From NCBI GenBank assembly GCA_943331445.1, contig CALQLO010000002.1, positions 62,001-126,000 of the forward strand: 64,000 nucleotides of DNA. The letters are read 5' to 3'. Origin of the DNA: Akkermansia muciniphila. Its GTDB lineage: Bacteria; Verrucomicrobiota; Verrucomicrobiia; Opitutales; UBA953. Made by a program: the position numbers and the translations under genes. The notes below the pieces were generated by a model. It was not told where the DNA came from. It did not search any database and saw only the letters and a list, made by a program, of their open reading frames with translations. This document shows, one piece after another, positions 1 to 64,000 of this stretch; the first letter of the stretch is position 1, and the number at the start of each line of letters is the position of its first letter.

Positions 1-13
1 CCCCTACCTCCCT

Positions 14-1543
14 ATGCAAGAAACTACTGCACCTAATGCGAAGCGCCTACTCTGGGCTGGCTTCATGGCTATCCTTGCGGCCGGCGTCGGCTTCGCCCTC
101 CGTGGCGGCATCTTCGGCGCTTGGGCCTCCGAATACGGCTTTACCGCCACCCAACTGGGTGCGATCGGTGGTGCTGGCTTCTCGGGCTTCTGCTTCGGCA
201 TCATCATCGGCGGCGTCCTGGTCGACAAGTTCGGCTACGGCAAGCTGATCGCCCTCGCCTTCTTAGGTCACCTCATCTCGGCCGTCGTCACCTTCGGTGC
301 CACCACGCCTGCCAACGCGTATGACTTCCTCTATTGGGGCATGTTCATCTTCGCTTACGCTAACGGAACCCTCGAAGCCGTGGCCAATCCGCTGGTCGCC
401 ACGACCTTCCCGCAGAACCGCACGCACTACCTCAACATCCTGCACGCCTCTTGGCCCCTCGGCATGGTGGTCGGCGCCGTCGCCTCGTACTTCCTCGGCT
501 CCGTCCTCCACCTCGGCTGGAAGGGCCAGCTCGCCTTCTACCTCGTCCCGACCGTCGCCTACGCGGTGATGTTCTGGGGTCAGACCTTCCCCAAGTCAGA
601 AGCCGCGCTCAAGGGCGCCAACTTCGGCGAAATGTTCAAGGATGTCGGCCTCCTCGGAGCCGCGGTCGCTTGCTACCTCGTGGCCCTCTTCTTCGGTGGC
701 GCCACCACCGGCTTCATCATCGGCGGCGTGCTGCTCATCGCCGTCGGCTTGATCACCCGCTTCTCTGTCGGCTCCCTCCTCCTGTTCGTGCTCTTCATCA
801 CCCACGCCCTCGTCGGCGCAGTTGAACTTGGCACCGACTCTTGGATCGAAGCTATCACTGGCAACCTCTTCACCGCCGACCAAGGCAAGACGCTCTTCAT
901 CTGGACGTCCGCCATCATGTTCGGCCTGCGCTTCTGCGCTGAGTTCATCGAGAAGAAGGTCGGCTCCCCGATCGGCTTGCTCGTCGGCGCGGCCGTGCTC
1001 GCCGTCGTCGGCCTGCGCCTCGCCTCGGGCATGGACTCCTTCGTCGTGGCCCTCATCGCCCTCGGCATCTACGCCCTCGGCAAGACGTTCTTCTGGCCCA
1101 CCATGCTCGCCGTCATCGGCGATCGCTTCCCGCGTTCGGGTGCCGTCGCGATGTCCATCATGGGTGGTATCGGCATGCTCTCCGCTGGCCTGATCGGTGG
1201 CCCCGGCCTCGGCTACGCCAAGGACCGCTACACCGCTGAAGCCCTCCAGAAAGACGCCCCTGCTGCCTACGCTTCGGCCAAGGCTACTGGTGAGTCGAAG
1301 TTCCTCTTCCTCGCGCCCGTGACCGCTGTGGACGGCACTAAGCTCGAAGCCGCCAAGAAAGCTGGCGATAAGGGTGACGCCAACCAGAAGGCCATCGTCG
1401 CCGCCAACCAGGCCGGTGACCGCGCCACGCTGAAGGCTGACTCCTTCATCCCCCTCGTCATGGCCGGAATCTACCTCCTATTGCTCTTCTACTTCAAGAG
1501 CATCGGCGGCTACCGCGCCCTGAAGATCGAAGAGCAGGTCTAA
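14..1543 (+). CDS. MFS transporter, substrate unknown
   Basis: Inner-membrane carrier of the major facilitator superfamily, 509 residues. About twelve hydrophobic helices can be read. The loop [12 protein letters not shown] (about residues 66-77) sits where MFS motif A (G-x3-D-x2-G) belongs. A polar Ala/Lys-rich stretch of about 80 residues (roughly 398-476) precedes the last helix [17 protein letters not shown]; such an insertion is not part of a minimal MFS fold and is probably an extracytoplasmic loop. The ATG at 14 is the first start in the frame. The next gene is a sugar-type oxidoreductase, so uptake of a sugar or sugar acid is a reasonable inference, but nothing in the sequence fixes the substrate. 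A strong terminator follows the stop. Confidence 0.85.
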
Positions 1544-1567
1544 GTTCCTGCCCTCGCTATGAAGCTG

Positions 1568-1599
1568 AAGGCCGCCCACCCGGGCGGCCTTCTTCATTT
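1568..1599 (+). terminator. Rho-independent terminator after the MFS gene
   Basis: A perfect 10-bp stem (AAGGCCGCCC at 1568-1577 with GGGCGGCCTT at 1582-1591) closes a 4-nt loop and is followed by the T-rich TTCTTCATTT. It lies 24 nt after the stop of the MFS gene and separates it from the oxidoreductase gene. Confidence 0.8.
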
Positions 1600-1686
1600 G
1601 GTAGGTTGGCGAACAATTTCCGTCGGTTTCATCCTAGCAAATCGGCTTCCGTCCCGTGGCCCGTTCGGGCTGAATGGGTCACCCCT

Positions 1687-2814
1687 ATGAGTACGAAGAA
1701 AATCCGCATCGCCCTCGCCGGTCTCGGCTTCGGCGCCGAATTCATCCCGATCTACCTCGCGCACCCGAACGCGGAGATCGCCGCGATCTGCCAGCGCAAC
1801 CCCGCCAAGCTGAAAGAGATCGGCGACCGCTACGGCATCGCGAAGCGCTACACGGATTTCGATGCGCTACTGAAGGACCCGGACATTGACGCGATTCACA
1901 TCAACACACCCATCCCGGACCACGGCCGCCAATCCATCGCCGCCCTCAAGGCTGGCAAGCACGTGGCTTGCACGGTGCCGATGGCGACCTCGATGGCGGA
2001 GTGCGAAGAGATTGTGAAATTGGTGAAGGCCACGGGCCTGCGCTACATGATGATGGAGACGGTCGTCTACGCCCGTGAATTCCTCTTCGTGAAGGAGCTC
2101 TACGATAACGGCGAACTCGGTCGCCTGCAGTTCCTCCAGGCCTCGCACCAACAAGACATGGAAGGCTGGCCCGGCTACTGGCCCGGCCTCCCGCCGATGT
2201 ACTACGCCACGCACTGCGTTGGCCCCATGCTCGCCCTCACGCAGGCCTCCGCCGAATACGTCTCCTGCTTCGGCTCCGGCCGCATCGCCGAGGACATGAT
2301 CCCGATCTACAACTCGCCGTTCGCCGTCGAGACCGCGCATATCAAGTTCCATAAGTCCGACGTATCCGCGCGTATCATCCGCTCGCTCTTCGATACCGCT
2401 CGCCAATATCGCGAATCGATCGATGTCTACGGTTCGAAAAAATCCTTCGAGTGGCCGCTCGTCGAAGGCGAAGAGCCGGTCATCCACACGGCGAAAAAGG
2501 CCGAGCCGGAGATTCCGCAGAAAGTCAAAGTGCCGGACTATGCGCATCGCCTCCCGAAGGAGATTCAGCGCTTCACGACCAAGGGCGTCTATGGTGAAGG
2601 GGAAGATCACCTTTCCTTCACGCAAGGCGGCGGCCACGGCGGCTCGCACCCGCACCTTGCGAACGAGTTCATCCAAGCCTTGCTCGCCGGACGCGAACCG
2701 TTCCCAAATGCCGTGCAATCCGCCAACTGGACCTGCACCGGCATCCTCGCCCACGAATCCGCCATGGCCGGCGGCGAGATCCGCAAACTCCCCGCGTTTA
2801 CGTTGCCCGGCTGA
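1687..2814 (+). CDS. Gfo/Idh/MocA-family NAD(P)-dependent oxidoreductase
   Basis: Predicted NAD(P)-dependent dehydrogenase of 375 residues acting on a sugar, inositol or similar polyol. The N-terminal Rossmann fold starts IALAGLGFGAEF with the expected Gly pattern. The middle and C-terminal part, with NSPFAVETAH and the Gly/His-rich GGGHGGSHPHL near the end, matches the family's substrate domain. The family's catalytic E-K-P after GKHV is replaced by T-V-P at residues 96-98, so the usual Lys is missing; PVC bacteria have many divergent members and the activity may differ. The frame is open from 1606, but the stretch before ATG 1687 does not resemble the family, so 1687 is preferred. No signal peptide, so cytoplasmic. 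Confidence 0.88.
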   Translation: MSTKKIRIALAGLGFGAEFIPIYLAHPNAEIAAICQRNPAKLKEIGDRYGIAKRYTDFDALLKDPDIDAIHINTPIPDHGRQSIAALKAGKHVACTVPMATSMAECEEIVKLVKATGLRYMMMETVVYAREFLFVKELYDNGELGRLQFLQASHQQDMEGWPGYWPGLPPMYYATHCVGPMLALTQASAEYVSCFGSGRIAEDMIPIYNSPFAVETAHIKFHKSDVSARIIRSLFDTARQYRESIDVYGSKKSFEWPLVEGEEPVIHTAKKAEPEIPQKVKVPDYAHRLPKEIQRFTTKGVYGEGEDHLSFTQGGGHGGSHPHLANEFIQALLAGREPFPNAVQSANWTCTGILAHESAMAGGEIRKLPAFTLPG

Positions 2815-2838
2815 GCGCAGCTCAACCGCGAGTCAGCA

Positions 2839-2870
2839 GGTAGGGACAGCACCACGTGCTGTCCTTTTTT
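2839..2870 (+). terminator. GGTAG hairpin repeat acting as terminator (copy 1)
   Basis: Fixed design: GGTAG (2839-2843), stem GGACAGCAC (2844-2852), loop CAC, stem GTGCTGTCC (2856-2864), perfect 9 bp. Six T residues follow (2865-2870), so this copy has every feature of an intrinsic terminator for the oxidoreductase gene, which stops 24 nt upstream. It is one of a family of similar elements in the window. Confidence 0.8.
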
Positions 2871-2885
2871 GTGCCCGTGTATCGA

Positions 2886-2911
2886 GGTAGGGTCGGGACC
2901 GCGTGCTGCCC
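2886..2911 (+). repeat. GGTAG hairpin repeat, decayed copy
   Basis: GGTAG, then GGTCGGGAC, loop CGC, then GTGCTGCCC. Spacing is the same as in the other copies but the arms pair poorly, so it looks like a decayed or hybrid member. It lies 21 nt after copy 1. Confidence 0.6.
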
Positions 2912-2958
2912 TCGCGGCTTCGCAGCCGTTCACCCTGCCAGCAGTTCCCCATCTCTCC

Positions 2959-2986
2959 CGATACTCCATACTCGATACTCCATACT
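2959..2986 (+). repeat. Tandem 14-bp repeat, ATACTCCATACTC family
   Basis: Two perfect head-to-tail copies of CGATACTCCATACT (2959-2972 and 2973-2986). A related, slightly diverged copy lies in the opposite orientation at 7745-7774 after tRNA-Ser. The tract lies in the leader between the oxidoreductase gene and the next gene. Confidence 0.7.
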
Positions 2987-3006
2987 CTCACGCATATCTT
3001 ACTCCC

Positions 3007-4053
3007 GTGCCACGGCTCCTCTCCACCCTTCTCCTCCTGCCCCTCTCGCTCCTCGCCGCGGAACGCCCCTCGGTCGGCGCGATTCGCTGGGATGCTTGGA
3101 GTGGTGGCGGCGTGACCGAACAGGTCGAGCAGACGCTCAGCCCAGAGAAGTATCGCTTCCGACTACCGTGGTTCGCGGTGGTCGACACGGCCGGCCGTGC
3201 AGATATCAAGGGCGCCGCTGATGGCGTCATGGAGCAGGAGATTGCCTATGCGAAAAGTGCGGGGCTGGATTACTGGGCGTTCCTCACCTACCCGGAAGCC
3301 GACTCCATGAGCTCGGCCCTCGCACGCTATCTCCGCAGCCCGAAACGTACTGACCTCGGCTTCTGCCTCATCCTACATCAAACGCTTTCCGTGCCGGCTC
3401 CGCGCTGGCCAGCCGAACGCAATCGTGTGGTGAAGTTGATGCAGGAGCCAGGCTATCAGAAAACGCACGGGCGCCCACTCGTCTATACCTTCGACGTGAA
3501 GACGGAGCAGCCGACGATTAAACAACGCTTCGAAGAACTCCGCGCCGCGGCGAAGGTCGCCGGCCTTGATCCGTATTTCGTGTACATGGGTTGGAATCCG
3601 GCCCGCGACTACCAAGCCCACGCCAGTGAAGGTTTCGCTGCGGTCTCCGCCTACGCCCACCCAGGCACTGAGCCAGTCTTCGCAAAGTATCTCGCCGCCT
3701 TCGAGCAACACGCTTGGTCGAGTGCGCTCGCGAACAAAATTCCTTACGCACCGCTCGTCACCACGGGCTGGGATAAGCGCCCGCGCCAGGACCATCCGGT
3801 CTCGTGGGAAAAGAACGCTGGCTACGCCAACCAGAAGACATTCCCCGCCACCGCCACGCCGGGTGAGATCGCCGCACATCTTGGTCGAGCGCTCACCTTC
3901 GTGAAAGCGCATCCGGACATCTGCCCAGCTAACACCGTCATCATCTACGCGTGGAACGAGCACGACGAAGGTGGCTGGCTCTGCCCTACTTGGACGCCCT
4001 CTGGCAAGGCCGACACCTCCCGCCTCGACGCCATTCGAACTGTCTTGAGGTAG
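3007..4053 (+). CDS. Exported glycoside hydrolase family 71/99-like (WbsX-like) protein
   Basis: Predicted exported carbohydrate-active protein, 348 residues. The proposed GTG start gives a clean signal peptide (PRLLSTLLLLPLSLLAA, cleaved before ERP). The frame is open from ATG 2869, but that start would translate the repeats upstream, so it is rejected. The body reads like the TIM-barrel GH99/WbsX group: GLDYWAFLTYP early, GFAAVSAYAHPG in the middle and, near the C-terminus, IYAWNEHDEGGW, matching the W-N-E...E-G-G signature. Related enzymes act on mannans or other polysaccharides; the substrate here is unknown. The TAG stop lies inside the GGTAG of the following hairpin repeat, so the repeat supplies the end of the gene. 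Confidence 0.75.
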   Translation: MPRLLSTLLLLPLSLLAAERPSVGAIRWDAWSGGGVTEQVEQTLSPEKYRFRLPWFAVVDTAGRADIKGAADGVMEQEIAYAKSAGLDYWAFLTYPEADSMSSALARYLRSPKRTDLGFCLILHQTLSVPAPRWPAERNRVVKLMQEPGYQKTHGRPLVYTFDVKTEQPTIKQRFEELRAAAKVAGLDPYFVYMGWNPARDYQAHASEGFAAVSAYAHPGTEPVFAKYLAAFEQHAWSSALANKIPYAPLVTTGWDKRPRQDHPVSWEKNAGYANQKTFPATATPGEIAAHLGRALTFVKAHPDICPANTVIIYAWNEHDEGGWLCPTWTPSGKADTSRLDAIRTVLR

Positions 4054-4074
4054 GGGCAGCACCGCGTGCTGCCC
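4049..4074 (+). repeat. GGTAG hairpin repeat overlapping a stop codon
   Basis: GGTAG (4049-4053), stem GGGCAGCAC (4054-4062), loop CGC, stem GTGCTGCCC (4066-4074), perfect 9 bp. The TAG of the repeat (4051-4053) is the stop codon of the GH99-like gene. Unlike copy 1, no T tract follows. Confidence 0.85.
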
Positions 4075-4093
4075 TAGCTGCATCTGTATCTAA

Positions 4094-4119
4094 GGTAGGG
4101 ACGGCTCTCCGAGCCGTCC
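4094..4119 (+). repeat. GGTAG hairpin repeat
   Basis: GGTAG, stem GGACGGCTC (4099-4107), loop TCC, stem GAGCCGTCC (4111-4119), perfect 9 bp. It is followed by GTTCGC, a tail shared with the copies at 7472, 35365 and 35545. Confidence 0.85.
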
Positions 4120-4157
4120 GTTCGCCGACAGATCATCCGTACATCACTCAGCTCAAC

Positions 4158-4184
4158 GGCGGGCTCGGAGAGCCACGCCCTAAC
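4158..4184 (-). repeat. GGTAG hairpin repeat, inverted and slightly decayed
   Basis: On the minus strand: GTTAG, GGCGTGGCTC, loop TCC, GAGCCCGCC, then GTTGAGC. It is nearly identical to the copy at 35283, including the one-base bulge in the 5' arm and the GTTGAGC tail. Confidence 0.7.
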
Positions 4185-4278
4185 TCGACACCCAGCCAAT
4201 CATCCGGTCTCCAGTTTCCTTTTGAGCTAAATTGCTCCCCGCACCCGTATCGACGGCTTTTGACGCCGCTTCTTTAAG

Positions 4279-7200
4279 ATGGAACTCCCCCCACCCCTTA
4301 TGGTCATATCTCGCATGCTCCGACTACCCCTGCTCGCAGTGGCCTATCTGGCCGCGCTTCTCGCCTCGTCCCCGCTCCGCGCCGAAACCTTCTGGGTCTG
4401 GGGCGCGAAGAACAACGTCACCAACCAACAGGTCTGGTTCCGCTCCTCCTTTGAGCTGAAGGAAGCCCCAACCAAGGCCCAACTTCAGGCCGTCGCCGAC
4501 AACCACTGCACGGTCTGGCTCAACGGCAAGCAGCTCGGCGGCTCCGATGAATGGCAAGAGCCCTTCGCCGCCGAAGTCAGCGCCGACCTTAAGGCGGGCG
4601 TGAACACGATCGCGATCCTCGGCCGTAACGACGGCGGTATCGCTGCGATGGCCTTCCGTCTTTCCGTCGGCAAGAAGGTGCTCGCCGAATCTGGCGACAA
4701 CTGGAAAACGTCCCTCGCTGATCCCGGCAAAGGCTGGGAAGCCGCCGGCTTCGACGACGCGAAGTGGACCGCCGCGACGATCGTGAAGAAGATGGGCGAA
4801 CAGCCCTGGGGCAATCCGTTCAGCGGCAACAAGCCTCTCGCCAAGGGCGGCAAGCGCACCCCGACCTCTTCGGTCGCTCCCGCCGACGAACTCATCCTCC
4901 TCCCGGGCTTCAAGGCCGAGCTGCTGCACCTCGTCCCGAAGGCGGAACAGGGTACCTGGGTCTCCCTCGCGGTCTCGCCGGAAGGCGACCTCGTCGCCGG
5001 CGACCAAGGCGGCGTGCTCTGGCGCATCTCCCTCAAGGATCCGACGAAGCCCGTCGTGACCAAGATCGACACGAAGGCCTTCGGCTGCCACGGCCTACTC
5101 TTCGCCCACGGCGCGCTCTACGCGTGCGCGAGCGAAAAGGGTAAGGGCGATATCTGGCGCCTGCGCGACACGAAGGGCGACGGCTCCTACGCCGAACAGA
5201 CGCTGATCCGCGCCCTCAAAGGCTCCGGTGAACACGGCCCCCACCAGCTCGTCCTCGACCGCGACGGCTCGATCCTCGTCTTCGGTGGTAACCACACGAA
5301 GCTGCCCGACGACGAGAAGGCGGGCGCTGCGGCCAAGCATTACGATGAAGACGACCTGCTGAAGAAGTTCGAAGACGCCAACGGCCACGCTTCCGGCATC
5401 AAGGCCGTCGGTGGCTGGATCGCCCGCATGGACAAAGACGGCAAGGACTGGGTCCGCGTGACCACCTGCTTCCGCAATCCGTATGACGGCGCGGTCGCTC
5501 CAGACGGTGACATCTTCTCTTATGACTCCGACATGGAGTGGGACATGGGGGCGCCTTGGTATCGCCCGACCCGCATCAACCTCTGCACGCCCGGTGGCGA
5601 ACTCGGTTGGCGCTCTGGTGCCGGCAATAACGCGCAGGCGCTCGTCGACTCCCAGCCTGCGCTCGTCGACATCGGCCCTGGCAGCCCGACGGGTTGCACG
5701 ATGGGCACCGGCGCGAAATTCCCCGCCGCCTATCAGCGCGCGTTCTTCGCCTGCGACTGGACGTACGCCACGCTCTACGCGATCGTGCTCGAACCCGAAG
5801 GTGGCGCCTGGAAGGCCCGCAAGGAAGTCTTCGCCGCAGGCAAGCCGTTCTCCGTCACTGACGCGGTCATCCGCCCGCAGGACGGCCACATGTATGTGAC
5901 CATCGGCGGTCGTGGCGGTCAGTCCGCGCTTTATCGCATCACCTACCAGGGCAAGGAATCCACCGCGCCGGCCGCCTGGTTCACGGCCACGCCTGAACAG
6001 AAGCTCCGCCGCGAACTCGAAGCCTTGCGCGATGTCGCCCCGACCGCCGCCGCCCTCGACAAAGCCTGGCCGCTCATGGGCCACCCCGATCGCTGGGTGC
6101 GCTTCGCCGCCCGCATCGCCGTCGAACACCAGCCGGTCACCAGCTGGCGCGCCCGCGTGAAGGCCGACGCCAACGTCGACCTCGCCATCAACGCCGCTGC
6201 TGCCCTCGCTCGTTGTGGCGAAGCTTCCGACCTGGCGGCCATCGTCGCCGCGGCGGACAGCGCCCTAAAGTCTAAAGACCTCCGCCTGCAACAGGATCGC
6301 CTGCGCGTCTTCCAGATTGCCTTCTCGCGTCGCGGCAAGCCCGACGCTGCCACGGCCAAGCGCCTCGGCAAGGAAGCCGCCGACCGTCTTCCTTCCGGCG
6401 ACAACGCCCTCGACCGCCAGCTCGCGACGGTCGCAATCTTCTTCGAAGAACCCACCGCACCGGCCCGCGTGTTGAAGGCGATGAAGTTCGCGCAGCCCGG
6501 ACCCGCCGTTGTCGCCGATCCAGAAGTGCTCGCCCGCCACCCGGGTTACGCCAAGGCCGCCGCCAACGCGATGGCCGTCACGCCTTCCTCCACGCGTATC
6601 GGCCTCGCGGTCTATCTCTGCCGCGCTACCGTCGGTTGGACGCCGGAACTGCGTAAGGAGTTCTTCGGTTTCCTCGATGGTCTCTCGCAGGCCGAAGGCG
6701 GCCACTCGCTCAAGGGCTTCGTCCGCAACATCCGCAAGGAGTCCCTCGCAGCTGCGCCCGAAGCCGAACGCGCCGCCCTCGAAGAGATCGCTCCCGCCAC
6801 GCCACGTAAGGCCGCTGACCCGATTCCAGCCGCTTCTGGCCCGGGCCGTCTCTGGACGCATGCCGAAGCCCTCAAGGTCTGGGAAACCGCCAAGGCCGAG
6901 AAGTCCTTCGACTTCGCCAATGGCCAGAAGATGTTTGCTGCCGCGCTCTGCTCGCAGTGCCACCGCCTCGGCGACAACGGCGGTGCGCAGGGTCCGGATC
7001 TCTCCGGCCTCGGCGCCCGTACCGCGCCGGCCGACGTCCTGATGAGCGTCATCCAGCCCAGCGCCATCGTCTCCGACCAATACTCGAACTCGATCATCGG
7101 TCGCGTCGACGGCGGCAAGACCATCGGCCGTATCCTCAACGAAGAAGGTGACAAGCTACAGCTTGCGGTCAACCCATTCGACTTCTCGGTGCAGCTCGCG

Positions 7201-7353
7201 GTCAACCGCTCGGATATCCTGAGTATCGATCGATCGCCGGAAAGCCCGATGCCCGTCGGCCTACTCAACTCGCTCAACGCTCAGGAAGTCGCTGACCTCC
7301 TCGCCTACCTCATCTCCGGCGCGAACCCCAAGGACCCGATGTTCGCGAAGTGA
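4279..7353 (+). CDS. Exported dehydrogenase / c-type cytochrome fusion (PVC type)
   Basis: Large periplasmic protein, 1024 residues. Hydrophobic leader MLRLPLLAVAYLAALLASS ends at a likely signal peptidase site (PLRA|ET). Approximate order: jelly-roll-like ligand-binding domain with WVWGAKNN and CTVWLNGKQLGG (about 35-165), a beta-propeller 'membrane-bound dehydrogenase' domain from PADELILLPGFKAELL (about 202-560), an Ala-rich helical HEAT-like region (570-860), and a C-terminal haem-binding domain with CSQCH (about 892-896) and GPDLSGLG. This arrangement is typical of Planctomycetes and Verrucomicrobia; these proteins are thought to oxidise sugars and pass electrons to a cytochrome. ATG 4279 follows an AAG-rich stretch; 4315 is an alternative start that begins directly at the signal peptide. 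Confidence 0.85.
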   Translation: MELPPPLMVISRMLRLPLLAVAYLAALLASSPLRAETFWVWGAKNNVTNQQVWFRSSFELKEAPTKAQLQAVADNHCTVWLNGKQLGGSDEWQEPFAAEVSADLKAGVNTIAILGRNDGGIAAMAFRLSVGKKVLAESGDNWKTSLADPGKGWEAAGFDDAKWTAATIVKKMGEQPWGNPFSGNKPLAKGGKRTPTSSVAPADELILLPGFKAELLHLVPKAEQGTWVSLAVSPEGDLVAGDQGGVLWRISLKDPTKPVVTKIDTKAFGCHGLLFAHGALYACASEKGKGDIWRLRDTKGDGSYAEQTLIRALKGSGEHGPHQLVLDRDGSILVFGGNHTKLPDDEKAGAAAKHYDEDDLLKKFEDANGHASGIKAVGGWIARMDKDGKDWVRVTTCFRNPYDGAVAPDGDIFSYDSDMEWDMGAPWYRPTRINLCTPGGELGWRSGAGNNAQALVDSQPALVDIGPGSPTGCTMGTGAKFPAAYQRAFFACDWTYATLYAIVLEPEGGAWKARKEVFAAGKPFSVTDAVIRPQDGHMYVTIGGRGGQSALYRITYQGKESTAPAAWFTATPEQKLRRELEALRDVAPTAAALDKAWPLMGHPDRWVRFAARIAVEHQPVTSWRARVKADANVDLAINAAAALARCGEASDLAAIVAAADSALKSKDLRLQQDRLRVFQIAFSRRGKPDAATAKRLGKEAADRLPSGDNALDRQLATVAIFFEEPTAPARVLKAMKFAQPGPAVVADPEVLARHPGYAKAAANAMAVTPSSTRIGLAVYLCRATVGWTPELRKEFFGFLDGLSQAEGGHSLKGFVRNIRKESLAAAPEAERAALEEIAPATPRKAADPIPAASGPGRLWTHAEALKVWETAKAEKSFDFANGQKMFAAALCSQCHRLGDNGGAQGPDLSGLGARTAPADVLMSVIQPSAIVSDQYSNSIIGRVDGGKTIGRILNEEGDKLQLAVNPFDFSVQLAVNRSDILSIDRSPESPMPVGLLNSLNAQEVADLLAYLISGANPKDPMFAK

Positions 7354-7365
7354 GCGTCATCCAAA

Positions 7366-7391
7366 GGTAGGGACAGCACCACGTGCTGTCC
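7366..7391 (+). repeat. GGTAG hairpin repeat
   Basis: GGTAG, stem GGACAGCAC (7371-7379), loop CAC, stem GTGCTGTCC (7383-7391), perfect 9 bp, same 26-nt sequence as the copy at 2839. It begins 12 nt after the stop of the cytochrome fusion gene. No T tract follows; a separate terminator comes next. Confidence 0.9.
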
Positions 7392-7397
7392 TATTGA

Positions 7398-7421
7398 GGG
7401 CGGCTTCGGCCGCCCTTTTTT
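7398..7421 (+). terminator. Rho-independent terminator with TTCG loop
   Basis: GGGCGGC (7398-7404), loop TTCG, GCCGCCC (7409-7415), then six T. A classic intrinsic terminator for the cytochrome fusion gene, immediately after a GGTAG repeat. Confidence 0.9.
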
Positions 7422-7436
7422 GTGCCTTCCGCCTTG

Positions 7437-7462
7437 GGTAGGGATGCGATGACATCGCATCC
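7437..7462 (+). repeat. GGTAG hairpin repeat, different stem
   Basis: GGTAG, stem GGATGCGAT (7442-7450), loop GAC, stem ATCGCATCC (7454-7462), perfect 9 bp. The stem differs at most positions from other copies yet pairs perfectly. It is the clearest case of compensatory change in the family. Confidence 0.85.
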
Positions 7463-7471
7463 GCTGTCTCA

Positions 7472-7497
7472 GGTAGGGACGGCTCTCCGAGCCGTCC
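7472..7497 (+). repeat. GGTAG hairpin repeat
   Basis: GGTAG, stem GGACGGCTC (7477-7485), loop TCC, stem GAGCCGTCC (7489-7497), followed by GTTCGCGGACGG. The core is identical to the copy at 4094. Confidence 0.88.
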
Positions 7498-7639
7498 GTT
7501 CGCGGACGGAGATACGGACCACGCTGGTTCTGTGCCACTTAGCCAATGCAAATCCCCCATTACCCCGCCGCTTGTCCGCCCCGCGGCGTTTAATTCTTGC
7601 CCGCAGGCGTTCCAGGGACTTCCTCAACAGTCCTGGTAA

Positions 7640-7727
7640 GGAGGGGTGGCAGAGTGGTCGATTGCGTCTGATTCGAAATCAGATGAACCGCAAGGTTCCG
7701 GGGGTTCGAATCCCTTCCCCTCCGCCA
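7640..7727 (+). tRNA. tRNA-Ser(CGA)
   Basis: Acceptor arms GGAGGGG (7640-7646) and CCCCTCC (7717-7723) pair. The anticodon loop is TTCGAAA within CTGA...TCAG, giving anticodon CGA (reads UCG). The long variable arm GAACCGCAAGGTTC is the class II hallmark, and the T arm is GGGGGTTCGAATCCCT. The discriminator is G and CCA is encoded (7725-7727). The 3' end is repeated downstream at 7881. Confidence 0.95.
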
Positions 7728-7744
7728 GGAAACTTTAACGTACC

Positions 7745-7774
7745 AGAGTATAGAGTCTCGAGTATGGAGTATAG
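7745..7774 (-). repeat. ATACTCCATACTC-family repeat
   Basis: On the minus strand this reads CCTATACTCCATACTCGAG followed by ACTCTATACTC, a diverged version of the tandem 14-bp repeat at 2959-2986. It sits in the spacer between tRNA-Ser and the first hairpin module. Confidence 0.55.
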
Positions 7775-7787
7775 GCACACAAGCCAC

Positions 7788-8011
7788 CCGAAGGGATGAG
7801 AACACGGGTTCGGTGAGCCCGCATGGGCGAACAGGCGTTGCCATCGGCAATGGGGCGTTAGCCCCAAGCGCAGCGCAGCCAATCCCTTCCCCTCCGCCAG
7901 GATATATTTCTAGGGGGCACGTGGACACGAGTATCGGTGACACGGGGCCGATACATCCTGCCGAAGGGATGAGAACCCGAGGTTCGGTGAGCCCGCACGG
8001 GCGAACAGGCG
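7788..8011 (+). repeat. Two copies of a structured ~50-nt module
   Basis: Copies at 7788-7837 and 7961-8011 begin CCGAAGGGATGAGAAC and end GGGCGAACAGGCG, differing at a few bases. Each can fold: GCCC (7817-7820) with GGGC (7825-7828), stacked on GTTC/GAAC (7808-7811 with 7829-7832). Between the copies lie two abutting perfect hairpins, TTGCC-ATC-GGCAA (7838-7850) and TGGGGC-GTTA-GCCCCA (7851-7866), and then the repeated tRNA 3' end. In the second spacer GTATCGG (7931-7937) pairs with CCGATAC (7948-7954). Confidence 0.75.
7881..7902 (+). repeat. Duplicate of the tRNA-Ser 3' end
   Basis: These 22 nt repeat exactly the last part of tRNA-Ser and the 3 nt after CCA (7709-7730), 172 nt downstream. 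An exact copy of a tRNA 3' end is the usual trace of site-specific integration or tandem duplication. No integrase is visible nearby. Confidence 0.8.
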
Positions 8012-8021
8012 ATCCGCACCG

Positions 8022-9413
8022 TCACTTCTGCTGGCGCAAGCTACGCTCTGAAGCGATTTTAGCCTCTAAGGCGACGACGCGCTCTTTAGCTAAGGTCATT
8101 TCTTCCGCTGAGGCAAAACTCGTTGCGACGGAATCCCGCTGACGGGGGGCCAAGTCATATTTGGCCCGCTCGGCCGTGTAGTCAGCCGGGCTCATGGGCT
8201 GCTTACCGCCTTCGAGCTCCTCGGGTGCCGGGATGTCGAACTGCAACCGCTTGGCCATCGGGGCATCGGCGGCGGCGCGAAACCATGCATACGCTTCGCG
8301 TAAGTTGGCGGGCGGGTCGCGGGTGATGTTTTCCGCGGGGAACGAACTGTTACCCAATGAAATATGCCAGTAGAGATTGGCGATCCACGTCTGCGCCTGC
8401 TTGCAGCCCAGGTAAGCGGAAGAGGTCCGCCATCGCAAAGACTCGGCCAAATCCCGCTTCACCCCGAAAGCCGTTTCGTAGTATCCCCCTAGGCGGAATT
8501 GAGCTAACTTGTGGTTATTGTTCACCGCCTTAGTCATCCATTTCACGGCTTCGAATTTATCTAGCTCCACATTCGGACGATCGCGGCTTTCGTGTGCATA
8601 CATCAGGGCTAATTCGTACATGGCCTGCGTATCACCCAGCTGGGCACTGCCTTTAAAGGCCTCGAATTTCTGGTCCGCGGTGAGTTCAGCTACTTTGGGC
8701 ACGATGACGGCTGCCTGGGCGGGCATGGGGGCTGCCTGGGCGGGCATGGGGGCCACCTGGATTTCACGGGCGACTGGCGGAGGGAGCGGCGCGGCCACGA
8801 CCAACCCGGCCGCGACTAACACCGCCAAGGTTGGCCGCACTGGGAGTGGGCCCGTGTAGGACACCGTAAAACTGTCCCGATCAATATATTTACCAAAGCC
8901 CGCGCAGTCTTCGCAAAAAACCCCTTTTAACTTGGTCGTGCCGCCGGCTGTTTCCGTGCCGATATGCTGGCCCTCGCCGCTGCAGCGCTTGCAAGTGGTG
9001 ACCTTATCAATTTGCAGCGTTGGCTTTTGGGATGCGATAAAAAGCAGAAAGAGGTCGAATGGTAATTTTCCGGTGGGTGTCGCTACGACGCCATTCCGGA
9101 AATACTCACCTTTTTTATCCAAGGCATACTGGGTCCGGAAAGCCTCCCAGATGCCCGGCCAGACCGCCCGGCCCGCGAGGGAGTTGATGTCCTTAAAGTC
9201 AAAGGCCCGTGGCTCCACGGTCCGCGCTTTGACCCTGATCCCATTAATCCCGGCTAACGTCGCCGAATCCAGGGCAATCCCGTCTTGGAAAATTTGCACC
9301 GGGAGGCCGTCCTCTCGGTAAACCCGGACAATGTAACCGTCGCTCCCCTTGTATACGGCCGCGCGGGCGCAGAGGCAGGACGCCATCCAGGCTACAAAAA
9401 ACAGACGATGCAT
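8022..9413 (-). CDS. Exported Sel1-repeat protein with CxxCxGxG zinc motif
   Basis: Protein of 463 residues with an N-terminal signal sequence (MHRLFFVAWMASCLCARAA). Two CxxCxGxG motifs, CKRCSGEG and CEDCAGFG, in the middle of the N-terminal half form one DnaJ-like zinc site. A hydrophobic segment (LAVLVAAGLVVAAPL) and a Pro/Ala linker follow; the linker holds a perfect in-frame duplication APMPAQA, encoded by a 21-bp tandem repeat (8711-8731, 8732-8752). The C-terminal half has Sel1-like helical repeats (AMYELALMYAHE, AQFRLGGYYETAFGV, AQTWIANLYW), usually protein-interaction scaffolds. The end (EEMTLAKERVVALEAKIA) looks like a coiled coil. No enzymatic function is evident. Confidence 0.72.
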   Translation of the reverse strand: MHRLFFVAWMASCLCARAAVYKGSDGYIVRVYREDGLPVQIFQDGIALDSATLAGINGIRVKARTVEPRAFDFKDINSLAGRAVWPGIWEAFRTQYALDKKGEYFRNGVVATPTGKLPFDLFLLFIASQKPTLQIDKVTTCKRCSGEGQHIGTETAGGTTKLKGVFCEDCAGFGKYIDRDSFTVSYTGPLPVRPTLAVLVAAGLVVAAPLPPPVAREIQVAPMPAQAAPMPAQAAVIVPKVAELTADQKFEAFKGSAQLGDTQAMYELALMYAHESRDRPNVELDKFEAVKWMTKAVNNNHKLAQFRLGGYYETAFGVKRDLAESLRWRTSSAYLGCKQAQTWIANLYWHISLGNSSFPAENITRDPPANLREAYAWFRAAADAPMAKRLQFDIPAPEELEGGKQPMSPADYTAERAKYDLAPRQRDSVATSFASAEEMTLAKERVVALEAKIASERSLRQQK

Positions 9414-9419
9414 GGGTGA

Positions 9420-9474
9420 TTTATATTAAAAGTTAATTATAAATCAACCACCCTCGCTATCGTTAATAATGATA
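9420..9474 (-). promoter_or_regulatory. Candidate promoter and 17-bp palindrome upstream of the Sel1 gene
   Basis: This AT-rich island in GC-rich DNA holds, on the minus strand, a perfect TATAAT (9441 to 9436) and a second -10-like TATAAA (9425 to 9420) spaced 16 nt from TTGATT (9447 to 9442). Just upstream is a 17-bp palindrome, TATCGTTA-A-TAATGATA (9458-9474), with 7 of 8 pairs matching, placed like an operator. Prediction only. Confidence 0.35.
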
Positions 9475-9522
9475 GGGGCCATCAAGCCCCCCCCCAGCCC
9501 CGCCAAGCCAGCCCGAAGGGCT

Positions 9523-10710
9523 TTATTTGGCGGGCTTCATCATCTGCAGCGTGGCGGCGGCGAAGGCCTCACCCATGAGCGCAAAGGTCTTGGCGCACCC
9601 GAGATAATGGTAGCCGGCGTTGGAGGCCCCGCGCTTCAGCATGGCGGCTTCTTCAGGGGAAATTAGCTTGGCCTCATAATCCTTGAGGTATTCGCGCTGC
9701 TGCGCCTCGCTCATCTGGCCGTCGGCATTGGCGTGGCGCTTACTCTTTGTCCGCAGCTCATACGCCATCTGCCGGACCTTCTCTTTCTTATCTTGAATCG
9801 CGCCGAGCGCTTCGTCCCAGAATGCCGCGGTCCGGATGGCGGTAACGTTTCCTTGAAATTCCGGCAGCGCGGCTGGCGCGGCCATGGCTTCGCGGAAGGC
9901 GAGATTATCCTCACCGGGAGCTTTGCCGCCGACGCCCATGACCCCAATGACAAAGGGCATCTTCGGTACCCCGAGGTCTTTCCGCACATCGCGGATAAAG
10001 TCACCCATGTATTCCGAATACTTGGCGAAGCGGTTCGCGGAGCTCCCCTTGGGCAAGCGGGGGTAGAATCCAGAATCTACCATATCGTTAAAGCCCTGCA
10101 GCCAGACAAAGCCCGCGATCTCGTACCCTTCCTTGGCGTCATAGGCCGGGCAGACGCGCTTGATATCGCCGAGCACATGCTTGGCGTGCGCAATCATCAT
10201 CCGGTAATACGCCCCGGACTGCTCTTGGGGGTGTTGATTCTTCTCGAGGTCTTTCGCGGAGCGCGGAAACGGGCCAGCCGATGGCGGCCGGAAATCGTAA
10301 TTGAGGGACTTGCCGCCCCAGGCGGCTTTGATGATGAGGACGGGTTCGGCCAAGGCTCGATCCATCGCTAGGCCAAACATGAACTCCGGGCCGATCTTAC
10401 CGCCATCCTTGGCGGGATCCTGCCGTGAGCCGTAGCCCGCGGTTAACTTTCCGAAGCCCTCGCCGTTCTTTTCACCGATACCAGTGTAGTAAGAAATCCA
10501 CACATGATCACAGACGGCGGGAGTGCCATTGCTCGCACGCATCTGCTTCAGCAATGGGGCAGTGGCTGGGTCTTCGCCGATATAATCAAAGGTCTCTACC
10601 CGTGCGTGGCCCTCCATATTCGACTGCCCGGCGAGAATGAAGACCTTCAGTGGCTTGGCTTCGGCCAAGGCAAAAAATAGGCCGATGAACAGAGCAAGGG
10701 GTAATCTCAT
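9523..10710 (-). CDS. Exported SGNH-type carbohydrate esterase (sialate O-acetylesterase domain)
   Basis: Predicted secreted esterase of 395 residues removing acetyl groups from polysaccharide or sialic acid. A signal peptide (MRLPLALFIGLFFALAEA) is followed by KVFILAGQSNMEGH, in which G-Q-S-N-M carries the nucleophile Ser of the SASA/CE6 group. WLQGFNDM and GYHYLG match the later family blocks and include the catalytic His. A 75-residue stretch rich in Lys and Glu (about 290-365) before the last block looks inserted. It is flanked by the Sel1 gene downstream and the Tat-signal gene upstream, all on the minus strand. De-esterification fits a polysaccharide-degrading neighbourhood. Confidence 0.82.
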   Translation of the reverse strand: MRLPLALFIGLFFALAEAKPLKVFILAGQSNMEGHARVETFDYIGEDPATAPLLKQMRASNGTPAVCDHVWISYYTGIGEKNGEGFGKLTAGYGSRQDPAKDGGKIGPEFMFGLAMDRALAEPVLIIKAAWGGKSLNYDFRPPSAGPFPRSAKDLEKNQHPQEQSGAYYRMMIAHAKHVLGDIKRVCPAYDAKEGYEIAGFVWLQGFNDMVDSGFYPRLPKGSSANRFAKYSEYMGDFIRDVRKDLGVPKMPFVIGVMGVGGKAPGEDNLAFREAMAAPAALPEFQGNVTAIRTAAFWDEALGAIQDKKEKVRQMAYELRTKSKRHANADGQMSEAQQREYLKDYEAKLISPEEAAMLKRGASNAGYHYLGCAKTFALMGEAFAAATLQMMKPAK

Positions 10711-10740
10711 GCCTCTTTCTAGGGGGCTGACTGGCGGACT

Positions 10741-11547
10741 TCAATCCCCTGCGGGTGCGATATCCGCTGGGTTAGCCTGCAGGATAATGACCCGGCAGTT
10801 ATGCCCACGAGCACCCAGGATTCGCTGCAAGGCGGCCAACGTGTCGTAATCATTGGCGTAAGCGCAGACGAGCGTGTCGTTCCCGGGGCAGGCCCCATCG
10901 ACGAAGCGCAGTCCCTCCGCCTCGATGGCGTCCGCCAGCCTGATCTCCTCCCGGTCTGAGCGGAGCCCCTGAATAAGGCCGCTCAAAAAAACCGAAGCGG
11001 CGGCCTCAGGGGCATTCCGCCGGCACCAATCGGTGACAAAGGCTTCATCCCTCTCGCTATCGATATCCTCATCTAACATCCAAGAGCCCGTTGGCAGCCC
11101 CTCGGATTCGATGTATTCCAAAGTCTCGAGCAGGCTCGGCGCTTTCCGTCCGATGAACTCCCGCCAAGTCTCCTCGTCCTTCCCACCCTCGGCTTCCTCA
11201 TCCAACTGCTCCACATCATCAAGCGCCTCATACTTGCCTTGACCTAATTGCTCCAGCGCTTCGATCACGTGGTCATCGCCGTCGGCCTCGAGTTTCTGGC
11301 GATAGGTGCGGGTGGGCGGCTCGTCATAGGGCGTACCGTTAAGATACAGCGCGTAACCTTCACCCGCCGACCAGAAGGCGTTTAATTCCTGACAGCCCTT
11401 TCCGTAAACGGCCGCTGGATGGACGGGCAGCTGCTTCCCTTGGCTCGCTTCCTTGGTCTCGGCGACTAACTTAAACCAGTCATCCGTGAACAAGGCGACC
11501 CCGCCTAAGGTGAGAGTTTTGAGAAAAGTACGGCGATCGTGACTCAT
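10741..11547 (-). CDS. Tat-signal protein of unknown function, acidic
   Basis: Protein of 268 residues that I do not recognise. ATG 11547 begins MSHDRRTFLKTLTLGGVAL, a good twin-arginine signal, so a folded export substrate is likely; the frame is open to 11601 but the extra residues precede the Tat motif and are rejected. The middle is very acidic, with runs such as LDDVEQLDEEAE and MLDEDIDSERDEAF. The C-terminus (CAYANDYDTLAALQRILGARGHNCRVIILQ) resembles a small alpha/beta domain. No catalytic motif stands out. It lies in a four-gene minus-strand series and is probably co-transcribed with the esterase 30 nt downstream. Confidence 0.6.
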   Translation of the reverse strand: MSHDRRTFLKTLTLGGVALFTDDWFKLVAETKEASQGKQLPVHPAAVYGKGCQELNAFWSAGEGYALYLNGTPYDEPPTRTYRQKLEADGDDHVIEALEQLGQGKYEALDDVEQLDEEAEGGKDEETWREFIGRKAPSLLETLEYIESEGLPTGSWMLDEDIDSERDEAFVTDWCRRNAPEAAASVFLSGLIQGLRSDREEIRLADAIEAEGLRFVDGACPGNDTLVCAYANDYDTLAALQRILGARGHNCRVIILQANPADIAPAGD

Positions 11548-11611
11548 GGTGCGGAGATTATACCCACGCCAGACGATGGCGTCTAGGGCCCCGCCCGTCA
11601 TAACCTGCGGG

Positions 11612-12079
11612 CTAAAATCCCGGGCCAGGGCTGGCTATTTTAAGTTCCTTGGCCGCCCGATCCAAACGGTCGAGCGCCCCTTGCAGGATGAACGTCGCGA
11701 TTTCTTGATCCGGTAGCCGGAAAGGGCTGGCCACGATGGCTTCGACCGACAGCCGCACGGAAGTTCGGTAGTCATCGGCCAGTTCGGCTTTGACCGCGAG
11801 GTGCTCGCGATTGATGTGCCGCAGCAGCGCAGGTAACTCCCCGCCGCCCACCGTGCGATCCACTGGCAGCGTCATACTCACCTTCATGATATCGGGGGAG
11901 GTCCGAGGGTTGAAGCGTAGCTCGTAGGCATGCTGCCTGAAGGAGAAGCCTAGTACGCACGTGCGATCTGGGTCCGCGGGCTGGGGAAGGGCCTTCGTCC
12001 ACGCCGACTCATCAATCGCCTTCGTGTAGACCATCTGCAACTCGAGCTCCGGAATCATCATAAGAATCTTAAATTGCAC
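11612..12079 (-). CDS. Hypothetical protein
   Basis: Small cytoplasmic protein of 155 residues, not recognised. There is no signal peptide and no membrane helix. Alternating strands and helices (TCVLGFSFRQHAYELRFNP, DIMKVSMTLPVD, YRTSVRLSVEAIV) suggest a compact alpha/beta fold. A YbjN- or chaperone-like fold is possible, but no specific motif supports it. It is the first gene of the minus-strand group with the Tat-signal protein and esterase; the gap to the next gene is 64 nt. Confidence 0.5.
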   Translation of the reverse strand: MQFKILMMIPELELQMVYTKAIDESAWTKALPQPADPDRTCVLGFSFRQHAYELRFNPRTSPDIMKVSMTLPVDRTVGGGELPALLRHINREHLAVKAELADDYRTSVRLSVEAIVASPFRLPDQEIATFILQGALDRLDRAAKELKIASPGPGF

Positions 12080-12174
12080 GCCCGCACGGGGGTGGCAATT
12101 CCGTTACAGTCCGTGCGGCGGCGGGGCACTCCCCGATGCGCAGCTTGTCCGGCACACGGCGGCCGGTGGGAAGG

Positions 12175-13674
12175 TTACTTGTCCTTCTTGCCGCCCTTCC
12201 CGCCTTTACCGCCCTTGCCGCCGCCGCGCGGTTCCTTGGCGTTGGGATCGTAGGCGGGGTTGGGCTGATCGGCGAGGAACGCACCGGTGTCCTTCTGCCA
12301 AGCGAGGAGAAGTTTCTTGAGTTCTTCGACCTTGGCGGGCTCGGCCTTGGCGAGGTCGTGCTCTTCGCTGGGATCCTTCTTCACGTTGTAGAGCTCGAAG
12401 GTCGGTCCGGCGAATTTCTGGATGAGCTTGTAGTCGCCCGCCCGCAGGAGGCTCATCGGCTCGCCCTTGCCGATGTAACAAGGGAAGTGCCAGAAGATGG
12501 CCTGGCGGTTGAGCGCGGCGCCAGTGGCGACCTGCTTCATGAGGCTGATGCCATCCATGGGCTGATCCTTCGGCAGCGGCACGTGTAGGGCTTCGTGGAT
12601 CGTGGGCACGAAGTCCATGCTCAGCACGGGTTCGTCATAGGATTTACCCGCAGGGATGACGCCGGGCCAGCGCACGGCCCCGGGTACGCGGAGGCCTCCT
12701 TCGTAGAGGAGACCCTTGCTGCCGCGGAGCGGATTCACCACGTAAGGCAGGCCACCGTTGTCGGACGTGAAGATGACGAGGGTGTCGTTATCGAGGTTGA
12801 GGCGCCTGAGCGTCGCCATGATGCGACCGACGCTGACGTCGGCGGCCTCGCAGGTCGCGGCGTACTCCGGCGTGATGCCTTTATCGAGACCGGCGGGAAT
12901 CTTCTTCTGATACTTCGCGAGCAGCTCCGGCTTGGGGTCGAAGGGCTCGTGGACGGAGTGGTCGGGGAAGTAGAGGAAGAAGGGCTTGTCCTTGTTCTTC
13001 TCGATCCAGGCGACGGCGTCGTCGCAGAGGGCGTCGGAGAGATACTTGCCCTTCTCGTTCTTGTAGGCGTCCTTCGCGAAATCAAAGTCGTCCGGGCGGT
13101 GATAAATGTCGAAGCCCTGACCCGTCGGATTGCCCGGCGCGCCGTTACGGCCCCGGCCGAGGTTCCACATCCCGATGAGGGCCGTTGCGTAGCCCTGCGC
13201 CTTGAGCGATTCGGCGATGGTGACGGTCTTATCGGGAATCTCATCATTGCCCTTGGTCGACATTACTTTCATGTGCGGTTGCCCCGGGGCATAACGGTCG
13301 TCGACGACGGTGTAGATGCCGTGGCGCGGCGGATACTGGCCCGTGAGCAGGCAGGCCCGGGTGGGGGCACAGTTCGGAGCGCTGGCGTAGCACTGCGTGA
13401 AGATTGCGCCTTCACGGGCGAACTTATCGATGTTGGGCGTCTCGATATATTTATTGCCGACGAAGCCAGGATCCCGCCAGCCCATGTCATCGATCAGGAT
13501 GATGATGACGTTGGGCGGGCGGGCCGCCGCGCTCGCGCAGAAAAGCGCGAGCAAACTAAAAGCGCGAAGAAGCCAGGCGGTGGCCGCGCGGGGGCACTGC
13601 TGGCTTGGTGTACGACCGGGAAGCAGCGCGACGGAGTCGCGAGGGGGCATGCTGGCAAGGGGGCAAGGGGGCAT
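12175..13674 (-). CDS. Exported sulfatase (arylsulfatase family)
   Basis: Hydrolyses sulfate esters, probably on polysaccharide, in the periplasm or outside. The core begins PNVIIILIDDMGWRDPG with the metal-binding D-D pair. The nucleophile motif is C-A-P-T-R (102-106), followed by LLTGQYPPRHG; the Cys must be oxidised to formylglycine, and no maturase gene is in the window. TSDNGG and GGLRVPGAVRWPG are further family blocks. A hydrophobic leader (AWLLRAFSLLALFCASAAA) precedes the domain. The start is uncertain: ATG 13674 or ATG 13650 both add an odd polar extension before the leader. The C-terminus is a Gly-Lys tract of about 16 residues, and the next protein also carries one. Confidence 0.88.
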   Translation of the reverse strand: MPPCPLASMPPRDSVALLPGRTPSQQCPRAATAWLLRAFSLLALFCASAAARPPNVIIILIDDMGWRDPGFVGNKYIETPNIDKFAREGAIFTQCYASAPNCAPTRACLLTGQYPPRHGIYTVVDDRYAPGQPHMKVMSTKGNDEIPDKTVTIAESLKAQGYATALIGMWNLGRGRNGAPGNPTGQGFDIYHRPDDFDFAKDAYKNEKGKYLSDALCDDAVAWIEKNKDKPFFLYFPDHSVHEPFDPKPELLAKYQKKIPAGLDKGITPEYAATCEAADVSVGRIMATLRRLNLDNDTLVIFTSDNGGLPYVVNPLRGSKGLLYEGGLRVPGAVRWPGVIPAGKSYDEPVLSMDFVPTIHEALHVPLPKDQPMDGISLMKQVATGAALNRQAIFWHFPCYIGKGEPMSLLRAGDYKLIQKFAGPTFELYNVKKDPSEEHDLAKAEPAKVEELKKLLLAWQKDTGAFLADQPNPAYDPNAKEPRGGGKGGKGGKGGKKDK

Positions 13675-13802
13675 GGGGGAAGCAGCGTTAGTTGACCAGT
13701 TGGTCAGTTGGCCGGGAAAGAGACCGGCCGCGGCAGGGCGGCCGAGAGATCCATTCAGTCCTCAATTTACTCCTCGATGCAGTCATCGATTCATTCCTCT
13801 CC

Positions 13803-15413
13803 TTAGGCGCTTCGCGCCTTCACTTCGTAGGAGTGGGCGATCATCCCGTGCTTCGTCTCCGCGGTCTCATCCTTCGGTAGAAAGCAACGAACATATTCGA
13901 CCTTGGCGGAGGCGGGGGTGATGGTGACGCGCACGTAGCCGGAGCTGGGGAGTTTCTTGCCGGATTGGTAACGGTCTTCGTTATAGGCGACGTAGCCGTG
14001 GTCGGAAGGCATTGGGAGTTCCTGGTAGATGACGCCGTCCTTCTCTTGCTGGCAGTAGAGGTGATCGTGGCCCTGGAAGAAGACGCTGACCTTGTGCTTC
14101 ACCATCAGCTGGTGGATCGGGAGCTCCCAGCGCGGGCGCTTCTCCTTGAACGTGCCTTCGCCCTTCTTGCCCTGGCCACCCCATTCGTAGAGGTCGGCCT
14201 CGTCTACGCCGCCGCGGCCGGAGCCGAGGACGTGGTGGGCGAAGACGAACTTGTGCTTCGCCTTGCTGGTCTCGAGTGCGTTCTTGAGCCAGTAGTACTG
14301 GGCGTCGCCGATCGTGATGCCCCACCAGTCGCGGTTCTTCTTATCCTCGCCCTTGCCATTCTTGCCGCCGAAGCCGCTGTCGACGAGCGCCGGCGAGTGC
14401 CAGTAGTTATCAAGCAGGATGAAGAGCGCGTCACCCCAGGTCCAAGCACAGTAGCTCTTGAGCGGGCCGATACCCTTGCACGGCTCGACCGGCCCAGAGT
14501 AGATGCCCTCGTTGCCGACGGTCGGGTAGAGCGAGTTGCGCGCCTTCTGGACGCCGACGGCGACATCGTGGCGTTCATCCGTCTGCGCGAAATTGAAGAG
14601 CGAAGCCTGCTCATGATTACCATTCATGAGGAAGACCTGGCCGACCGAGCCAACTAGACCGAGGAAGGGGCGCTGCAGGAGGTAGGGCGTCTGGCAGTTG
14701 GCTTCGTTGATCGTGCGAACGCGTTCGATCGAGAAGTCGTCACCAATGCAGATATGGAAGTCCGGCTTGTCGGCGGCGGCGGTGGCGAGGGTGCGGGCGT
14801 AAAGATCGGGGTGACTGGATTGCGGACGCTCAGGGTGCGAATCGCCCTGGATGGTGAAGACGAAGGACGAGCCCGGCGCACGCTGGGTGGCGAAGCGGGC
14901 CTCGGCGCGCTGGGTGAAGCTGCCGGCACCCGGCTGACGATAGCTGAGGCGGTAGAAGTATTCCGTGTTCGGGGTCAGGCCGTCGATAACGACTTCCGTC
15001 GCCTTGCCAGCCGGGAGCGCGGTCACCGACGTCTTGCGGATGTACTTGCCCTTGGCCGTACCGATCTCGAGGAACGCTTCCATCGCCGAGACCGGTAGAA
15101 GGCTCGCCGTGATGGCCTTGTGGGTCGCGCGGCCGAAGATCAGCGAGAGTTTCGCGTATTCCGCGAGGAATTCCGGGAGGACATATTCGCCTTGGAAAGC
15201 CGGGCCACGCGCCCTGGAAGAATCGTCGCCACCGCCCTTACCCTTCCCCCCGCCCTTGCCCTTCTTCTCTTGGGCGTCCCCGGTGGCGGGCAGCATCACC
15301 CAGCCGAAAGTCGCCGCCATCAGCCCGAGGAATTCACGACGAATGACCGTGCCGAAGGAGGGCTTATAAAAGGGGTTGGGTTTTCCGGATGAGGGGTCTT
15401 CGGCGGGATTCAT
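13803..15413 (-). CDS. Tat-exported metallophosphoesterase (purple acid phosphatase-like)
   Basis: Exported phosphoesterase of 536 residues. A twin-arginine signal (RREFLGLMAATFGWVML, about 25-41) is followed by a Gly-Lys-rich linker. The fibronectin-type domain (ATEVVIDGLTPNTEYFYRLSY) is typical of purple acid phosphatases and alkaline phosphatase D. The catalytic domain shows IQGDSH, GDDFS, LMNGNHE, FAHHV and GHDHLY, which are the metal ligands of the calcineurin-like fold. It probably releases phosphate from organic esters. A 128-nt gap without an obvious gene separates its end from the sulfatase gene. Upstream lie three inverted GGTAG repeats. Confidence 0.87.
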   Translation of the reverse strand: MNPAEDPSSGKPNPFYKPSFGTVIRREFLGLMAATFGWVMLPATGDAQEKKGKGGGKGKGGGDDSSRARGPAFQGEYVLPEFLAEYAKLSLIFGRATHKAITASLLPVSAMEAFLEIGTAKGKYIRKTSVTALPAGKATEVVIDGLTPNTEYFYRLSYRQPGAGSFTQRAEARFATQRAPGSSFVFTIQGDSHPERPQSSHPDLYARTLATAAADKPDFHICIGDDFSIERVRTINEANCQTPYLLQRPFLGLVGSVGQVFLMNGNHEQASLFNFAQTDERHDVAVGVQKARNSLYPTVGNEGIYSGPVEPCKGIGPLKSYCAWTWGDALFILLDNYWHSPALVDSGFGGKNGKGEDKKNRDWWGITIGDAQYYWLKNALETSKAKHKFVFAHHVLGSGRGGVDEADLYEWGGQGKKGEGTFKEKRPRWELPIHQLMVKHKVSVFFQGHDHLYCQQEKDGVIYQELPMPSDHGYVAYNEDRYQSGKKLPSSGYVRVTITPASAKVEYVRCFLPKDETAETKHGMIAHSYEVKARSA

Positions 15414-15465
15414 GGGGTGAGCTTACTAAGGTGGAACGCCAGAGAGGAGGAGAAGTTGCGGAAGA

Positions 15466-15491
15466 GGGCACCACGCGGTGCTGCCCCTACC
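15466..15491 (-). repeat. GGTAG hairpin repeat
   Basis: On minus: GGTAG, GGGCAGCAC, loop CGC, GTGGTGCCC; one stem mismatch. It is the third of three copies after the DUF1552 gene, all in that gene's orientation. Confidence 0.8.
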
Positions 15492-15504
15492 TAGAGACAG
15501 ATTA

Positions 15505-15530
15505 GGACAGCACGTGGTTCTGTCCCTACC
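15505..15530 (-). repeat. GGTAG hairpin repeat
   Basis: On minus: GGTAG, GGACAGAAC, loop CAC, GTGCTGTCC; one stem mismatch, otherwise the same as the copies at 2839 and 7366. Confidence 0.82.
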
Positions 15531-15544
15531 TTGAGATGCAGCTA

Positions 15545-15570
15545 GGTCGTGACGCAGTACCGACCCTACC
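15545..15570 (-). repeat. GGTAG hairpin repeat
   Basis: On minus: GGTAG, GGTCGGTAC, loop TGC, GTCACGACC; two stem mismatches. It starts 9 nt after the stop of the DUF1552 gene with the GGTAG end facing the gene. Confidence 0.75.
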
Positions 15571-15579
15571 CGAGACAGA

Positions 15580-16938
15580 CTACGAGAGCTTCTTGAGTTC
15601 GCCGGTACTATCGCCGAACTGCACGTCACGAATATCCATGCGATTGAGCATGCTGACCCAGAGATTATTGATCGGGGTCTCCTTTGAATAGACAATATGG
15701 CGGCCCGGACGGAGCGTGCCGCAACCCTTACCCGCGAGCAGCACCGGAAGGTCGTCATGATTATGCCGATCGCCGTCACCGATGGCGGAACCATAGGCGA
15801 TCATCGAGTGGTCGAGCAATGTCCCGTCGCCTTCCTTCACCGACTTCAGGCGCTCGAGGAAATACGCCAAGTGCGCGGTGTGGAATTTATTGATGTCCTG
15901 AATCTTCGCCAGCTTCTCGGGGTTATTGCCGTGGTGCGAGATGCTGTGGTGGCCTTCGCGGACGTTGATAAAAGGGTAGGAACGGTTGCTACCGTCGTTC
16001 GCGAAGACCATCGTCGAAATCCGTGTAGTGTCGGTCTGGAACGCGAGGACGACTAAATCGGCGAGCAATTTCAGGTGCTCCGAATAGCTCTGCGGGATGC
16101 CCTGGGGGGCCACGGCGTTGGCCGGGATCTTAGGCTGGCCCATCGTGCCGGCCTTCTGAATGCGCAGCTCGAGTTCGCGGACTGCGGTGAAATACTCGTC
16201 GAGTTTGCGCTGGTCGCCCGTGCCGAGGCGGAGGTTCAGTTCACGGAAGTCATCGCGGACCGCATCAAGGACGCTCTTGCGTTGGGCCGCCAGGCGGGCG
16301 CGTTCGACGTCTGAACCGGAACCGAACAAGCGCTCGAAGATGAGCTTTGGGTTAACCTCTTTAGGCATCGGCTGAGTCGCGGAGCGCCAGGAGAGATTAG
16401 ATTCGTAAATACAACTGTAGCCGGAATCGCAACCTCCAGCGAGCTTGCTGGCATCGGCACCGACTTCCAAGGAGGGCAGTCGCGTCCGATCACCAACCCG
16501 AGCGGCGGCCACCTGGTCGGCCGAGATGCCGGCACGGATATTGGCACCATCGGTCTTGCGAGGCTGGGCTCCCGTCAGGAAGGCACTCATCGCCCGGGCG
16601 TGGTCGCCACCGCCGTCGCCATTAGCGCGCGCCTTGTCGGCCGTGAGTCCGGTCAAAAGGGAGAAGTCATTCCGGACATTCGCCAACGGCTCAAGGATGG
16701 CGGGGAGCTTCGTGGGCAATGCGCCTTCGGCGATGGGATTCCGGCCGCCGCGCCAGCCATCCATGTTCACGCCGTTAGGAACGTAAATGAAGGCCATCCG
16801 ATTCGGGGCCGCCTGGGAGACCGGCGTGTTGCCGCCCGCCCAAGATTTCTGCACACCCATCGCCTCGAGCCAAGGCAAGGCCAAGGCTGCGCCCATGCCT
16901 TTAAGGATCGTGCGGCGGTTGAGATGGTCGGATTTCAT
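15580..16938 (-). CDS. DUF1552 Tat-exported protein
   Basis: Exported protein of 452 residues of the DUF1552 family, which is abundant in Planctomycetes and Verrucomicrobia and normally encoded beside a PSD1-type cytochrome, as here. A Tat signal (NRRTILKGMGAALALPWLEAMG) follows the ATG at 16938; the frame extends to 16980, but that start would overlap the upstream gene and move the RR motif inward. The body shows SAFLTGAQPRKT, LEVGAD, YTAVRELELRIQKAG and HHGNN, with alkaline-phosphatase-superfamily character. The enzymatic role is not established. It starts 7 nt after the cytochrome gene's stop, so the two are surely co-transcribed. Confidence 0.88.
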   Translation of the reverse strand: MKSDHLNRRTILKGMGAALALPWLEAMGVQKSWAGGNTPVSQAAPNRMAFIYVPNGVNMDGWRGGRNPIAEGALPTKLPAILEPLANVRNDFSLLTGLTADKARANGDGGGDHARAMSAFLTGAQPRKTDGANIRAGISADQVAAARVGDRTRLPSLEVGADASKLAGGCDSGYSCIYESNLSWRSATQPMPKEVNPKLIFERLFGSGSDVERARLAAQRKSVLDAVRDDFRELNLRLGTGDQRKLDEYFTAVRELELRIQKAGTMGQPKIPANAVAPQGIPQSYSEHLKLLADLVVLAFQTDTTRISTMVFANDGSNRSYPFINVREGHHSISHHGNNPEKLAKIQDINKFHTAHLAYFLERLKSVKEGDGTLLDHSMIAYGSAIGDGDRHNHDDLPVLLAGKGCGTLRPGRHIVYSKETPINNLWVSMLNRMDIRDVQFGDSTGELKKLS

Positions 16939-16945
16939 GCGGGGC

Positions 16946-19270
16946 TCACTTGGTCTTAGGCTTATTCGACACGCTTTCAACCTGCGATGTTCCCCGGCGG
17001 AGACGGAATGGGTCGCTGAGCACCACCGCGGTTACGAGGGCGGAAAAGCGGTTTTCGCCCTTTTTGGCCCCCGCGGCGATTTTATCGATGGCGGGTTCGT
17101 CATAATATTCGACGCCTCGGCCCAAGGCGTAAATCAATAGCTTGGACGACAAATTCCGCACGAACTTATCTTGGTCGGCCTTGAGGATGGCCTTGAGCTG
17201 GCTGGCACCACTAAACACCCGGCCGTCCGTCAGCTTGCCGGAAGGATCGATGGGCTTTCCTTCATCGGCTTGGCGAAGTTGACCGACGGCGTCGAATTTT
17301 TCGAAGGCAAAGCCGAGAGCATCCATGCGTGCGTGGCAGGAAGCACAGGATGGATTCTGGCGATGCTGCTCCATCCGCTGACGCAAAGTGCCCGTGAGTT
17401 GATGTTGCGACTCAAGGGCGGGGACTTCGGCGGGGGCGGGCGGCGGGGGCGTGCCGAGGATTTGCTCCAGAATCCACTTCCCGCGTTTGACGGGGGAAGT
17501 GCGGGTCGGATTGGAAGTCGCCGTCAGGATACTGGCCTGCGTGAGCACCCCTCCGCGATCGCCGGGAGGCAACGTCACCCGGATAAACTCCGTCTGCGTT
17601 TGCTTGCTCTTAAAGGCTGTGGTCGGCAGACGATAAAACTGCGCGAGCGGCCGGTTCACATAGGTGAAATCTGCATCGATGATATCCAAGACACTCCGGT
17701 TCTGGCTGACGATCTCTGCCAGGAAAAGTTCGGTCTCCTTGACCATCGCGGTGCGGATGCCCTCGTTGAATTCACGAAACTGGGTGATGTCAACCGACAC
17801 GGTGGAGAGGCGACGCAACTGCAGCCACTGGAGCCCAAAGCCGGTGACGAGATATTGCGACCGTGGGTCCTTCATCATGCGTTGCACCTGCCCGTTGAGG
17901 TCGCTGGAAAGCTTCTTCGTGGAGGCGAGTGCAAACAATTCCTCGTCCGGCATCGACCCCCAAAGAAAATAACTCAGACGCGACGCGAGGGCGAATTCGC
18001 CGACAGCATGGGCCTCGGTCGCGGCGGGTTGCTCGTCCTGCTCGGCCCGGAAAATAAATTTTGGCGACGAGAGCACGATGCTGATCATCGCATGCGCACC
18101 CGCTTCCCAGGTGCCCGCCGCTTGCTCAGCGGCCGTGAAAACCTTCGCGTAACGAGTGATTTCACCCACCGTGGCGGGGCGGCGGAAGGCCCGGCTCACG
18201 AACCAATTAGCCATGGTACGTGCACGCGGTTCGCCCACTTGAGTGCCAGCGAGAGCGGTTAAACGGCGCTGCAAGTCCGTACGCGTATCGAGCGGGCCGC
18301 GGAGGACGAAGCGGACGCCCGAAAGCGTGCGGGTGGTGCTGGCTAGATTTGCCGGCGGGTTTAGCCACGTCATCGTGAAGTTATGCGGCCCCTTGGGGAG
18401 CCGGACCTTCACCTCGGCGTTCTCAGATTTCGACGGCGACTTGAAAGCGTACACCCCGACCTCGGCCCCATCGACGAAGAAGGCAATCCGGGGCGGCGCA
18501 TCGGTCTTATCCCCCTTGGCCTGGAGCCGGGTCGTGATGAAATATTCCCCATCGACAGGGACTTCAATCGTGCCGGACATTGAAGGCGTGGGATTGAAAT
18601 AACGCGTCTGCTCGAATGTCTTCCCGCGCGGGATCATGTCCATCATCGCCAAGCCGGCACCGTCGGGCTCCGGTGGCGTGAGCGGCATGGCCTTACCGGC
18701 AACCATTTGGGCACCGGCGATAAAGCGCTCGAGGTGCACGGGCGAGAACGAGAGCACGTCGCCGATATTGTCGAAACCGTAGCCCGTATCATCGGCTGGA
18801 AAATCGACGGAGAAGTTTCCTTCAATGAAACAGAGGTCGCGGACGGTGTTATTAAACTCCGCGCGATTCAAGCGCCGGAGGGTGACGCTGCCCGGGTCCA
18901 CCTTGGCCTGGGCGGTAGCTTGGGTGAGCAACTTACGGACATTGATTTCGAGCGAGGCGATTTCGGCCTCGCTCGGACGCACCGTTTTCTTCGCGGGCGG
19001 CATCTCGCCGGTAACCACTTGGTTCAGGAGTTCCCGCCATGTCCGTTGCTCCTGGAAGAAGTGGTCCGCGTTCTTGACCGCCTTTAGATCAAGGTCTCCC
19101 TTGGTCTTTTCGCCGCCGTGGCATTCGTAGCAATACTTGCTCAAAAATGGCGCGACATCCTTCTGGAAATCCTGAGCGACCAGGACGGCGGGAGCCAGCC
19201 AGGCCCAAGCCACCCCAGCAAGCACAGCGAGGGGGGCATACCGTGCGTCACATGGGGCTGGTCGCAGCAT
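16946..19270 (-). CDS. PSD1-type cytochrome protein (DUF1592/1588/1587/1585/1595)
   Basis: Periplasmic protein of 774 residues. A signal sequence (about 12-33) precedes CYECH (47-51), a c-type haem site in a planctomycete-cytochrome domain (PFLSKYCYECHGGEKTKG). The rest follows the usual domain chain: LRRLNRAEFNNTVRDL (DUF1587), a beta-rich carbohydrate-binding-like part, WFVSRAFRRPAT (DUF1595), SRLSYFLWGSMPDEEL (DUF1592), RGGVLTQASILTATSNP (DUF1588) and a C-terminal DUF1585 with YALGRGVEYYDEPAI. CASCHARMDALGF gives a second CxxCH. Function unproven; members are assumed to couple oxidation of a polymer or sugar to electron transfer. First gene of the two-gene unit with DUF1552. Confidence 0.9.
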   Translation of the reverse strand: MLRPAPCDARYAPLAVLAGVAWAWLAPAVLVAQDFQKDVAPFLSKYCYECHGGEKTKGDLDLKAVKNADHFFQEQRTWRELLNQVVTGEMPPAKKTVRPSEAEIASLEINVRKLLTQATAQAKVDPGSVTLRRLNRAEFNNTVRDLCFIEGNFSVDFPADDTGYGFDNIGDVLSFSPVHLERFIAGAQMVAGKAMPLTPPEPDGAGLAMMDMIPRGKTFEQTRYFNPTPSMSGTIEVPVDGEYFITTRLQAKGDKTDAPPRIAFFVDGAEVGVYAFKSPSKSENAEVKVRLPKGPHNFTMTWLNPPANLASTTRTLSGVRFVLRGPLDTRTDLQRRLTALAGTQVGEPRARTMANWFVSRAFRRPATVGEITRYAKVFTAAEQAAGTWEAGAHAMISIVLSSPKFIFRAEQDEQPAATEAHAVGEFALASRLSYFLWGSMPDEELFALASTKKLSSDLNGQVQRMMKDPRSQYLVTGFGLQWLQLRRLSTVSVDITQFREFNEGIRTAMVKETELFLAEIVSQNRSVLDIIDADFTYVNRPLAQFYRLPTTAFKSKQTQTEFIRVTLPPGDRGGVLTQASILTATSNPTRTSPVKRGKWILEQILGTPPPPAPAEVPALESQHQLTGTLRQRMEQHRQNPSCASCHARMDALGFAFEKFDAVGQLRQADEGKPIDPSGKLTDGRVFSGASQLKAILKADQDKFVRNLSSKLLIYALGRGVEYYDEPAIDKIAAGAKKGENRFSALVTAVVLSDPFRLRRGTSQVESVSNKPKTK

Positions 19271-19552
19271 TCACCTCAAAGACAAAACCACCGGCGTAAG
19301 GTTGCAAACCAAAGGGCCGATTAATCAAAATTCTGTTAAAATTATGTTAAACTATGCAAAGCCATCTCCCCCATTGCTTTACAGATATAAATTCCGACGT
19401 TTAGCCCTTAAACAGGCTACGCATCTAGTCAAAATACTAGGGTTTTAAGGCAAAAGTCCTCGATTAACGGCCCCCGACCGCCAAGATGCGGAGGAAGTTA
19501 GAAACCAAAGCCCCCGCTTGGTGTTTGAGAATTACCCCCACCCCTTTCGAAG
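19271..19552. other. Divergent intergenic region, AT-rich
   Basis: 282 nt between the PSD1 gene (minus) and the secretion operon (plus), so both promoters should be here. It is markedly AT-rich around 19325-19445, with a TGTTAAA direct repeat (near 19333 and 19345) and CTAGT-6 nt-ACTAG (19425-19440). I cannot pick a convincing -35/-10 pair. No RNA gene is seen. Confidence 0.5.
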
Positions 19553-20209
19553 ATGATTACCCCGCACAGACTTACCGTCGGTTTCTTGGTCGCCGCCGCC
19601 CTCTTGGGTGCCAGCGCGCAGGCCCTGGCTATTGATCTCGAAAGCTTGGTGAAGAACTCCCCCTTCGGCGCCGCCGCCGCGGGCGGTCAGGCCAACGCCG
19701 CCCCTGGCACCCTTGAATTCCGCGGGATGTATGTGGAAGGCGGAGTTTCCTATTACAGCATCTATAATCTCCTGACCAAGCAATCGAGCTGGGTCGCGGA
19801 AGGTGAAGCTGCTTCCGTCAATGTGCCGGTCGTCATCAAAGGCTTTGATGCCGCCAATGAAGCCTTGCTCGTCGACAACGCTGGGCAGCCCCAGCGGATG
19901 GAGCTCCATCAGGCGATTGTCGTGAAGTATGCGGGCCCTGCGGCCGCGCCCATGACCACCGTGACCAATGGCATCGCCGCGACGCAAGGCGGTGCTCCCG
20001 GTGCTCCTGGTGGTATTAATATCGCCAATCTTACGCCTGAACAAATTGAAGCCTTCCGTCAGTCGATGCGTGACCGTTTCGGTCGCGGTGGCCAAGGCGG
20101 CCCAGGGGGAGCCGCCGCCGGTGAAGGCGTCGTCGCCAAAAATCGTGGAGGGGACGGGGCGGGTGCCGCCGCCCCGACCACCGGCAAAACCAAAAAAGCC
20201 GCCAAGTAA
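19553..20209 (+). CDS. Exported protein, possible GspC/PilP-like component
   Basis: First gene of the secretion operon, 218 residues with a signal peptide (LTVGFLVAAALLGASAQALA). The central part LEFRGMYVEGGVSYYSIYNL ... VVIKGFDAANEALLVDN resembles the homology-region beta fold of GspC or PilP: a strand with G, a 'Y-x-I' strand, a Gly-Glu turn, then 'V..I....V.L...G'. This similarity is by eye only. The C-terminus is low-complexity Gly/Ala (QGGPGGAAAG) ending in Lys-rich residues. No GspC is otherwise found, so it may link the secretin to the inner-membrane platform. It stops 24 nt before gspG. Confidence 0.65.
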   Translation: MITPHRLTVGFLVAAALLGASAQALAIDLESLVKNSPFGAAAAGGQANAAPGTLEFRGMYVEGGVSYYSIYNLLTKQSSWVAEGEAASVNVPVVIKGFDAANEALLVDNAGQPQRMELHQAIVVKYAGPAAAPMTTVTNGIAATQGGAPGAPGGINIANLTPEQIEAFRQSMRDRFGRGGQGGPGGAAAGEGVVAKNRGGDGAGAAAPTTGKTKKAAK

Positions 20210-20233
20210 AACGCCGGCTCGAATATTTCCGAC

Positions 20234-20680
20234 ATGACCCCACTCCAGAAAAACCCGGCCCGTCGACTCCGCAAGGGCTTCACGCTGCTCGAAATCCTGA
20301 TCACGATTGCCATCATGGCGCTGCTGGTCGGGGTGGTCGTGCAGAACCTCGATAAGTTCTTCGGCCAAGGCCAGGAAGGGGCCGCGAAAATCTTCGTGCG
20401 CAATTCCTTGGAAGCCCCGTTGCTCAGCTACCGACGCGATCTGGGTGACTACCCTTCCACCGAGGAAGGCATTAAGGCCCTCATCAAGGCACCCGAAGGA
20501 AAGTCTGACCAATGGAAGGGGCCTTATATCAAAGTCCCGGGCGGCAACGCGCCCAACGATCCGTGGGGCAACCCTTATCAGTATCGCTATCCCGGAACCC
20601 ATAACACGGACAGTTACGATCTGTTTTCCATGGGCCGCGACAAGCAGCCAGACACCCCGGACGATATCGGAAACTGGTGA
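20234..20680 (+). CDS. gspG: Type II secretion major pseudopilin GspG
   Basis: Major pseudopilin of the type II secretion system, 148 residues, polymerising into the periplasmic pseudopilus. The prepilin site is KG|FTLLEILI with cleavage after Gly15 and the conserved Glu at mature position 5 (E20). A hydrophobic helix follows. The C-terminal region has the GspG signature: YPSTEEGIKALI, WKGPYIK and NDPWGNPYQYRYPG, then DLFSMGRD, which belongs to the calcium site. The gene overlaps gspH by 4 nt. The prepilin peptidase needed to process it is not in this window. Confidence 0.95.
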   Translation: MTPLQKNPARRLRKGFTLLEILITIAIMALLVGVVVQNLDKFFGQGQEGAAKIFVRNSLEAPLLSYRRDLGDYPSTEEGIKALIKAPEGKSDQWKGPYIKVPGGNAPNDPWGNPYQYRYPGTHNTDSYDLFSMGRDKQPDTPDDIGNW

Positions 20681-21219
20681 ACACGGCGCGGCAGCATTCC
20701 TCCCGGCTTACGGAGCGCGGCGGCTTCACCCTGCTGGAGACGTTGCTCGCTATCGGCCTGATGACCATGATTGCGGCCGTCCTTATTGGGGGTTCCAGTG
20801 CGCTACTTAAGGGTGCCTCTGATGCCGACCCAGAAACGGCCGTGCTGGCGCTCTTTCAAACGGTGCGTCGAAATGCGGTGCTGAAAGGCAAGATCTTGGA
20901 ACTGACCCCGACCGTCACAATCGACGAGAATGGGCCCGACTTCACCTGGGGTGAAGAAGTCGCGAGCGATGAAAAACCGCGCCACGAGGAAACGCTCCCC
21001 AAGATGGAGGATAAGGTCGTCAAGATTCTCGCCCCAGTCTCCGACGGGGCGATTCTGCTCGGCGGGGTCGCTTCGGAAAAATCCCTGATACGCATGCGCT
21101 TCTTCCCGGACGGCACTTGCGATCGCGTTCGTCTCGAAATCACCAACAAGGGCGAGCGGCAGATTCGAATGATTGACCCCCTCACCTGCGCGCCGCTCCC
21201 GGTCGCCGCTCCCAAATGA
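20677..21219 (+). CDS. gspH: Type II secretion minor pseudopilin GspH-like
   Basis: Minor pseudopilin, 180 residues. The prepilin motif is GG|FTLLETLL, cleaved after Gly16 with Glu21 at position +5, followed by a hydrophobic helix. The globular part is divergent, so the H assignment rests on position between gspG and gspI and on size. The start is GTG at 20677, overlapping the gspG TGA, the same 4-nt coupling used through the operon. Confidence 0.82.
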   Translation: MNTARQHSSRLTERGGFTLLETLLAIGLMTMIAAVLIGGSSALLKGASDADPETAVLALFQTVRRNAVLKGKILELTPTVTIDENGPDFTWGEEVASDEKPRHEETLPKMEDKVVKILAPVSDGAILLGGVASEKSLIRMRFFPDGTCDRVRLEITNKGERQIRMIDPLTCAPLPVAAPK

Positions 21220-21830
21220 AGCGCCGCGGCTTCACGCTCATCGAGGTGCTCGTCAGCCTCGCCATCTTTGCCTTGGCCGCCGCCAGCCTGGGCGGAGCCT
21301 ACTACAATGTTCTCCTGAGCCGGATCGCGATGAAACAGGACGAGCAAGGGCTGGATGATATGGCGCGGTGCCGAGCGGCGTTACTGGAAACCCCGGGCTT
21401 CGACGATGTGGAAACCGGTGGCGAAATCCACCTGCCCGGAAATCGCACCGCCCGCTGGAAAGGGAAAATCGAACCGACCACCGTCAGCGACCTATTTGCC
21501 GTGATGCTAACGGCCGAAATTCAGGCTACCGAAAACGGCGAGTTTGGCCCCGAGCGAACCGAAGCACGCATGCTCCTTCGGCCCACTTGGTCCATCCCCT
21601 CTGACCGCCAAAAAATCCGGGACGAAGCCCGCGAGCGACTGCTCAAGGAACGCGGCTATGACGAAGCGTTGGGGAACTCTGCTTTCCGCAGCACCAAGAC
21701 CACGGGCAAAAAACTTGTCCCGCCTACGGCGGCGAATCCCAGTGGCGCGACCCCGACTCCGAAAAAAGGCGGCGCGGGCAAAGGCACCCCCGCCCCAGCA
21801 CCTGCGCCCAAGGCCGCTCCTAAGCAATGA
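21216..21830 (+). CDS. gspI: Type II secretion minor pseudopilin GspI-like
   Basis: Minor pseudopilin of 204 residues. The very short leader MKRRG is cleaved before FTLIEVLVSLAIFALAAASL, with Glu10 at mature position 5. GspI in other bacteria is nearer 120-130 residues. The extra length here is a C-terminal Lys/Pro/Ala-rich tail (about 165-204), probably flexible. It starts by 4-nt overlap with gspH. GspI normally forms the pseudopilus tip with J and K, whose genes follow. Confidence 0.83.
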   Translation: MKRRGFTLIEVLVSLAIFALAAASLGGAYYNVLLSRIAMKQDEQGLDDMARCRAALLETPGFDDVETGGEIHLPGNRTARWKGKIEPTTVSDLFAVMLTAEIQATENGEFGPERTEARMLLRPTWSIPSDRQKIRDEARERLLKERGYDEALGNSAFRSTKTTGKKLVPPTAANPSGATPTPKKGGAGKGTPAPAPAPKAAPKQ

Positions 21831-22510
21831 ACCCACGCCCTCAAAGTCGCGGCGGTTTCACCATGCTCGAGATGCTCGTCGCCCTTGCGCTCTTGGGCGC
21901 CCTGATGGTGTCGCTCAATACCTTCCTTTTCTCGATGGGTGAGCTCTGGGGCAAAGGACGCGACCAACGCTTATTTGATCAGCATTCTCGGGCGGTGGCC
22001 AAAGTGGTGAATCGCACTTTCGAGGCCGCCACCTACGGGCCAGGCGCCAGCGGTGTCAGCCTCAAGGATATCGATAACGGCAGCGGCACGACGGAACCGC
22101 GGCTCACGTTCGTCCTCGCCGACGCCGCCCGGCTGGCCGAATGGCCGGAAGGTCCGCTGCCAGATGTGGACTTCAATGTGTACGTCGATCCAGAGCGTGG
22201 CTTGATTTTCCAGTGGCAATCTCGGCTGGAGTTGGAGCGGGATAAGAAAGACCTGCACGAGACCATCATCAGCCCGTTCGTCAAGGCGCTCCACTACGAG
22301 TACTACGACGCCACCCTGAAGGAGTGGAAAATCGAAGATGAACCGAAGCATGACGATGGCGGCACCGCTTGGCTCAAGCCCGCGCGCCTGCACCTCATCT
22401 TCAAATTCCCTGAACTCAAATCCACGCCCAAGACGACGGATGGCCCCACGGTGGAACCCGAAGTCGTGATCAACATCCCCATCAAGCGCACCGGGGCCAC
22501 CACGCCATGA
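21827..22510 (+). CDS. gspJ: Type II secretion minor pseudopilin GspJ-like
   Basis: Minor pseudopilin of 227 residues. Prepilin motif GG|FTMLEMLVALALLGAL with cleavage after Gly10 and Glu15 at +5. The rest is a beta-rich domain (PRLTFVLADAARL, VDFNVYVDPERGLIFQWQ, HLIFKFPELK) matching GspJ in order and size. It overlaps gspI and gspK by 4 nt each, so the tip proteins I, J and K are translated together. Confidence 0.85.
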   Translation: MNPRPQSRGGFTMLEMLVALALLGALMVSLNTFLFSMGELWGKGRDQRLFDQHSRAVAKVVNRTFEAATYGPGASGVSLKDIDNGSGTTEPRLTFVLADAARLAEWPEGPLPDVDFNVYVDPERGLIFQWQSRLELERDKKDLHETIISPFVKALHYEYYDATLKEWKIEDEPKHDDGGTAWLKPARLHLIFKFPELKSTPKTTDGPTVEPEVVINIPIKRTGATTP

Positions 22511-23751
22511 AGAAGCACAACCGCCGCGGATCGGTCATCATCATCGTGCTCGTGCTGATCACCCTGGCATCGTTGTCGCTGGGCCGCTTCATGGAGGACA
22601 ACTCCTTGGAGCTCCAGATGTCGACCCAAGAGGCCGACCGTCGTCGCCTTCGCGCCGACGCTCAGAGTGAACTCGAACTGGCCCTCGCGGTCATTGCGGA
22701 AATTCGCGCCATCGACCTCAATAAAATCCATGCCCCCTCGCAGGGCTACGACGACCCTCACGCCTACGCCCACTTCCCTGCACGCGAAGGCCTGACCGTG
22801 ACGTTCGACTATGAGGATGAGACCGCGAAGCTACCACTCAGTGTGCTGACCAAGAATGAGCTCATCCAGTTACTTTACTCCTTGGGACAGGAACAGCGCG
22901 ACGCCGAGCGCGTAGCCGATGCGCTCGTCGCCTGGCAAAGCAAGTCCTACGAGTCGATCGAAGAAGCGGCGACAGACGCAGCCTACCAGCGGGCCACGCT
23001 CTCCTTCCGCCCGGCGCGACGCCCGTTCCGCACCTTCGAGGAATTCCGGTCCGTCGGCGTCGCCAAAGATTTCTTCTTCGACGAACTCGGCCACGCTACC
23101 CCGCTGTTTGAAGCCTTCAAATCGTGTGTGAGCCTATACACCTTCCCCCAGGCCAATATCAATACGGCCTCGGACGCCGTCCTGCTCTCGCAAGGAATCG
23201 ATGAAACGCAACTCGGACTGATCCGCGACCGGCAGAAAGAAATCGGCCACAAGAATGTCGGCACCCCGCCGTATTTCCGCGTCACCGACGAAGTTCGCCG
23301 ATTAATCGGGGGCAACGCGAACCTCCAGAAGTTTGATGACGAAGTGATTCTGATGTGGGTACGGGTAACCGTCAAAGAGGGCCTCTCCAAGTGCCGCGTC
23401 AGTGCCCTGGTCGCGGTTCGCCAGGATGTCGCCTACCCTAGCGCCACCCCGAACCCGGATACCGACACCAGCATCGGTCAATCCCGCACGGGCACCCGGG
23501 CCCCAACTATTCCCAAGACAACGGGAACCTCGACAGCCTCCACGAGGTCGACTACTACCAAGCCCTCCCCTTATCTCACCCCTGGCATCGAGGCATCCCC
23601 CACCCTAGGCACCTCAACCATGAGTGGCCGAGTTGCTAGCAACTCCATCAACTACCCCTTCCAGATTCTCGCCTGGGAAGAAGATAACGGAGCCCCACCC
23701 GCCCCCATCCATTCCGAAACCCCAGCCGCCCGGCCGACCCTCAAAAAATGA
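22507..23751 (+). CDS. gspK: Type II secretion pseudopilus tip protein GspK
   Basis: Large minor pseudopilin capping the pseudopilus, 414 residues. The N-terminus RRG|SVIIIVLVLITLASL has the processing Gly but no Glu at position 5, which is normal for GspK. The middle shows the SAM-like region of the family: INTASDAVLLSQGID, VADALVAWQ and FRTFEEFRSVGV. From about residue 314 onward the sequence becomes a Thr/Ser/Pro-rich tail (TPNPDTDTSIG ... TSTASTRSTTTKPS), which looks like a disordered extension. Overlaps gspJ and gspL by 4 nt. Confidence 0.88.
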   Translation: MKKHNRRGSVIIIVLVLITLASLSLGRFMEDNSLELQMSTQEADRRRLRADAQSELELALAVIAEIRAIDLNKIHAPSQGYDDPHAYAHFPAREGLTVTFDYEDETAKLPLSVLTKNELIQLLYSLGQEQRDAERVADALVAWQSKSYESIEEAATDAAYQRATLSFRPARRPFRTFEEFRSVGVAKDFFFDELGHATPLFEAFKSCVSLYTFPQANINTASDAVLLSQGIDETQLGLIRDRQKEIGHKNVGTPPYFRVTDEVRRLIGGNANLQKFDDEVILMWVRVTVKEGLSKCRVSALVAVRQDVAYPSATPNPDTDTSIGQSRTGTRAPTIPKTTGTSTASTRSTTTKPSPYLTPGIEASPTLGTSTMSGRVASNSINYPFQILAWEEDNGAPPAPIHSETPAARPTLKK

Positions 23752-24935
23752 GCACCACTCCCATTCCAGACTCCCCCAGTTCCACCCGGGGTGCGACCAG
23801 CAACTCAAACCGCGCCCCGCAGGGAGAGGCCGCCTTACTTCCGGGTAATCGCTTCTTCGTGCGTTTATTAAGCGTCGAAGGCGCTGAGGTCGCCGCGCAG
23901 GTCAACCTCCAGCTCGAAGCGATCTCTCCCTTCCCGCTGGAGCAAATGCTGGTCGGCCATATCAGCTCGCCGGACGGCAAACAGGTCCTCGCCTATTCGG
24001 CCCATCGCCGACGCTTCACGCCGGAGGAAAGTTTTGCCTGGCCGGAAAACTGCCCGGTCGTTCCAGAGTTCCTCGCCTTATGCGGCCACCGCCTCCCGGC
24101 TGGGGGCGTCGTCGTCCATAAAGGTTACGAACGTCTGACCGCCCTAGCCTGGAAGGCGGGCGACTCACTCCCTTCCGCAGTCGTCGTCACCGACTTGGCA
24201 GACCACGACGAAACCGGCATTGCGCACGAAGCAGCGAGCCATGCCGAACTGGCCGCCGATTGCCCCGTCGAAATCATCACGGGTGAGTTGACGGGTAAAA
24301 TCATCGATGGCGCCCTCACCCTTACGGCGGAAGGCCAGGAATCATTCACGATTCCCAAAGCCCAGCTGGATGATGCCGACATCCGCGATGGCGACTTTCT
24401 CGCCGAACGCCGCAAAAAAGAACGGACGAATCTGGTTATCTGGAGCATCGCGCAGGCCTGTGCCGCCACCCTCGCCCTCAGCTTGATTGGAGAAGGCGCC
24501 AGCTTCTTCATCCATAACCGCTCTGGTGCGCTGGAGGCCCAAATTGAGAAAGCTAAACCGGGCATTGATGAGCTCAAGGACTTGGATGGCATCTCGACCC
24601 GCCTCGCCGACCTTGGGGTTAAACGACTTCTTCCCCTTGAAATGCTGGCGCTCGTGAACGAGAAGCGCCCTGCGACCGTCGAGTTCATGAACATCTCGTG
24701 CGAGGTCAAAAAGCAGAAGGCCAGCGTCCTCACCAAGCCCACGCTGACGATCGACGCGCGCACCCCCAATGCCGGAGATATTTCCGACCTCCTCAAAGCC
24801 GTGAAAGCCATTCCCGAGGTCGAGAGCGTCACGAGTAACGAACCCAAGTTTCGCGAGACCGCTACCACCTTCCGCCTGGAAGTCGTCTTCAAGCAAGCCG
24901 AGCTCCTCAAGACCGCCGAAGCCACCAAACAATGA
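23748..24935 (+). CDS. gspL: Type II secretion inner-membrane protein GspL/PilM-N-like
   Basis: Inner-membrane platform protein of 395 residues. The N-terminal 225 residues are cytoplasmic and read like the actin-like GspL domain that binds GspE (AQVNLQLEAISPFPLEQML is the typical early block). A single hydrophobic segment follows (about 228-250, VIWSIAQACAATLALSLIG), then a coiled coil and a small periplasmic ferredoxin-like fold (LTIDARTPNAGDISDLLKAV). This layout also matches a PilM-PilN fusion. It lies between gspK and gspM, with 4-nt overlaps on both sides. Confidence 0.8.
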   Translation: MSTTPIPDSPSSTRGATSNSNRAPQGEAALLPGNRFFVRLLSVEGAEVAAQVNLQLEAISPFPLEQMLVGHISSPDGKQVLAYSAHRRRFTPEESFAWPENCPVVPEFLALCGHRLPAGGVVVHKGYERLTALAWKAGDSLPSAVVVTDLADHDETGIAHEAASHAELAADCPVEIITGELTGKIIDGALTLTAEGQESFTIPKAQLDDADIRDGDFLAERRKKERTNLVIWSIAQACAATLALSLIGEGASFFIHNRSGALEAQIEKAKPGIDELKDLDGISTRLADLGVKRLLPLEMLALVNEKRPATVEFMNISCEVKKQKASVLTKPTLTIDARTPNAGDISDLLKAVKAIPEVESVTSNEPKFRETATTFRLEVVFKQAELLKTAEATKQ

Positions 24936-25639
24936 AACGTTTATTTTACAGCCTGAAACCGAGTGAGCGTATCTTGGCGCTTTTTTGCGCCGCCATCGTC
25001 GCTGGCTTCTGGTGCACCAATGTCGTCGGCCGAGTCAGCGATGGCTGGGCAGAATGGCAGTCAAACGAAGGGCTTGCTGCCGGGCAAAAAACTTGGTCCG
25101 ACCGCGAAAGGGAAATCCGTAACGCCGCCGCCACCGCCGTCCAAGGCCTCGATGCTGGGCATGGTTACGATGAAGCCAAACTCGTGGCCGAGGCGGTGAA
25201 TGCCGCTAAAGAAGCTGGCTTGAATCCCAGCACCGAGTCGCCCAAAACCCCCCAGAAGGCTGGCAAGTTTATGATTCACTCGTTGCAGATGTCCTGCCGC
25301 CGCGCGGACGTCGCGAGCGTCCTGCGATTCTACGAAAGTGTTAAAGTGCGTGCCCCTTACCTAGCGATCGCCCAGCTTTCCCTCGCTGCGGAGCGCGGCA
25401 CCACTGGCACCGTCAGCATGAAAGTTCAGCTCACCGCCTTGGAGTTGGTCGGCGAAGTACCACCTGCGGGGAAGGCTTCGGGCGACCCCGCCCCGACGCC
25501 GTCGACTGGCGCAACTCAGTCTCCGACCCCGACGCCAACCCCTGCGCCCGCTCAAACGACCGTCCCGGCACCTGTGCCCACGCCCGTGCCTGCGCCCGCA
25601 GCGACCAACGTTCCTGCGCCCGCTCCAGCGGCGAAGTAA
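24932..25639 (+). CDS. gspM: Type II secretion platform protein GspM/PilO-like
   Basis: Last gene of the plus-strand block, 235 residues. One transmembrane helix near the N-terminus (about 14-34, RILALFCAAIVAGFWCTNVVG), a helical linker and a ferredoxin-like periplasmic domain (KFMIHSLQMSCRRADVASVLRFYESV) fit GspM or PilO. The last 55 residues are almost only Pro, Ala, Thr and Val (TPTPAPAQTTVPAPVPTP), probably a cell-wall-spanning or flexible tail. It ends 16 nt before the convergent gspF stop; no terminator was found in that gap. Confidence 0.78.
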   Translation: MKRLFYSLKPSERILALFCAAIVAGFWCTNVVGRVSDGWAEWQSNEGLAAGQKTWSDREREIRNAAATAVQGLDAGHGYDEAKLVAEAVNAAKEAGLNPSTESPKTPQKAGKFMIHSLQMSCRRADVASVLRFYESVKVRAPYLAIAQLSLAAERGTTGTVSMKVQLTALELVGEVPPAGKASGDPAPTPSTGATQSPTPTPTPAPAQTTVPAPVPTPVPAPAATNVPAPAPAAK

Positions 25640-25655
25640 CCGCTGAATCGGGCGG

Positions 25656-26888
25656 TCAGAAGCTGAAGCTCTGACTGACCTTGAAGACGGCGGAGACGAT
25701 CGCGAAAGCGATAAAGGCGACAAACGAGAAGGCGGTGATGAGCACCGACGCGGAAATCGTCTGTGAAACGGTGTTGAGCCAGCGATCGAGGTCAGCCCGG
25801 TAAGAGCGCGAAATATCCCGCAAGCCGGGCGCGAGGTTGCCCGTCTGTTCGGCGACGGCCACGCGATCGAGGAGCAAGCGCGGGAAATAGCCCGTACGAC
25901 CCAAGGCCTTGGAAAGGCTGTCTCCTTCCAACACGCGATTGGTGGCCTCCCGAAGCTGCTGGCGCAGCGCGCGATTCGGAGCGGTCTTTTCGGCGAGACG
26001 CAAGGCCTCGGCGGTCGTAATCCCGTTCTCCAGCAACACGGCCAAGGTGTGGCAAAAGTTGAGCACCGAGACACGCATCACGAAAGTGCCAGCCAGCGGC
26101 AGCTTCAGCAGCAGGCCATCCGAAGCGAGCATCCCCGCCTCCTTTTTACGCCACTCGTGAATGAAGATCGCGCCCACAATCAGGATGATCGCGAAGATTG
26201 GCCCGACCCAGAGGAGCGTGTTCGCAAACCAGATGAGCATCTTCGTGGCCAGCGGCATCTCGCCGCCCAGGGACTTGAGGAGCGTCTCCAATCGCGGAAG
26301 CAGAAAGAGGACGAAGAAAATGATCACGCCCACCGCGACAAAACAAATGAAGACAGGGTAAGAGAGTGCCGAGACGAGCTTGCGGCGAAATTCCCGCTGC
26401 TCGGTGAAGTGCGAGATGAGGCGTTCGATGACATCGCGGAGATTCCCCGTGGCTTCGCCCGCGGCGATGAGGTTGAGCGTCTGCCCGTCAAAGACCTTGG
26501 GGTAAGCACCCATCGCGACAGAGAGGCTTTGCCCTTCGCCCAGGCGTGCCCAGAGGCCGGCACACAAAGTGCGAAGGCGAGATTTCTGCAGGCGCAGGGC
26601 CAAGAGTCGCAAGGACTCACCCGCCGACATGCCGCTGCGGACTAAGTCCGCCATCGATTCAAGAAACGGCAGGCAGTCCGCACTCGTCGGCTGAAGATCC
26701 TTGTCGGCCACGCCGCCTTCTTTAGCGGACTCCTTCGCGCGAATCGCTGCACCAGACTCTTCCACCTTACTGGGCTTCAGCCCGCGAGCCTGGAGGCGGC
26801 GGAGCGCCTCGCGGCGATTAGGCGCCTCCACGGTGCCTTCGGTCGAGTTGCCGCCACCATCCCGGGCGTTGTAATTAAATACGGGCAT
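25656..26888 (-). CDS. gspF: Type II secretion inner-membrane protein GspF
   Basis: Polytopic platform protein, 410 residues, the usual length. The N-terminus (MPVFNYNARDGGG ... EGTVEAPNRREALRRLQ) is the canonical GspF/PilC start. Two T2SSF domains follow, each with the helix-rich pattern F...L..L...G..L..AL, separated by hydrophobic segments (YPVFICFVAVGVIIFFVLFL; the pair near WVGPIFAIILIVGAIF; ISASVLITAFSFVAFIAFAI at the end). It starts 7 nt after gspE's stop, so D-E-F are one transcript. Confidence 0.92.
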   Translation of the reverse strand: MPVFNYNARDGGGNSTEGTVEAPNRREALRRLQARGLKPSKVEESGAAIRAKESAKEGGVADKDLQPTSADCLPFLESMADLVRSGMSAGESLRLLALRLQKSRLRTLCAGLWARLGEGQSLSVAMGAYPKVFDGQTLNLIAAGEATGNLRDVIERLISHFTEQREFRRKLVSALSYPVFICFVAVGVIIFFVLFLLPRLETLLKSLGGEMPLATKMLIWFANTLLWVGPIFAIILIVGAIFIHEWRKKEAGMLASDGLLLKLPLAGTFVMRVSVLNFCHTLAVLLENGITTAEALRLAEKTAPNRALRQQLREATNRVLEGDSLSKALGRTGYFPRLLLDRVAVAEQTGNLAPGLRDISRSYRADLDRWLNTVSQTISASVLITAFSFVAFIAFAIVSAVFKVSQSFSF

Positions 26889-26895
26889 CGCTCCG

Positions 26896-28581
26896 TTACT
26901 CGTTCGAGCTCAGATTGCGGACGAGCTCGTCGATCGTGGTGTTGCCAGCGACGACCTTAAGCCAGCCGGACTTGGCGAGTGGGCGCATGCCCTGCGCGAT
27001 GGCTTTTTCAGTGAGCTCGCGGTTGCTGACGCGTCCGACGACCAGATCATGCAAGGGCTTGGGATGGAAAATTTCGAAGACGCCCACGCGCCCACGGTAG
27101 CCAGTGTGGCGGCATTTGCGACAGCCCACGGCCTCACGGAGCGAGGTCACGCCTTTCAGGAAACTTTCGTCCATGCCCAGGGCCTCCAGGGCGGGCAGGA
27201 GTTTGGTGCGATCAATCGGGACAGTCTTAGCGCAATCCGCACAAAGGCGGCGTACAAGGCGCTGGGCGATGACGAGTTCAACGGCTGAACCAACGAGGAA
27301 AGGCTCCACGCCCATATCGACCAAGCGGGTAATGGCGCCGGGGGCGTCATTGGTGTGGAGGGTCGAGAAGACCAGGTGACCCGTCAGCGAGGCGCGGATG
27401 GAAATCTCGGCGGTCTCAAGGTCACGGATTTCGCCGACCATGATGACGTCTGGATCCTGGCGCAGCGTGCTGCGGAGCGCGCTGGCGAAAGTGAGCCCGA
27501 TTTCGGCGCGGGTCTGGACCTGATTGGCGCCGGGCACTTCATACTCGATCGGGTCTTCAATCGTGACGATGCGCAGCTCGGGCGAGTTGATCGCCTGAAG
27601 GAAGGCGTTGAGCGTGGTGGATTTACCTGAGCCGGTTGGACCGGTCACGAGAATGATGCCGTGCGGGTAATCCAGCACCTTGCGCACCGCGGCCTGCTCC
27701 TCGGCGTCCATGCCGATGCGGTCCATGTTGTAAGCTTCCTTGCGCTGGTTGAGCAGACGCAGGGAAACGGATTCGGCGTAAATGGTCGGGATGGTCGAGA
27801 CGCGAATATCGAGTACCGTCTTACCATCGCGGAAATTGATACGTCCGTCCTGCGGGAGGCGGCGCTCAGAGATATTCAGCCGCGCCATAATCTTGAGGCG
27901 GGAAATAATGGCATCCTGGAACCGGGCCAAATTTTCCGGCAACGGGACCGCGATGAGCACGCCGTCGACGCGATAACGAATACGGAGATTGGTCTCTTGC
28001 GGCTCGAAGTGCACGTCCGTGGCGCCTTCGGCGACCGCCTGCGTGAGCACATCGGTGACGAAGCGGACTACGGCCGCATCCTGGTCGGCTTCCACATCCG
28101 AGGGCGCGGCTTCATATTCGTCCAATCCATCGCCTTCGTCGTCAAGGCTACCGGAGCCGACGCCGTAATTTTCGGTGATGAGTTGGGCCACGCGTTCCGG
28201 CGGAGCCAAATACCATTTCGGGCGGCGGGTGGCAAAGGTCGCGACCCAGTGGGCGGTGTCGTGGTCGGGAGGAAGCGAGGTGACGAGATGCAGACGACCG
28301 ACTTCAGCCCCAGGCATCAGCGTCGGGACAACTTGGGCTTCAGAGGCAATACGCGCGGGCAGAATCTTTAGTCCTTCTGGATCAATGGCGGGCTCGTCGA
28401 GCACCTCAAGGCCCGTGAGTTTCGACAGTTCGGCGAGCAAGGCAGCTTCATCGAGGCCTAAGGCTTGAGCGAGAAACTTGAAGCGGGCCTCACGCGGAGT
28501 CTCGGCAAAAGAAGCCCGGGCTTCATCGCTGAGTCTCTCGGCAATCGCCGGAGGAAGTCCGTTCCGGTTAACTGTCCGCAT
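26896..28581 (-). CDS. gspE: Type II secretion ATPase GspE
   Basis: Cytoplasmic hexameric ATPase powering pseudopilus assembly, 561 residues. Walker A GPTGSGKST (about 312-320), the Asp and His boxes (RIVTIEDPIEYEVPG, STLHTNDAPGAITRL), Walker B-like VIMVGEIRDLETAEI, and a zinc domain with CADC and CRKC. The N-terminal part (LAQALGLDEAALLAELSKLTG) is the GspE N1 domain. The frame is open to 28725, but that would overlap gspD; ATG 28581 starts 1 nt after the gspD stop and MRTVNRNGLP fits a normal N-terminus. Confidence 0.94.
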   Translation of the reverse strand: MRTVNRNGLPPAIAERLSDEARASFAETPREARFKFLAQALGLDEAALLAELSKLTGLEVLDEPAIDPEGLKILPARIASEAQVVPTLMPGAEVGRLHLVTSLPPDHDTAHWVATFATRRPKWYLAPPERVAQLITENYGVGSGSLDDEGDGLDEYEAAPSDVEADQDAAVVRFVTDVLTQAVAEGATDVHFEPQETNLRIRYRVDGVLIAVPLPENLARFQDAIISRLKIMARLNISERRLPQDGRINFRDGKTVLDIRVSTIPTIYAESVSLRLLNQRKEAYNMDRIGMDAEEQAAVRKVLDYPHGIILVTGPTGSGKSTTLNAFLQAINSPELRIVTIEDPIEYEVPGANQVQTRAEIGLTFASALRSTLRQDPDVIMVGEIRDLETAEISIRASLTGHLVFSTLHTNDAPGAITRLVDMGVEPFLVGSAVELVIAQRLVRRLCADCAKTVPIDRTKLLPALEALGMDESFLKGVTSLREAVGCRKCRHTGYRGRVGVFEIFHPKPLHDLVVGRVSNRELTEKAIAQGMRPLAKSGWLKVVAGNTTIDELVRNLSSNE

Positions 28582-28582
28582 A

Positions 28583-30778
28583 TTACTTGGCGGCAGGCGC
28601 GGCAGGCTTACCTTCGACTGGTAGCGGCTTGCCTGGAGCACGGTCGATAAACTTGCGGACTTCGGGGCCGACGGACGATGCATCGATGCGGCTGAGGGCA
28701 TCGAGGTTATCGACGGCGGAAGCATTCAACACGTAAGGACGCATGAAGATTACCAGCTCTTGGCGCACTTCGACATCGGTCGTGGAGCCCAAGATGTCGC
28801 CAATGATGGGAATCGGACCGAGGCGCGTCGTGACCTTTTTCTTCGTGGTCCGCTGCAGGCCGCCCATGACGACAATTTCACCGCTCATCGCACTGACGTA
28901 AGAATCCATAGTGCGGCGTCCGATGATGGGCTGTTCATTACCATCGACGACCGTGGTGCGGATAATGTCTTCGACGGACTGGGAAACCTGCATCTGCACG
29001 GAGCCGTCCTTGCCAATAAGCGGCAGGATCTTGAGGTTAATACCGATGTCGCGCATCGTGACCGTCGAGGTAGTCGTGCCAGCGTTGACCGTGGAGGCGG
29101 TCGTACCGGTGATGACTGGGTCCGATTCGCCGACGAAGATGGTGGCCTCTTTATTGTGCGTGGTCGTCACCGAAGGAACGGAGAGAACGCGGTAATTATT
29201 CACGCGGTCGGTCGTGCTGAGACCGATGGCGCCGGTGAGCGAACCATTCGGAGCGAGGCCAGCGATACCCGTGCCATTGACGTTTGCCCCGACCGTGCCG
29301 CCCGCGACCGTGCCGTTGACACCGGTCAGCTTCCCGGCCGTCACGCTGAGTCCCAGCGCACTGATGCCGTTCTGGTCGTTATCCGTCAGGGTCACTTCGG
29401 CGATGACCACCTCGACACGGACCTGCGGAAGGACCACGTCCACTTTTTCGATGAGGTCGTGGAGGAGGCGAAGGTCATCCGTCGTGCCAGAGACGACGAC
29501 GGAGTTACTGCGGATATCCGGAATCACTGTGACCATGCTGCTGAATTCATCGGCGCCATTCTGTGGGCCGGAGGGCGCACCAGGGGCGGCGGCGGGGGCG
29601 GGCGTGCGGTTGAGCGTGGTCGTCTTGGCGGCCCCGTTCGTGCGGGTCGTCGCGGTATTCTGACCGGTCACCAGCGAGGTGACGACATCGGCGACAGCTT
29701 TCGCATCCGCGTGGCGAAGGAAGATCACGTCCGTCTTGGTGTTGGGGTTAGACTTCTGGTCGAGCGTCTCGATGAGCTTGTCGAAGAAATCATGCTGATC
29801 GGCGGAGCCGAGGAGCAGTACGCGGTTGGTGCGTTCGTCGGCCAGGAAGGTCGTGCCCGTGCTGAGGCGGAAAGGAGCGGCCCCGGAAGCGGCGGCGGGC
29901 GTACGCAGCATGGTTGTTAGCTTCGCGACAATGTCCGTAGCCATGGCGCTCTTGAGTATATAGGCCTTGGTAGCGATGACATCGAGCTGCGGCTTATCGA
30001 GTTGCAGCATCAGGTTTTCAATCTTCTGCAAATTAGTGATCGAATCGGTGATGAGCAGGGCGTTGTTGCGACCGAAGAAAACGGGCGGGGCAGCTAGCGT
30101 GGTATTCAGGACGCCGACGATCTGCGTCGCAAACTCCTGGGCGTTCGCGTGCTTGAGGGTGAAAATCTTGGAAGCGATGCGGCCGCTGGGCGGCATCTTC
30201 AGCGTGCTATCCGCGATGAGCGCGGGCGACTCGCCCTTGGCGACGAGGTTCGGGATGACCTTAAGGAACTTGTCGCCCTGCTGAATGACCGCGATGCCGT
30301 TCAGGTTGAGCAAAGTTTCAATCGCGAGCAGTGCCTCATCGCGGGTAATGGAGGCAGGCAGGGAGAGTGTGTAGAGGCTGGCGGGCAAGGCCTGCGGGCG
30401 GAGAATGGATTTGCCCGTCCAGCGCTGCATCAGGTCGAGCACTTGGGCGACCGTCTCGTCGCGCAGAATCACTGGGCCGACCTTATCGGAGCCGGCAAGC
30501 TCGGGCACCGGGACAGCGGCGGCGGTGGCCGGGATGGGGGCGACCACGGCCGCGGCGGGGGCAGTGGCAGGGGCGGCTTGGCCGAAGAACTCAGCGGGGG
30601 CAAAGGCCCCGGCAAGCACTAGGCAGAAAAGAGGTAGATGGGCCCGGCGTTCGCGCGGGGACGGAATGGAGCTAATCACTGGAGTAGGGTACGCTTGGAT
30701 AACACCAAACTTCTGGATAAGTTCGATTAGAAATCCGCTTATTTGAGGTTTTTTTACGCTCGGCATGTCGACCAGCAT
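28583..30778 (-). CDS. gspD: Type II secretion secretin GspD
   Basis: Outer-membrane secretin, 731 residues. A signal sequence (LPLFCLVLAGAFAPAEFFG) lies after a polar N-terminal stretch. The N0 domain (VILRDETVAQVLDLMQRW), N1-N3 domains (IFTLKHANAQEFATQIVG; VIFLRHADAKAVADVVTSL with a disordered TTRTNGAAKTTTLN insert; VVSGTTDDLRLLHDLIEKV) and the C-terminal secretin domain (VEVVIAEVTL, YRVLSVPSV, GEIVVMGGLQ, GDILGSTTDVEVRQELVIFMRPYVL) are all in order. ATG 30778 or 30766 could be the start. No pilotin gene was seen, so it may insert itself. Confidence 0.93.
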   Translation of the reverse strand: MLVDMPSVKKPQISGFLIELIQKFGVIQAYPTPVISSIPSPRERRAHLPLFCLVLAGAFAPAEFFGQAAPATAPAAAVVAPIPATAAAVPVPELAGSDKVGPVILRDETVAQVLDLMQRWTGKSILRPQALPASLYTLSLPASITRDEALLAIETLLNLNGIAVIQQGDKFLKVIPNLVAKGESPALIADSTLKMPPSGRIASKIFTLKHANAQEFATQIVGVLNTTLAAPPVFFGRNNALLITDSITNLQKIENLMLQLDKPQLDVIATKAYILKSAMATDIVAKLTTMLRTPAAASGAAPFRLSTGTTFLADERTNRVLLLGSADQHDFFDKLIETLDQKSNPNTKTDVIFLRHADAKAVADVVTSLVTGQNTATTRTNGAAKTTTLNRTPAPAAAPGAPSGPQNGADEFSSMVTVIPDIRSNSVVVSGTTDDLRLLHDLIEKVDVVLPQVRVEVVIAEVTLTDNDQNGISALGLSVTAGKLTGVNGTVAGGTVGANVNGTGIAGLAPNGSLTGAIGLSTTDRVNNYRVLSVPSVTTTHNKEATIFVGESDPVITGTTASTVNAGTTTSTVTMRDIGINLKILPLIGKDGSVQMQVSQSVEDIIRTTVVDGNEQPIIGRRTMDSYVSAMSGEIVVMGGLQRTTKKKVTTRLGPIPIIGDILGSTTDVEVRQELVIFMRPYVLNASAVDNLDALSRIDASSVGPEVRKFIDRAPGKPLPVEGKPAAPAAK

Positions 30779-30799
30779 GAAGGACTTGGCCTCATGTGA

Positions 30800-30852
30800 G
30801 TGAACATTATTTCACCTTTCGCTTGCGAACCCTGAAATTTGGCTCATATATC
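30800..30852. promoter_or_regulatory. Divergent promoter region, gspD / 30873 gene
   Basis: AT-rich gap between divergent genes. A palindrome GTGAA-6 nt-TTCAC (30800-30815) lies 22 nt upstream of the gspD start. On plus, TTGCGA (30823-30828) and TATATC (30847-30852) are spaced 18 nt and could drive the 30873 gene. Pattern only. Confidence 0.3.
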
Positions 30853-30872
30853 GCCTTAAATCACCCTATTTC

Positions 30873-31412
30873 ATGCGCGAAGACCTACCCGATTGGCTTG
30901 GTAAGCCACCCCTCCGGGGAACCGACCAATGGGACACCTGGCTGACCAAATGGCGGCAATATGCCCGCGTCGAATTACGCGACTCCGCCGCCGATGACCC
31001 CGATTTTGACTTCGGGCTCCTCACGGTAGACGAACGATGGCGGGTCGCCTTGCAACAACAGGTCCGCGCCCAAATCGAAGCCGGGCGGCAAAACGGGCCA
31101 GTCCCGCTATCCCTTGCGCTGGGTCGCCGGGTCAGCGACCTCGATCATGCGGGCGTTGTCGCCTGGCAGGTCGGACGTTCGGTCGTGCAACCGATTCCGG
31201 ACGCGGGCTTCACCTCGGCACTCGATTGGAGTAATGCCCGCGAGAACCCCCGTCGGCGCCGGATTTCGCATGGCATCCGTTACGGCTTCATCGCCGGATT
31301 GGGCGGAGAGCCCGCATCGCCCGCCTGGTCCTCGCCAGACTATGTCGCGGCCTACGAAGCCGCTTGGGAACTCGGCAACGCCATCGCGATCGAAGGCGAC
31401 CCCCGGGGATAG
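30873..31412 (+). CDS. Hypothetical protein, Trp-rich
   Basis: Protein of 179 residues that I do not recognise. No signal peptide or membrane helix. The N-terminus is Trp-rich (DWLGKPPLRGTDQWDTWLTKW). Later the sequence has short helical segments (HAGVVAWQVGRSVV, YVAAYEAAWELGNAIAIEG) and an Arg cluster (ENPRRRRISHG). It reads through to just before rmuC, with 47 nt between, so the two may share a transcript. Divergent from gspD. Confidence 0.55.
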   Translation: MREDLPDWLGKPPLRGTDQWDTWLTKWRQYARVELRDSAADDPDFDFGLLTVDERWRVALQQQVRAQIEAGRQNGPVPLSLALGRRVSDLDHAGVVAWQVGRSVVQPIPDAGFTSALDWSNARENPRRRRISHGIRYGFIAGLGGEPASPAWSSPDYVAAYEAAWELGNAIAIEGDPRG

Positions 31413-31459
31413 GTTGCGGAATAGTCCGCCCTAGGCAGAGTGTCTTTTCCAGCAACCTC

Positions 31460-32815
31460 ATGGATATTGTCCCGATCATCCTCATGGTCGCCGTGCTCGG
31501 CGCCCTCCTCTTCCTCATCCTGAAAAAGCCCCCAGCCCAGCAAGGGGGTGGCGAGCTGTTGACGGAAGACCTCCGCCGCCAACTCACCGAAGCCACGGCC
31601 ACCGCGGAACGCGAACGTAATGCGAAAGCCGAAGCACTCGCCAAAGCCGCCGGGGCGGAGTCCGCCAAACTGGCGGCCCAAAAGCAGCTCACCGAAGTGA
31701 TGGCAGCCAATGAACGCGCCATCGCCCAGCTGCGGGAAGATCATCGCAAGGCGCAAACGGACACTGCGGAACGGTACGCCCGCGACCTCGCCGAACTGAA
31801 GGTCAGCTTCGCAAAGATGAGCACCGACGTGCTGAAGGGCATGGCTCCGGACGTCACCAAAGAGGTCTCGACCAAGGTCGAACCGTTGATTGCGCAAATC
31901 AACTCCGCCCTGACGAGCTACCGCCAAACCATGCAGCAAAGCCTGCAGCATCAGGACGTGGCCCTCACTCAGGTCCGCGAACAGATGGCCAAGATTACCG
32001 AGACCACCGCCGCGCTCGCCACGAGCACCAATGATTTCACCTCGGTACTCAAATCATCGCAGCACCGCGGTAAATGGGGCGAACAAACGCTCCGCCGCGT
32101 GGTCGAAGCCTCCGGACTCAGCAAGCACTGCGACTTCATCGAGCAAACTGCCCAGGGCGATACCCGCCCGGATTTAATCATCCTGCTCCCGGGAGATCGC
32201 TGCGTCATCATCGATTCCAAAGTGCCGGAGTTCGACGTCGCCCTCGTCAACCCATCCGCGTCGAACCGGAAAGAATTATTGGAAGCCCATGCCGTGAAGT
32301 TGCGGGCCACCATCAAGGCCTTGGCGGACAAAGACTACCCAGGCGCCCAGGCGAAAGCCGGCCGACTCGCCTTCGATAAAGTCATCCTCTTCCTGCCGGC
32401 GGAATCCCTCTTAAGCTCAGCGCTCGAAGGCGACAACGAGCTGATCATCGATGCCGGGCGCATGGGCATCTTGCTCGCCACGCCCGCCACGCTCATGGGT
32501 TTCCTCTCGGCGATTAATCTCACCTGGCTTCAGCACAAACAGGCACAGCAATCAAAAGATGTCATCGAGAAGGCCACGAATCTTTACAAGAGTGTCGCCG
32601 ATTTCGTCGAGAACATGGCGGGGGCCCGCGATGGGCTGGAGGCCGCGGTTAAGAAATTCAATTCCGGACTCGGTAGTTACCGAAAATACGTGCTCCCTAA
32701 GGGCCAGGAACTCGTGGAGATCCACGGCCTCCAGCCCAGCAAATTACTGCCCGAGGAAAAAGACACCCTGGACCTGCCCACCGAGGTACGCCGTCTGGAA
32801 AATCCAGGCGAATAA
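31460..32815 (+). CDS. rmuC: DNA recombination protein RmuC
   Basis: RmuC-family protein of 451 residues, thought to limit DNA rearrangements at inverted repeats. A transmembrane helix starts the protein (DIVPIILMVAVLGALLFLIL), followed by a long coiled coil (about 30-190) and the RmuC nuclease-like domain with GKWGEQTLRRVVEASGL, RPDLIILLPGDRCVIIDSKVP and VILFLPAESLLSSAL. The frame is open from 31364, but ATG 31460 starts right at the membrane helix and is preferred. A link with the many inverted repeats of this genome is tempting but unproven. Confidence 0.92.
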   Translation: MDIVPIILMVAVLGALLFLILKKPPAQQGGGELLTEDLRRQLTEATATAERERNAKAEALAKAAGAESAKLAAQKQLTEVMAANERAIAQLREDHRKAQTDTAERYARDLAELKVSFAKMSTDVLKGMAPDVTKEVSTKVEPLIAQINSALTSYRQTMQQSLQHQDVALTQVREQMAKITETTAALATSTNDFTSVLKSSQHRGKWGEQTLRRVVEASGLSKHCDFIEQTAQGDTRPDLIILLPGDRCVIIDSKVPEFDVALVNPSASNRKELLEAHAVKLRATIKALADKDYPGAQAKAGRLAFDKVILFLPAESLLSSALEGDNELIIDAGRMGILLATPATLMGFLSAINLTWLQHKQAQQSKDVIEKATNLYKSVADFVENMAGARDGLEAAVKKFNSGLGSYRKYVLPKGQELVEIHGLQPSKLLPEEKDTLDLPTEVRRLENPGE

Positions 32816-32826
32816 CGGGAGCCTGC

Positions 32827-32902
32827 TGGTGGAGCCGATGAGGTTCGAACTCACGGCCTCGTCATTGCGAACGACGCGCTCTACCAACTGAGCTACGGCC
32901 CC
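32827..32902 (-). tRNA. tRNA-Ala(CGC)
   Basis: On the minus strand the gene runs from GGGGCCG (5' end at 32902) to CGGCTCC-A-CCA (3' end at 32827). The anticodon stem CGTCG/TGACG encloses TTCGCAA, giving anticodon CGC (reads GCG). The D arm (GCTCAGTTGGTAGAGC) and T arm (GTGAG-TTCGAAC-CTCAT) are canonical. CCA is encoded. Confidence 0.94.
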
Positions 32903-33006
32903 AAACAGCAGGAAGGTAAGGCAACCCCGCCCCCGCTGGGCGGTCAAGGTTTAGATGGCATGGTGACTTGCCAGCGGCTGGGAACCCCGTAATTTCGACC
33001 ATCCCA

Positions 33007-33672
33007 ATGACTATGCGCGTAGCTAAAGAAACTGTCGTCAGCATCGAATACACCCTGAAGGACGACCAGGGTAACGTCATCGACGCCTCTGGCGATCGTG
33101 GCCCGATGGAGTATCTCCACGGTGCCCAGAACATCATTCCCGGACTCGAGCAGGGTGTCGAAGGCCTCGAAGTCGGCGCTACCAAATCCGTCTTGGTGCC
33201 TCCGCAACTCGGCTACGGTGAATACAGCGACAAGCTTCTCCAGCGCGTCCCACTCAACGCCTTTGGCGCCAACACCCCGCAGCTCGGCATGCGCTTTCAC
33301 GCCGAAACTAATCTCGGTATGCGCGTCCTCACGATCAAACAAATCGAAGGCGAAGAAGTGACGCTCGATGGCAATCACGAGCTCGCCGGCAAGACCCTTC
33401 ATTTTGACATCAAGGTCGTCGCCGTCCGCGCCGCCGAACTCACCGAACTCGCCCATGGTCATCCGCACCAGTCTGGCGGTTGCTGCGGCGGTGGCGGCTG
33501 TGGCTCGAGCGAAGGCTCCGAAGGTGGCTGTTGCTCCACGGGTGAAGCTTCTGAAGGCGGTTGCTGCTCTTCGGAAGAAGGCGCCTCGGCGGGTGGCTGT
33601 TGCTCCACCGAACAACCCGTCGCCCAGAAGCAAGGTGGCTGCGGTTCTGGCGGTTGCGGCTGCTCGGCCTAA
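33007..33672 (+). CDS. slyD: SlyD-type FKBP peptidyl-prolyl isomerase with Cys-rich tail
   Basis: Cytoplasmic prolyl isomerase and metallochaperone of 221 residues. The FKBP domain shows VVSIEYTLKDDQGNVIDAS, the SlyD-type GPMEYLHG, NIIPGLEQGVEGLEVGA and PPQLGYGEY; the insert-in-flap region (LGMRFHAE ... LAGKTLHFDIKVV) is complete. The last 65 or so residues are remarkable: a HGHPHQ element and 12 cysteines, mostly as Cys-Cys pairs in Gly/Ser/Glu spacers (GGCCGGGGCG, EGGCCSTGEA, EGGCCSSEE, GGCCSTEQ, GCGSGGCGCS). In E. coli the SlyD tail is His/Cys-rich and binds nickel; this one is Cys-dominated and may prefer copper, zinc or another thiophilic metal. ATG 33007 or 33013 start. Confidence 0.9.
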   Translation: MTMRVAKETVVSIEYTLKDDQGNVIDASGDRGPMEYLHGAQNIIPGLEQGVEGLEVGATKSVLVPPQLGYGEYSDKLLQRVPLNAFGANTPQLGMRFHAETNLGMRVLTIKQIEGEEVTLDGNHELAGKTLHFDIKVVAVRAAELTELAHGHPHQSGGCCGGGGCGSSEGSEGGCCSTGEASEGGCCSSEEGASAGGCCSTEQPVAQKQGGCGSGGCGCSA

Positions 33673-33694
33673 TCAGCGCGTCATTGCCTGAATC

Positions 33695-33722
33695 AAGACC
33701 CCGGACCTCCGGGGTCTTTTTA
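33695..33722 (+). terminator. Rho-independent terminator after slyD
   Basis: AAGACCCCGG (33695-33704) pairs perfectly with CCGGGGTCTT (33709-33718) around a 4-nt loop and is followed by TTTATT. It lies 23 nt after the slyD stop. Confidence 0.88.
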
Positions 33723-33765
33723 TTGCCCATGCTCGGCGAGCCGGCAGGCTGACGGCACCCCGCCC

Positions 33766-35076
33766 ATGAGTACCGACACCGTGCATGCGCGCGACCTAAC
33801 GCCTCGGCAGACCGCCATCTCCATCGCCATCATCGGCGTGTTGTTCTTCATCTTTGGTTTCGTGTCATGGGCCAATGCCATCCTGATTCCTTATTTCAAA
33901 ATCGGCTGCGAGCTCACGTACTTCGAAGCGTACCTAGTCACTTTCGCCTTTTATATCTCCTACCTGCTCTTTTCCCTGCCGGCAGCACACCTGCTTAAGC
34001 GGACGGGCTTTAAAAAGGGGATGATGATCGGCTTCTGGGTGATGGCACTCGGCGCCTTTATCTTCATTCCGGCGGCGATGACCCGCACCTACGGCATTTT
34101 CCTCGGCGGGCTATTCACGCTCGGAGCCGGCCTGGCGATTCTGCAGACGGCCGCCAATCCCTACATCACCGTCCTCGGCCCCAAGGAGACCGCCGCCCGC
34201 CGCATTAGCATCATGGGCATCTGTAATAAAGGGGCGGGGATTCTCGCCCCACTGTTGCTTGCCGCGGTGGTGTTCCGCGTAACGGACACGGACCTCTTCA
34301 ACCGATTGGCCACGATGGCCGCCGGGGAAAAAGCGGCGGTGCTCGATGAGCTAATCCGCCGGGTGATTGTCCCGTATGCTTGCGTCGGCACCGTACTCAT
34401 GGTGCTCGGCTTCCTGGTGCGCATCTCGCCGTTGCCGGAAATCGACACCGAACACGAGACGGCGGAAGTCGCGGAAGCCAACGCCGACAAGACGAGCATC
34501 CTGCAATTTCCCCACCTCATTCTTGGAGCTATCGGGATTTTCCTGCATGTGGGAGCCTCCGTGATCGCGGTGGACACCATCATTCCCTACGCGCAATCGA
34601 TGGGGCTGACCTTACTGGAAGCGAAAATCTTCCCCTCGTATACGCTAGCCGCCATGATTACCGGCTACCTGCTGGGCATCGCCCTCATCCCGCGCTTCAT
34701 CAGCCAGGTCACGGCACTCCGGCTATGCACCGCGCTCGGCGTCCTCCTCTCTCTGCTCATTGTCTGGGTGCGCCTACCGGTACAATTCCTAGGCCACCAG
34801 GCCAATCTCTCCCTCTGGTTCGTCGTACTCCTCGGCTTCGCGAATTCACTCACCTGGGCCGGAGTCTGGCCACTGGCCTTAGACGGGCTAGGTCGGTTCA
34901 CCAAAATCGGTGCATCCGTCATGATCATGGGCCTCTGCGGCAATGCGATTATGCCCCTCGGCTACGGCTGGATTGCTGACCACTTCGGCGTCCGGAACGC
35001 CTACTGGATCATCCTCCCGTGTTACCTGTACCTCGTGTACTACGCGACCATCGGCCACAAGAAGCGGGAGTGGTAG
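33766..35076 (+). CDS. Sugar:proton symporter, FucP/GluP-type MFS
   Basis: Inner-membrane sugar carrier, 436 residues with about twelve helices. It matches the fucose/glucose/galactose permease branch: FIFGFVSWANAILIPYFK in helix 1, LQTAANPYITVLGP in the middle and GICNKGAGILAPLLL after it, which are FucP-family blocks. The substrate is probably L-fucose or another neutral sugar. It stands alone, with its own terminator upstream, and is followed by a long repeat-bearing gap. The TAG stop is preceded by GG and followed by a hairpin (35079-35095), echoing the GGTAG repeats. Confidence 0.87.
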   Translation: MSTDTVHARDLTPRQTAISIAIIGVLFFIFGFVSWANAILIPYFKIGCELTYFEAYLVTFAFYISYLLFSLPAAHLLKRTGFKKGMMIGFWVMALGAFIFIPAAMTRTYGIFLGGLFTLGAGLAILQTAANPYITVLGPKETAARRISIMGICNKGAGILAPLLLAAVVFRVTDTDLFNRLATMAAGEKAAVLDELIRRVIVPYACVGTVLMVLGFLVRISPLPEIDTEHETAEVAEANADKTSILQFPHLILGAIGIFLHVGASVIAVDTIIPYAQSMGLTLLEAKIFPSYTLAAMITGYLLGIALIPRFISQVTALRLCTALGVLLSLLIVWVRLPVQFLGHQANLSLWFVVLLGFANSLTWAGVWPLALDGLGRFTKIGASVMIMGLCGNAIMPLGYGWIADHFGVRNAYWIILPCYLYLVYYATIGHKKREW

Positions 35077-35282
35077 TTACGCGGCGGAGCCGCGTGGGGA
35101 CACGTGGGCAAGGTGACACGGGGACACGGGGAAAGACAAAGTTGCCGTGCAAAGGTGGGCGCGGCTGATGGCCGCGAGGGAGCATGCTGGCATGCTGCGA
35201 AGCAGAGTCATAACTTCAGGTGGCGGGTGGCGGGGACTTGTATTCACTCAAAGGGAAACCGGAGATTAGCCTGGGGGTCTTG

Positions 35283-35309
35283 GGTAGGGCGGGGCTCTCC
35301 GAGCCCGCC
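35283..35309 (+). repeat. GGTAG hairpin repeat
   Basis: GGTAG, GGCGGGGCTC, loop TCC, GAGCCCGCC, then GTTGAGC. The 5' arm has one extra G (a bulge) and the rest pairs. Sister of the copies at 4158 and 35447. Confidence 0.82.
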
Positions 35310-35364
35310 GTTGAGCACTAAGAGAAGAGGAGCTCGATGGAGATACGTTCGTCCGGCCGCGAAC

Positions 35365-35390
35365 GGACGGCTCGGAGAGCCGTCCCTACC
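35365..35390 (-). repeat. GGTAG hairpin repeat
   Basis: On minus: GGTAG, GGACGGCTC, loop TCC, GAGCCGTCC, then GTTCGCGG. Perfect 9-bp stem, same core as 4094 and 7472. Confidence 0.85.
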
Positions 35391-35446
35391 AGAGGCAGTG
35401 GCAGCTCAAAAGGAGTCGGGTGACCGGATGATTGGCTGCGGCATGA

Positions 35447-35473
35447 GGTGGGGCGGGGCTCTCCGAGCCCGCC
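35447..35473 (+). repeat. GGTAG hairpin repeat, GGTGG variant
   Basis: GGTGG replaces GGTAG; then GGCGGGGCTC, loop TCC, GAGCCCGCC, GTTGGAG. Same bulged stem as 35283. Confidence 0.75.
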
Positions 35474-35544
35474 GTTGGAGACCGAAGGCGGGTAGTCGTC
35501 GGGTCTTAGCTAGCCTCGTTGTTATCGCACGCCCGCAGGCGAAC

Positions 35545-35570
35545 GGACGCGTCGCCGACACGTCCCTACC
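35545..35570 (-). repeat. GGTAG hairpin repeat
   Basis: On minus: GGTAG, GGACGTGTC, loop GGC, GACGCGTCC, then GTTCGCC. One T-G wobble in the stem. It lies 82 nt after the OsmC gene stop, in that gene's orientation. Confidence 0.78.
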
Positions 35571-35652
35571 TACGCGGCAATTACAGGCACTGTCGTGACG
35601 CGGTCCCGGCCCACCCTCGAACGAACCGCCAACCGCTATCCGCCAACCGCCA

Positions 35653-36069
35653 TCACCTATCCTGCCACACCCAGGTCAGCACAATCTCGACGTCGGGGTG
35701 GAGTGACTGTTTTACGGGGCAAGCATTGGCGGCGCGAATCAGGCGGTCGCGTAAATCTTCCGCAATACCCGCGGGCATGTGCACCGTGGCCTCGAGCTTC
35801 GCGATACGGCGCGGGGGCTGAGCGGTCATGTGCTTCTCGACCTCGACGCGCAGTCCGCGGAAATCGAGTTCCAGCCCTTTGGCCTGAATGCCAAGAATTG
35901 TCATGATGCACGCCGCAAGGGAAGTGGCCGTGAGGTCTGTCGGGGAGAACGACTCACCCTTGCCGTGATTATCCACCGGCGCATCGGTGTGGAGGAGGGT
36001 GCCCGATGGACCGTGGGTGGCACGTACGCGGAGGTCGCCGAGGTATTCGCAGGATATTTTAACGCCCAT
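35653..36069 (-). CDS. OsmC-family protein
   Basis: Cytoplasmic OsmC/Ohr-fold protein of 138 residues, a family of thiol peroxidases acting on organic hydroperoxides. The pair of redox cysteines is present: C54 in SLAACIMTILG and C117 in ANACPVKQSLH. FSPTDLTATSLAAC is the family signature. ATG 36069 begins MGVKISCEYLGD; the upstream open frame (to 36108) would run into the terminator of the ferredoxin gene, so it is rejected. The next gene upstream is a ferredoxin, separated by a strong terminator, so they are probably separate transcripts. Confidence 0.87.
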   Translation of the reverse strand: MGVKISCEYLGDLRVRATHGPSGTLLHTDAPVDNHGKGESFSPTDLTATSLAACIMTILGIQAKGLELDFRGLRVEVEKHMTAQPPRRIAKLEATVHMPAGIAEDLRDRLIRAANACPVKQSLHPDVEIVLTWVWQDR

Positions 36070-36106
36070 GGGATGAATGTAGGCGACGCGGTGGAAGGAC
36101 CCAAAC

Positions 36107-36133
36107 AAAAAGCCCCGGAGATCCGGGGCTTTT
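36107..36133 (-). terminator. Bidirectional terminator after the ferredoxin gene
   Basis: AAAAGCCCCGG, with A36111 as the last A of the run, and CCGGGGCTTTT (ending 36133) pair around a 4-nt loop. On the minus strand the stem is followed by a T run, giving an intrinsic terminator 19 nt after the ferredoxin stop. Confidence 0.85.
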
Positions 36134-36152
36134 GAGAAAATCGCCGAAGCGA

Positions 36153-36386
36153 TTATTCGCCGTCCTTACCGATAGCGTCGACCGGGCAACCCTCGAGGGC
36201 TTCCATGCACTTATCGATGCCTTCCTGGTCGGTCGGCTGGGCGAAGACGTAGGAGTAGCCGCCGTCGTCTTGGCGCGTAAAGGATTTTGGGGCGGTCTCG
36301 CGGCAGAGGTCGCAGTCGATGCACTGCGAATCCACGTAGAACTTGCCGGGGGCGCTTTCGGGACGCTTGTCGTTCTTATCAGCCAT
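36153..36386 (-). CDS. 4Fe-4S ferredoxin
   Basis: Small electron carrier of 77 residues. CIDCDLC provides three cysteines and CMEALEGCP near the C-terminus supplies the fourth, the single [4Fe-4S] pattern with a C-terminal Cys-Pro; ALEGCPVDAI is typical. The N-terminus ADKNDKRPESAPGK is polar and probably disordered. It is monocistronic: a strong terminator lies 19 nt downstream. The partner enzyme is unknown. Confidence 0.88.
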   Translation of the reverse strand: MADKNDKRPESAPGKFYVDSQCIDCDLCRETAPKSFTRQDDGGYSYVFAQPTDQEGIDKCMEALEGCPVDAIGKDGE

Positions 36387-36433
36387 AGTCAGGAATTAAG
36401 TGCGGGCGGGCGGGTCGCTGTCAAGAATGCGCA

Positions 36434-36883
36434 TCAATTCACCGGGATCATCACCACAAGACGATGATGGAACCAGCCATCACGGCCGGCCAGAAAGGCC
36501 GACGAAAGATGGTCGGAGGTGTCATACGTCACCTCGATGGTAGCGGCGGTGGGTAAATTGGCGCGGAGACCTGGGTTAGCCAATCGGTCGATCGGGGCGA
36601 GTGGCTTCACGACCACCGCGGCCACCGGTAACTCAAATTCCTGCAGGATGACGAGGCGCACGCGGGCCTTCGTGGCCGCATCTACTCCCTCCCAGCAGTA
36701 GAGCTGCTCCATGGCGCGGGCGTCGTGATTCGCGTAGGCATCGCGCAATCGGTCGGCAAGGCCACGGAGCGAACGCTGATTCAGCCACCCGCCGAGCAGC
36801 ACTAAGAAGAGCCCGAGCAACAGACCCAGAACGGCGGCGAAAATCCGTCGGAACCATGGATGCTGGCGGAAGAGTGATGGCAC
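36434..36883 (-). CDS. Membrane-anchored hypothetical protein
   Basis: Probable 149-residue protein, not recognised. GTG 36883 gives a short basic head (PSLFRQHPWFRR), one strong membrane helix (IFAAVLGLLLGLFLVLLGGWL) and a soluble domain with helix (LRGLADRLRDAYANHDARAMEQLY) then beta strands (TAATIEVTYDTSD, WFHHRLVVMIPV), like small NTF2-like domains. The frame is open far upstream, antisense to purM, but that part is only the shadow of purM. GTG 36928 is an alternative start. It is divergent from purM by about 55 nt. Confidence 0.6.
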   Translation of the reverse strand: MPSLFRQHPWFRRIFAAVLGLLLGLFLVLLGGWLNQRSLRGLADRLRDAYANHDARAMEQLYCWEGVDAATKARVRLVILQEFELPVAAVVVKPLAPIDRLANPGLRANLPTAATIEVTYDTSDHLSSAFLAGRDGWFHHRLVVMIPVN

Positions 36884-36897
36884 GTGGGAGAAGGTCG

Positions 36898-36925
36898 TTG
36901 ACCCAATAGTAGGGTCGGAGATAAG
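36898..36925 (+). promoter_or_regulatory. Candidate purM promoter
   Basis: TTGACC (36898-36903), 16-nt spacer, GATAAG (36920-36925). The -35 is 5/6 to consensus and the -10 is 4/6. Transcription would start near 36932, only a few nt before the purM ATG at 36938. Prediction only. Confidence 0.35.
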
Positions 36926-36937
36926 CACGCAAGAGCC

Positions 36938-38146
36938 ATGGCGCACGAAAGCAAGCCCTCCTCTGATTCTGGTCGCTACGCGGCTCGCGGAGTTTCCGCC
37001 TCGAAGAGCGAGGTGCACGCCGCCGTGGACCGCCTCGACCGGGGTCTCTACCCATCGGCGTTTTGCAAAATCGTCGCCGATAACCTGACCGGCAACCCCG
37101 ACCAGTGCGTCGTCACGCATTCCGACGGCTCTGGCACCAAGGCACTCCTCGCCTATCTCTGGTGGAAGGAAACAGGTGACGCCACGGTCTTCCGCGGCAT
37201 CGCCCAAGACAGCATCATCATGAACATCGATGACTTGCTGTGCGTCGGCGTGACCAAAGGCGTCATCCTCTCTTCGACGATCAATCGCAACGCCAAGGCC
37301 ATCCCAGGGGCAATTCTCGCCGAGCTGATCAATGGCACCGAAGACGTCCTCGCGATGCTGCGGGCGCAGGGCTTCGGGATTACTTCGGGCGGCGGCGAGA
37401 CCGCCGATGTCGGCGACCTGACGCCGACGCTGACGGTGGATTCGACCGCCACCGCAATCCTCGCGCGCAAAGATGTCGTTGATGCGGCGAACGTCGGGCC
37501 GGGCCTGGCGATCGTGGGCATCGCTTCGGGGGGGACCTGCGCCTACGAAAAAGGAGAGAACAGCGGGATTGGCTCCAATGGTTTGACCAGTGCCCGCCAT
37601 GAGCTGCTCTCTAAGTACTACGCCGAGAAATATCCGGAAACCTATGACAAGGCCACCCCGGCCGACCTTGCCTACTGCGGCCCGCATCGTCTGCACGACC
37701 CCCTCCCCGGCTCCGCGCTGACCGTAGGCCAGGCCCTACTGTCTCCGACGCGGACTTACGCCCCCTACGCTCTACGCCTCCTGCAGGCACTCGGTCCGCA
37801 GCGCGTCAAAGGCTTGGTCCACTGCTCCGGGGGCGGCCAGACCAAGTGCCGGCGCTTCGGCACCAACGTCCATTTTATTAAAGATAACCTCTTCCCGACC
37901 CCCCCTATTTTCGCCGAAATCGCCAAGGTAAGCGGCACGGACGCCAAGGAAATGCACCAAGTCTATAATATGGGGCACCGCCTCGAAATCTTCCTCGCCC
38001 CAGCGGATGTTCAGGTCGCCCTGCAGCTTGCCGCCAGCCTCGGCTTGGCCGCCCAAGTGATCGGCCGAACTGAAGCTTCGACCCAGCCAGACGGCTCCAA
38101 TCACGTCACCGTGATTAAAGACCAGCAGGCCTTAGCTTACGCCTGA
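36938..38146 (+). CDS. purM: Phosphoribosylformylglycinamidine cyclo-ligase (AIR synthetase)
   Basis: Purine biosynthesis step five: ATP-dependent closure of FGAM to AIR, cytoplasmic. 402 residues, the long form, compared with about 345 in E. coli. [20 protein letters not shown] is the start of the PurM domain. [14 protein letters not shown] and [10 protein letters not shown] are the nucleotide/magnesium motifs. [12 protein letters not shown] and [17 protein letters not shown] are the later substrate loops. The C-terminal domain ends near [13 protein letters not shown]. It is a single gene with a likely own promoter. Confidence 0.93.
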
Positions 38147-38178
38147 TTGGTGAAATCATCGTAAAACCTAAGGTCGGG

Positions 38179-38254
38179 TGGTCGGGCAGACAGGACTTGA
38201 ACCTGCAACACCCTGCTCCCAAAGCAGGGACTCTACCAATTGAGATACTGCCCG
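38179..38254 (-). tRNA. tRNA-Pro(UGG)
   Basis: On minus the gene starts CGGGCAG (38254) and ends CTGCCCG-A-CCA (38179). The anticodon stem CCTGC/GCAGG encloses TTTGGGA, so the anticodon is TGG. The T arm GCAGG-TTCAAGT-CCTGT and D arm are normal. CCA is encoded. The first acceptor pair is C-G rather than G-C, as usual for bacterial tRNA-Pro. Confidence 0.94.
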
Positions 38255-38267
38255 GTACCCGAAGAAC

Positions 38268-38297
38268 ATAATGATTTTGTGTTGCCGTCCCTGTCAA
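38268..38297 (-). promoter_or_regulatory. Promoter of tRNA-Pro
   Basis: Minus strand: perfect TTGACA (38297 to 38292), 18-nt spacer, CATTAT (38273 to 38268). The start would fall about 7 nt before the mature tRNA 5' end at 38254, a normal layout for a tRNA gene. Confidence 0.55.
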
Positions 38298-38343
38298 TCC
38301 ACTAGTCTCAAACCGTTCCAACCCGAAAAACACTCCTCCTACT

Positions 38344-38853
38344 ATGGAAAACGACAGCATCTCATCCTCCTCTTCTGAATCCAAGCTCCCGCTCATTCTG
38401 GGCATTGCTGGATTCGCCCTCGGCGCCGCCGCCCTCGTGCTCGGCTACAAAGCCAAAGGTGAAGCCGCCAAGGCCAGCGCCGAAGCTGATAAGGTGTCCC
38501 AAGACCTGGGCGCTGTCAGCACGGCTATCGCCGCCAAGGCCACGCTCGCCAGCGTCGAAGCTCTGACCGCCGACCTGAATGCCACCAAGGCCGCCGCCGA
38601 AGCGAACAACAAGTCTTTCACGGACGCCATCACTCAGCTCCAGGCTGCCGCCAAGAAGGCTCCTGCTGCCACCGCCGAAAAAGGTGGCAAGACCGCTGCG
38701 GCCGCTGGCCCTGGCGAATACTCCGTCGTCTCGGGCGACAATTTCAGCAAGATCGCCAAGAAGGTTGGCATCACGCAGAAGGCTCTCACGGATCTCAATC
38801 CGGGTGTCGACTCGACCAAGCTGCGTATCGGCCAGAAGCTGAAAACTAAGTAA
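38344..38853 (+). CDS. Membrane-anchored LysM-domain protein
   Basis: Protein of 169 residues. After a Ser-rich head it has one membrane helix (LPLILGIAGFALGAAALVLG, about 16-35), an Ala/Lys/Glu-rich coiled coil (37-115) and a C-terminal LysM domain (YSVVSGDNFSKIAKKVGI ... LNPGVDSTKLRIGQKL) that binds peptidoglycan glycan strands. It probably tethers the inner membrane to the cell wall. The next gene starts only 9 nt after its stop, yet a perfect terminator lies about 95 nt downstream inside that next gene. Confidence 0.85.
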   Translation: MENDSISSSSSESKLPLILGIAGFALGAAALVLGYKAKGEAAKASAEADKVSQDLGAVSTAIAAKATLASVEALTADLNATKAAAEANNKSFTDAITQLQAAAKKAPAATAEKGGKTAAAAGPGEYSVVSGDNFSKIAKKVGITQKALTDLNPGVDSTKLRIGQKLKTK

Positions 38854-38862
38854 GCTCCGCGC

Positions 38863-39420
38863 ATGTCGGCGCCCGCACGCTGGTCCGTCCAGCATGAAGC
38901 GCTTCACGCCGACTGCCGAGTTTTCCGGGTCTACAAGGAACATTGCAATCACCCTCTCGACAAACGAGAGGGTGATTTTTTTGTGCTCCGCTCGGGCGAT
39001 TGGGTCCTCGCACTACCCGTCACGGATGATGGCCGCTTGGTCATGGTCCGCCAATATCGCTTCGGCACACGCCAACTCTCGACGGAAGGACCCGGCGGCA
39101 TCGTCGAGCCGGGCGAAGATCCGATCCTCGCCGCGGTGCGCGAAACTGAAGAGGAAACCGGCTTCAACGGCGGCCGCGCACGACTGCTCGGAACCTGCGC
39201 GCCGAACCCCGCCATCCAATCCAACCGCTGCCACTTCGTCCTGCTCGAAGGCGTCCAACCCCGCGGCCAGCGGGCTCCGGATGAGCATGAGGAAATCCAA
39301 GTGCTCTGCCTCAAACCAAAGGACGCCCTGGCGGCGGCCCTAGCCGAACCGGCCCAACATTCATTGGCATTGCTGGCGCTCTACCGCCTCCGCGATGCCC
39401 GCCCAGATCTTTTCACATGA
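38863..39420 (+). CDS. Nudix hydrolase, ADP-ribose pyrophosphatase-like
   Basis: Cytoplasmic Nudix enzyme of 185 residues, probably hydrolysing ADP-ribose or a related nucleoside diphosphate. The Nudix box is present: GGIVEPGEDPILAAVRETEEE followed by TGF, with the R-E-x2-E-E core. The N-terminus (RWSVQHEALHADCRVFRVYKE) fits the ADP-ribose pyrophosphatase group, which supports start 38863 even though a perfect intrinsic terminator (38947-38982) sits in the coding sequence. That hairpin encodes the in-frame residues NHPLDKREGDFF. The stop overlaps the kinase start by 4 nt. Confidence 0.87.
   Translation: MSAPARWSVQHEALHADCRVFRVYKEHCNHPLDKREGDFFVLRSGDWVLALPVTDDGRLVMVRQYRFGTRQLSTEGPGGIVEPGEDPILAAVRETEEETGFNGGRARLLGTCAPNPAIQSNRCHFVLLEGVQPRGQRAPDEHEEIQVLCLKPKDALAAALAEPAQHSLALLALYRLRDARPDLFT
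38947..38982 (+). terminator. Perfect intrinsic terminator inside the Nudix gene
   Basis: AATCACCCTCTCG (38947-38959) pairs without mismatch with CGAGAGGGTGATT (38965-38977), loop ACAAA, and a T run to 38982. The 13-bp stem and U tract are as good as any terminator in the window, but the whole structure is in frame within codons 29-40 of the Nudix gene. It probably ends the LysM transcript while being translated in longer messages. Confidence 0.8.
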
Positions 39421-40361
39421 CCACCCCCACTCGTATTAAAAACAAAGGCCGCGAGGCCGACCCCGTCCTTGTCGTCGGATCTGTCGCCTACGACAGCATC
39501 ATCACGCCGCATGATAAAGGTGAACGCATTCTCGGCGGCAGTGCCTCCTACGCGTGCCTCGCCGCCAGCTACTTCGCTCCGCCCCGCATCGTCGGCGTCG
39601 TCGGCCACGATTTCCGGGACCGCGATCGGAAGAAACTCGCGAAGCGCGGCATCGACCTCGACGGTCTCCTGACCGACTCCTCCGGTCGCACGTTCTTCTG
39701 GCGTGGCCGTTACCATGAGAACTACAACCGCCGCGACACCGAGGACTTGCAGTTGAATGTCTTTGAGCACTTCAAGCCCAAGCTCCCCGAGGCGCATCGC
39801 GCCACTCCGTACGTAATGCTCGGCAACATCCGCCCAGACTTGCAGCTCAACGTACTCGACCAACTCACCGGACCGCGCTTCGTCCTCGCCGATACGATTG
39901 ATATCTGGATTGAGACGCAGCGTGAGAAACTCGGCGAAGTTATGCGCCGTGCCGACCTGCTGGTCGTGAACGACTCCGAGTCGGCCAAACTCACCGGCGA
40001 GGCCAACGTGATCGTCGCGGGCCGCCAGCTCCGCGCGCATGGCTGCAAGACAGTCATCATCAAGAAGGGCGAACACGGCGCGGTGCTCTTCCATGAGGAC
40101 GGCATGTTTGCCTTACCCGCCTTTCCCGTGACCGAACTCCGCGACCCAACAGGGGCCGGGGATAGCTTCGCTGGCGCGATGCTCGGCTACCTCGCCTCCG
40201 TCGGCTCGACCGACTTCGCCGCCCTCAAGCAAGCCATGGTCTACGGTACCGCCGTGGCCAGCCTCACGGTTGAAGCCTTCTCCACGGACCGCCTGGCCAA
40301 GGCCGGGTGTCGGGAAATCCGGGGTCGCCGCAAGGAGCTCCTGAAGCTGATTAAGGCCTAG
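39417..40361 (+). CDS. PfkB-family carbohydrate/nucleoside kinase
   Basis: ATP-dependent sugar or nucleoside kinase of 314 residues, ribokinase fold. VLVVGSVAYDSIITP and ILGGSASYACLAASYF form the N-terminal substrate site. The C-terminal signature DPTGAGDSFAGAMLGYL carries the catalytic Asp and the anion hole. VIIKKGEHGAVLF precedes it as usual. The substrate cannot be read from the sequence. Overlap by 4 nt (ATGA) with the Nudix gene implies coupled translation, which hints at a nucleoside or ribose salvage pair. It ends overlapping by 4 nt with the convergent small membrane protein. Confidence 0.88.
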   Translation: MTTPTRIKNKGREADPVLVVGSVAYDSIITPHDKGERILGGSASYACLAASYFAPPRIVGVVGHDFRDRDRKKLAKRGIDLDGLLTDSSGRTFFWRGRYHENYNRRDTEDLQLNVFEHFKPKLPEAHRATPYVMLGNIRPDLQLNVLDQLTGPRFVLADTIDIWIETQREKLGEVMRRADLLVVNDSESAKLTGEANVIVAGRQLRAHGCKTVIIKKGEHGAVLFHEDGMFALPAFPVTELRDPTGAGDSFAGAMLGYLASVGSTDFAALKQAMVYGTAVASLTVEAFSTDRLAKAGCREIRGRRKELLKLIKA

Positions 40362-40564
40362 CCCTTGGTTCGGCGCCCGAGCGTTCGCCAAAGCCAGAAT
40401 AAGACCACGGCGGAAAAGACCAGATCGCCGGCCAGCATTGGCCAGGCGGTCGGGAGCTTGTGCGCGAACAACGCATAGATGAAAAACCCAGCCTGGATGA
40501 TGACGGCCAATCCCAATAAGGGCACCAGCCACCGGAGTTTCTGACTTAGGTCTGGCTTACTCAT
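40358..40564 (-). CDS. Small two-helix membrane protein
   Basis: Protein of 68 residues with two membrane helices (LVPLLGLAVIIQAGFFIYAL and MLAGDLVFSAVVLFWLW), a basic C-terminus and no recognised family. It is the last gene of the minus-strand series and starts by a 4-nt overlap with coaX, which supports it as a real gene. It converges with the PfkB kinase gene. Confidence 0.65.
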   Translation of the reverse strand: MSKPDLSQKLRWLVPLLGLAVIIQAGFFIYALFAHKLPTAWPMLAGDLVFSAVVLFWLWRTLGRRTKG

Positions 40565-41313
40565 GAGAATTGTCGGCGGTGGGCTTCGGCTAGGCCGATC
40601 AGCGTTAGGTCGGGCTCATGGCTGACGCGATCGCGCCATGAGGCCGGTAGATAAACCGCAGCCCCGCCCGTCACAATGACCTTAGGCATCGGTAAACCCT
40701 GACGCATTAATTCGGAGCACACCCCGTCGAGCAAGGCCCCGATCATGCCCGCGAAGCCCAGTGCACAGCCAGCCCGCATGGCATCGACGGTGGACTTGCC
40801 GATGGCCGGTCCGCCCAAGAGGGCCGCCGGATCGAGCGCAGGCAACAAGGCGGTGCGCTCATGCAGGTAGCGAGTCATGACACCCAGCCCAGGGGCGATA
40901 ATGCCACCCGCATAACCTCGATCCGTGAGGATATCGACCGTCGTCGCCGTGCCCATGCCGATAATGACGGCAGGAGCACCCGCGACCAGTTGCGCGCCGA
41001 CGCAATCAGCCAAGCGATCCTGGCCGACTTCGGCGGGCGTCGGGTAATCGAAGCCCAAGCCTTTCAAGGTATCATGCTGCAAGTGATAGAAGGGCCGACC
41101 GCTGCTGAGCAAGACGGGCTGAATGCTGGCGGTGACTTTCGGGACAACGCTTGCAAGGGCGATGCCAGCCGAAGGGTGCGCGGCAAGCAGACTACTCAAC
41201 GTGGCCGTATCCAGCGCCGGCGTTGCCATCTCACCTTGGGCCAGCACCCGCCGACCATCGACCACGCCCCAGTGCGCGTGCGTATTGCCGACATCGAGGC
41301 AGAAGATGGACAC
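40561..41313 (-). CDS. coaX: Type III pantothenate kinase
   Basis: First step of coenzyme A synthesis, phosphorylating pantothenate; 250 residues, the normal type III length. The ATP motif is LDVGNTHAHWG, the later GMGTATTVD and GGIIAPGLGVM are the conserved loops with catalytic Asp, and GGAAVYLP closes the fold. It lies directly downstream of birA, an arrangement often seen for these two genes. 44 nt separate the two, and it overlaps the small membrane protein by 4 nt. Confidence 0.92.
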   Translation of the reverse strand: MSIFCLDVGNTHAHWGVVDGRRVLAQGEMATPALDTATLSSLLAAHPSAGIALASVVPKVTASIQPVLLSSGRPFYHLQHDTLKGLGFDYPTPAEVGQDRLADCVGAQLVAGAPAVIIGMGTATTVDILTDRGYAGGIIAPGLGVMTRYLHERTALLPALDPAALLGGPAIGKSTVDAMRAGCALGFAGMIGALLDGVCSELMRQGLPMPKVIVTGGAAVYLPASWRDRVSHEPDLTLIGLAEAHRRQFS

Positions 41314-41357
41314 AGTGGAAACCTAGCGAGAAGAGCGGCGGGAGCAAGGCTGGTCGA

Positions 41358-42347
41358 TCACGGCTTACGCAAAGTGACTTCACCGGATGAGACCATCGTC
41401 CGCCGGCCGCCGCCCGTGCGAAGAATCAAAGACCCCTCCGCATCAATACCATCCACCACCCCGGCGACAGGTTCGCCACGCAAGGTGACCCGGACGGATT
41501 TACCCGCCAAAACATCATGGGCTAGCCAAAGTTTATTGAAGGATCGAGACCAGGTGCCTTCTTCGAATTGCTCCCAAGCCTGGAATAAAGCGGCGATCAC
41601 CCCGGCCGCAGCGGCATTGACGTCCAGCGCTTCGCCTAAGGCATATTCGAGTGATCCCGCCGTGGTCCGGATTTCCGCCGGAAAATCTTTCGGGGTCCCG
41701 GTAAGGTTAAGGCCCAAACCGAAGACAAGCTCCCGGACGGAATCGGCATCGAGGCGGGCCTCCGTGAGCATACCGGCGACTTTGCGCCCATCGGCTGACT
41801 GCAAATCATTCGGCCACTTGAGGCCAAGCTTAAGCCCGTGCACCTGCTCGATATGCGCACATAAGGCCAAGCCCATCCAGAGCGTAAAAGGCTTGAGCCG
41901 ATCCGGGGGGATAAAGGGGCGAAACGCTAACGATAAATAAAGATTACCCGCCTGCGTGCTGTGCCACTTCCGGCCAAGCCGGCCGCGGCCCGATCGCTGT
42001 CCGCGCGCCAGGACGCCGAAGGGCGCTTCTTGGCCGACGGCCAACCGGCGCTCGGCCTCGGAGTTCGTGCTGTCGACTTCATCCAGAAAATCCACGGCTG
42101 GTGGCACCTTGAGGCGGCGCAGATGCGCATCAACCAAGGCGGCGTTTAATTCGCGCGGCACCGACTTCAATTGGTAGCCCTTGCGAGTCGATGCCTTGAA
42201 AGAAAAGCCCGCGGCCCGCAGGCGTTCCAGGCGACTCCAAATCGCGACGCGGGAGACGCCGAGCTCTTTCGCCAGACGATCGCCACTGACGGGCTCCCCT
42301 TCGGCCTCCAAGAAGGCGAGCAAGATACTACTGTCGAGGGCGGGCAT
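41358..42347 (-). CDS. birA: Biotin--protein ligase and biotin repressor
   Basis: Bifunctional enzyme of 329 residues that attaches biotin to carboxylases and may repress biotin genes. The N-terminal winged helix-turn-helix (VSGDRLAKELGVSRVAIWSRLERLRAAGFSF in two blocks) is present, so it is a class II BirA. The catalytic domain has DEVDSTNSEAERR, GQRSGRGRLGRKWHS (biotinyl-AMP loop) and LKWPNDLQ. The C-terminal SH3-like domain ends in TLRKP. It starts 3 nt after nadC. Confidence 0.93.
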   Translation of the reverse strand: MPALDSSILLAFLEAEGEPVSGDRLAKELGVSRVAIWSRLERLRAAGFSFKASTRKGYQLKSVPRELNAALVDAHLRRLKVPPAVDFLDEVDSTNSEAERRLAVGQEAPFGVLARGQRSGRGRLGRKWHSTQAGNLYLSLAFRPFIPPDRLKPFTLWMGLALCAHIEQVHGLKLGLKWPNDLQSADGRKVAGMLTEARLDADSVRELVFGLGLNLTGTPKDFPAEIRTTAGSLEYALGEALDVNAAAAGVIAALFQAWEQFEEGTWSRSFNKLWLAHDVLAGKSVRVTLRGEPVAGVVDGIDAEGSLILRTGGGRRTMVSSGEVTLRKP

Positions 42348-42350
42348 GAT

Positions 42351-43277
42351 TTAGCTCCAATCCATTCCGAGGTCGCACCACGGAGCCGAGTGGGTGATGC
42401 CGCCGCACGAGACAAAATCGGGAGAGAGCGTGCCGATCGCCGGCAGGGTCTCCAAGCTTACGCCGCCGCTCACCTCAGACCATGCCTTGCCGCGGAGCAT
42501 GGGGATAGCCTCGCGTAAATCCGCGATGGTAAAGTTGTCGAGCAAGACGATATCAGCCCCCGCGGTGACCACGGGTTTGATTTGGTCGAGACGATCGACT
42601 TCAACTTCCACAATCAAGTCGGGGCGACTCGCGCGGGCGCGTTCGACAAAAGCCGTCAGCCGCTTGGCGGCCCCGGCCGAGCCGGCGGCCAGGTGATTAT
42701 CCTTCACCATGATGCGGTCAAAGAGCCCGAGGCGGTGATTATAGCCGCCGCCTTGGCCGACCGCATATTTCTCCAGCATCCGGAAGCCCGGCGTGGTCTT
42801 CCGCGTATCGAGTAGCTTGGTCGGCGAAGAACCGAGCGCGAGGACGTGCTCCCGCGTACGCGTAGCGACGCCACAAAGGCGCTGGAGGAAGTTGAGCAGA
42901 ATCCGTTCGGCGGAAAGTAAATCGGCGGCGGGGCCTTCGACTTCGGCCACCGCGGTATCGGCTGGGACGAATTGCCCATCATAGGCGAGCGGCTTCGCAT
43001 GACAGCGGTGGCCGTAGGCCGCGAAGACGATTTCCAGGAGTCCGAGGCCGGCAATCACCGCGGGACGGCGGGTGACAATGCGCGCGCGTGCCCGGACCGT
43101 GCCACCCAGCAAATCGGCCGAGGGATCGCCAGGTCGCAAGGGCCGACGCACCAAGCCGGCGCCGGCTAAATCTTCCGCGCGGGCGAGTTCGATAAACGCC
43201 CGCAACCAGGCCGCGTCCAACTCCTCCCAGCGAAGGCGACGCACAAGGCGTTCAGTCTGGCCGGGATCACGGGGCAT
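42351..43277 (-). CDS. nadC: Nicotinate-nucleotide pyrophosphorylase
   Basis: Quinolinate phosphoribosyltransferase of the NAD pathway, 308 residues. DTRKTTPGFRMLEKYAVGQGG is the substrate loop, IMVKDNHLA the phosphate site, VEVEVDRLDQ and DIVLLDNFTI the later strands. Near the end SGGVSLETLPAIG is normal, as is the last strand. ATG 43277 gives the standard N-terminus; the upstream open frame to 43313 has no support. NadA and NadB are not in the window. It ends 3 nt before birA. Confidence 0.92.
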   Translation of the reverse strand: MPRDPGQTERLVRRLRWEELDAAWLRAFIELARAEDLAGAGLVRRPLRPGDPSADLLGGTVRARARIVTRRPAVIAGLGLLEIVFAAYGHRCHAKPLAYDGQFVPADTAVAEVEGPAADLLSAERILLNFLQRLCGVATRTREHVLALGSSPTKLLDTRKTTPGFRMLEKYAVGQGGGYNHRLGLFDRIMVKDNHLAAGSAGAAKRLTAFVERARASRPDLIVEVEVDRLDQIKPVVTAGADIVLLDNFTIADLREAIPMLRGKAWSEVSGGVSLETLPAIGTLSPDFVSCGGITHSAPWCDLGMDWS

Positions 43278-43318
43278 GGGCTGACAGTAGGGCGGGGCGA
43301 GGCCCGCGAGCAAGGGGC

Positions 43319-44464
43319 TTAAGGGAAGAATTTCTTGAACTTTGTCCGCCAGGATTCGGACACCGGTGCGGCCTCGTCGCCACAGGCATCGGCATAGGCC
43401 TTCAGCGCCTTCTTCTCGGTATCGTTCATCTTCTTCGGCACGTCGATATCGACCCGGACGAGCAAGTCTCCCTGCGCCCCGCCGCGGAGATGTGGCATGC
43501 CTTCGCCGCGGAGACGGAAAACCGTTCCACCCTGCGTGCCAGCCGGAATGCTTAAAACCGTCTTACCTTTAAGCTTTGGAACGGTGATCTTACCGCCCAG
43601 CGCCGCCACGGAGAATTTCACGGGGACGCTGCAGGCGAGGTCGTCATCATCGCGTTCGAAGAGCTCATGCTCCTGGACGCTGATGTAGACGTAGAGATCA
43701 CCCGCTTGGGCGCCCCGGCGGCCGGCGGAGCCATTATTAGAAGAACGGAGTTTGGTGCCGGTATCCACGCCAGGCGGGATGCGCACGGTCACATTGGACT
43801 CAGCGACGACCCGGCCTTCACCGGCACAGGGGCGGCATGGCTTATCAATGCGCTCGCCTTCGCCCCCGCAAGCAGGGCAGGTCTGCTTCATCGAAAAGAA
43901 CCCCTGCGAACGGACCACCTGCCCATGGCCATGACAAGTAGGGCAACGGGTTTTCTTGGCACCCGGCTCCGCACCAGAGCCGGAGCACTTGGTGCAGGCG
44001 ATGTGTTTGCGATAGGGAATCTTTCGTTCCACGCCTTCGGCCGCTTCTTCGAGGGTAATCTTTAAATCTACGCGCAGGTCTTCACCCGCGTTGTCATTGG
44101 CTGCACCGCCGCCGCCGCCGAACATGTCGGAAAAATTGCCTCCACCGCCGCCGCCGAACATCTGCTCAAAGATATCGCGCGGGTCGGCGCCACGGAAACC
44201 TCCGCCGGCCGCGCCACGGCCAGGACCTCCGCCCATACTCGGATCAAAGGCGGCTTCTCCATGTTGGTCGTAAAGCTTACGCTTCGCGTCATCGCCGAGC
44301 ACCTCATAGGCGCGCGAGACCTTCTTGAACTTCTCTTCGGCCTCCTTGTTGCCCGGATTCCGGTCGGGGTGGAACTCCATCGCCTTCTTGCGATAGGCCT
44401 TTTTGAGGTCGTCGGCCGACGCGGACTTCGCGACGCCGAGTAAGGTGTAATATTCGTCGGCCAT
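43319..44464 (-). CDS. dnaJ: Chaperone DnaJ
   Basis: Hsp40 co-chaperone of 381 residues. J domain with HPDRNPG, a Gly/Phe-rich linker with many GGGG stretches, and a zinc domain with four CxxCxGxG repeats: [24 protein letters not shown] and CRPCAGEG. Two C-terminal peptide-binding domains follow. It stimulates DnaK and works with GrpE, encoded 9 nt upstream. DnaK itself is not in the window. Confidence 0.95.
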
Positions 44465-44473
44465 CGGGAGAGA

Positions 44474-44980
44474 TTACTTGGCGAGGCCAGAGGAAACAAA
44501 GACGGCGGCCGGGCGAATAACGCGGTCATGCAGCAACCACCCGGAGCGGGCGACGCGGCATACGGAGCCCTCGGGGGCGCTGATGCTAAGCTCCTGGCCG
44601 ACTGCCTCGTGCCGAGAAGGGTCAAAGGGTTGCCCCAGCGGATTCACTTCAACCAGGCCCTGCGAGGAAAGAATGGAGCGCAATTGGCCGACCGCCATGC
44701 GGAAGCCTTCACCGACCGCGCGTCCATCGGTCTGCTTGGTGGCCGACTCCAATCCAAGGTTTAACGAATCCAAAGCTGGCAATAAGTCTTCGACGAGGCC
44801 GGCGGTGGCGAACTTGCGGAGATCTTCGCGCTCACGCTGATGGCGGCGCTGTTGATTCTGTTGGTCGGCATTGCTGCGCAGGACCGTATCCTTGAGCAGC
44901 GCGACTTGGCCTTCCAGTTCGGCGATACGGGTGGCGGCATCGAGGGGGGCCTGTTCCGGAGATGAATTTGATTCGGTCAT
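44474..44980 (-). CDS. grpE: Nucleotide exchange factor GrpE
   Basis: GrpE, 168 residues, releases ADP from DnaK. The N-terminal coiled coil (RIAELEGQVALLKDTVLRSNAD) is followed by the family helix (REREDLRKFATAGLVEDLLPALDSL) and the C-terminal beta domain GQPFDPSRHEAVG. It sits between an AsmA-like gene and dnaJ, 9 nt before dnaJ. Confidence 0.94.
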   Translation of the reverse strand: MTESNSSPEQAPLDAATRIAELEGQVALLKDTVLRSNADQQNQQRRHQREREDLRKFATAGLVEDLLPALDSLNLGLESATKQTDGRAVGEGFRMAVGQLRSILSSQGLVEVNPLGQPFDPSRHEAVGQELSISAPEGSVCRVARSGWLLHDRVIRPAAVFVSSGLAK

Positions 44981-44985
44981 GAGAG

Positions 44986-45774
44986 TTATTTTTCGCCGAG
45001 CAGTTTCTCGGTCACGGATTTGCGGAGGCGTTCGCGGGCGAGGTCCATGAGCAACTCTGGTTGTTGCTCCACGGCCGTCTGCAGGGCGAGCTTACCCATC
45101 GGCTTGGAAACCTTGTCATCGAAATTACGGTCCGTGATGTCCCGGGCTTCAAAGACATAATTAAATGTGCGGTCGATGACGACGCGGCGTTGCGGGGTGC
45201 CGTCGCCCGCGATCACCGTGATCCGGTCCACGCGCACGCGGAGATGGCGAATATGGAACGATTGCCCGGCGGACGGGGCGGGGGGATGGGCGACCGGCGG
45301 AGCATCTGGGGCAGCCGGCCTATCGGCACCCTTCAGGCCGTTACCAATGTCCTTGGCGTTATTGTCCGATAGGAAGTTGGCCTTCCCGACGATGACCAGC
45401 CGATCGATTTCTAATTCAGCGTCGCGGATGGTCCGACTGCCGCCGTCGAGAAACGAGAGCGTGTCCACATCCAGCATGAGCCGTTTTACCCGGAGAAATT
45501 CAGTTTCCTGCCAGCGCGAAGGGTTGGTGATGACTAAGCCCTGAAAGTCGATGCGGCCGAGAAATAGGTTAGTGTCATTGGCCTCGACCGCGAGATGGGC
45601 GCCCGTCTTCGAAGCCAGGGTGGAGTCTAGTAATTTGGGGGCGAATCGCCCCATCGCCCAGACCCCCAACACCCCAACCACGATGACGAAGAGGGTGATG
45701 CCGCATAGCATCGTCAGAAGCTTGCGCAGCGCCCCACCCCAGCGGGGCGATGATGGTACGGGATTCAACGACAC
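44986..45774 (-). CDS. AsmA-like inner-membrane-anchored protein
   Basis: Protein of 262 residues with one N-terminal membrane helix (LLTMLCGITLFVIVVGVLGVW) and a periplasmic body. LGRIDFQGLVITNPSRW and LRVKRLMLDVDTLSFL, followed by DAELEIDRLVIVGKANFL, have the repeating beta pattern of AsmA/DUF748 proteins. It is shorter than AsmA, so it may be a truncated relative involved in envelope lipid handling. Pro/Ala linker about 150-170. It is the first gene of the minus-strand series and stops 5 nt before the grpE start. Confidence 0.7.
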   Translation of the reverse strand: MSLNPVPSSPRWGGALRKLLTMLCGITLFVIVVGVLGVWAMGRFAPKLLDSTLASKTGAHLAVEANDTNLFLGRIDFQGLVITNPSRWQETEFLRVKRLMLDVDTLSFLDGGSRTIRDAELEIDRLVIVGKANFLSDNNAKDIGNGLKGADRPAAPDAPPVAHPPAPSAGQSFHIRHLRVRVDRITVIAGDGTPQRRVVIDRTFNYVFEARDITDRNFDDKVSKPMGKLALQTAVEQQPELLMDLARERLRKSVTEKLLGEK

Positions 45775-45867
45775 GGTTTAATTTCGAGCAGTAGGCATGC
45801 CATCCATAAGGGTCAATGGCGGACGCGAAAACCCTCTAAAATAGGCGTTTTTCTGGGTCCACAGACA

Positions 45868-45903
45868 TAAAAAAGGCCCGCGGGGTGAGCCAGCGGGTCC
45901 TTC
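45868..45903 (-). terminator. Terminator of the lipoprotein gene
   Basis: On minus AAGGACCCGC (from 45902) pairs with GCGGGCCTT (to 45873) with one bulged base, and a T run follows (complement of the A tract 45869-45874). It lies about 26 nt after the stop of the lipoprotein gene at 45929. Confidence 0.75.
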
Positions 45904-45928
45904 TGTCACGGGGGGTGTCGCTCTCCCC

Positions 45929-46306
45929 TTACTGGGCGACTACGGCAACCGTGATGTCGTCACCCGTCTTGAACTCGGGAACGCCAGCCTGACCGGCGAC
46001 GATACCCACAATGGTCGTCTTCTCGTCGGACTTGATCACTTCGACCAACACGTTCTTGCCGGACTTGGTGAGCTGGAGGCGGGTCTTGGGCTCGGCTTTT
46101 TCAGCCCGAGAAATTTCCAGCAAGCCAAACTGGCTGTTCACGGCAACCACCGCGGTGCGGGCGGGATCGACGGCGGCTGGCGTGGCAGGGGCATCCTTCT
46201 GCCAAGAGAAGCGAGGGCCTGCGTCGGCGGTCGCGGAGGAATTGGAGGTCGTTTCGCATGCGACGAGAAATGCGGAAACGGAGAGAAGAAGCAGAGGGCG
46301 CTGCAT
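45929..46306 (-). CDS. Small lipoprotein of unknown function
   Basis: Protein of 125 residues with a lipoprotein signal: MQRPLLLLSVSAFLVAC, with Cys17 at the lipobox L-V-A-C. The mature part starts with a Ser/Thr/Ala-rich linker and contains a beta-rich domain (TAVVAVNSQFGLLEISRA, RLQLTKSGKNVLVEVI, KTTIVGIVAGQAG) like a small OB- or SH3-like fold. No family recognised. It is divergent from hisG and ended by a clear terminator. Confidence 0.75.
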   Translation of the reverse strand: MQRPLLLLSVSAFLVACETTSNSSATADAGPRFSWQKDAPATPAAVDPARTAVVAVNSQFGLLEISRAEKAEPKTRLQLTKSGKNVLVEVIKSDEKTTIVGIVAGQAGVPEFKTGDDITVAVVAQ

Positions 46307-46401
46307 AGGATTTGGGTAATAATAGGGTCTTTTCGCACCACACCCTAGTCAACCCCTTAATGCTTGCGGAGGGCCGTAGGGTGGGCTTCCTCAAGTGTCC
46401 C

Positions 46402-47286
46402 ATGAGTCAGGAAACCGCTAAACTGATGCTCGGATTGCCCAAGGGCAGCCTTGAGGAGGCAACCCTCCAACTGTTCGCCCGAGCCGGCTTCCCGGTGACC
46501 AAGAGCAGCCGTTCCTACCGCCCCTCTTTCGATGACCCCGCCCTCGACGGTCGCTTCATCCGCGCCCAAGAAGTCGCCCGCTATGTCGAGCATGGCTTCT
46601 TCGATTGCGGACTCACCGGCCAAGACTGGGTTCAGGAAAATAACGCCGACGTCGTCCAAGTCTGTGAGCTGATCTACAGCCGGGCCTCCGCTCAGAAATC
46701 CCGCTGGGTCCTCTGCGTGCCTGAAGCCTCCCCCGTCCAGACCGCCAAGGACTTGGCTGGAAAGCGCGTGGCCACCGAACTCGTCGAAACCACCCGTCGC
46801 TGGTTCAAAGCACAAGGCGTCGAATGCGAAGTCGAATTCTCCTGGGGTGCGACTGAGGTCAAGGTCCCTGAGCTCGCCGATGCGATCGTCGACATCACGG
46901 AAACCGGCTCTTCCATCAAGGCCAACAAACTCCGGATTGTCGCCCAGTTAATGGAGACCACCACGGTGCTCGTGGCGAACAAGGCTGCTTGGGCGAATCC
47001 CGCCAAGCGTGCCAAAATCGAGCAGATCGTCCTGATGCTCCAAGGCGCCCTCGCCGCCCAACACATGGTCGGGCTGAAATTCAATCTCCCGAAGGACGCG
47101 CTCGAAAAAGTCGCCGCCGCCCTTCCCTCCCTGCGTAATCCGACCGTCTCGCCCCTCAGCAATCCTGCTTGGATTGCCGTGGAGACGATCATCGATGCCC
47201 GCCAGGCCCGCGAGTTTATCCCGACACTCAAGGCTTCCGGCGCCGAAGGCATCGTGGAGTATCCGATCAACAAACTCGTCTACTGA
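46402..47286 (+). CDS. hisG: ATP phosphoribosyltransferase, long form
   Basis: First step of histidine biosynthesis, 294 residues. LMLGLPKGSLEEATLQLFARAG is the N-terminus, DCGLTGQDWV and DLAGKRVATELVETTRR are the substrate loops, and DAIVDITETGSSIKANKL is the PRPP site. The last 80 residues are the regulatory HisG_C domain (LPSLRNPTVSPL ... IEYPINKLVY-like ending), so this is the long, histidine-feedback-inhibited form that needs no HisZ. The frame is open from 46312, but ATG 46402 matches the family start. It is followed 11 nt later by the agmatine pathway genes, not by other his genes. Confidence 0.94.
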   Translation: MSQETAKLMLGLPKGSLEEATLQLFARAGFPVTKSSRSYRPSFDDPALDGRFIRAQEVARYVEHGFFDCGLTGQDWVQENNADVVQVCELIYSRASAQKSRWVLCVPEASPVQTAKDLAGKRVATELVETTRRWFKAQGVECEVEFSWGATEVKVPELADAIVDITETGSSIKANKLRIVAQLMETTTVLVANKAAWANPAKRAKIEQIVLMLQGALAAQHMVGLKFNLPKDALEKVAAALPSLRNPTVSPLSNPAWIAVETIIDARQAREFIPTLKASGAEGIVEYPINKLVY

Positions 47287-47297
47287 CGACCCGACCC

Positions 47298-48167
47298 ATG
47301 GCTGACTCTGTCCGCGTCGGTCTCATCCAGCTCACCGCCGAGGACACTCCGGCGGCCAATGTCCGCAAGACAATCCCGCGCATCGAAGAGGCCGCGGCGA
47401 AGGGCGCCCAAATCATCGGCCTGCAGGAGATGTTCACGACGAAGTATTTCTGCATCAATCAGGACCCGAAGAGCTTCGACCTCGCGGAGCCCGTCGAGAC
47501 GGGTCCGTCAGTCACCGAACTCGCCAAGGTCGCGCGGCGGCTCGGTATCGTCATTATCGCGCCGCTCTTCGAAGCGCGCGGCAGTGAAGTCTACCACAAC
47601 ACTGCGGCCGTCATCGACGCCGATGGCACCGTGCTCGGCAAGTACCGCAAGATGCACATCCCGCAGGACCCAGGGTTTGAGGAGAAATTCTATTTCACGC
47701 CAGGCGACCTCGGCTTCCGCACCTGGAAGACGGCCCACGGCGATATTGGCGTCTTGATTTGCTGGGACCAGTGGTACCCTGAAGCCGCGCGCCTCACCGC
47801 GCTCGGTGGCGCTCAAATCCTCTTCTACCCAACAGCGATCGGCTGGCTGCCCGAAGAAAAGGCCGCACTCGGCCAAGCTCAACACAACGCTTGGGAAACC
47901 GTCCAGCGTGGTCACGGCGTCGCCAATGGTTGCTATGTCGCCGCAACCAATCGCGTCGGCACCGAGGGCCGGACCCAATTCTGGGGCCAGAGTTTCGTCT
48001 CCGACCCCTACGGTGAAATTGTCGCCCGGGCCTCCATCGACAAAGAGGAAGTGCTTCTCGCCGATTGCGACTTGGTGAAGCAGCGCGAGTTCCGCCGAAT
48101 CTGGCCGTTTTTCCGTGACCGCCGCATCGATGCGTACACGGACCTGACTCGCCGCTTGCGCGACTGA
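47298..48167 (+). CDS. aguB: N-carbamoylputrescine amidase
   Basis: Converts N-carbamoylputrescine to putrescine, ammonia and carbon dioxide; 289 residues. The nitrilase triad is visible: Glu in IIGLQEMF, Lys in GKYRKMHIPQDPGF, Cys in VLICWDQWYPEAAR. QGQ-type variation is limited. FRRIWPFFRDRRIDAY at the end matches this subfamily rather than general nitrilases. It is followed 8 nt later by agmatine deiminase, which supplies its substrate. Confidence 0.93.
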   Translation: MADSVRVGLIQLTAEDTPAANVRKTIPRIEEAAAKGAQIIGLQEMFTTKYFCINQDPKSFDLAEPVETGPSVTELAKVARRLGIVIIAPLFEARGSEVYHNTAAVIDADGTVLGKYRKMHIPQDPGFEEKFYFTPGDLGFRTWKTAHGDIGVLICWDQWYPEAARLTALGGAQILFYPTAIGWLPEEKAALGQAQHNAWETVQRGHGVANGCYVAATNRVGTEGRTQFWGQSFVSDPYGEIVARASIDKEEVLLADCDLVKQREFRRIWPFFRDRRIDAYTDLTRRLRD

Positions 48168-48175
48168 CCTTTCGC

Positions 48176-49201
48176 ATGTCCACGCCACGCTCCCTCGGTT
48201 TCCGCATGCCTGCGGAATGGGAAACCCAGTCTGCGACTTGGCTTTCCTGGCCGTCTAACCCGACGCTCTGGCCGGGGCATTACGATTTGGTGCCCGCCAA
48301 GTTCGCCGAGTTCGCCGCCGCGATTTCAAAATTCCAGCCGGTGAAAATCAATGCCGCGGGTAAGCTACGCAGCGAGGCCGAACGCGAACTGAAAGAAGCC
48401 AAGGCGGATCTCTCCGTAATCGAACTCACGGACATCGCCACCGACGATGTGTGGTGCCGCGATCACGGCCCTATCTTCATCAAGAACGATCAGTCCAAAG
48501 AGCTCGCCCTCACCGACTGGGAATTCCACGGCTGGGGTGGCAAATTCGAAGCCTCCCTCGATAATCAAGTCCCGGGGAAAATCGCCCAGCGTCTCGGGCT
48601 GAAAAAATTCAGCTACCCCTTCGAGCTCGAAGGCGGTGGCATCGAAGTCTCTGGCGACGGCCTACTCCTCACCACCGAGGCCGTGCAGAATAACCCTAAC
48701 CGGGCCGAAGGCCGTGATGACGCCGCGTTCCACGCGGCAATCCGCGATGGCCTAGCGATCGACGAACTCCTCTGGATTGGCCAAGGGCTCGCCAACGACG
48801 ACACCGACGGCCATATCGACAACCTCGCCCGCTTCATCGCGCCGCGCACGATTCTCGCCGTGAGCGAAGCCGACAAGGCCTCGCCCAACTACGCGCCGAT
48901 GCAGGAGAACCTCAAGCGCCTGCGCGAGATGCGCCCACGCGGCCAGCGTCTCGACATCCTCGAACTCCCTTTACCCAAGCCCATCCACCTCGCCGGCCGC
49001 GACCTGCCGCCGAGCCACGCGAACTTCCTCATCGTGAACGGCGGCGTCCTCGTGCCGCTCTACGGCCAGGATTCCGATAAAGTCGCCATGGGTATCGTTG
49101 GCGACTGCTTCCCCGGTCGCAAGATCGTGGGCATCAACTGCCGCTTGTTGCTCATCGAAGGCGGCGCATTGCATTGCCTAAGCCAGCAGCAGCCTGCTTA
49201 A
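48176..49201 (+). CDS. aguA: Agmatine deiminase
   Basis: Hydrolyses agmatine to N-carbamoylputrescine, 341 residues, guanidine-modifying fold. DVWCRDHGPIFI and ELEGGGIEVSGDG are substrate blocks, NDDTDGHIDN carries the catalytic Asp/His, and the nucleophile Cys lies near the C-terminus in GGALHCLSQQQP. Together with aguB it makes putrescine without ornithine decarboxylase. The gene ends 23 nt before an inverted GGTAG repeat. Confidence 0.94.
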   Translation: MSTPRSLGFRMPAEWETQSATWLSWPSNPTLWPGHYDLVPAKFAEFAAAISKFQPVKINAAGKLRSEAERELKEAKADLSVIELTDIATDDVWCRDHGPIFIKNDQSKELALTDWEFHGWGGKFEASLDNQVPGKIAQRLGLKKFSYPFELEGGGIEVSGDGLLLTTEAVQNNPNRAEGRDDAAFHAAIRDGLAIDELLWIGQGLANDDTDGHIDNLARFIAPRTILAVSEADKASPNYAPMQENLKRLREMRPRGQRLDILELPLPKPIHLAGRDLPPSHANFLIVNGGVLVPLYGQDSDKVAMGIVGDCFPGRKIVGINCRLLLIEGGALHCLSQQQPA

Positions 49202-49223
49202 GGTGGAATAATTGATGCTGAGC

Positions 49224-49249
49224 GGACGCGACGCCGTCGCGCCCCTACC
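49224..49249 (-). repeat. GGTAG hairpin repeat
   Basis: On minus: GGTAG, GGGCGCGAC, loop GGC, GTCGCGTCC; one mismatch. It starts 3 nt after the stop of the tiny Feo-associated gene, in that gene's orientation. Confidence 0.78.
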
Positions 49250-49252
49250 CGC

Positions 49253-49402
49253 TCACTTCTTCGGCTTTAGTTTCGTCGCGCACCCGCAATCCCCAGCGCA
49301 CCCGCCTTCTTTGCGACGCCGAGCAGCGGCCAGCCATCGGCGGACTAACCAGCCCGCGGCCACGCCGACTACGGCTCCAACAATGACTGCTTCGAGGTTC
49401 AT
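49253..49402 (-). CDS. FeoB-associated Cys-rich membrane protein
   Basis: Tiny protein of 49 residues. One membrane helix (LEAVIVGAVVGVAAGWLV) is followed by a basic stretch (RRWLAAARRRKEG) and a Cys cluster (GCAGDCGCA), which is the pattern of the FeoB-associated Cys-rich family. It starts at 49402 by a 4-nt ATGA overlap with the end of feoB. It probably assists iron handling next to FeoB; the three Cys could bind iron. The open frame upstream of 49402 is antisense-like feoB shadow and is not used. Confidence 0.8.
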   Translation of the reverse strand: MNLEAVIVGAVVGVAAGWLVRRWLAAARRRKEGGCAGDCGCATKLKPKK

Positions 49403-51549
49403 GAGAGGCGGATGACCGTCTGATATAAGAGCGCGGAGACAATCCAGGCGAGCGCCGTCATATAGACAAAGGACGCGGCCGCCCACTTCCAGCCGCCGGT
49501 TTCTTGGGCGAGCGTGGCAATCGTCGGGCCACACTGCGAACAAAGCGCGAAGAAGACCATCAAGGAGAGCACGGCCGCCAAGGAGAAGATGGGCTTACCC
49601 TCGCGCGGACCTTCCTGCCACTTCGCATCCTTCATCGCATTGCGGAGATGCTGGCTATCCGCCTTGGCGCCTTCGCCCACGGAATAGGTCACGCCGAGCG
49701 TGGAGACAATCACCTCCCGAGCCGGGAAACTCGCGAGCACGCCCACGGTGATCTTCCAGTCAAAGCCCAACGGGTCAAAGACCGGCTGAATCGCCTTACC
49801 AAAGCGCCCCATGTAAGACTGCTCCACATAGGTGGCCTGAATCTTGGCGGTGATGACGGCTTCGGTGGCAGATTTATTCTCGCCCCGGATACGTTCGGCG
49901 ACCGCCGCATCGCGCGGGAAATAGGAAAGCGCCCACACGATGATGGTAATCGCGAAGATCACCGTCCCGGCTTTGGAGATGAATTCAGCGGCGTTCTGCC
50001 ACATGCGCCAAAGGACATCGCGCGGCTTGGGCATCTGATAGCGAGGAAGCTCGAGGACGAAGGGTTGCGGCTTCACCTTCAGCACGAAGTGCGTGAGCAC
50101 GAACGCCGTTGGGACGGCAAAGAGGAGCCCAACGCAATGCATGCCGACCATCACTGCCGACTCCCAGCCCGGCCCGTATGGAGCGATAAAGGTAGCGCAC
50201 ATGAGCGCATAAATCGGGAAGCGCGCCGAACAGCTCATGAAGGGTACCACAAAGGCGGTGGCGAGGCGCGCCTTAGGGTCTTCAATCGTGCGGGTAGAAA
50301 GTAGCCCGGGGATCGCACAAGCGAACCCTGAGAGCATGGGTACGAAACTTTTCCCGTTCAGGCCGCACCAACTAAACATCCGGTCCATGATGAAGGCCGC
50401 GCGGGCCATGTAGCCGCTATCTTCCAGGATGCCGACGAAGAGGAACAGGATGAGGATCTGCGGCAAGAAGGCCAGGAAGGCACCGACCCCACCGATGATG
50501 CCTGCACACAGTAAGCTCTGCAGCATCGGATAGGCATCCAGAGGCGGCGCGACGACTCCCTTCAAGGCGTCGACCCCTAACTGAATCCACTCCATCGGGA
50601 ATTTCGCCAACCAGAAAACGGAGGCGAACAAGCCAAGCATGATCGCGGTAAACAGCACTGGCCCGATGAGCCGATGGAGCAGGAGCTTATCGACGGCGGC
50701 GGAACGACCGGCGCGAACCGTGCCCTCTTGGATGACGCCCTCCAGCAACATCCGAAGGTGGGCGTAGTGCACCAACGGCTCGGCGGCCATCGGGTTGTAG
50801 CCGGAGGAACGCACCTGATCGCGGGCTTGGCGCAAAGCCTGATCGCGCTGCGTCTGACTCCAGCCCAATCGATCTGACTGCGCGCTCCCGGCATCAAAGA
50901 GGAGTCGCTGGGCTCCGGCGTCCGAGAGGCTCCGACCCGTATCACGCCGCGCGTCGCTGACGACTCCGGCGAGGGCCGTGGCGATTTTAGCCGGCCACGT
51001 CACGCGCTTCATCATGGTCTGCCCGGTCAGCGCCTGAGCGATGGCCCGCCTCACCTCCGCAACCCCTTCGCCTTTCCAGGCCGAGGCGAGCACGACAGGC
51101 ACGCCGCCCAAGCGAGTGGAAAGTAAAGCCGTGTTAATGCGCAGCCCCTGCTTCTCGGCGACATCGGATTGGTTTAACACGATGGCCATCGGGCGACCCA
51201 GCTCGGCGACCTGCGAGGCGAGGAAAAGATTCCGCAAGAGATTCGTCGCATCGATGACCATGACAATCGCGTCCGGCTGACGGTCGCCCGCAATATTGCC
51301 AGAAAGCGCATCGGTAACGACCTGCTCATCGGGCGAGGCGGCGGCCAAGGAGTAGAGTCCGGGTAGGTCGACCAGCTCGACCTTTTCGCCATTCCCGCAA
51401 TCACACGTTCCTGATTTACGGGCGACGGTGACACCGGGGTAATTTCCCACCCGCTGACGCAATCCCGTGAGAGCGTTGAAGAGGGTCGACTTGCCGGTGT
51501 TGGGATTACCGACCAGCGCGACCAAGCGGCCTGGGTCGGGTTCGCTCAC
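49399..51549 (-). CDS. feoB: Ferrous iron transporter FeoB
   Basis: Fe(II) uptake across the inner membrane, about 716 residues. The G domain has GNPNTGKSTLFNALTG (G1), VELVDLPGLYSL (G3) and LNQSDVAEK (G4). Two Gate domains follow (FLPQILILFLFVGILEDSGYMARAAF and RFPIYALMCATFIAP), then the helical C-terminal pore with the FeoB signature CSQCGPTIATLAQE. The frame is open to ATG 51576, but GTG 51549 overlaps the feoA stop by GTGA, the coupling seen in other operons of this window, and the G1 motif keeps its normal distance, so I prefer 51549. Operon feoA-feoB-associated protein. Confidence 0.93.
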   Translation of the reverse strand: MSEPDPGRLVALVGNPNTGKSTLFNALTGLRQRVGNYPGVTVARKSGTCDCGNGEKVELVDLPGLYSLAAASPDEQVVTDALSGNIAGDRQPDAIVMVIDATNLLRNLFLASQVAELGRPMAIVLNQSDVAEKQGLRINTALLSTRLGGVPVVLASAWKGEGVAEVRRAIAQALTGQTMMKRVTWPAKIATALAGVVSDARRDTGRSLSDAGAQRLLFDAGSAQSDRLGWSQTQRDQALRQARDQVRSSGYNPMAAEPLVHYAHLRMLLEGVIQEGTVRAGRSAAVDKLLLHRLIGPVLFTAIMLGLFASVFWLAKFPMEWIQLGVDALKGVVAPPLDAYPMLQSLLCAGIIGGVGAFLAFLPQILILFLFVGILEDSGYMARAAFIMDRMFSWCGLNGKSFVPMLSGFACAIPGLLSTRTIEDPKARLATAFVVPFMSCSARFPIYALMCATFIAPYGPGWESAVMVGMHCVGLLFAVPTAFVLTHFVLKVKPQPFVLELPRYQMPKPRDVLWRMWQNAAEFISKAGTVIFAITIIVWALSYFPRDAAVAERIRGENKSATEAVITAKIQATYVEQSYMGRFGKAIQPVFDPLGFDWKITVGVLASFPAREVIVSTLGVTYSVGEGAKADSQHLRNAMKDAKWQEGPREGKPIFSLAAVLSLMVFFALCSQCGPTIATLAQETGGWKWAAASFVYMTALAWIVSALLYQTVIRLS

Positions 51550-51806
51550 GGGGTTAAAGGACGTTGGATGGGACAATCGGCTGAGACGTCCACAATAAGG
51601 TTCTCGGCCTCGGCTAAACGGAGGCTGACCACCTGACCCCCGAACTCGATTGCTAGCGGATCGCCCAAGGGCGCCTTGCGTACCAGCTTCAGTACCATCC
51701 CTGGGAGCAGGCCCAAGGCCATCAAACGCTGATCCACGCCGCGCTCGGGATTGAGCGAAGCCAGCTTCCCGAATTGACCGGGCAGAAGTTGGGATAGCGG
51801 GGTCAC
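51546..51806 (-). CDS. feoA: Ferrous iron transport protein FeoA
   Basis: Small cytoplasmic SH3-like protein, 86 residues, thought to modulate FeoB. GQFGKLASLNPERGVDQRL, MALGLLPGMVLKLVRKAPLG and VSLRLAEAENLIVDV are the usual FeoA blocks. The start is GTG 51806, directly behind a Fur-box-like palindrome. Overlaps feoB by 4 nt. Confidence 0.93.
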   Translation of the reverse strand: MTPLSQLLPGQFGKLASLNPERGVDQRLMALGLLPGMVLKLVRKAPLGDPLAIEFGGQVVSLRLAEAENLIVDVSADCPIQRPLTP

Positions 51807-51812
51807 GCTAGT

Positions 51813-51827
51813 TGAGAATGAGTCTCA
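51813..51827 (-). promoter_or_regulatory. Fur-box-like operator upstream of feoA
   Basis: TGAGAAT-G-AGTCTCA has a 7-1-7 layout, compared with the Fur 7-1-7 consensus TGATAAT-N-ATTATCA; 11 or 12 of 14 positions agree. The inner arms TGAGA/TCTCA are perfect, with TTGAGA/TCTCAA on one more base. It lies 7 nt before the feoA GTG, so iron-bound Fur would block feo expression. Inferred from sequence only. Confidence 0.55.
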
Positions 51828-51931
51828 AAAGTAGCCCCCTCCCTAGCCTTGTCAACGCCGACCCTTCTGTTGGGGCCAATATGCATTCCCGACTCCCCCT
51901 CCTCTGATGAGCGGCTTATAACCCCTCACCC

Positions 51932-53458
51932 ATGCATGAAATCACCCCCGGGGTCGAATCCCCCGCCCGGCACACGGAGCGAGACCATGGTGGCATCGCC
52001 GGGCACCCCAAGGGGCTCAGCATGCTCTTCTACGCCGAGATGTGGGAGCGGTTCTCGTACTACGGCATGCGGGCGATCCTGTTCCTCTTTATGGTCGCCC
52101 CACTCGCCCTGGGTGGCCTCGGTTGGGATCAAAAAGACGCCGCTCAACTCTACGGCAACTACACCATGGCGAGCTACATGGTGTGCATCCTTGGAGGCTA
52201 CCTCGCCGATAACTTCATCGGCGCGCGACGGGCGGTCCTCGTCGGGGGACTGATTATCACCGCGGGTCACTACGCCTTGGCGTTTAATTCTATCCCGTCC
52301 TTTTACACGGGCCTCGCCTTGGTAGCCTTAGGGACCGGCCTACTCAAGCCGAGCATCAGTACACTCGTCGGCGGACTTTATTCGCATGGCGACACGCGAC
52401 GCGACGCCGGCTTCTCACTCTTCTACATGGGCATCAATTTAGGCGCCTTTGCCTCTCCGCTCGTCGTTGGTTGGCTGGCCCAAGATGAATACTTCAAGTG
52501 GAAGCTTTGGTGCTGGGGACTGGATCCACGGCATAGCTGGCATTGGGGCTTCGCGGCGGCGGGCGTCGGCATGACATTCGGTATGTGGGTCTATCTACGC
52601 AGACTTCACTTCCTCTCACACATTGGTCAGGCACCAGAAAGTGCCGCCCCGCGCCCGTGGGGTCGCCTCACCCTCATCGCTGGCGGGACGGCGGTGATGC
52701 TGTTCGTCATGATTGCCTCCGACACCTACCGCTGGATTAATCCCATCGTGTATGCCCTGCCTGTGGCGGGCGTCATTTACTTTGGCCTTCTTCGGCGAGA
52801 CACCGATAGCCGTCGCATCGCGGCCATCTTAATCTTCTTTATCTGTGCGATTCTCTTCTGGGCCGTCTTTGAGCAAGCCGGTTCGACGCTGACGCTGTTC
52901 GCCGACGATCTCACGCACAACGAGCTATTCGGCTATGTCTTCCCGTCGTCGTGGTTCCAGTCGGTCAACTCGCTCTTCATCCTAGCCCTCGCACCGCTGT
53001 TTGCGTGGATGTGGGTGAAGCTCCACGTGCGTCAGCCATCGATTCCCATGAAATTTGTCTGGGGGCTGGCGCTGCTTGGCCTCTCGTTCGCCCTCCTTGT
53101 TCCGGCGGCGAAACTCACGGCCGAAGGCAAGGTCAGCGCATGGTGGCTAATCGCCGTCTACTTCATCCAGACGCTCGGCGAGCTTTGCCTCAGCCCGGTC
53201 GGCCTCAGTGCAATGACCAAACTGGCTCCAGCAAAGCTAACCGGGCTCGTCATGGGCGTCTGGTTCCTCGGCACGGCGCTCGGCAACAAACTCGCGGGCG
53301 TGGTCGCCGGTGAATTCAACGCCAAGGACCCGCAGGCCCTCGCCCACTTCTTCTGGCAGCAAGCCCTTCTCGTTGGCGGGATGACCGTGCTACTCCTCGT
53401 GCTCGTGCCTTGGGTGAAGCGACTGACCGGCGAAGCGCCGCATCACGATGCGCACTGA
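51932..53458 (+). CDS. POT/PTR2-family peptide:proton symporter
   Basis: Di- and tripeptide uptake carrier, 508 residues, about 14 hydrophobic segments. The proton motif E-x2-E-R-F appears in FYAEMWERFSYYGMRAIL and the family signature FYMGINLGAFASPLV is intact. GYLADNFIGARRAVLVGG is motif A. A Pro/His-containing N-terminal extension of about 30 residues precedes it. ATG 51932 is the first start. The next gene overlaps its end by 11 nt. Confidence 0.92.
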   Translation: MHEITPGVESPARHTERDHGGIAGHPKGLSMLFYAEMWERFSYYGMRAILFLFMVAPLALGGLGWDQKDAAQLYGNYTMASYMVCILGGYLADNFIGARRAVLVGGLIITAGHYALAFNSIPSFYTGLALVALGTGLLKPSISTLVGGLYSHGDTRRDAGFSLFYMGINLGAFASPLVVGWLAQDEYFKWKLWCWGLDPRHSWHWGFAAAGVGMTFGMWVYLRRLHFLSHIGQAPESAAPRPWGRLTLIAGGTAVMLFVMIASDTYRWINPIVYALPVAGVIYFGLLRRDTDSRRIAAILIFFICAILFWAVFEQAGSTLTLFADDLTHNELFGYVFPSSWFQSVNSLFILALAPLFAWMWVKLHVRQPSIPMKFVWGLALLGLSFALLVPAAKLTAEGKVSAWWLIAVYFIQTLGELCLSPVGLSAMTKLAPAKLTGLVMGVWFLGTALGNKLAGVVAGEFNAKDPQALAHFFWQQALLVGGMTVLLLVLVPWVKRLTGEAPHHDAH

Positions 53459-53921
53459 TGTCATCAGGTCCGAGAGCAAGCTGGACGCACGGAACGTCAT
53501 TCTTTGGCTCGGGGCGATGGTGCTCGGCGGCTGGCTGGCTTGGTGCGCGATTTTCCAATTTCTAGGCGTGTCGACCGAAGCCGAAGTCATCCACACGTAT
53601 GAGGAACATCGTGGCTGGTGGCGTAAAGGCAGAAGGGATAGTTACACCTACGGCGACGTACGATACGTCGATACGGAGGGCCGCGCGCATACGAAAAAAC
53701 TTCAGCTATCCGGCGAGACGAGCGTGGGCCGGAAGATTCCGGTACGCTACCTGCCCTATCAGCCGGATGACTGTCGTCGGGATAGTTTCTGGAGCATCTG
53801 GGGTTTGTCCGTCCTGGTGACCGCCGTCTTGGTGGTCAGTTACCGTCTGCCACGGCTTAGCAAGCGATGGAGAGTCCGCCGAGCCATGCGACGGAAACCG
53901 AGCGACCAAACGTCAACCTAA
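53448..53921 (+). CDS. DUF3592-type membrane protein
   Basis: Protein of 157 residues with two membrane helices (VILWLGAMVLGGWLAWCAIFQ and WSIWGLSVLVTAVLVVSY) around an extracytoplasmic loop containing DSYTYGDVRYVDTEGR and RYLPYQPDDCRRDSF, the DUF3592 pattern. Function unknown. Starts inside the end of the peptide carrier gene, so they are probably coupled. Confidence 0.72.
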   Translation: MRTDVIRSESKLDARNVILWLGAMVLGGWLAWCAIFQFLGVSTEAEVIHTYEEHRGWWRKGRRDSYTYGDVRYVDTEGRAHTKKLQLSGETSVGRKIPVRYLPYQPDDCRRDSFWSIWGLSVLVTAVLVVSYRLPRLSKRWRVRRAMRRKPSDQTST

Positions 53922-53926
53922 GAGGT

Positions 53927-54691
53927 TCAGAGCTCGGCCTGCACGTGCACGGATACCGGACAGTGATCGGAGCCGGTGACCTTATCGTGGATGTCGGGCT
54001 GCGAATACTTTAGGCCGTCAGATGTGAGGCAGTAATCCAAACGCCAGCCGATATTGCGGGCACGGATGCCCGGGCGATACGACCACCAGCTGTAGCGCTT
54101 TGCTAATTCCGGGTGCTCAGCGCGGAAGGTATCGGTGAAGCCATGCTGCGAAAGAAGTTGGCTGAAAGATTCGCGTTCTTCGTCGGTGAAGCCGGCGTTG
54201 CGGCGATTGGTCGAAGGATTGGCGAGGTCGATTTCGGCATGCGCGACGTTGAGGTCTCCGCAAACCACGACGGGCTTCTGCTTGGCCAAGCGGGCGAGGT
54301 ATTTACGGAAATCGGCATCCCACTGCAGGCGGTAATCAAGCCGCTCGAGTTCGCGCTGAGAATTTGGCACGTAGGCGCTGACGACGAAGAGGCCTTTAAA
54401 TTCCGCGGTGACCACCCGCCCTTCCGGCGGATGATCTCCAGGGAAATCCGTCGCGACGTTAAGCGGGGCGCTCTTCGAAAGTACCGCCGTACCGGAGTAG
54501 CCCTTCTTTTCAGCCTCATGCCAAAACTGATGCGGAAAGGCCAGCCCGAGTGCGGAAGCCACGGTGGTCTCGCACTTCGTCTCCTGCAGGCAAAGCACAT
54601 CCGGATCGGCGCTGGCAATGAAGTCCGCGAGTCCCTTGCCGAGGGCCGAGCGGACGCCGTTCACATTCCAGGAAAAAATCTTGGCGGACAT
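53927..54691 (-). CDS. xthA: Exodeoxyribonuclease III
   Basis: AP endonuclease/exonuclease for base-excision repair, 254 residues. SWNVNGVRSALGKG, VLCLQETKCE, VVCGDLNVAHAEIDLANP and VTGSDHCPVSV are the metal and catalytic blocks; the DYCLTSDGL strand is also intact. The start overlaps the stop of the upstream gene by 1 nt (TAATG), so they share a transcript. Confidence 0.94.
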   Translation of the reverse strand: MSAKIFSWNVNGVRSALGKGLADFIASADPDVLCLQETKCETTVASALGLAFPHQFWHEAEKKGYSGTAVLSKSAPLNVATDFPGDHPPEGRVVTAEFKGLFVVSAYVPNSQRELERLDYRLQWDADFRKYLARLAKQKPVVVCGDLNVAHAEIDLANPSTNRRNAGFTDEERESFSQLLSQHGFTDTFRAEHPELAKRYSWWSYRPGIRARNIGWRLDYCLTSDGLKYSQPDIHDKVTGSDHCPVSVHVQAEL

Positions 54692-55563
54692 TACTTCGCG
54701 GCGTCCTTCTTGAAGAGCTGGTTGATCTTGCGATCCAGGTCTTCCTTTTTTTCTGCCTGCATCGCGGCCGCGGGTGCCGGCGTGGTCGCAGGGGCGGGGG
54801 CCGTCGGCGTAGCAGGTTTTTCCGTCTTCGCTTCAGGCTTACGGCCGAACAAGACATTCACCTTATCATCCAGGGTGGCCGGGGCCGATGACACGGAGGG
54901 CCCAGACACCGGAGTCGCGGCCACCGCCGCGGGGGCAGCAACGGCCGGAGTCTCTGCCGCAGCAACGGCGGGAGTTGCCGCGGCATCCGCCAGGAAGGGG
55001 GGCGTAAACTTAGCACCTTTCTCCGTGAGTTCAGCCAAGCGCTTCCGAAGAACGTCCTCAAAATTCGTCGCGAGGCTATTTACTTCGAGCTTCGAGCCGC
55101 GTGCCCGGCCTTCGATCGCGCCCGTCGATAATACCTTCGAAATCTGGATGACCGTGCCGGCAGGGAGCTCGGTTTCGCCAGATTTCTTCCCGTCATCCAG
55201 AAGGGCGGCTTTGGTCACGACCGTCACGCTGACGGAGTTCGGCCAAAAAATCGTGTGTTCGCTGATAGATTTGAAGTCGAGGGAGCTCGCTGCCGGCTTG
55301 GTCGTCGGCTCAACGATGGCGACCGGGGAAACCGGTACAGGGGCGGTGACAACGGGGGCAGGCTTATCCTGGGGAACAGGGACTGGCGCCTCAGGTGCGA
55401 CGGCCGCAGGCCGAGCGAGGGGATTAACGAGTGTCAGGCGAGGTTCGTTCCCGGGAGCACGGCTCACTGCGACCGAGAAACCTGGGGCGAATAAAAAGAC
55501 CGCGGTGGCACCCACGGCGGCGCCGACGGCAAAGAGCAGGAATCCTCTGAAGAAGGCAGCCAT
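54691..55563 (-). CDS. Membrane-anchored Ala/Pro-rich protein
   Basis: Protein of 290 residues, unrecognised. One N-terminal membrane helix (GFLLFAVGAAVGATAVFLF), a Pro/Ala linker (VPVPQDKPAPVVTAPVP), a small beta domain about 105-165 (VSVTVVTKAALLDDGKKSG ... VIQISKVLSTGAIEGRA, SH3-like) and a helical, Ala-rich C-terminus with KKEDLDRKINQLFKKD. It ends where xthA starts. Possibly an envelope structural protein; the function cannot be read. Confidence 0.65.
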   Translation of the reverse strand: MAAFFRGFLLFAVGAAVGATAVFLFAPGFSVAVSRAPGNEPRLTLVNPLARPAAVAPEAPVPVPQDKPAPVVTAPVPVSPVAIVEPTTKPAASSLDFKSISEHTIFWPNSVSVTVVTKAALLDDGKKSGETELPAGTVIQISKVLSTGAIEGRARGSKLEVNSLATNFEDVLRKRLAELTEKGAKFTPPFLADAAATPAVAAAETPAVAAPAAVAATPVSGPSVSSAPATLDDKVNVLFGRKPEAKTEKPATPTAPAPATTPAPAAAMQAEKKEDLDRKINQLFKKDAAK

Positions 55564-55568
55564 GGAAA

Positions 55569-57143
55569 TCAGGAGCCGGCTTTGATTTCGATCACATCAT
55601 GCGGGGCAGCTTCGCGCTGACCAGCGGGAGTGACGCGGATATAACGAGCGCGCTTACGGTGTTCGGCGAGGTTTTGCGCACCGAGATATCCCAGGCCACT
55701 CTGGACGCCACCGGCAAGGGTGCCGAGCACTTGGTCGACGGTGCCAGAAACTTCCTTCAGGGCTTCGATGCCTTCGGCGGCGACCTTACTGAACTTGCCG
55801 CTGGAGGAGTGCCCGTAGCGGGCAGCCGATCCTTTACGCATGGCCTCATGCGAACCCATCCCGCGATATTCTTTATAAGTCTTGCCGTTGATTTCCATCA
55901 ACTTGCCCGGAGCTTCCCGGCTGCCGGCGAGGAGGCCACCGAGAATGACTGCATCGGCGAGCGTGAGGGCCTTCACGATGTCGCCGCTCTTGGTAATACC
56001 GCCGTCGGCGAGGATGCGCACGCCCTTCTTGGCGGCGGCGCGCGAGGCGACATAAAGTGCGGTCAACTGCGGGATGCCCACACCGGCAACGATGCGGGTC
56101 GTGCAGATGGAGCCGGGGCCCTGGCCGATCTTCACCGTATCGGCGCCAGCGGCGGCGAGGAATTCAACGCCTTCGCCGCTCGTCACATTCCCCGCAATGA
56201 GCGTAATATCCTTATAGGCCTTGCGAAGCATGCGGAGTGCATCACCGACACCCTTGGTGTGCCCGTGGGCGGTGGAAATGGCAATGGCATCGGCCCCTTC
56301 ATCAATCAGCGCAGCGGCATGGGCGAGGAAGCGGGCGCGGTCGATTTCACCTTCCGCCGTGCGCGGCACGGAGACGGCCACCCCAACGCGAAGACGGAAA
56401 TCAGCGTCGCGCGTGGGACGGACATGGGCGCGGGACTCCTCAGAGATGCGTTCGATATCACTAAGGGTGAATAGCCCGCGGAGGCGGTTCTTGGCGTCGA
56501 CCACCAAGAGTTTATTCTGGCCCACGTGGTCGGAGAACTTGCGGTCGGCCGTGGCGATTGGATCCTTGCCGAGATCTTTCTCGGCCACCGTAAAGACCTT
56601 GTCGCGCGGAATCATGACCGCGGCGACCTTGCGTTGTCCGTGGCGCTCTTTGACCGCGCTGCCAGGCAATAAACCGAGGAGCGTGCCATCGGGAGCGGTA
56701 ACCGGGAAGGTGCTGAAGGCGAGGCCGTCGCGCTCGATACGTGCCAGCACTTGGGAAATAGTGTCATCCGGGGCGACCACGGCGGGGTCGCCGATCATCC
56801 CGTGAATGTGATTCTTTACTCGGCGCACCTCGGCCACCTGATCGGCCTCTGGCATGTTATAGTGGAGGAGGCCCAGCCCGCCGTTAAGGGCCATCGCGAT
56901 GGCCATGCGGTGTTCGGTGACCGTATCCATGTCCGAGGAGACAATCGGCAAGGACAGCGGTAAGCTGTCCGAGAGCGAGGAATCTAATCGGGTCATCCGC
57001 GGCAGCACCTCGGAATAGCGGGTAGCCAGGGAGACGTCATCATACGTCAGGCCGAGTCCGGCGTTGGCGGTGAAGAAGCCGTCCGCGGACAGATAAAAGC
57101 GTTCGTCTAGGGAAACGCGGCCCTTGGATTTCGAGGAGGCCAT
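55569..57143 (-). CDS. guaB: Inosine-5'-monophosphate dehydrogenase
   Basis: Rate-limiting step of GMP synthesis, IMP to XMP with NAD. 524 residues, slightly long. [15 protein letters not shown] is the start of the barrel; two CBS domains (about 110-230) sit in the insertion; [15 protein letters not shown] and [15 protein letters not shown] carry the catalytic Cys; [15 protein letters not shown] and [25 protein letters not shown] (in two blocks) bind IMP. ATG 57143 (MASSKSKGR) fits better than the first start of the frame at 57194, which would use a Pro-rich unrelated extension. The stop is 5 nt before the next gene on the same strand. Confidence 0.95.
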
Positions 57144-57235
57144 GAGTGGTCGGTTTCCCCAAAGGGTGTTAGGCACCCCCCACAGGGGTGGCAAATTGAT
57201 TTTGCGACTTGGCTGTAATTGCAGACGATATCGGG

Positions 57236-58186
57236 ATGAACGGTGGAAAATTCGACTTTCTGAGGGTGCGGCGCCGATTCCGGCAGCCCATCACCACCGG
57301 CCACGGCACGGTGGAATCGGTCGACCGTATCCTTATCCGCACTGAAGTCGACGGAACGATCGGCTATGGTGAAGCGGCTCCATGGCCGGGCTTCCTGACC
57401 GAAACATGCGACCAAATCGCCGAAGTTCTCCGTTCCGCCCGCGGGAGCCTTTCCCACCTTAGCGCCAGCGTCAGCGCCTCGCAGGCGACCTTACCCTGCC
57501 TAAGCTCTGCGCTCTCCTCCTGCGCGCACTGGGACGAGATTGAATCCTTTACGGGGTCACTCGCTTGCGCCGGCCTACTCACCGAAGCCTCTGTGGCGCA
57601 ACTCGCCGAAAAATACGCCCAAGGCTATCGAACGGTAAAAATTAAACTACACGCGGGCTCCTCTTGGGAGGAAATCAGCCAGCTGTTGCTGGGGGCTCCG
57701 GCGGATCTCCGACTCCGGCTTGATGCCAATGGCGCCTTTGGGTTGGAGCAGGCCCGGAGTTGGATCCAGTGGGTCCGGCAACAGCCGTCCGTTGAATTCA
57801 TCGAGCAGCCTTTAGCGGCCGGCCAGCCGGGCTACGCCTCACTCGGGACGGAAAAAGTCGCCCTGGATGAATCGTTCCTGACCCCTGCGGGCGTTGAATG
57901 GATAGGCCCCGTCGTCATCAAGCCATGCCTCGCCGGTGACTGGGATGAACTGATGCGCTGGCGCCAACAGCGAACCAGCCCAGTCGTCTACTCATCCTGC
58001 TTCGAAACCGCCATCGGTCGTCAGGCCGCACTCTGGCTGGCGGCTCAAGACCCCGCCGTTAGCACTGTCGGGTTCGATACGCTAGGCCGCTTTGAAATGG
58101 ATGGACGGGATCGACACGAAGCTGGGCCCATCGCCCGCGGGCTCCTCAATGTGAGCTGGCATGCACTCTGGAGCGAGATGTCATGA
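57236..58186 (+). CDS. menC: o-Succinylbenzoate synthase
   Basis: Dehydrates SHCHC to o-succinylbenzoate in menaquinone synthesis, 316 residues, enolase superfamily. The catalytic pair is in YRTVKIKLH (K-x-K), metal ligands in [15 protein letters not shown] and VALDESF, and the final Lys in [13 protein letters not shown] 57236 gives [11 protein letters not shown]. It overlaps menE by 4 nt. It is divergent from guaB; the 92-nt gap contains a CACCCC/GGGGTG hairpin whose meaning is unclear. Confidence 0.9.
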
Positions 58187-59388
58187 GCGCCGTCGCGGTT
58201 TTCCATCCGGATCCGCAGGCCTACCTGCATGAAGTGCTCAGTGCCCATGACGCCGGGCTCCCCGTATTCCTTGGCAATCCGCGCTGGGCGGAAAGCGAAC
58301 TCGCGGAAGCGGCGAGGCAACTTCCGAGAGGCACCTTGGTCAAAGGAAGTAGCCTAGAACCGCGGGGGCTCGGTACCTGCGACTGGCCGATGAACTGGCG
58401 CGGCCGCGTCATGATTCCGACGGGTGGTACGGGCGGAAAAGTTAAGTTCATCATCCATTCCCAAGAGACGCTACTCGCCGCGGCCCACGGCTTGCGCGAC
58501 ACCCTCGTGGCTCGCGGGCTCTCGCCGCTCTTACATGGCGTGACGTGCACGCCCCCATGGCATGTCAGCGGCTTCATGCCCGCGATTCGGGCGCGGGCCA
58601 CTGGCGGTCACCATCTCATCATCGATGGTCGCTTCGACGAGAACTCCGCCCTGCCCTCTGTCCCATTCCCCGTGCTGGGCACTAAGGTCATCTCGATCGT
58701 TCCCGCACAGCTGTCGCGACTACTGGCACGCGCTGATGGCGAAGCCTGGTTGCAGCAGTTCGACGTGGTGCTGCTTGGCGGCTCATCCATCCCTCCTTTG
58801 CTTCTTTCTGAAATCCGTTTGCGCCGGCTACCCGTCTTTCTCACCTACGGTTCGACTGAGACGGCGGCGGCCTGTGCGCTCTGTCCACCTGAGAAAATCT
58901 GGTCCGGGGAAGCCGCACGCGGCACACCCCTGCCCGGCGTAGCATTCGCAACGAACGCCGATGGCGTCGTCACGATTGCTACGTCCGCCCTCGGTATTGG
59001 GCTGTGGCCAGATAGCCCACTCGACAGGCCTTGGACGAGCGGCGACCGTGGCGACGTCGCCGCCGACGGGAGCGTGAAGATTTCTGGCCGCGCCGACCGG
59101 GTGATTATTACCGGCGGCGAGAAGGTCGACCCGGCGCGAATTGAGCAGGCCCTACTCTCGACTGGGTTAATTAAGGAGGCGCTCGTGCTTGGGATGGTCG
59201 ACGGTCGCTGGGGCGAAGTCGTAACGGCCTGCGTCATCGGGCCCGCCTCCACCGAAAGCGCCCTCCGCCAAGCATGCGAAGCGCTGGAACCAGCAGCGCG
59301 GCCGAGACGCTACGTGTTCGTGCCAAGCATGCCGACGAATGCCAGCGGCAAGCCGGATCGAGAAGCCATCGCGAAGCTGACCGCTTAA
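58183..59388 (+). CDS. menE: o-Succinylbenzoate--CoA ligase
   Basis: AMP-forming ligase of the menaquinone pathway, 401 residues. It is short compared with typical MenE (about 450-490) but all key blocks are present: [13 protein letters not shown] (P loop, with TGGTGG instead of the usual TSGTTG), [24 protein letters not shown] and [17 protein letters not shown], and the C-terminal Lys in [12 protein letters not shown]. It overlaps menC by 4 nt, which fixes its role, and the kdsA stop by 4 nt convergently. Confidence 0.88.
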
Positions 59389-60179
59389 GCGCGGACAGCT
59401 TTCCAAACACGCAGGCAGCTTTCCACCAACGCAGGGAACTCCGCCAAGGGAACCTGCGAAGGCGCATCAGAAATCGCTTTCGAGGGGTCCGGATGCGTCT
59501 CCATGAAGAGACCATCAGCACCCGCCGCGAGTGCGGCCTTGGCGAGGACCGGCACGTATTCGCGCTGGCCGCCGGAAGAACCGCCCGCCGCACCAGGAAG
59601 TTGCACCGCGTGCGTGGCGTCCATAATCGTCGGGTGACCGAAGCCGGCCATGATCGGGAAGGAGCGCATATCGACGACGAGGTTCTGGTAGCCGAAAGTA
59701 GTGCCCCGATCGGTCTGCCAGATCTCGGCGGCCAGAGCACCTTCCAGCTTATCGACGACGAAACGCATTTCGAAGGGTGAAAGGAATTGGCCCTTCTTCA
59801 CGTTGACGACCTTGCCGGTTTTGGCGGCGGCGACGAGCAGATCCGTCTGTCGGCACATGAAGGCGGGGATTTGCAGAACATCGACAACCTTACCAACCGC
59901 TTCGCACTGCTCAGGGCCATGAATGTCGGTAAGCACCTTAAACCCAAAGTCCTTTTTCACCATCGCGAGCAGATCGAGTCCAGCCTGCATGCCCGGGCCG
60001 CGATCACCGCCGAGCGACGTACGGTTGGCCTTATCATAGGAACCTTTGAAAATAATGTTCAGTTCCGGGTAGCGGGCAGCCAAGGCCTTGAGCTCCGTGG
60101 CGACGGTCCGACAGTTAGACTCCGATTCAAGAGAGCAAGGTCCAGCGATGAGGAGCAGACGGCGCTTATCGTGCAACAT
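59385..60179 (-). CDS. kdsA: 3-Deoxy-D-manno-octulosonate 8-phosphate synthase
   Basis: Makes KDO-8-phosphate from PEP and arabinose-5-phosphate for LPS, 264 residues. [37 protein letters not shown] and CRQTDLL are substrate blocks; [10 protein letters not shown] and [11 protein letters not shown] complete the barrel, and [10 protein letters not shown] lies at the end. Its presence shows a Gram-negative outer membrane. No other kds genes are nearby. Confidence 0.95.
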
Positions 60180-60228
60180 ATCGCAGGATAGGACGGGCCC
60201 GACCCTCAGGGCGAGCCGTAAGGAGGCC

Positions 60229-61953
60229 TCAGCGACCGAGCCAGCGGAGCACTTCGGGCAGCGAACGCGTGTTGAGGACCTGCTCCGGCGTCAGCCAACC
60301 CTTCCGGGCGATACGCACCCCCAGTGCCATGAAATCCAACTGGTCGACATCATGCGCATCAGGATTGATCGAGCAGAGTACGCCCTTCTCCGCCGCTCGG
60401 CGCCACCAACGCCAATCCAAATCAAGTCGCCACGGGTTGGCGTTAAGTTCGATGATGGTGTCATTCGCCGCGGCGGCATCGATGACCTTAGCGATGTCGA
60501 CATCGTAGGGCTCACGCTTGTTGAGCAACCGGCCGGTTAAGTGACCGACCATGTCGACGTGCTCGTTTTCGATGGCCTTGATGATCCGCGCCGTCTGGGC
60601 CTCGCGGTCGAGGGTGAAAAGGTTGTGCACCGAGGCCACGACAAAATCCAGCTGGGCGAGCACGTCGTCTGCGAAGTCCAACGTGCCGTCCTTAAGGATA
60701 TCGACCTCGCTACCGCTCAGTACCCGCAGGCGGTATTTCTTTGAGGCGTTGAGCGCCGCGATGGCTTCCAGCTGCTGGGCGAGCCGCGCTTCGTCGAGGC
60801 CGCCAGCTTGGAAGCTCGACTTGGAGTGATCAGAAATACCGAGGTATTCCCAGCCGCGCTGTTCGGCAGCCGCGGCCATTTGGTCGAGGGTGTGATCGCC
60901 GTCGGATTCGGTCGTGTGATTATGAAAGGCCCCGCGCAGGTCGGTGAGCTGAATCAGCTTCGGAAGTTTGCCGCCTTCGGCCGCATCAATCTCGCCATTC
61001 CCTTCGCGGAGTTCCGGCGGAATCCACGGAAGGCCGAGGGCGCGGAACACTTCTTCCTCATTCTGGGCACCCGGCGCCAGGGTCTTCTCATCCACCGATT
61101 TGAAGCCCCACTCGCTCATGCTCAGCCCGCGGGATAATGCACGGTGGCGCATCGCCACATTATGCTCCTTGGAGCCAGTGAAGTGATGCAGCGCAAAATA
61201 AAACTGCTCGGCAGGGACCACCCGCAAATCGGCCTGCAACCCGTTCTCAAAACGCACGCTAGATTTAGTTTCTCCGTGCGCGGTGACCTCTTTGACCCCT
61301 GGATAAGCGACGAACCAATCCATAATCGGCTTGGGCTCGGAGGAAGCCACGAGAAAGTCGAGGTCCCCGACCGTCTCACGGGAGCGGCGCAATGAACCTG
61401 CGGATTCGGCCAACTGGACCTGCGGAAGCGCCCGGAGCCCAGCCAGTATCGGCTCCGCGACCGCCGACGCTTCGTACCAGCGGTGGCGCTTACTGTAAGC
61501 GATGCGGTTCTTGATTCCCTCGAGGATTTTCTCCTGCGTCTTCTCACCGAAACCCTTAAGTTCAGCGACGGCGCCCGCTTCACAAACCTCTTTGAGCTTC
61601 GCGAGATCTTCGACGGCCAGTTGCGTCCAGAGGGCCCGCACTTTTTTCGGCCCGAGACCAGGGATTTGCATCACCTCGAGTAAACCCGCCGGAATAGAAG
61701 CTTTAAGCTTCTGGTGGAAAGGGAGCACCCCATCGCGACGGAGTGTGGTGATCTTGTCGACCAACGCTTCGCCGAGGCCAGGGATGTCGGCAAGCTTACC
61801 ACTATCGATAAGTTCACCGAGGTCCTCGGTCATATTCTCAAGGATGCGGGCACCAGCCGAGTAGGCGCGAATCTTGAAGGGGTTCTCTCCCGTCAACTCC
61901 ATGAAGGTCGCGATCTCATCAAGCACCCCCGCAATATCGCTCTTCTCCATCAT
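60229..61953 (-). CDS. polX: DNA polymerase/3'-5' exonuclease PolX
   Basis: Family X repair polymerase of 574 residues. The N-terminus has helix-hairpin-helix regions ([27 protein letters not shown]). The nucleotidyltransferase domain has [18 protein letters not shown] with the D-x-D metal site. The C-terminal PHP domain ([41 protein letters not shown]) provides the exonuclease. Its 4-nt overlap with gmk shows co-transcription. Confidence 0.95.
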
Positions 61954-62543
61954 GGATGGCGTAGTTTCTCCACCCGATAAATAACGTCGAGCGCCGTAAA
62001 ATCGGCCTCACGGGAACCACTCTCGATGAGGTGCTGGTAGGTGCCGGCCTGCAGGAGCTCTTCCGACGCCGCCGCGACGCGCCGATCAATTTCGTCGGCC
62101 GGATCTGTCCCGCGACCAGTCAGGCGGCGGCGCAATTCAATCGGATCGCTCACGCGGATGAAAACCGTGACGAGTGAAGCGGCGAGCCGCGCATCGGCGG
62201 CACCCTTAGCCCGGATGGTCGCGGCGCCCTGAACATCGACATTGAGCAGTGCGTCGAAGCCGGCATCGAGGTGGGCCGCGACATCGACCGCCCGTGGGCC
62301 GTAAAGGTTGCCGTGCACGATGGCATGCTCGAGGAAAACCCCGGCGGCGACTTGTTGCTCGAAGTTTGCCCGGGAAAGAAAATGGTAATCCACGCCATCG
62401 ACTTCACCGGGTCGGGGGGCGCGTGTGGTGCAGGTGATGACCCGACGAATCGCCTGAGGGTAAGCCTCGTTCAGGCGTGCGCATAGCGTCGTCTTGCCGC
62501 TACCAGCGGGCCCTGAAACGACGATGAGCAAAGCTCGGCTCAC
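61950..62543 (-). CDS. gmk: Guanylate kinase
   Basis: Phosphorylates GMP to GDP, about 197 residues. LLIVVSGPAGSGKTTLC is the P loop, TTRAPRPGEVDGVDYHFLS the GMP site, and LLNVDVQGAATIRAK the later core block. The frame is open to ATG 62570, but GTG 62543 overlaps the upstream stop by GTGA, as for feoB, and starts exactly before the family's normal beginning. Overlaps polX by 4 nt. Confidence 0.93.
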   Translation of the reverse strand: MSRALLIVVSGPAGSGKTTLCARLNEAYPQAIRRVITCTTRAPRPGEVDGVDYHFLSRANFEQQVAAGVFLEHAIVHGNLYGPRAVDVAAHLDAGFDALLNVDVQGAATIRAKGAADARLAASLVTVFIRVSDPIELRRRLTGRGTDPADEIDRRVAAASEELLQAGTYQHLIESGSREADFTALDVIYRVEKLRHP

Positions 62544-63073
62544 GACACGCGAAACGACTGCGCTAAGCAAGCGACCGCGAGGATGAGCAGGAAGCCGCCC
62601 ACGGCCCGCTGGCGGCCTTGCGTGGCCAGCACCCAGTCACATTGGCGATTAAAAACTGGCGGCGAGGAAGCCCACCAAAAACCGAACAACACCAAGAATC
62701 CGTAACTCACGGAGGCCTCAAGCAGGCTGGCGGGGAGCTGTCGAGCCCCTGCATCTAGGGCGGTTCGAGCGAGGAAGAGCATGATGACCGCCAAAGCACG
62801 GACCGAAAGAAAGTCCGGCATGAAGTAGAAGGCGAGAAAACTGAACCCAAGGAAGACTACCTGCACGGGGAGTCGCGGGAGGCCGGCGAAATCTGCGTCC
62901 GGCATCCCCGTCTGTAACCACCAAGCAAACCAGGCGATTGCGATCAGCCCTAGCACCCACGTAGCGACTTTAGAACGACGAAAGGTCCGCAGGATAGGCG
63001 AGCCAGTAAAGACCAGGAAGCCAGCAACCAGCAGGAAGGCGGCGAGGGCATAGTAGGCTTGAGTAAGGGTCAC
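62540..63073 (-). CDS. Polytopic membrane protein of unknown function
   Basis: Hydrophobic protein of about 177 residues with five or so membrane helices (AYYALAAFLLVAGFLVF; VLGLIAIAWFAWWL; VVFLGFSFLAFYF; GFLVLFGFWW; AVGGFLLILAVACLA). No family recognised. GTG 63073 is the preferred start; TTG 63082 adds only three residues. It lies upstream of gmk, overlapping by 4 nt. Confidence 0.68.
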   Translation of the reverse strand: MTLTQAYYALAAFLLVAGFLVFTGSPILRTFRRSKVATWVLGLIAIAWFAWWLQTGMPDADFAGLPRLPVQVVFLGFSFLAFYFMPDFLSVRALAVIMLFLARTALDAGARQLPASLLEASVSYGFLVLFGFWWASSPPVFNRQCDWVLATQGRQRAVGGFLLILAVACLAQSFRVS

Positions 63074-63117
63074 GGCTCTCAATTAGGACAACCCGTGTGT
63101 CCGAAGCAACACGAGGT

Positions 63118-64000
63118 TCAGCGGGCTCGCAATCGAGCGACCGCCCAGCCCGCGTGCTCGGCGACCATAGGGTCGGCACTCTCCAAATGGGCCGTCGCCG
63201 CGGCTAAGTCCTCCCCTGTTCCCACATTACCGAGGACGGTCAGGGCATTGCGCCACCAGCGGTGTAACCCCAGGCGCTCGACGGGTGTACCCTTGAAGTG
63301 CTGCATGAACTGCGACTCGGTCCAAGCCAATGTCTCACGAAGGGGGGGGTGTGGCCGTGGGGCGAAGTGTGCCTCACGCGTAGTCACCGCCCACTTATTC
63401 CACGGACAGACATCCAGGCAATCGTCGCAGCCAAAAACCCGGTCGCCCACCGCTTCGCGATACTCCACGGGAATCACCCCGGGATGCTCGATTGTCAGAT
63501 AGGCCAGGCACTTACGGGCGTCTAATTTGTAAGGGGCAATAATGGCGGCCGTGGGACAGGCATCGATACAGCGCGTGCATGAGCCGCACCGATCCGGCTC
63601 CTTCGCCGCAGTGACTTCTAATTCAAGCGTCGTGAGAATCACCCCAAGGAAAAGCCAGGTGCCCGCCCCTCGGTGAATGAGGATCGTGCTCTTACCCTGC
63701 CAGCCGAGGCCGGCGGCGGCGGCCACCGGCTTCTCGAGGACCGGGCCCGTATCGACATACGGTTTCTGTTCGCCGCCGAGATCGTGCATCACTTCGCAAA
63801 GCTTCTTCAAGCGGGCGAGAATCACATCATGGTAATCCGCACCGAGCGCGTACTTCGCGATACGGTAACCGGCCGGCGGGTGGGGCTGGTAATAGTTGAG
63901 GCCAACCACGATGAGACTACGGGCCTCGGGTAGCACCTTGCGGGCGTCCGTACGTCGCTCCGGATTCCGGGCCAGCCAGGCCATTTCACCGTGCATGCCG
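63118..64000 (-). CDS. queG: Epoxyqueuosine reductase, 5' end outside the window
   Basis: Last step of queuosine tRNA modification: cobalamin-dependent reduction of epoxyqueuosine. The part in the window has about 294 residues. YALGADYHDVILARLKKL and GWQGKSTILI are cobalamin-domain blocks. Two [4Fe-4S] motifs follow: CGSCTRCIDACPTAAI and CDDCLDVCPWNKWA. The C-terminal HEAT-like region (RNALTVLGNVGTGEDLAAA) is complete to the stop at 63118. The N-terminal ~60-80 residues lie beyond 64000, so the frame is open at the edge. Confidence 0.93.
   Translation of the reverse strand, partial: GMHGEMAWLARNPERRTDARKVLPEARSLIVVGLNYYQPHPPAGYRIAKYALGADYHDVILARLKKLCEVMHDLGGEQKPYVDTGPVLEKPVAAAAGLGWQGKSTILIHRGAGTWLFLGVILTTLELEVTAAKEPDRCGSCTRCIDACPTAAIIAPYKLDARKCLAYLTIEHPGVIPVEYREAVGDRVFGCDDCLDVCPWNKWAVTTREAHFAPRPHPPLRETLAWTESQFMQHFKGTPVERLGLHRWWRNALTVLGNVGTGEDLAAATAHLESADPMVAEHAGWAVARLRAR

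Follow-up and report, generated by a model that had tools for sequence, protein, structure and literature searches.

Our analysis identified one complete and one incomplete repeat unit directly downstream of a tRNA-Ser gene in the window, the whole 64,000-nucleotide stretch of DNA that was analyzed. We propose that these units are tRNA-anchored repeat cassettes of the RtT (rttR) kind, which act as DNA and recombine at the tRNA 3′ end, and we give this reading a probability of about 0.5. The proposal builds on the architecture of the units, on arms that match the tRNA, on a loop signature in the hairpins, on the exact presence or absence of units and on the exchange of spacers.

The tRNA-Ser locus in the window

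The locus has the following parts (window coordinates and strand).

7640–7727, +: tRNA-Ser(CGA), the anchor gene (ARAGORN and Rfam RF00005)
7731–7787, +: spacer 1, family V; its core is a dispersed repeat found genus-wide
7788–7837, +: module 1, with the arm GAAGGGAT (7790–7797), GA, P2 (GAAC/GTTC, 7800–7803/7808–7811) and the first P3 hairpin
7838–7880, +: remaining P3, with hairpins at 7838–7850 and 7851–7866 plus the GCGCAGCGC mini-hairpin
7881–7902, +: exact displaced copy of the tRNA-Ser 3′ end, forming P1 (8 bp) with the arm at 7790–7797
7903–7960, +: spacer 2, family X
7961–8011, +: module 2, an incomplete unit with an interrupted P3 and without a displaced tRNA end after it
8022–9413, −: gene for a Sel1-repeat protein, adjoining module 2; a homologue lies in the gene-bearing stretch of the tRNA-Ser array L210

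The initial annotation had described two similar modules and a second copy of the tRNA 3′ end, separated by unlike spacers and accompanied by perfect hairpins, and this observation is real and above chance. The modules at 7788–7837 and 7961–8011 agree at 48 of 51 aligned positions (offsets, 173/174 nt), and the 22 nt at 7709–7730 recur at 7881–7902 with no mismatch (offset, 172 nt). The spacers (57 and 58 nt) are indeed dissimilar, 29.6% of shuffles scoring equally well, and both hairpins are perfect (TTGCC-ATC-GGCAA at 7838–7850 and TGGGGC-GTTA-GCCCCA at 7851–7866). It had also been suggested that a genome search might find the module behind other tRNA genes. Other tRNA-Ser genes do carry it: each of the five module matches in the genome, a 2.4-Mb assembly, follows either a tRNA-Ser gene or a displaced tRNA-Ser 3′ end, and hence the placement of the module is not due to chance. 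What had been overlooked is the complementarity between the module arm and the displaced tRNA end, by which tRNA fragment and module form one unit. The accompanying interpretation, a structured RNA whose blocks kept their spacing while the filler was replaced, is partly supported.

Anatomy of a unit and its tRNA-matched arm

A unit runs from the tRNA 3′ half with its CCA, through a spacer that rarely holds genes, to the module (arm, GATGAGAA, P2 and P3), after which the next tRNA 3′ half begins. Within the module, the arm is followed by GATGAGAACC, by GGTTCG, which closes the short P2 hairpin, by the small hairpins of P3, and by AATCCC with the remaining tRNA 3′ end. In sequence, the arm is reverse-complementary to the T-stem together with a portion of the acceptor 3′ strand; therefore, the T-arm GGGTTC-GA-ATCCC is present with its arms inverted and the central GA kept. 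In the window, GGATGAGAA-N-GGTTCG lies downstream of the tRNA on the same strand, and the right border (GCC-AATCCC) has the displaced tRNA 3′ end, which is paired to the arm, P1 being GAAGGGAT/ATCCCTTC.

The arm before GATGAGAA changes with the tRNA upstream, and the P1 arms, formed by pairing with the displaced tRNA end, are fitted to the tRNA of their own array. Beyond GGGAT, Watson-Crick pairing between an arm and its own displaced end amounts to 0.59, compared with 0.33 ± 0.03 when the ends are permuted (51 non-redundant units). In a second set from Verrucomicrobiota, drawn by a pattern fixing only GGATGAGAACC and GGTTCG, the corresponding values are 0.64 and 0.37 ± 0.05. Displaced ends do not contribute to tRNA formation, yet they are mostly exact: 105 of 126 units are identical to the tRNA at 16/16 positions, the search having required at least 12/16.

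Exchange of spacers and presence or absence of units

The replacement of filler proposed by the initial annotation is real because a sister genome (G002) has the same two modules and a different first spacer. Module 1, P3, the displaced tRNA end and module 2 of this genome are near-identical to those in the window, and its first filler is unrelated. A changed spacer 1 next to an unchanged module 1 fits gene conversion better than movement of a whole cassette, and gene conversion would most simply account for the exchange of filler between conserved blocks. The idea of constant spacing did not hold up, as lengths vary; across the genus, spacers at this locus measure 7 to 66 nt, and equal length is not a rule. 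The spacers were also described as unrelated, which is correct insofar as they are exchanged independently, but they are not arbitrary: genus-wide, those at the window locus belong to a few families common to different species, and their cores are dispersed repeats elsewhere in these genomes. Well over 100 dispersed copies of the spacer 1 core (window 7741–7778; GAGTATAGAGT...GGAGTATAGG) exist across the genus. We also considered that spacers might be plain copies of the host flank, which holds at many single-unit loci and fails for E. coli tyrT and the window genus.

The same tRNA-Ser locus is empty in some genomes of the genus, and others carry one or two units, with two module subtypes. Both in E. 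coli and in the window genus, filled and empty sites differ precisely at the tRNA 3′ end, and a unit leaves the tRNA intact. Some arrays contain gene-bearing stretches of 2 to 2.5 kb (L100, L209 and L210). The stretch in L100 encodes a cNMP-binding regulator, an isochorismatase and a pirin, and beyond it lie a module and a displaced tRNA end; the stretch in L209 encodes DUF805/Sel1, and that in L210 encodes a Sel1 protein with 30% identity to the product of the window gene at 8022–9413.

The RtT (rttR) repeats of E. coli

Judged by its architecture, RtT (rttR; Rfam RF00391) is the nearest relative of the window unit, even though the window fails the RtT model. The ~178-bp RtT units, which occur in tandem, likewise consist of a tRNA 3′ end, a spacer, arm-GGATGAGAA-P2-GGTTCG, hairpins with GNA triloops, and AATCC joined to the tRNA 3′ end. 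They differ in the anchor tRNA (Tyr) and in being filed as RNA. The RF00391 covariance model gave no match to the window at E-values up to 10, compared with 133 to 138 bits for the E. coli copies, and a search of Rfam with the window unit gave no match.

The E. coli tyrT-tyrV locus has the same anatomy as the window and corresponds to Rfam's four RtT matches. RtT units are found in 4,655 of 5,426 E. coli genomes, at 1 to 9 places each. In 1,921 of the 5,426 genomes, including K-12, a 175-bp unit that has its own spacer sits precisely at the 3′ end of tyrT, and the E. coli strains examined that lack it have an uninterrupted site. This difference, seen in a comparison within E. coli only, could reflect gain of the unit or its loss via the flanking 19-bp repeat. 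In E. coli CV261 (NZ_CP040316.1), tRNA-Tyr is annotated as 153 nt long (L231:2943-3095), and the P3 of the unit apparently lies inside the tyrT T-loop, as read from the annotation and the match coordinates; such a position is the expected outcome of recombination between two GGTTCG blocks. This tyrT is probably non-functional, and tyrV is intact. In E. coli CH468, IS621 (IS110 family) has inserted near an RtT unit (L230:4442-5422).

Could such variation arise passively? An ancestral rearrangement beside the tRNA, followed by homologous recombination and gene conversion and involving no dedicated recombinase, would leave a tandem repeat whose copy number and spacers are altered by exchanges between identical tRNA 3′ ends or modules; the hairpins may promote slippage. 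The variable copy number in E. coli (1 to 9 places per genome, with five and six tandem units in two strains), the near identity of adjacent units in L065 and L078 and the independent exchange of spacers seen in G002 are consistent with this explanation. It is also in line with our finding no recombinase or integrase in the units examined or among the open reading frames read in the gene-bearing stretches. However, a passive repeat leaves unexplained why GATGAGAA and tRNA-matched arms are conserved across phyla and tRNA types, why the loops are those of DNA mini-hairpins, and why unrelated spacers occur within one array. We consider it rather unlikely.

Occurrence across taxa and tRNA genes

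Scanning one genome per species with the pattern recovered at least 115 stretches. Among the matches listed, 74 of the 92 arrays with at least 300 nt of upstream sequence follow a same-strand tRNA at a distance of no more than 400 nt. The anchor tRNAs among the matches listed are mostly Ser, and Lys, Glu, Arg, Met, Gly, Asp, Thr, Gln, Val and others also occur; the taxa represented among these matches are Bacteroidota, Verrucomicrobiota, Pseudomonadota, Paenibacillus (Bacillota), Patescibacteria, Thermoplasmata and one nanoarchaeon. The gap from tRNA to GGAT across taxa ranges from 9 to 398 nt among the matches listed (median, 54), the largest values belonging to second or later units. Among the window's nearest relatives, the forward pattern is vastly commoner than its reversed control. 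The distribution within Verrucomicrobiota is patchy: the strict pattern occurs in 25 of 289 genomes, with 43 matches compared to 1 for the reversed control. The queries used found no copies in phage or viral collections, and a search of a plasmid collection found no copy of the window unit. We found no general tRNA-linked repeat of this kind in the literature, where most subscription journals lay outside our coverage.

Hairpin loops and folding

Among 122 P3 hairpins with stems of at least 4 bp, 42 have a C(GNA)G triloop and another 13 have C(GNNA)G. GNA and GNNA loops on G-C stems, of the d(GCGAAGC) type, are exceptionally stable mini-hairpins in DNA (PMC4686876). Such loops occur in 0 of 83 hairpins from eight E. 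coli structural RNAs (rRNA, RNase P, tmRNA, CsrB, 6S and GcvB; Fisher P of ~1e−11), a comparison in which the RNA controls come mostly from one species and the units have common ancestry despite an 85% redundancy filter. At least one such loop is present in 36 of 75 units, compared with 1.9 in shuffles; the signature reaches 0.6% in flanking DNA (680 kb of flanks) and is absent from tRNAs. It is almost confined to the tRNA-sense strand, the other-strand form being found in 0 of 97 cases (main set) and 1 of 27 cases (second Verrucomicrobiota set). Relative to shuffles, the sense strand also folds better than the other strand as DNA (Wilcoxon P = 0.0009), whereas the two strands are alike as RNA (P = 0.19), where the z-scores are as good as those for DNA (sense-strand mean, −2.56). 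The window unit folds at −26.6 kcal/mol as DNA (z, −3.2) and at −48 as RNA (z, −2.6). Together, loops and folding point to selection on the sense strand to fold as single-stranded DNA, which is not proof of it.

The initial annotation was right about strong structure. RNA is not the best reading of it, because the loops carry the signature of single-stranded DNA and a terminator-like hairpin often precedes the module (41 of 63 non-redundant spacers versus 20 of 63 reversed controls). A structured RNA would be an RtT-like trailer processed from the tRNA transcript, with a regulatory or sponge function, in which P1 prevents the additional tRNA 3′ copies from disturbing the folding of the tRNA. 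RtT has been reported as a processed RNA that is released from tRNA operon transcripts and has stringent-response effects (PMC2965389; PMC4986893), and both the sense-strand mean z-score and the good folding of the window unit as RNA agree with such a role. On the other hand, C(GNA)G loops are missing from the RNA hairpins examined, terminator-like hairpins stand between tRNA and module in many taxa, and an RNA would be hindered by the displaced tRNA copy and have no need of it. An RNA function appears unlikely to us.

Proposed recombination model and comparison with known systems

Returning to cassettes that act as DNA, we infer that they fold as single-stranded DNA in the cell and recombine at the T-arm. 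The tRNA-sense strand, once single-stranded, would adopt a P1/P2/P3 junction, and units would be inserted, deleted or shuffled by recombination at the T-arm and 3′ end, the spacers being altered by gene conversion between conserved blocks. The topology would be that of integron cassettes, with the tRNA replacing attI and P1/P2/P3 replacing attC. In both, arms of a folded strand flank the crossover side, terminal hairpins are variable, units stand in tandem at a fixed anchor, and genes are carried occasionally. The R boxes of attC have the consensus GTTRRRY/RYYYAAC. It is not found in the window unit, whose arms, GAAGGGAT/ATCCCTTC, are dictated by the tRNA; integron attC is thus the nearest topological analogue, an analogy and not a membership. 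The units further differ from integron cassettes in that their arms match the local tRNA and most are geneless, and we know of no integrase for tRNA-anchored units.

Integrative elements at tRNA 3′ ends also have a displaced tRNA 3′ end as their right border and leave the tRNA intact, but tRNA-anchored units are ~110 to 180 bp long, have no integrase, and contain an inverted T-arm and hairpins. That the units are ordinary att-site scars of tyrosine-integrase islands using tRNA-Ser is disfavored and highly improbable: such islands do occupy the same tRNA-Ser genes, with a phage-integrase family protein encoded in L211 and T-arm remnants in C48 and C55, but scars retain the TTCGAATCCC junction without arm, GATGAGAA or P3, whereas modules end with hairpins-AATCCC and recur across phyla. 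The right border of the window unit has GCC-AATCCC in place of the intact att core TTCGAATCCC, unlike the apparent scars in C48 and C55. C48 and C55 carry additional displaced tRNA-Ser 3′ ends that have a T-arm junction, and these are probably island scars. The island in L211, with the phage-integrase family gene at L211:3960-5150 and a putative DNA methyltransferase open reading frame at 2028-3126, lies between two full tRNA-Ser copies, the second of which has a module.

The 3′ external transcribed spacers of tRNA operons, of the 3′ETS-leuZ type, are likewise sequences directly 3′ of a tRNA; they are not known to have a displaced tRNA end or the GATGAGAA module. The model of Rfam sX4 (RF02223, a proteobacterial sRNA) covers a tRNA-Ser-like part and ends with GGGGGGUGAGA, which resembles the module start, but it stops before P2 and P3. 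Its match in the window (7632–7799, tRNA-Ser and the first module bases) is weak and below the gathering score, and sX4 itself may be a tRNA-Ser with a module start. A hammerhead-like core (GAUGA-stem-GA) was ruled out, as no GAAA strand follows P2.

The tyrT repeats of E. coli have been known for decades and have no agreed function. A broader reading, which we put forward tentatively and with some doubt, is that they belong to pan-prokaryotic cassettes for which tRNA genes are the attachment platform and folded single-stranded DNA is the substrate of a putative recombinase, RtT being a member misfiled as RNA. What has passed for a small RNA may in fact be a mobile DNA cassette. As one case of a wide bacterial and archaeal design, the tyrT repeats would turn from a single-operon oddity into a testable question, namely, whether a recombination system docks at tRNA genes; if true, some annotated small RNAs would be by-products of DNA elements.

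Two minor observations concern the surroundings of tRNA-Ser genes. A tRNA-Ser(GCT) gene lies at a contig end (G000:C23:25936-26026). Upstream of the tRNA in the window are two related palindromic intergenic repeats (GGTAGGGACNGC...GCNGTCC; 7365–7403 and 7471–7509), and similar palindromes are found beside other tRNA-Ser loci of the genus.
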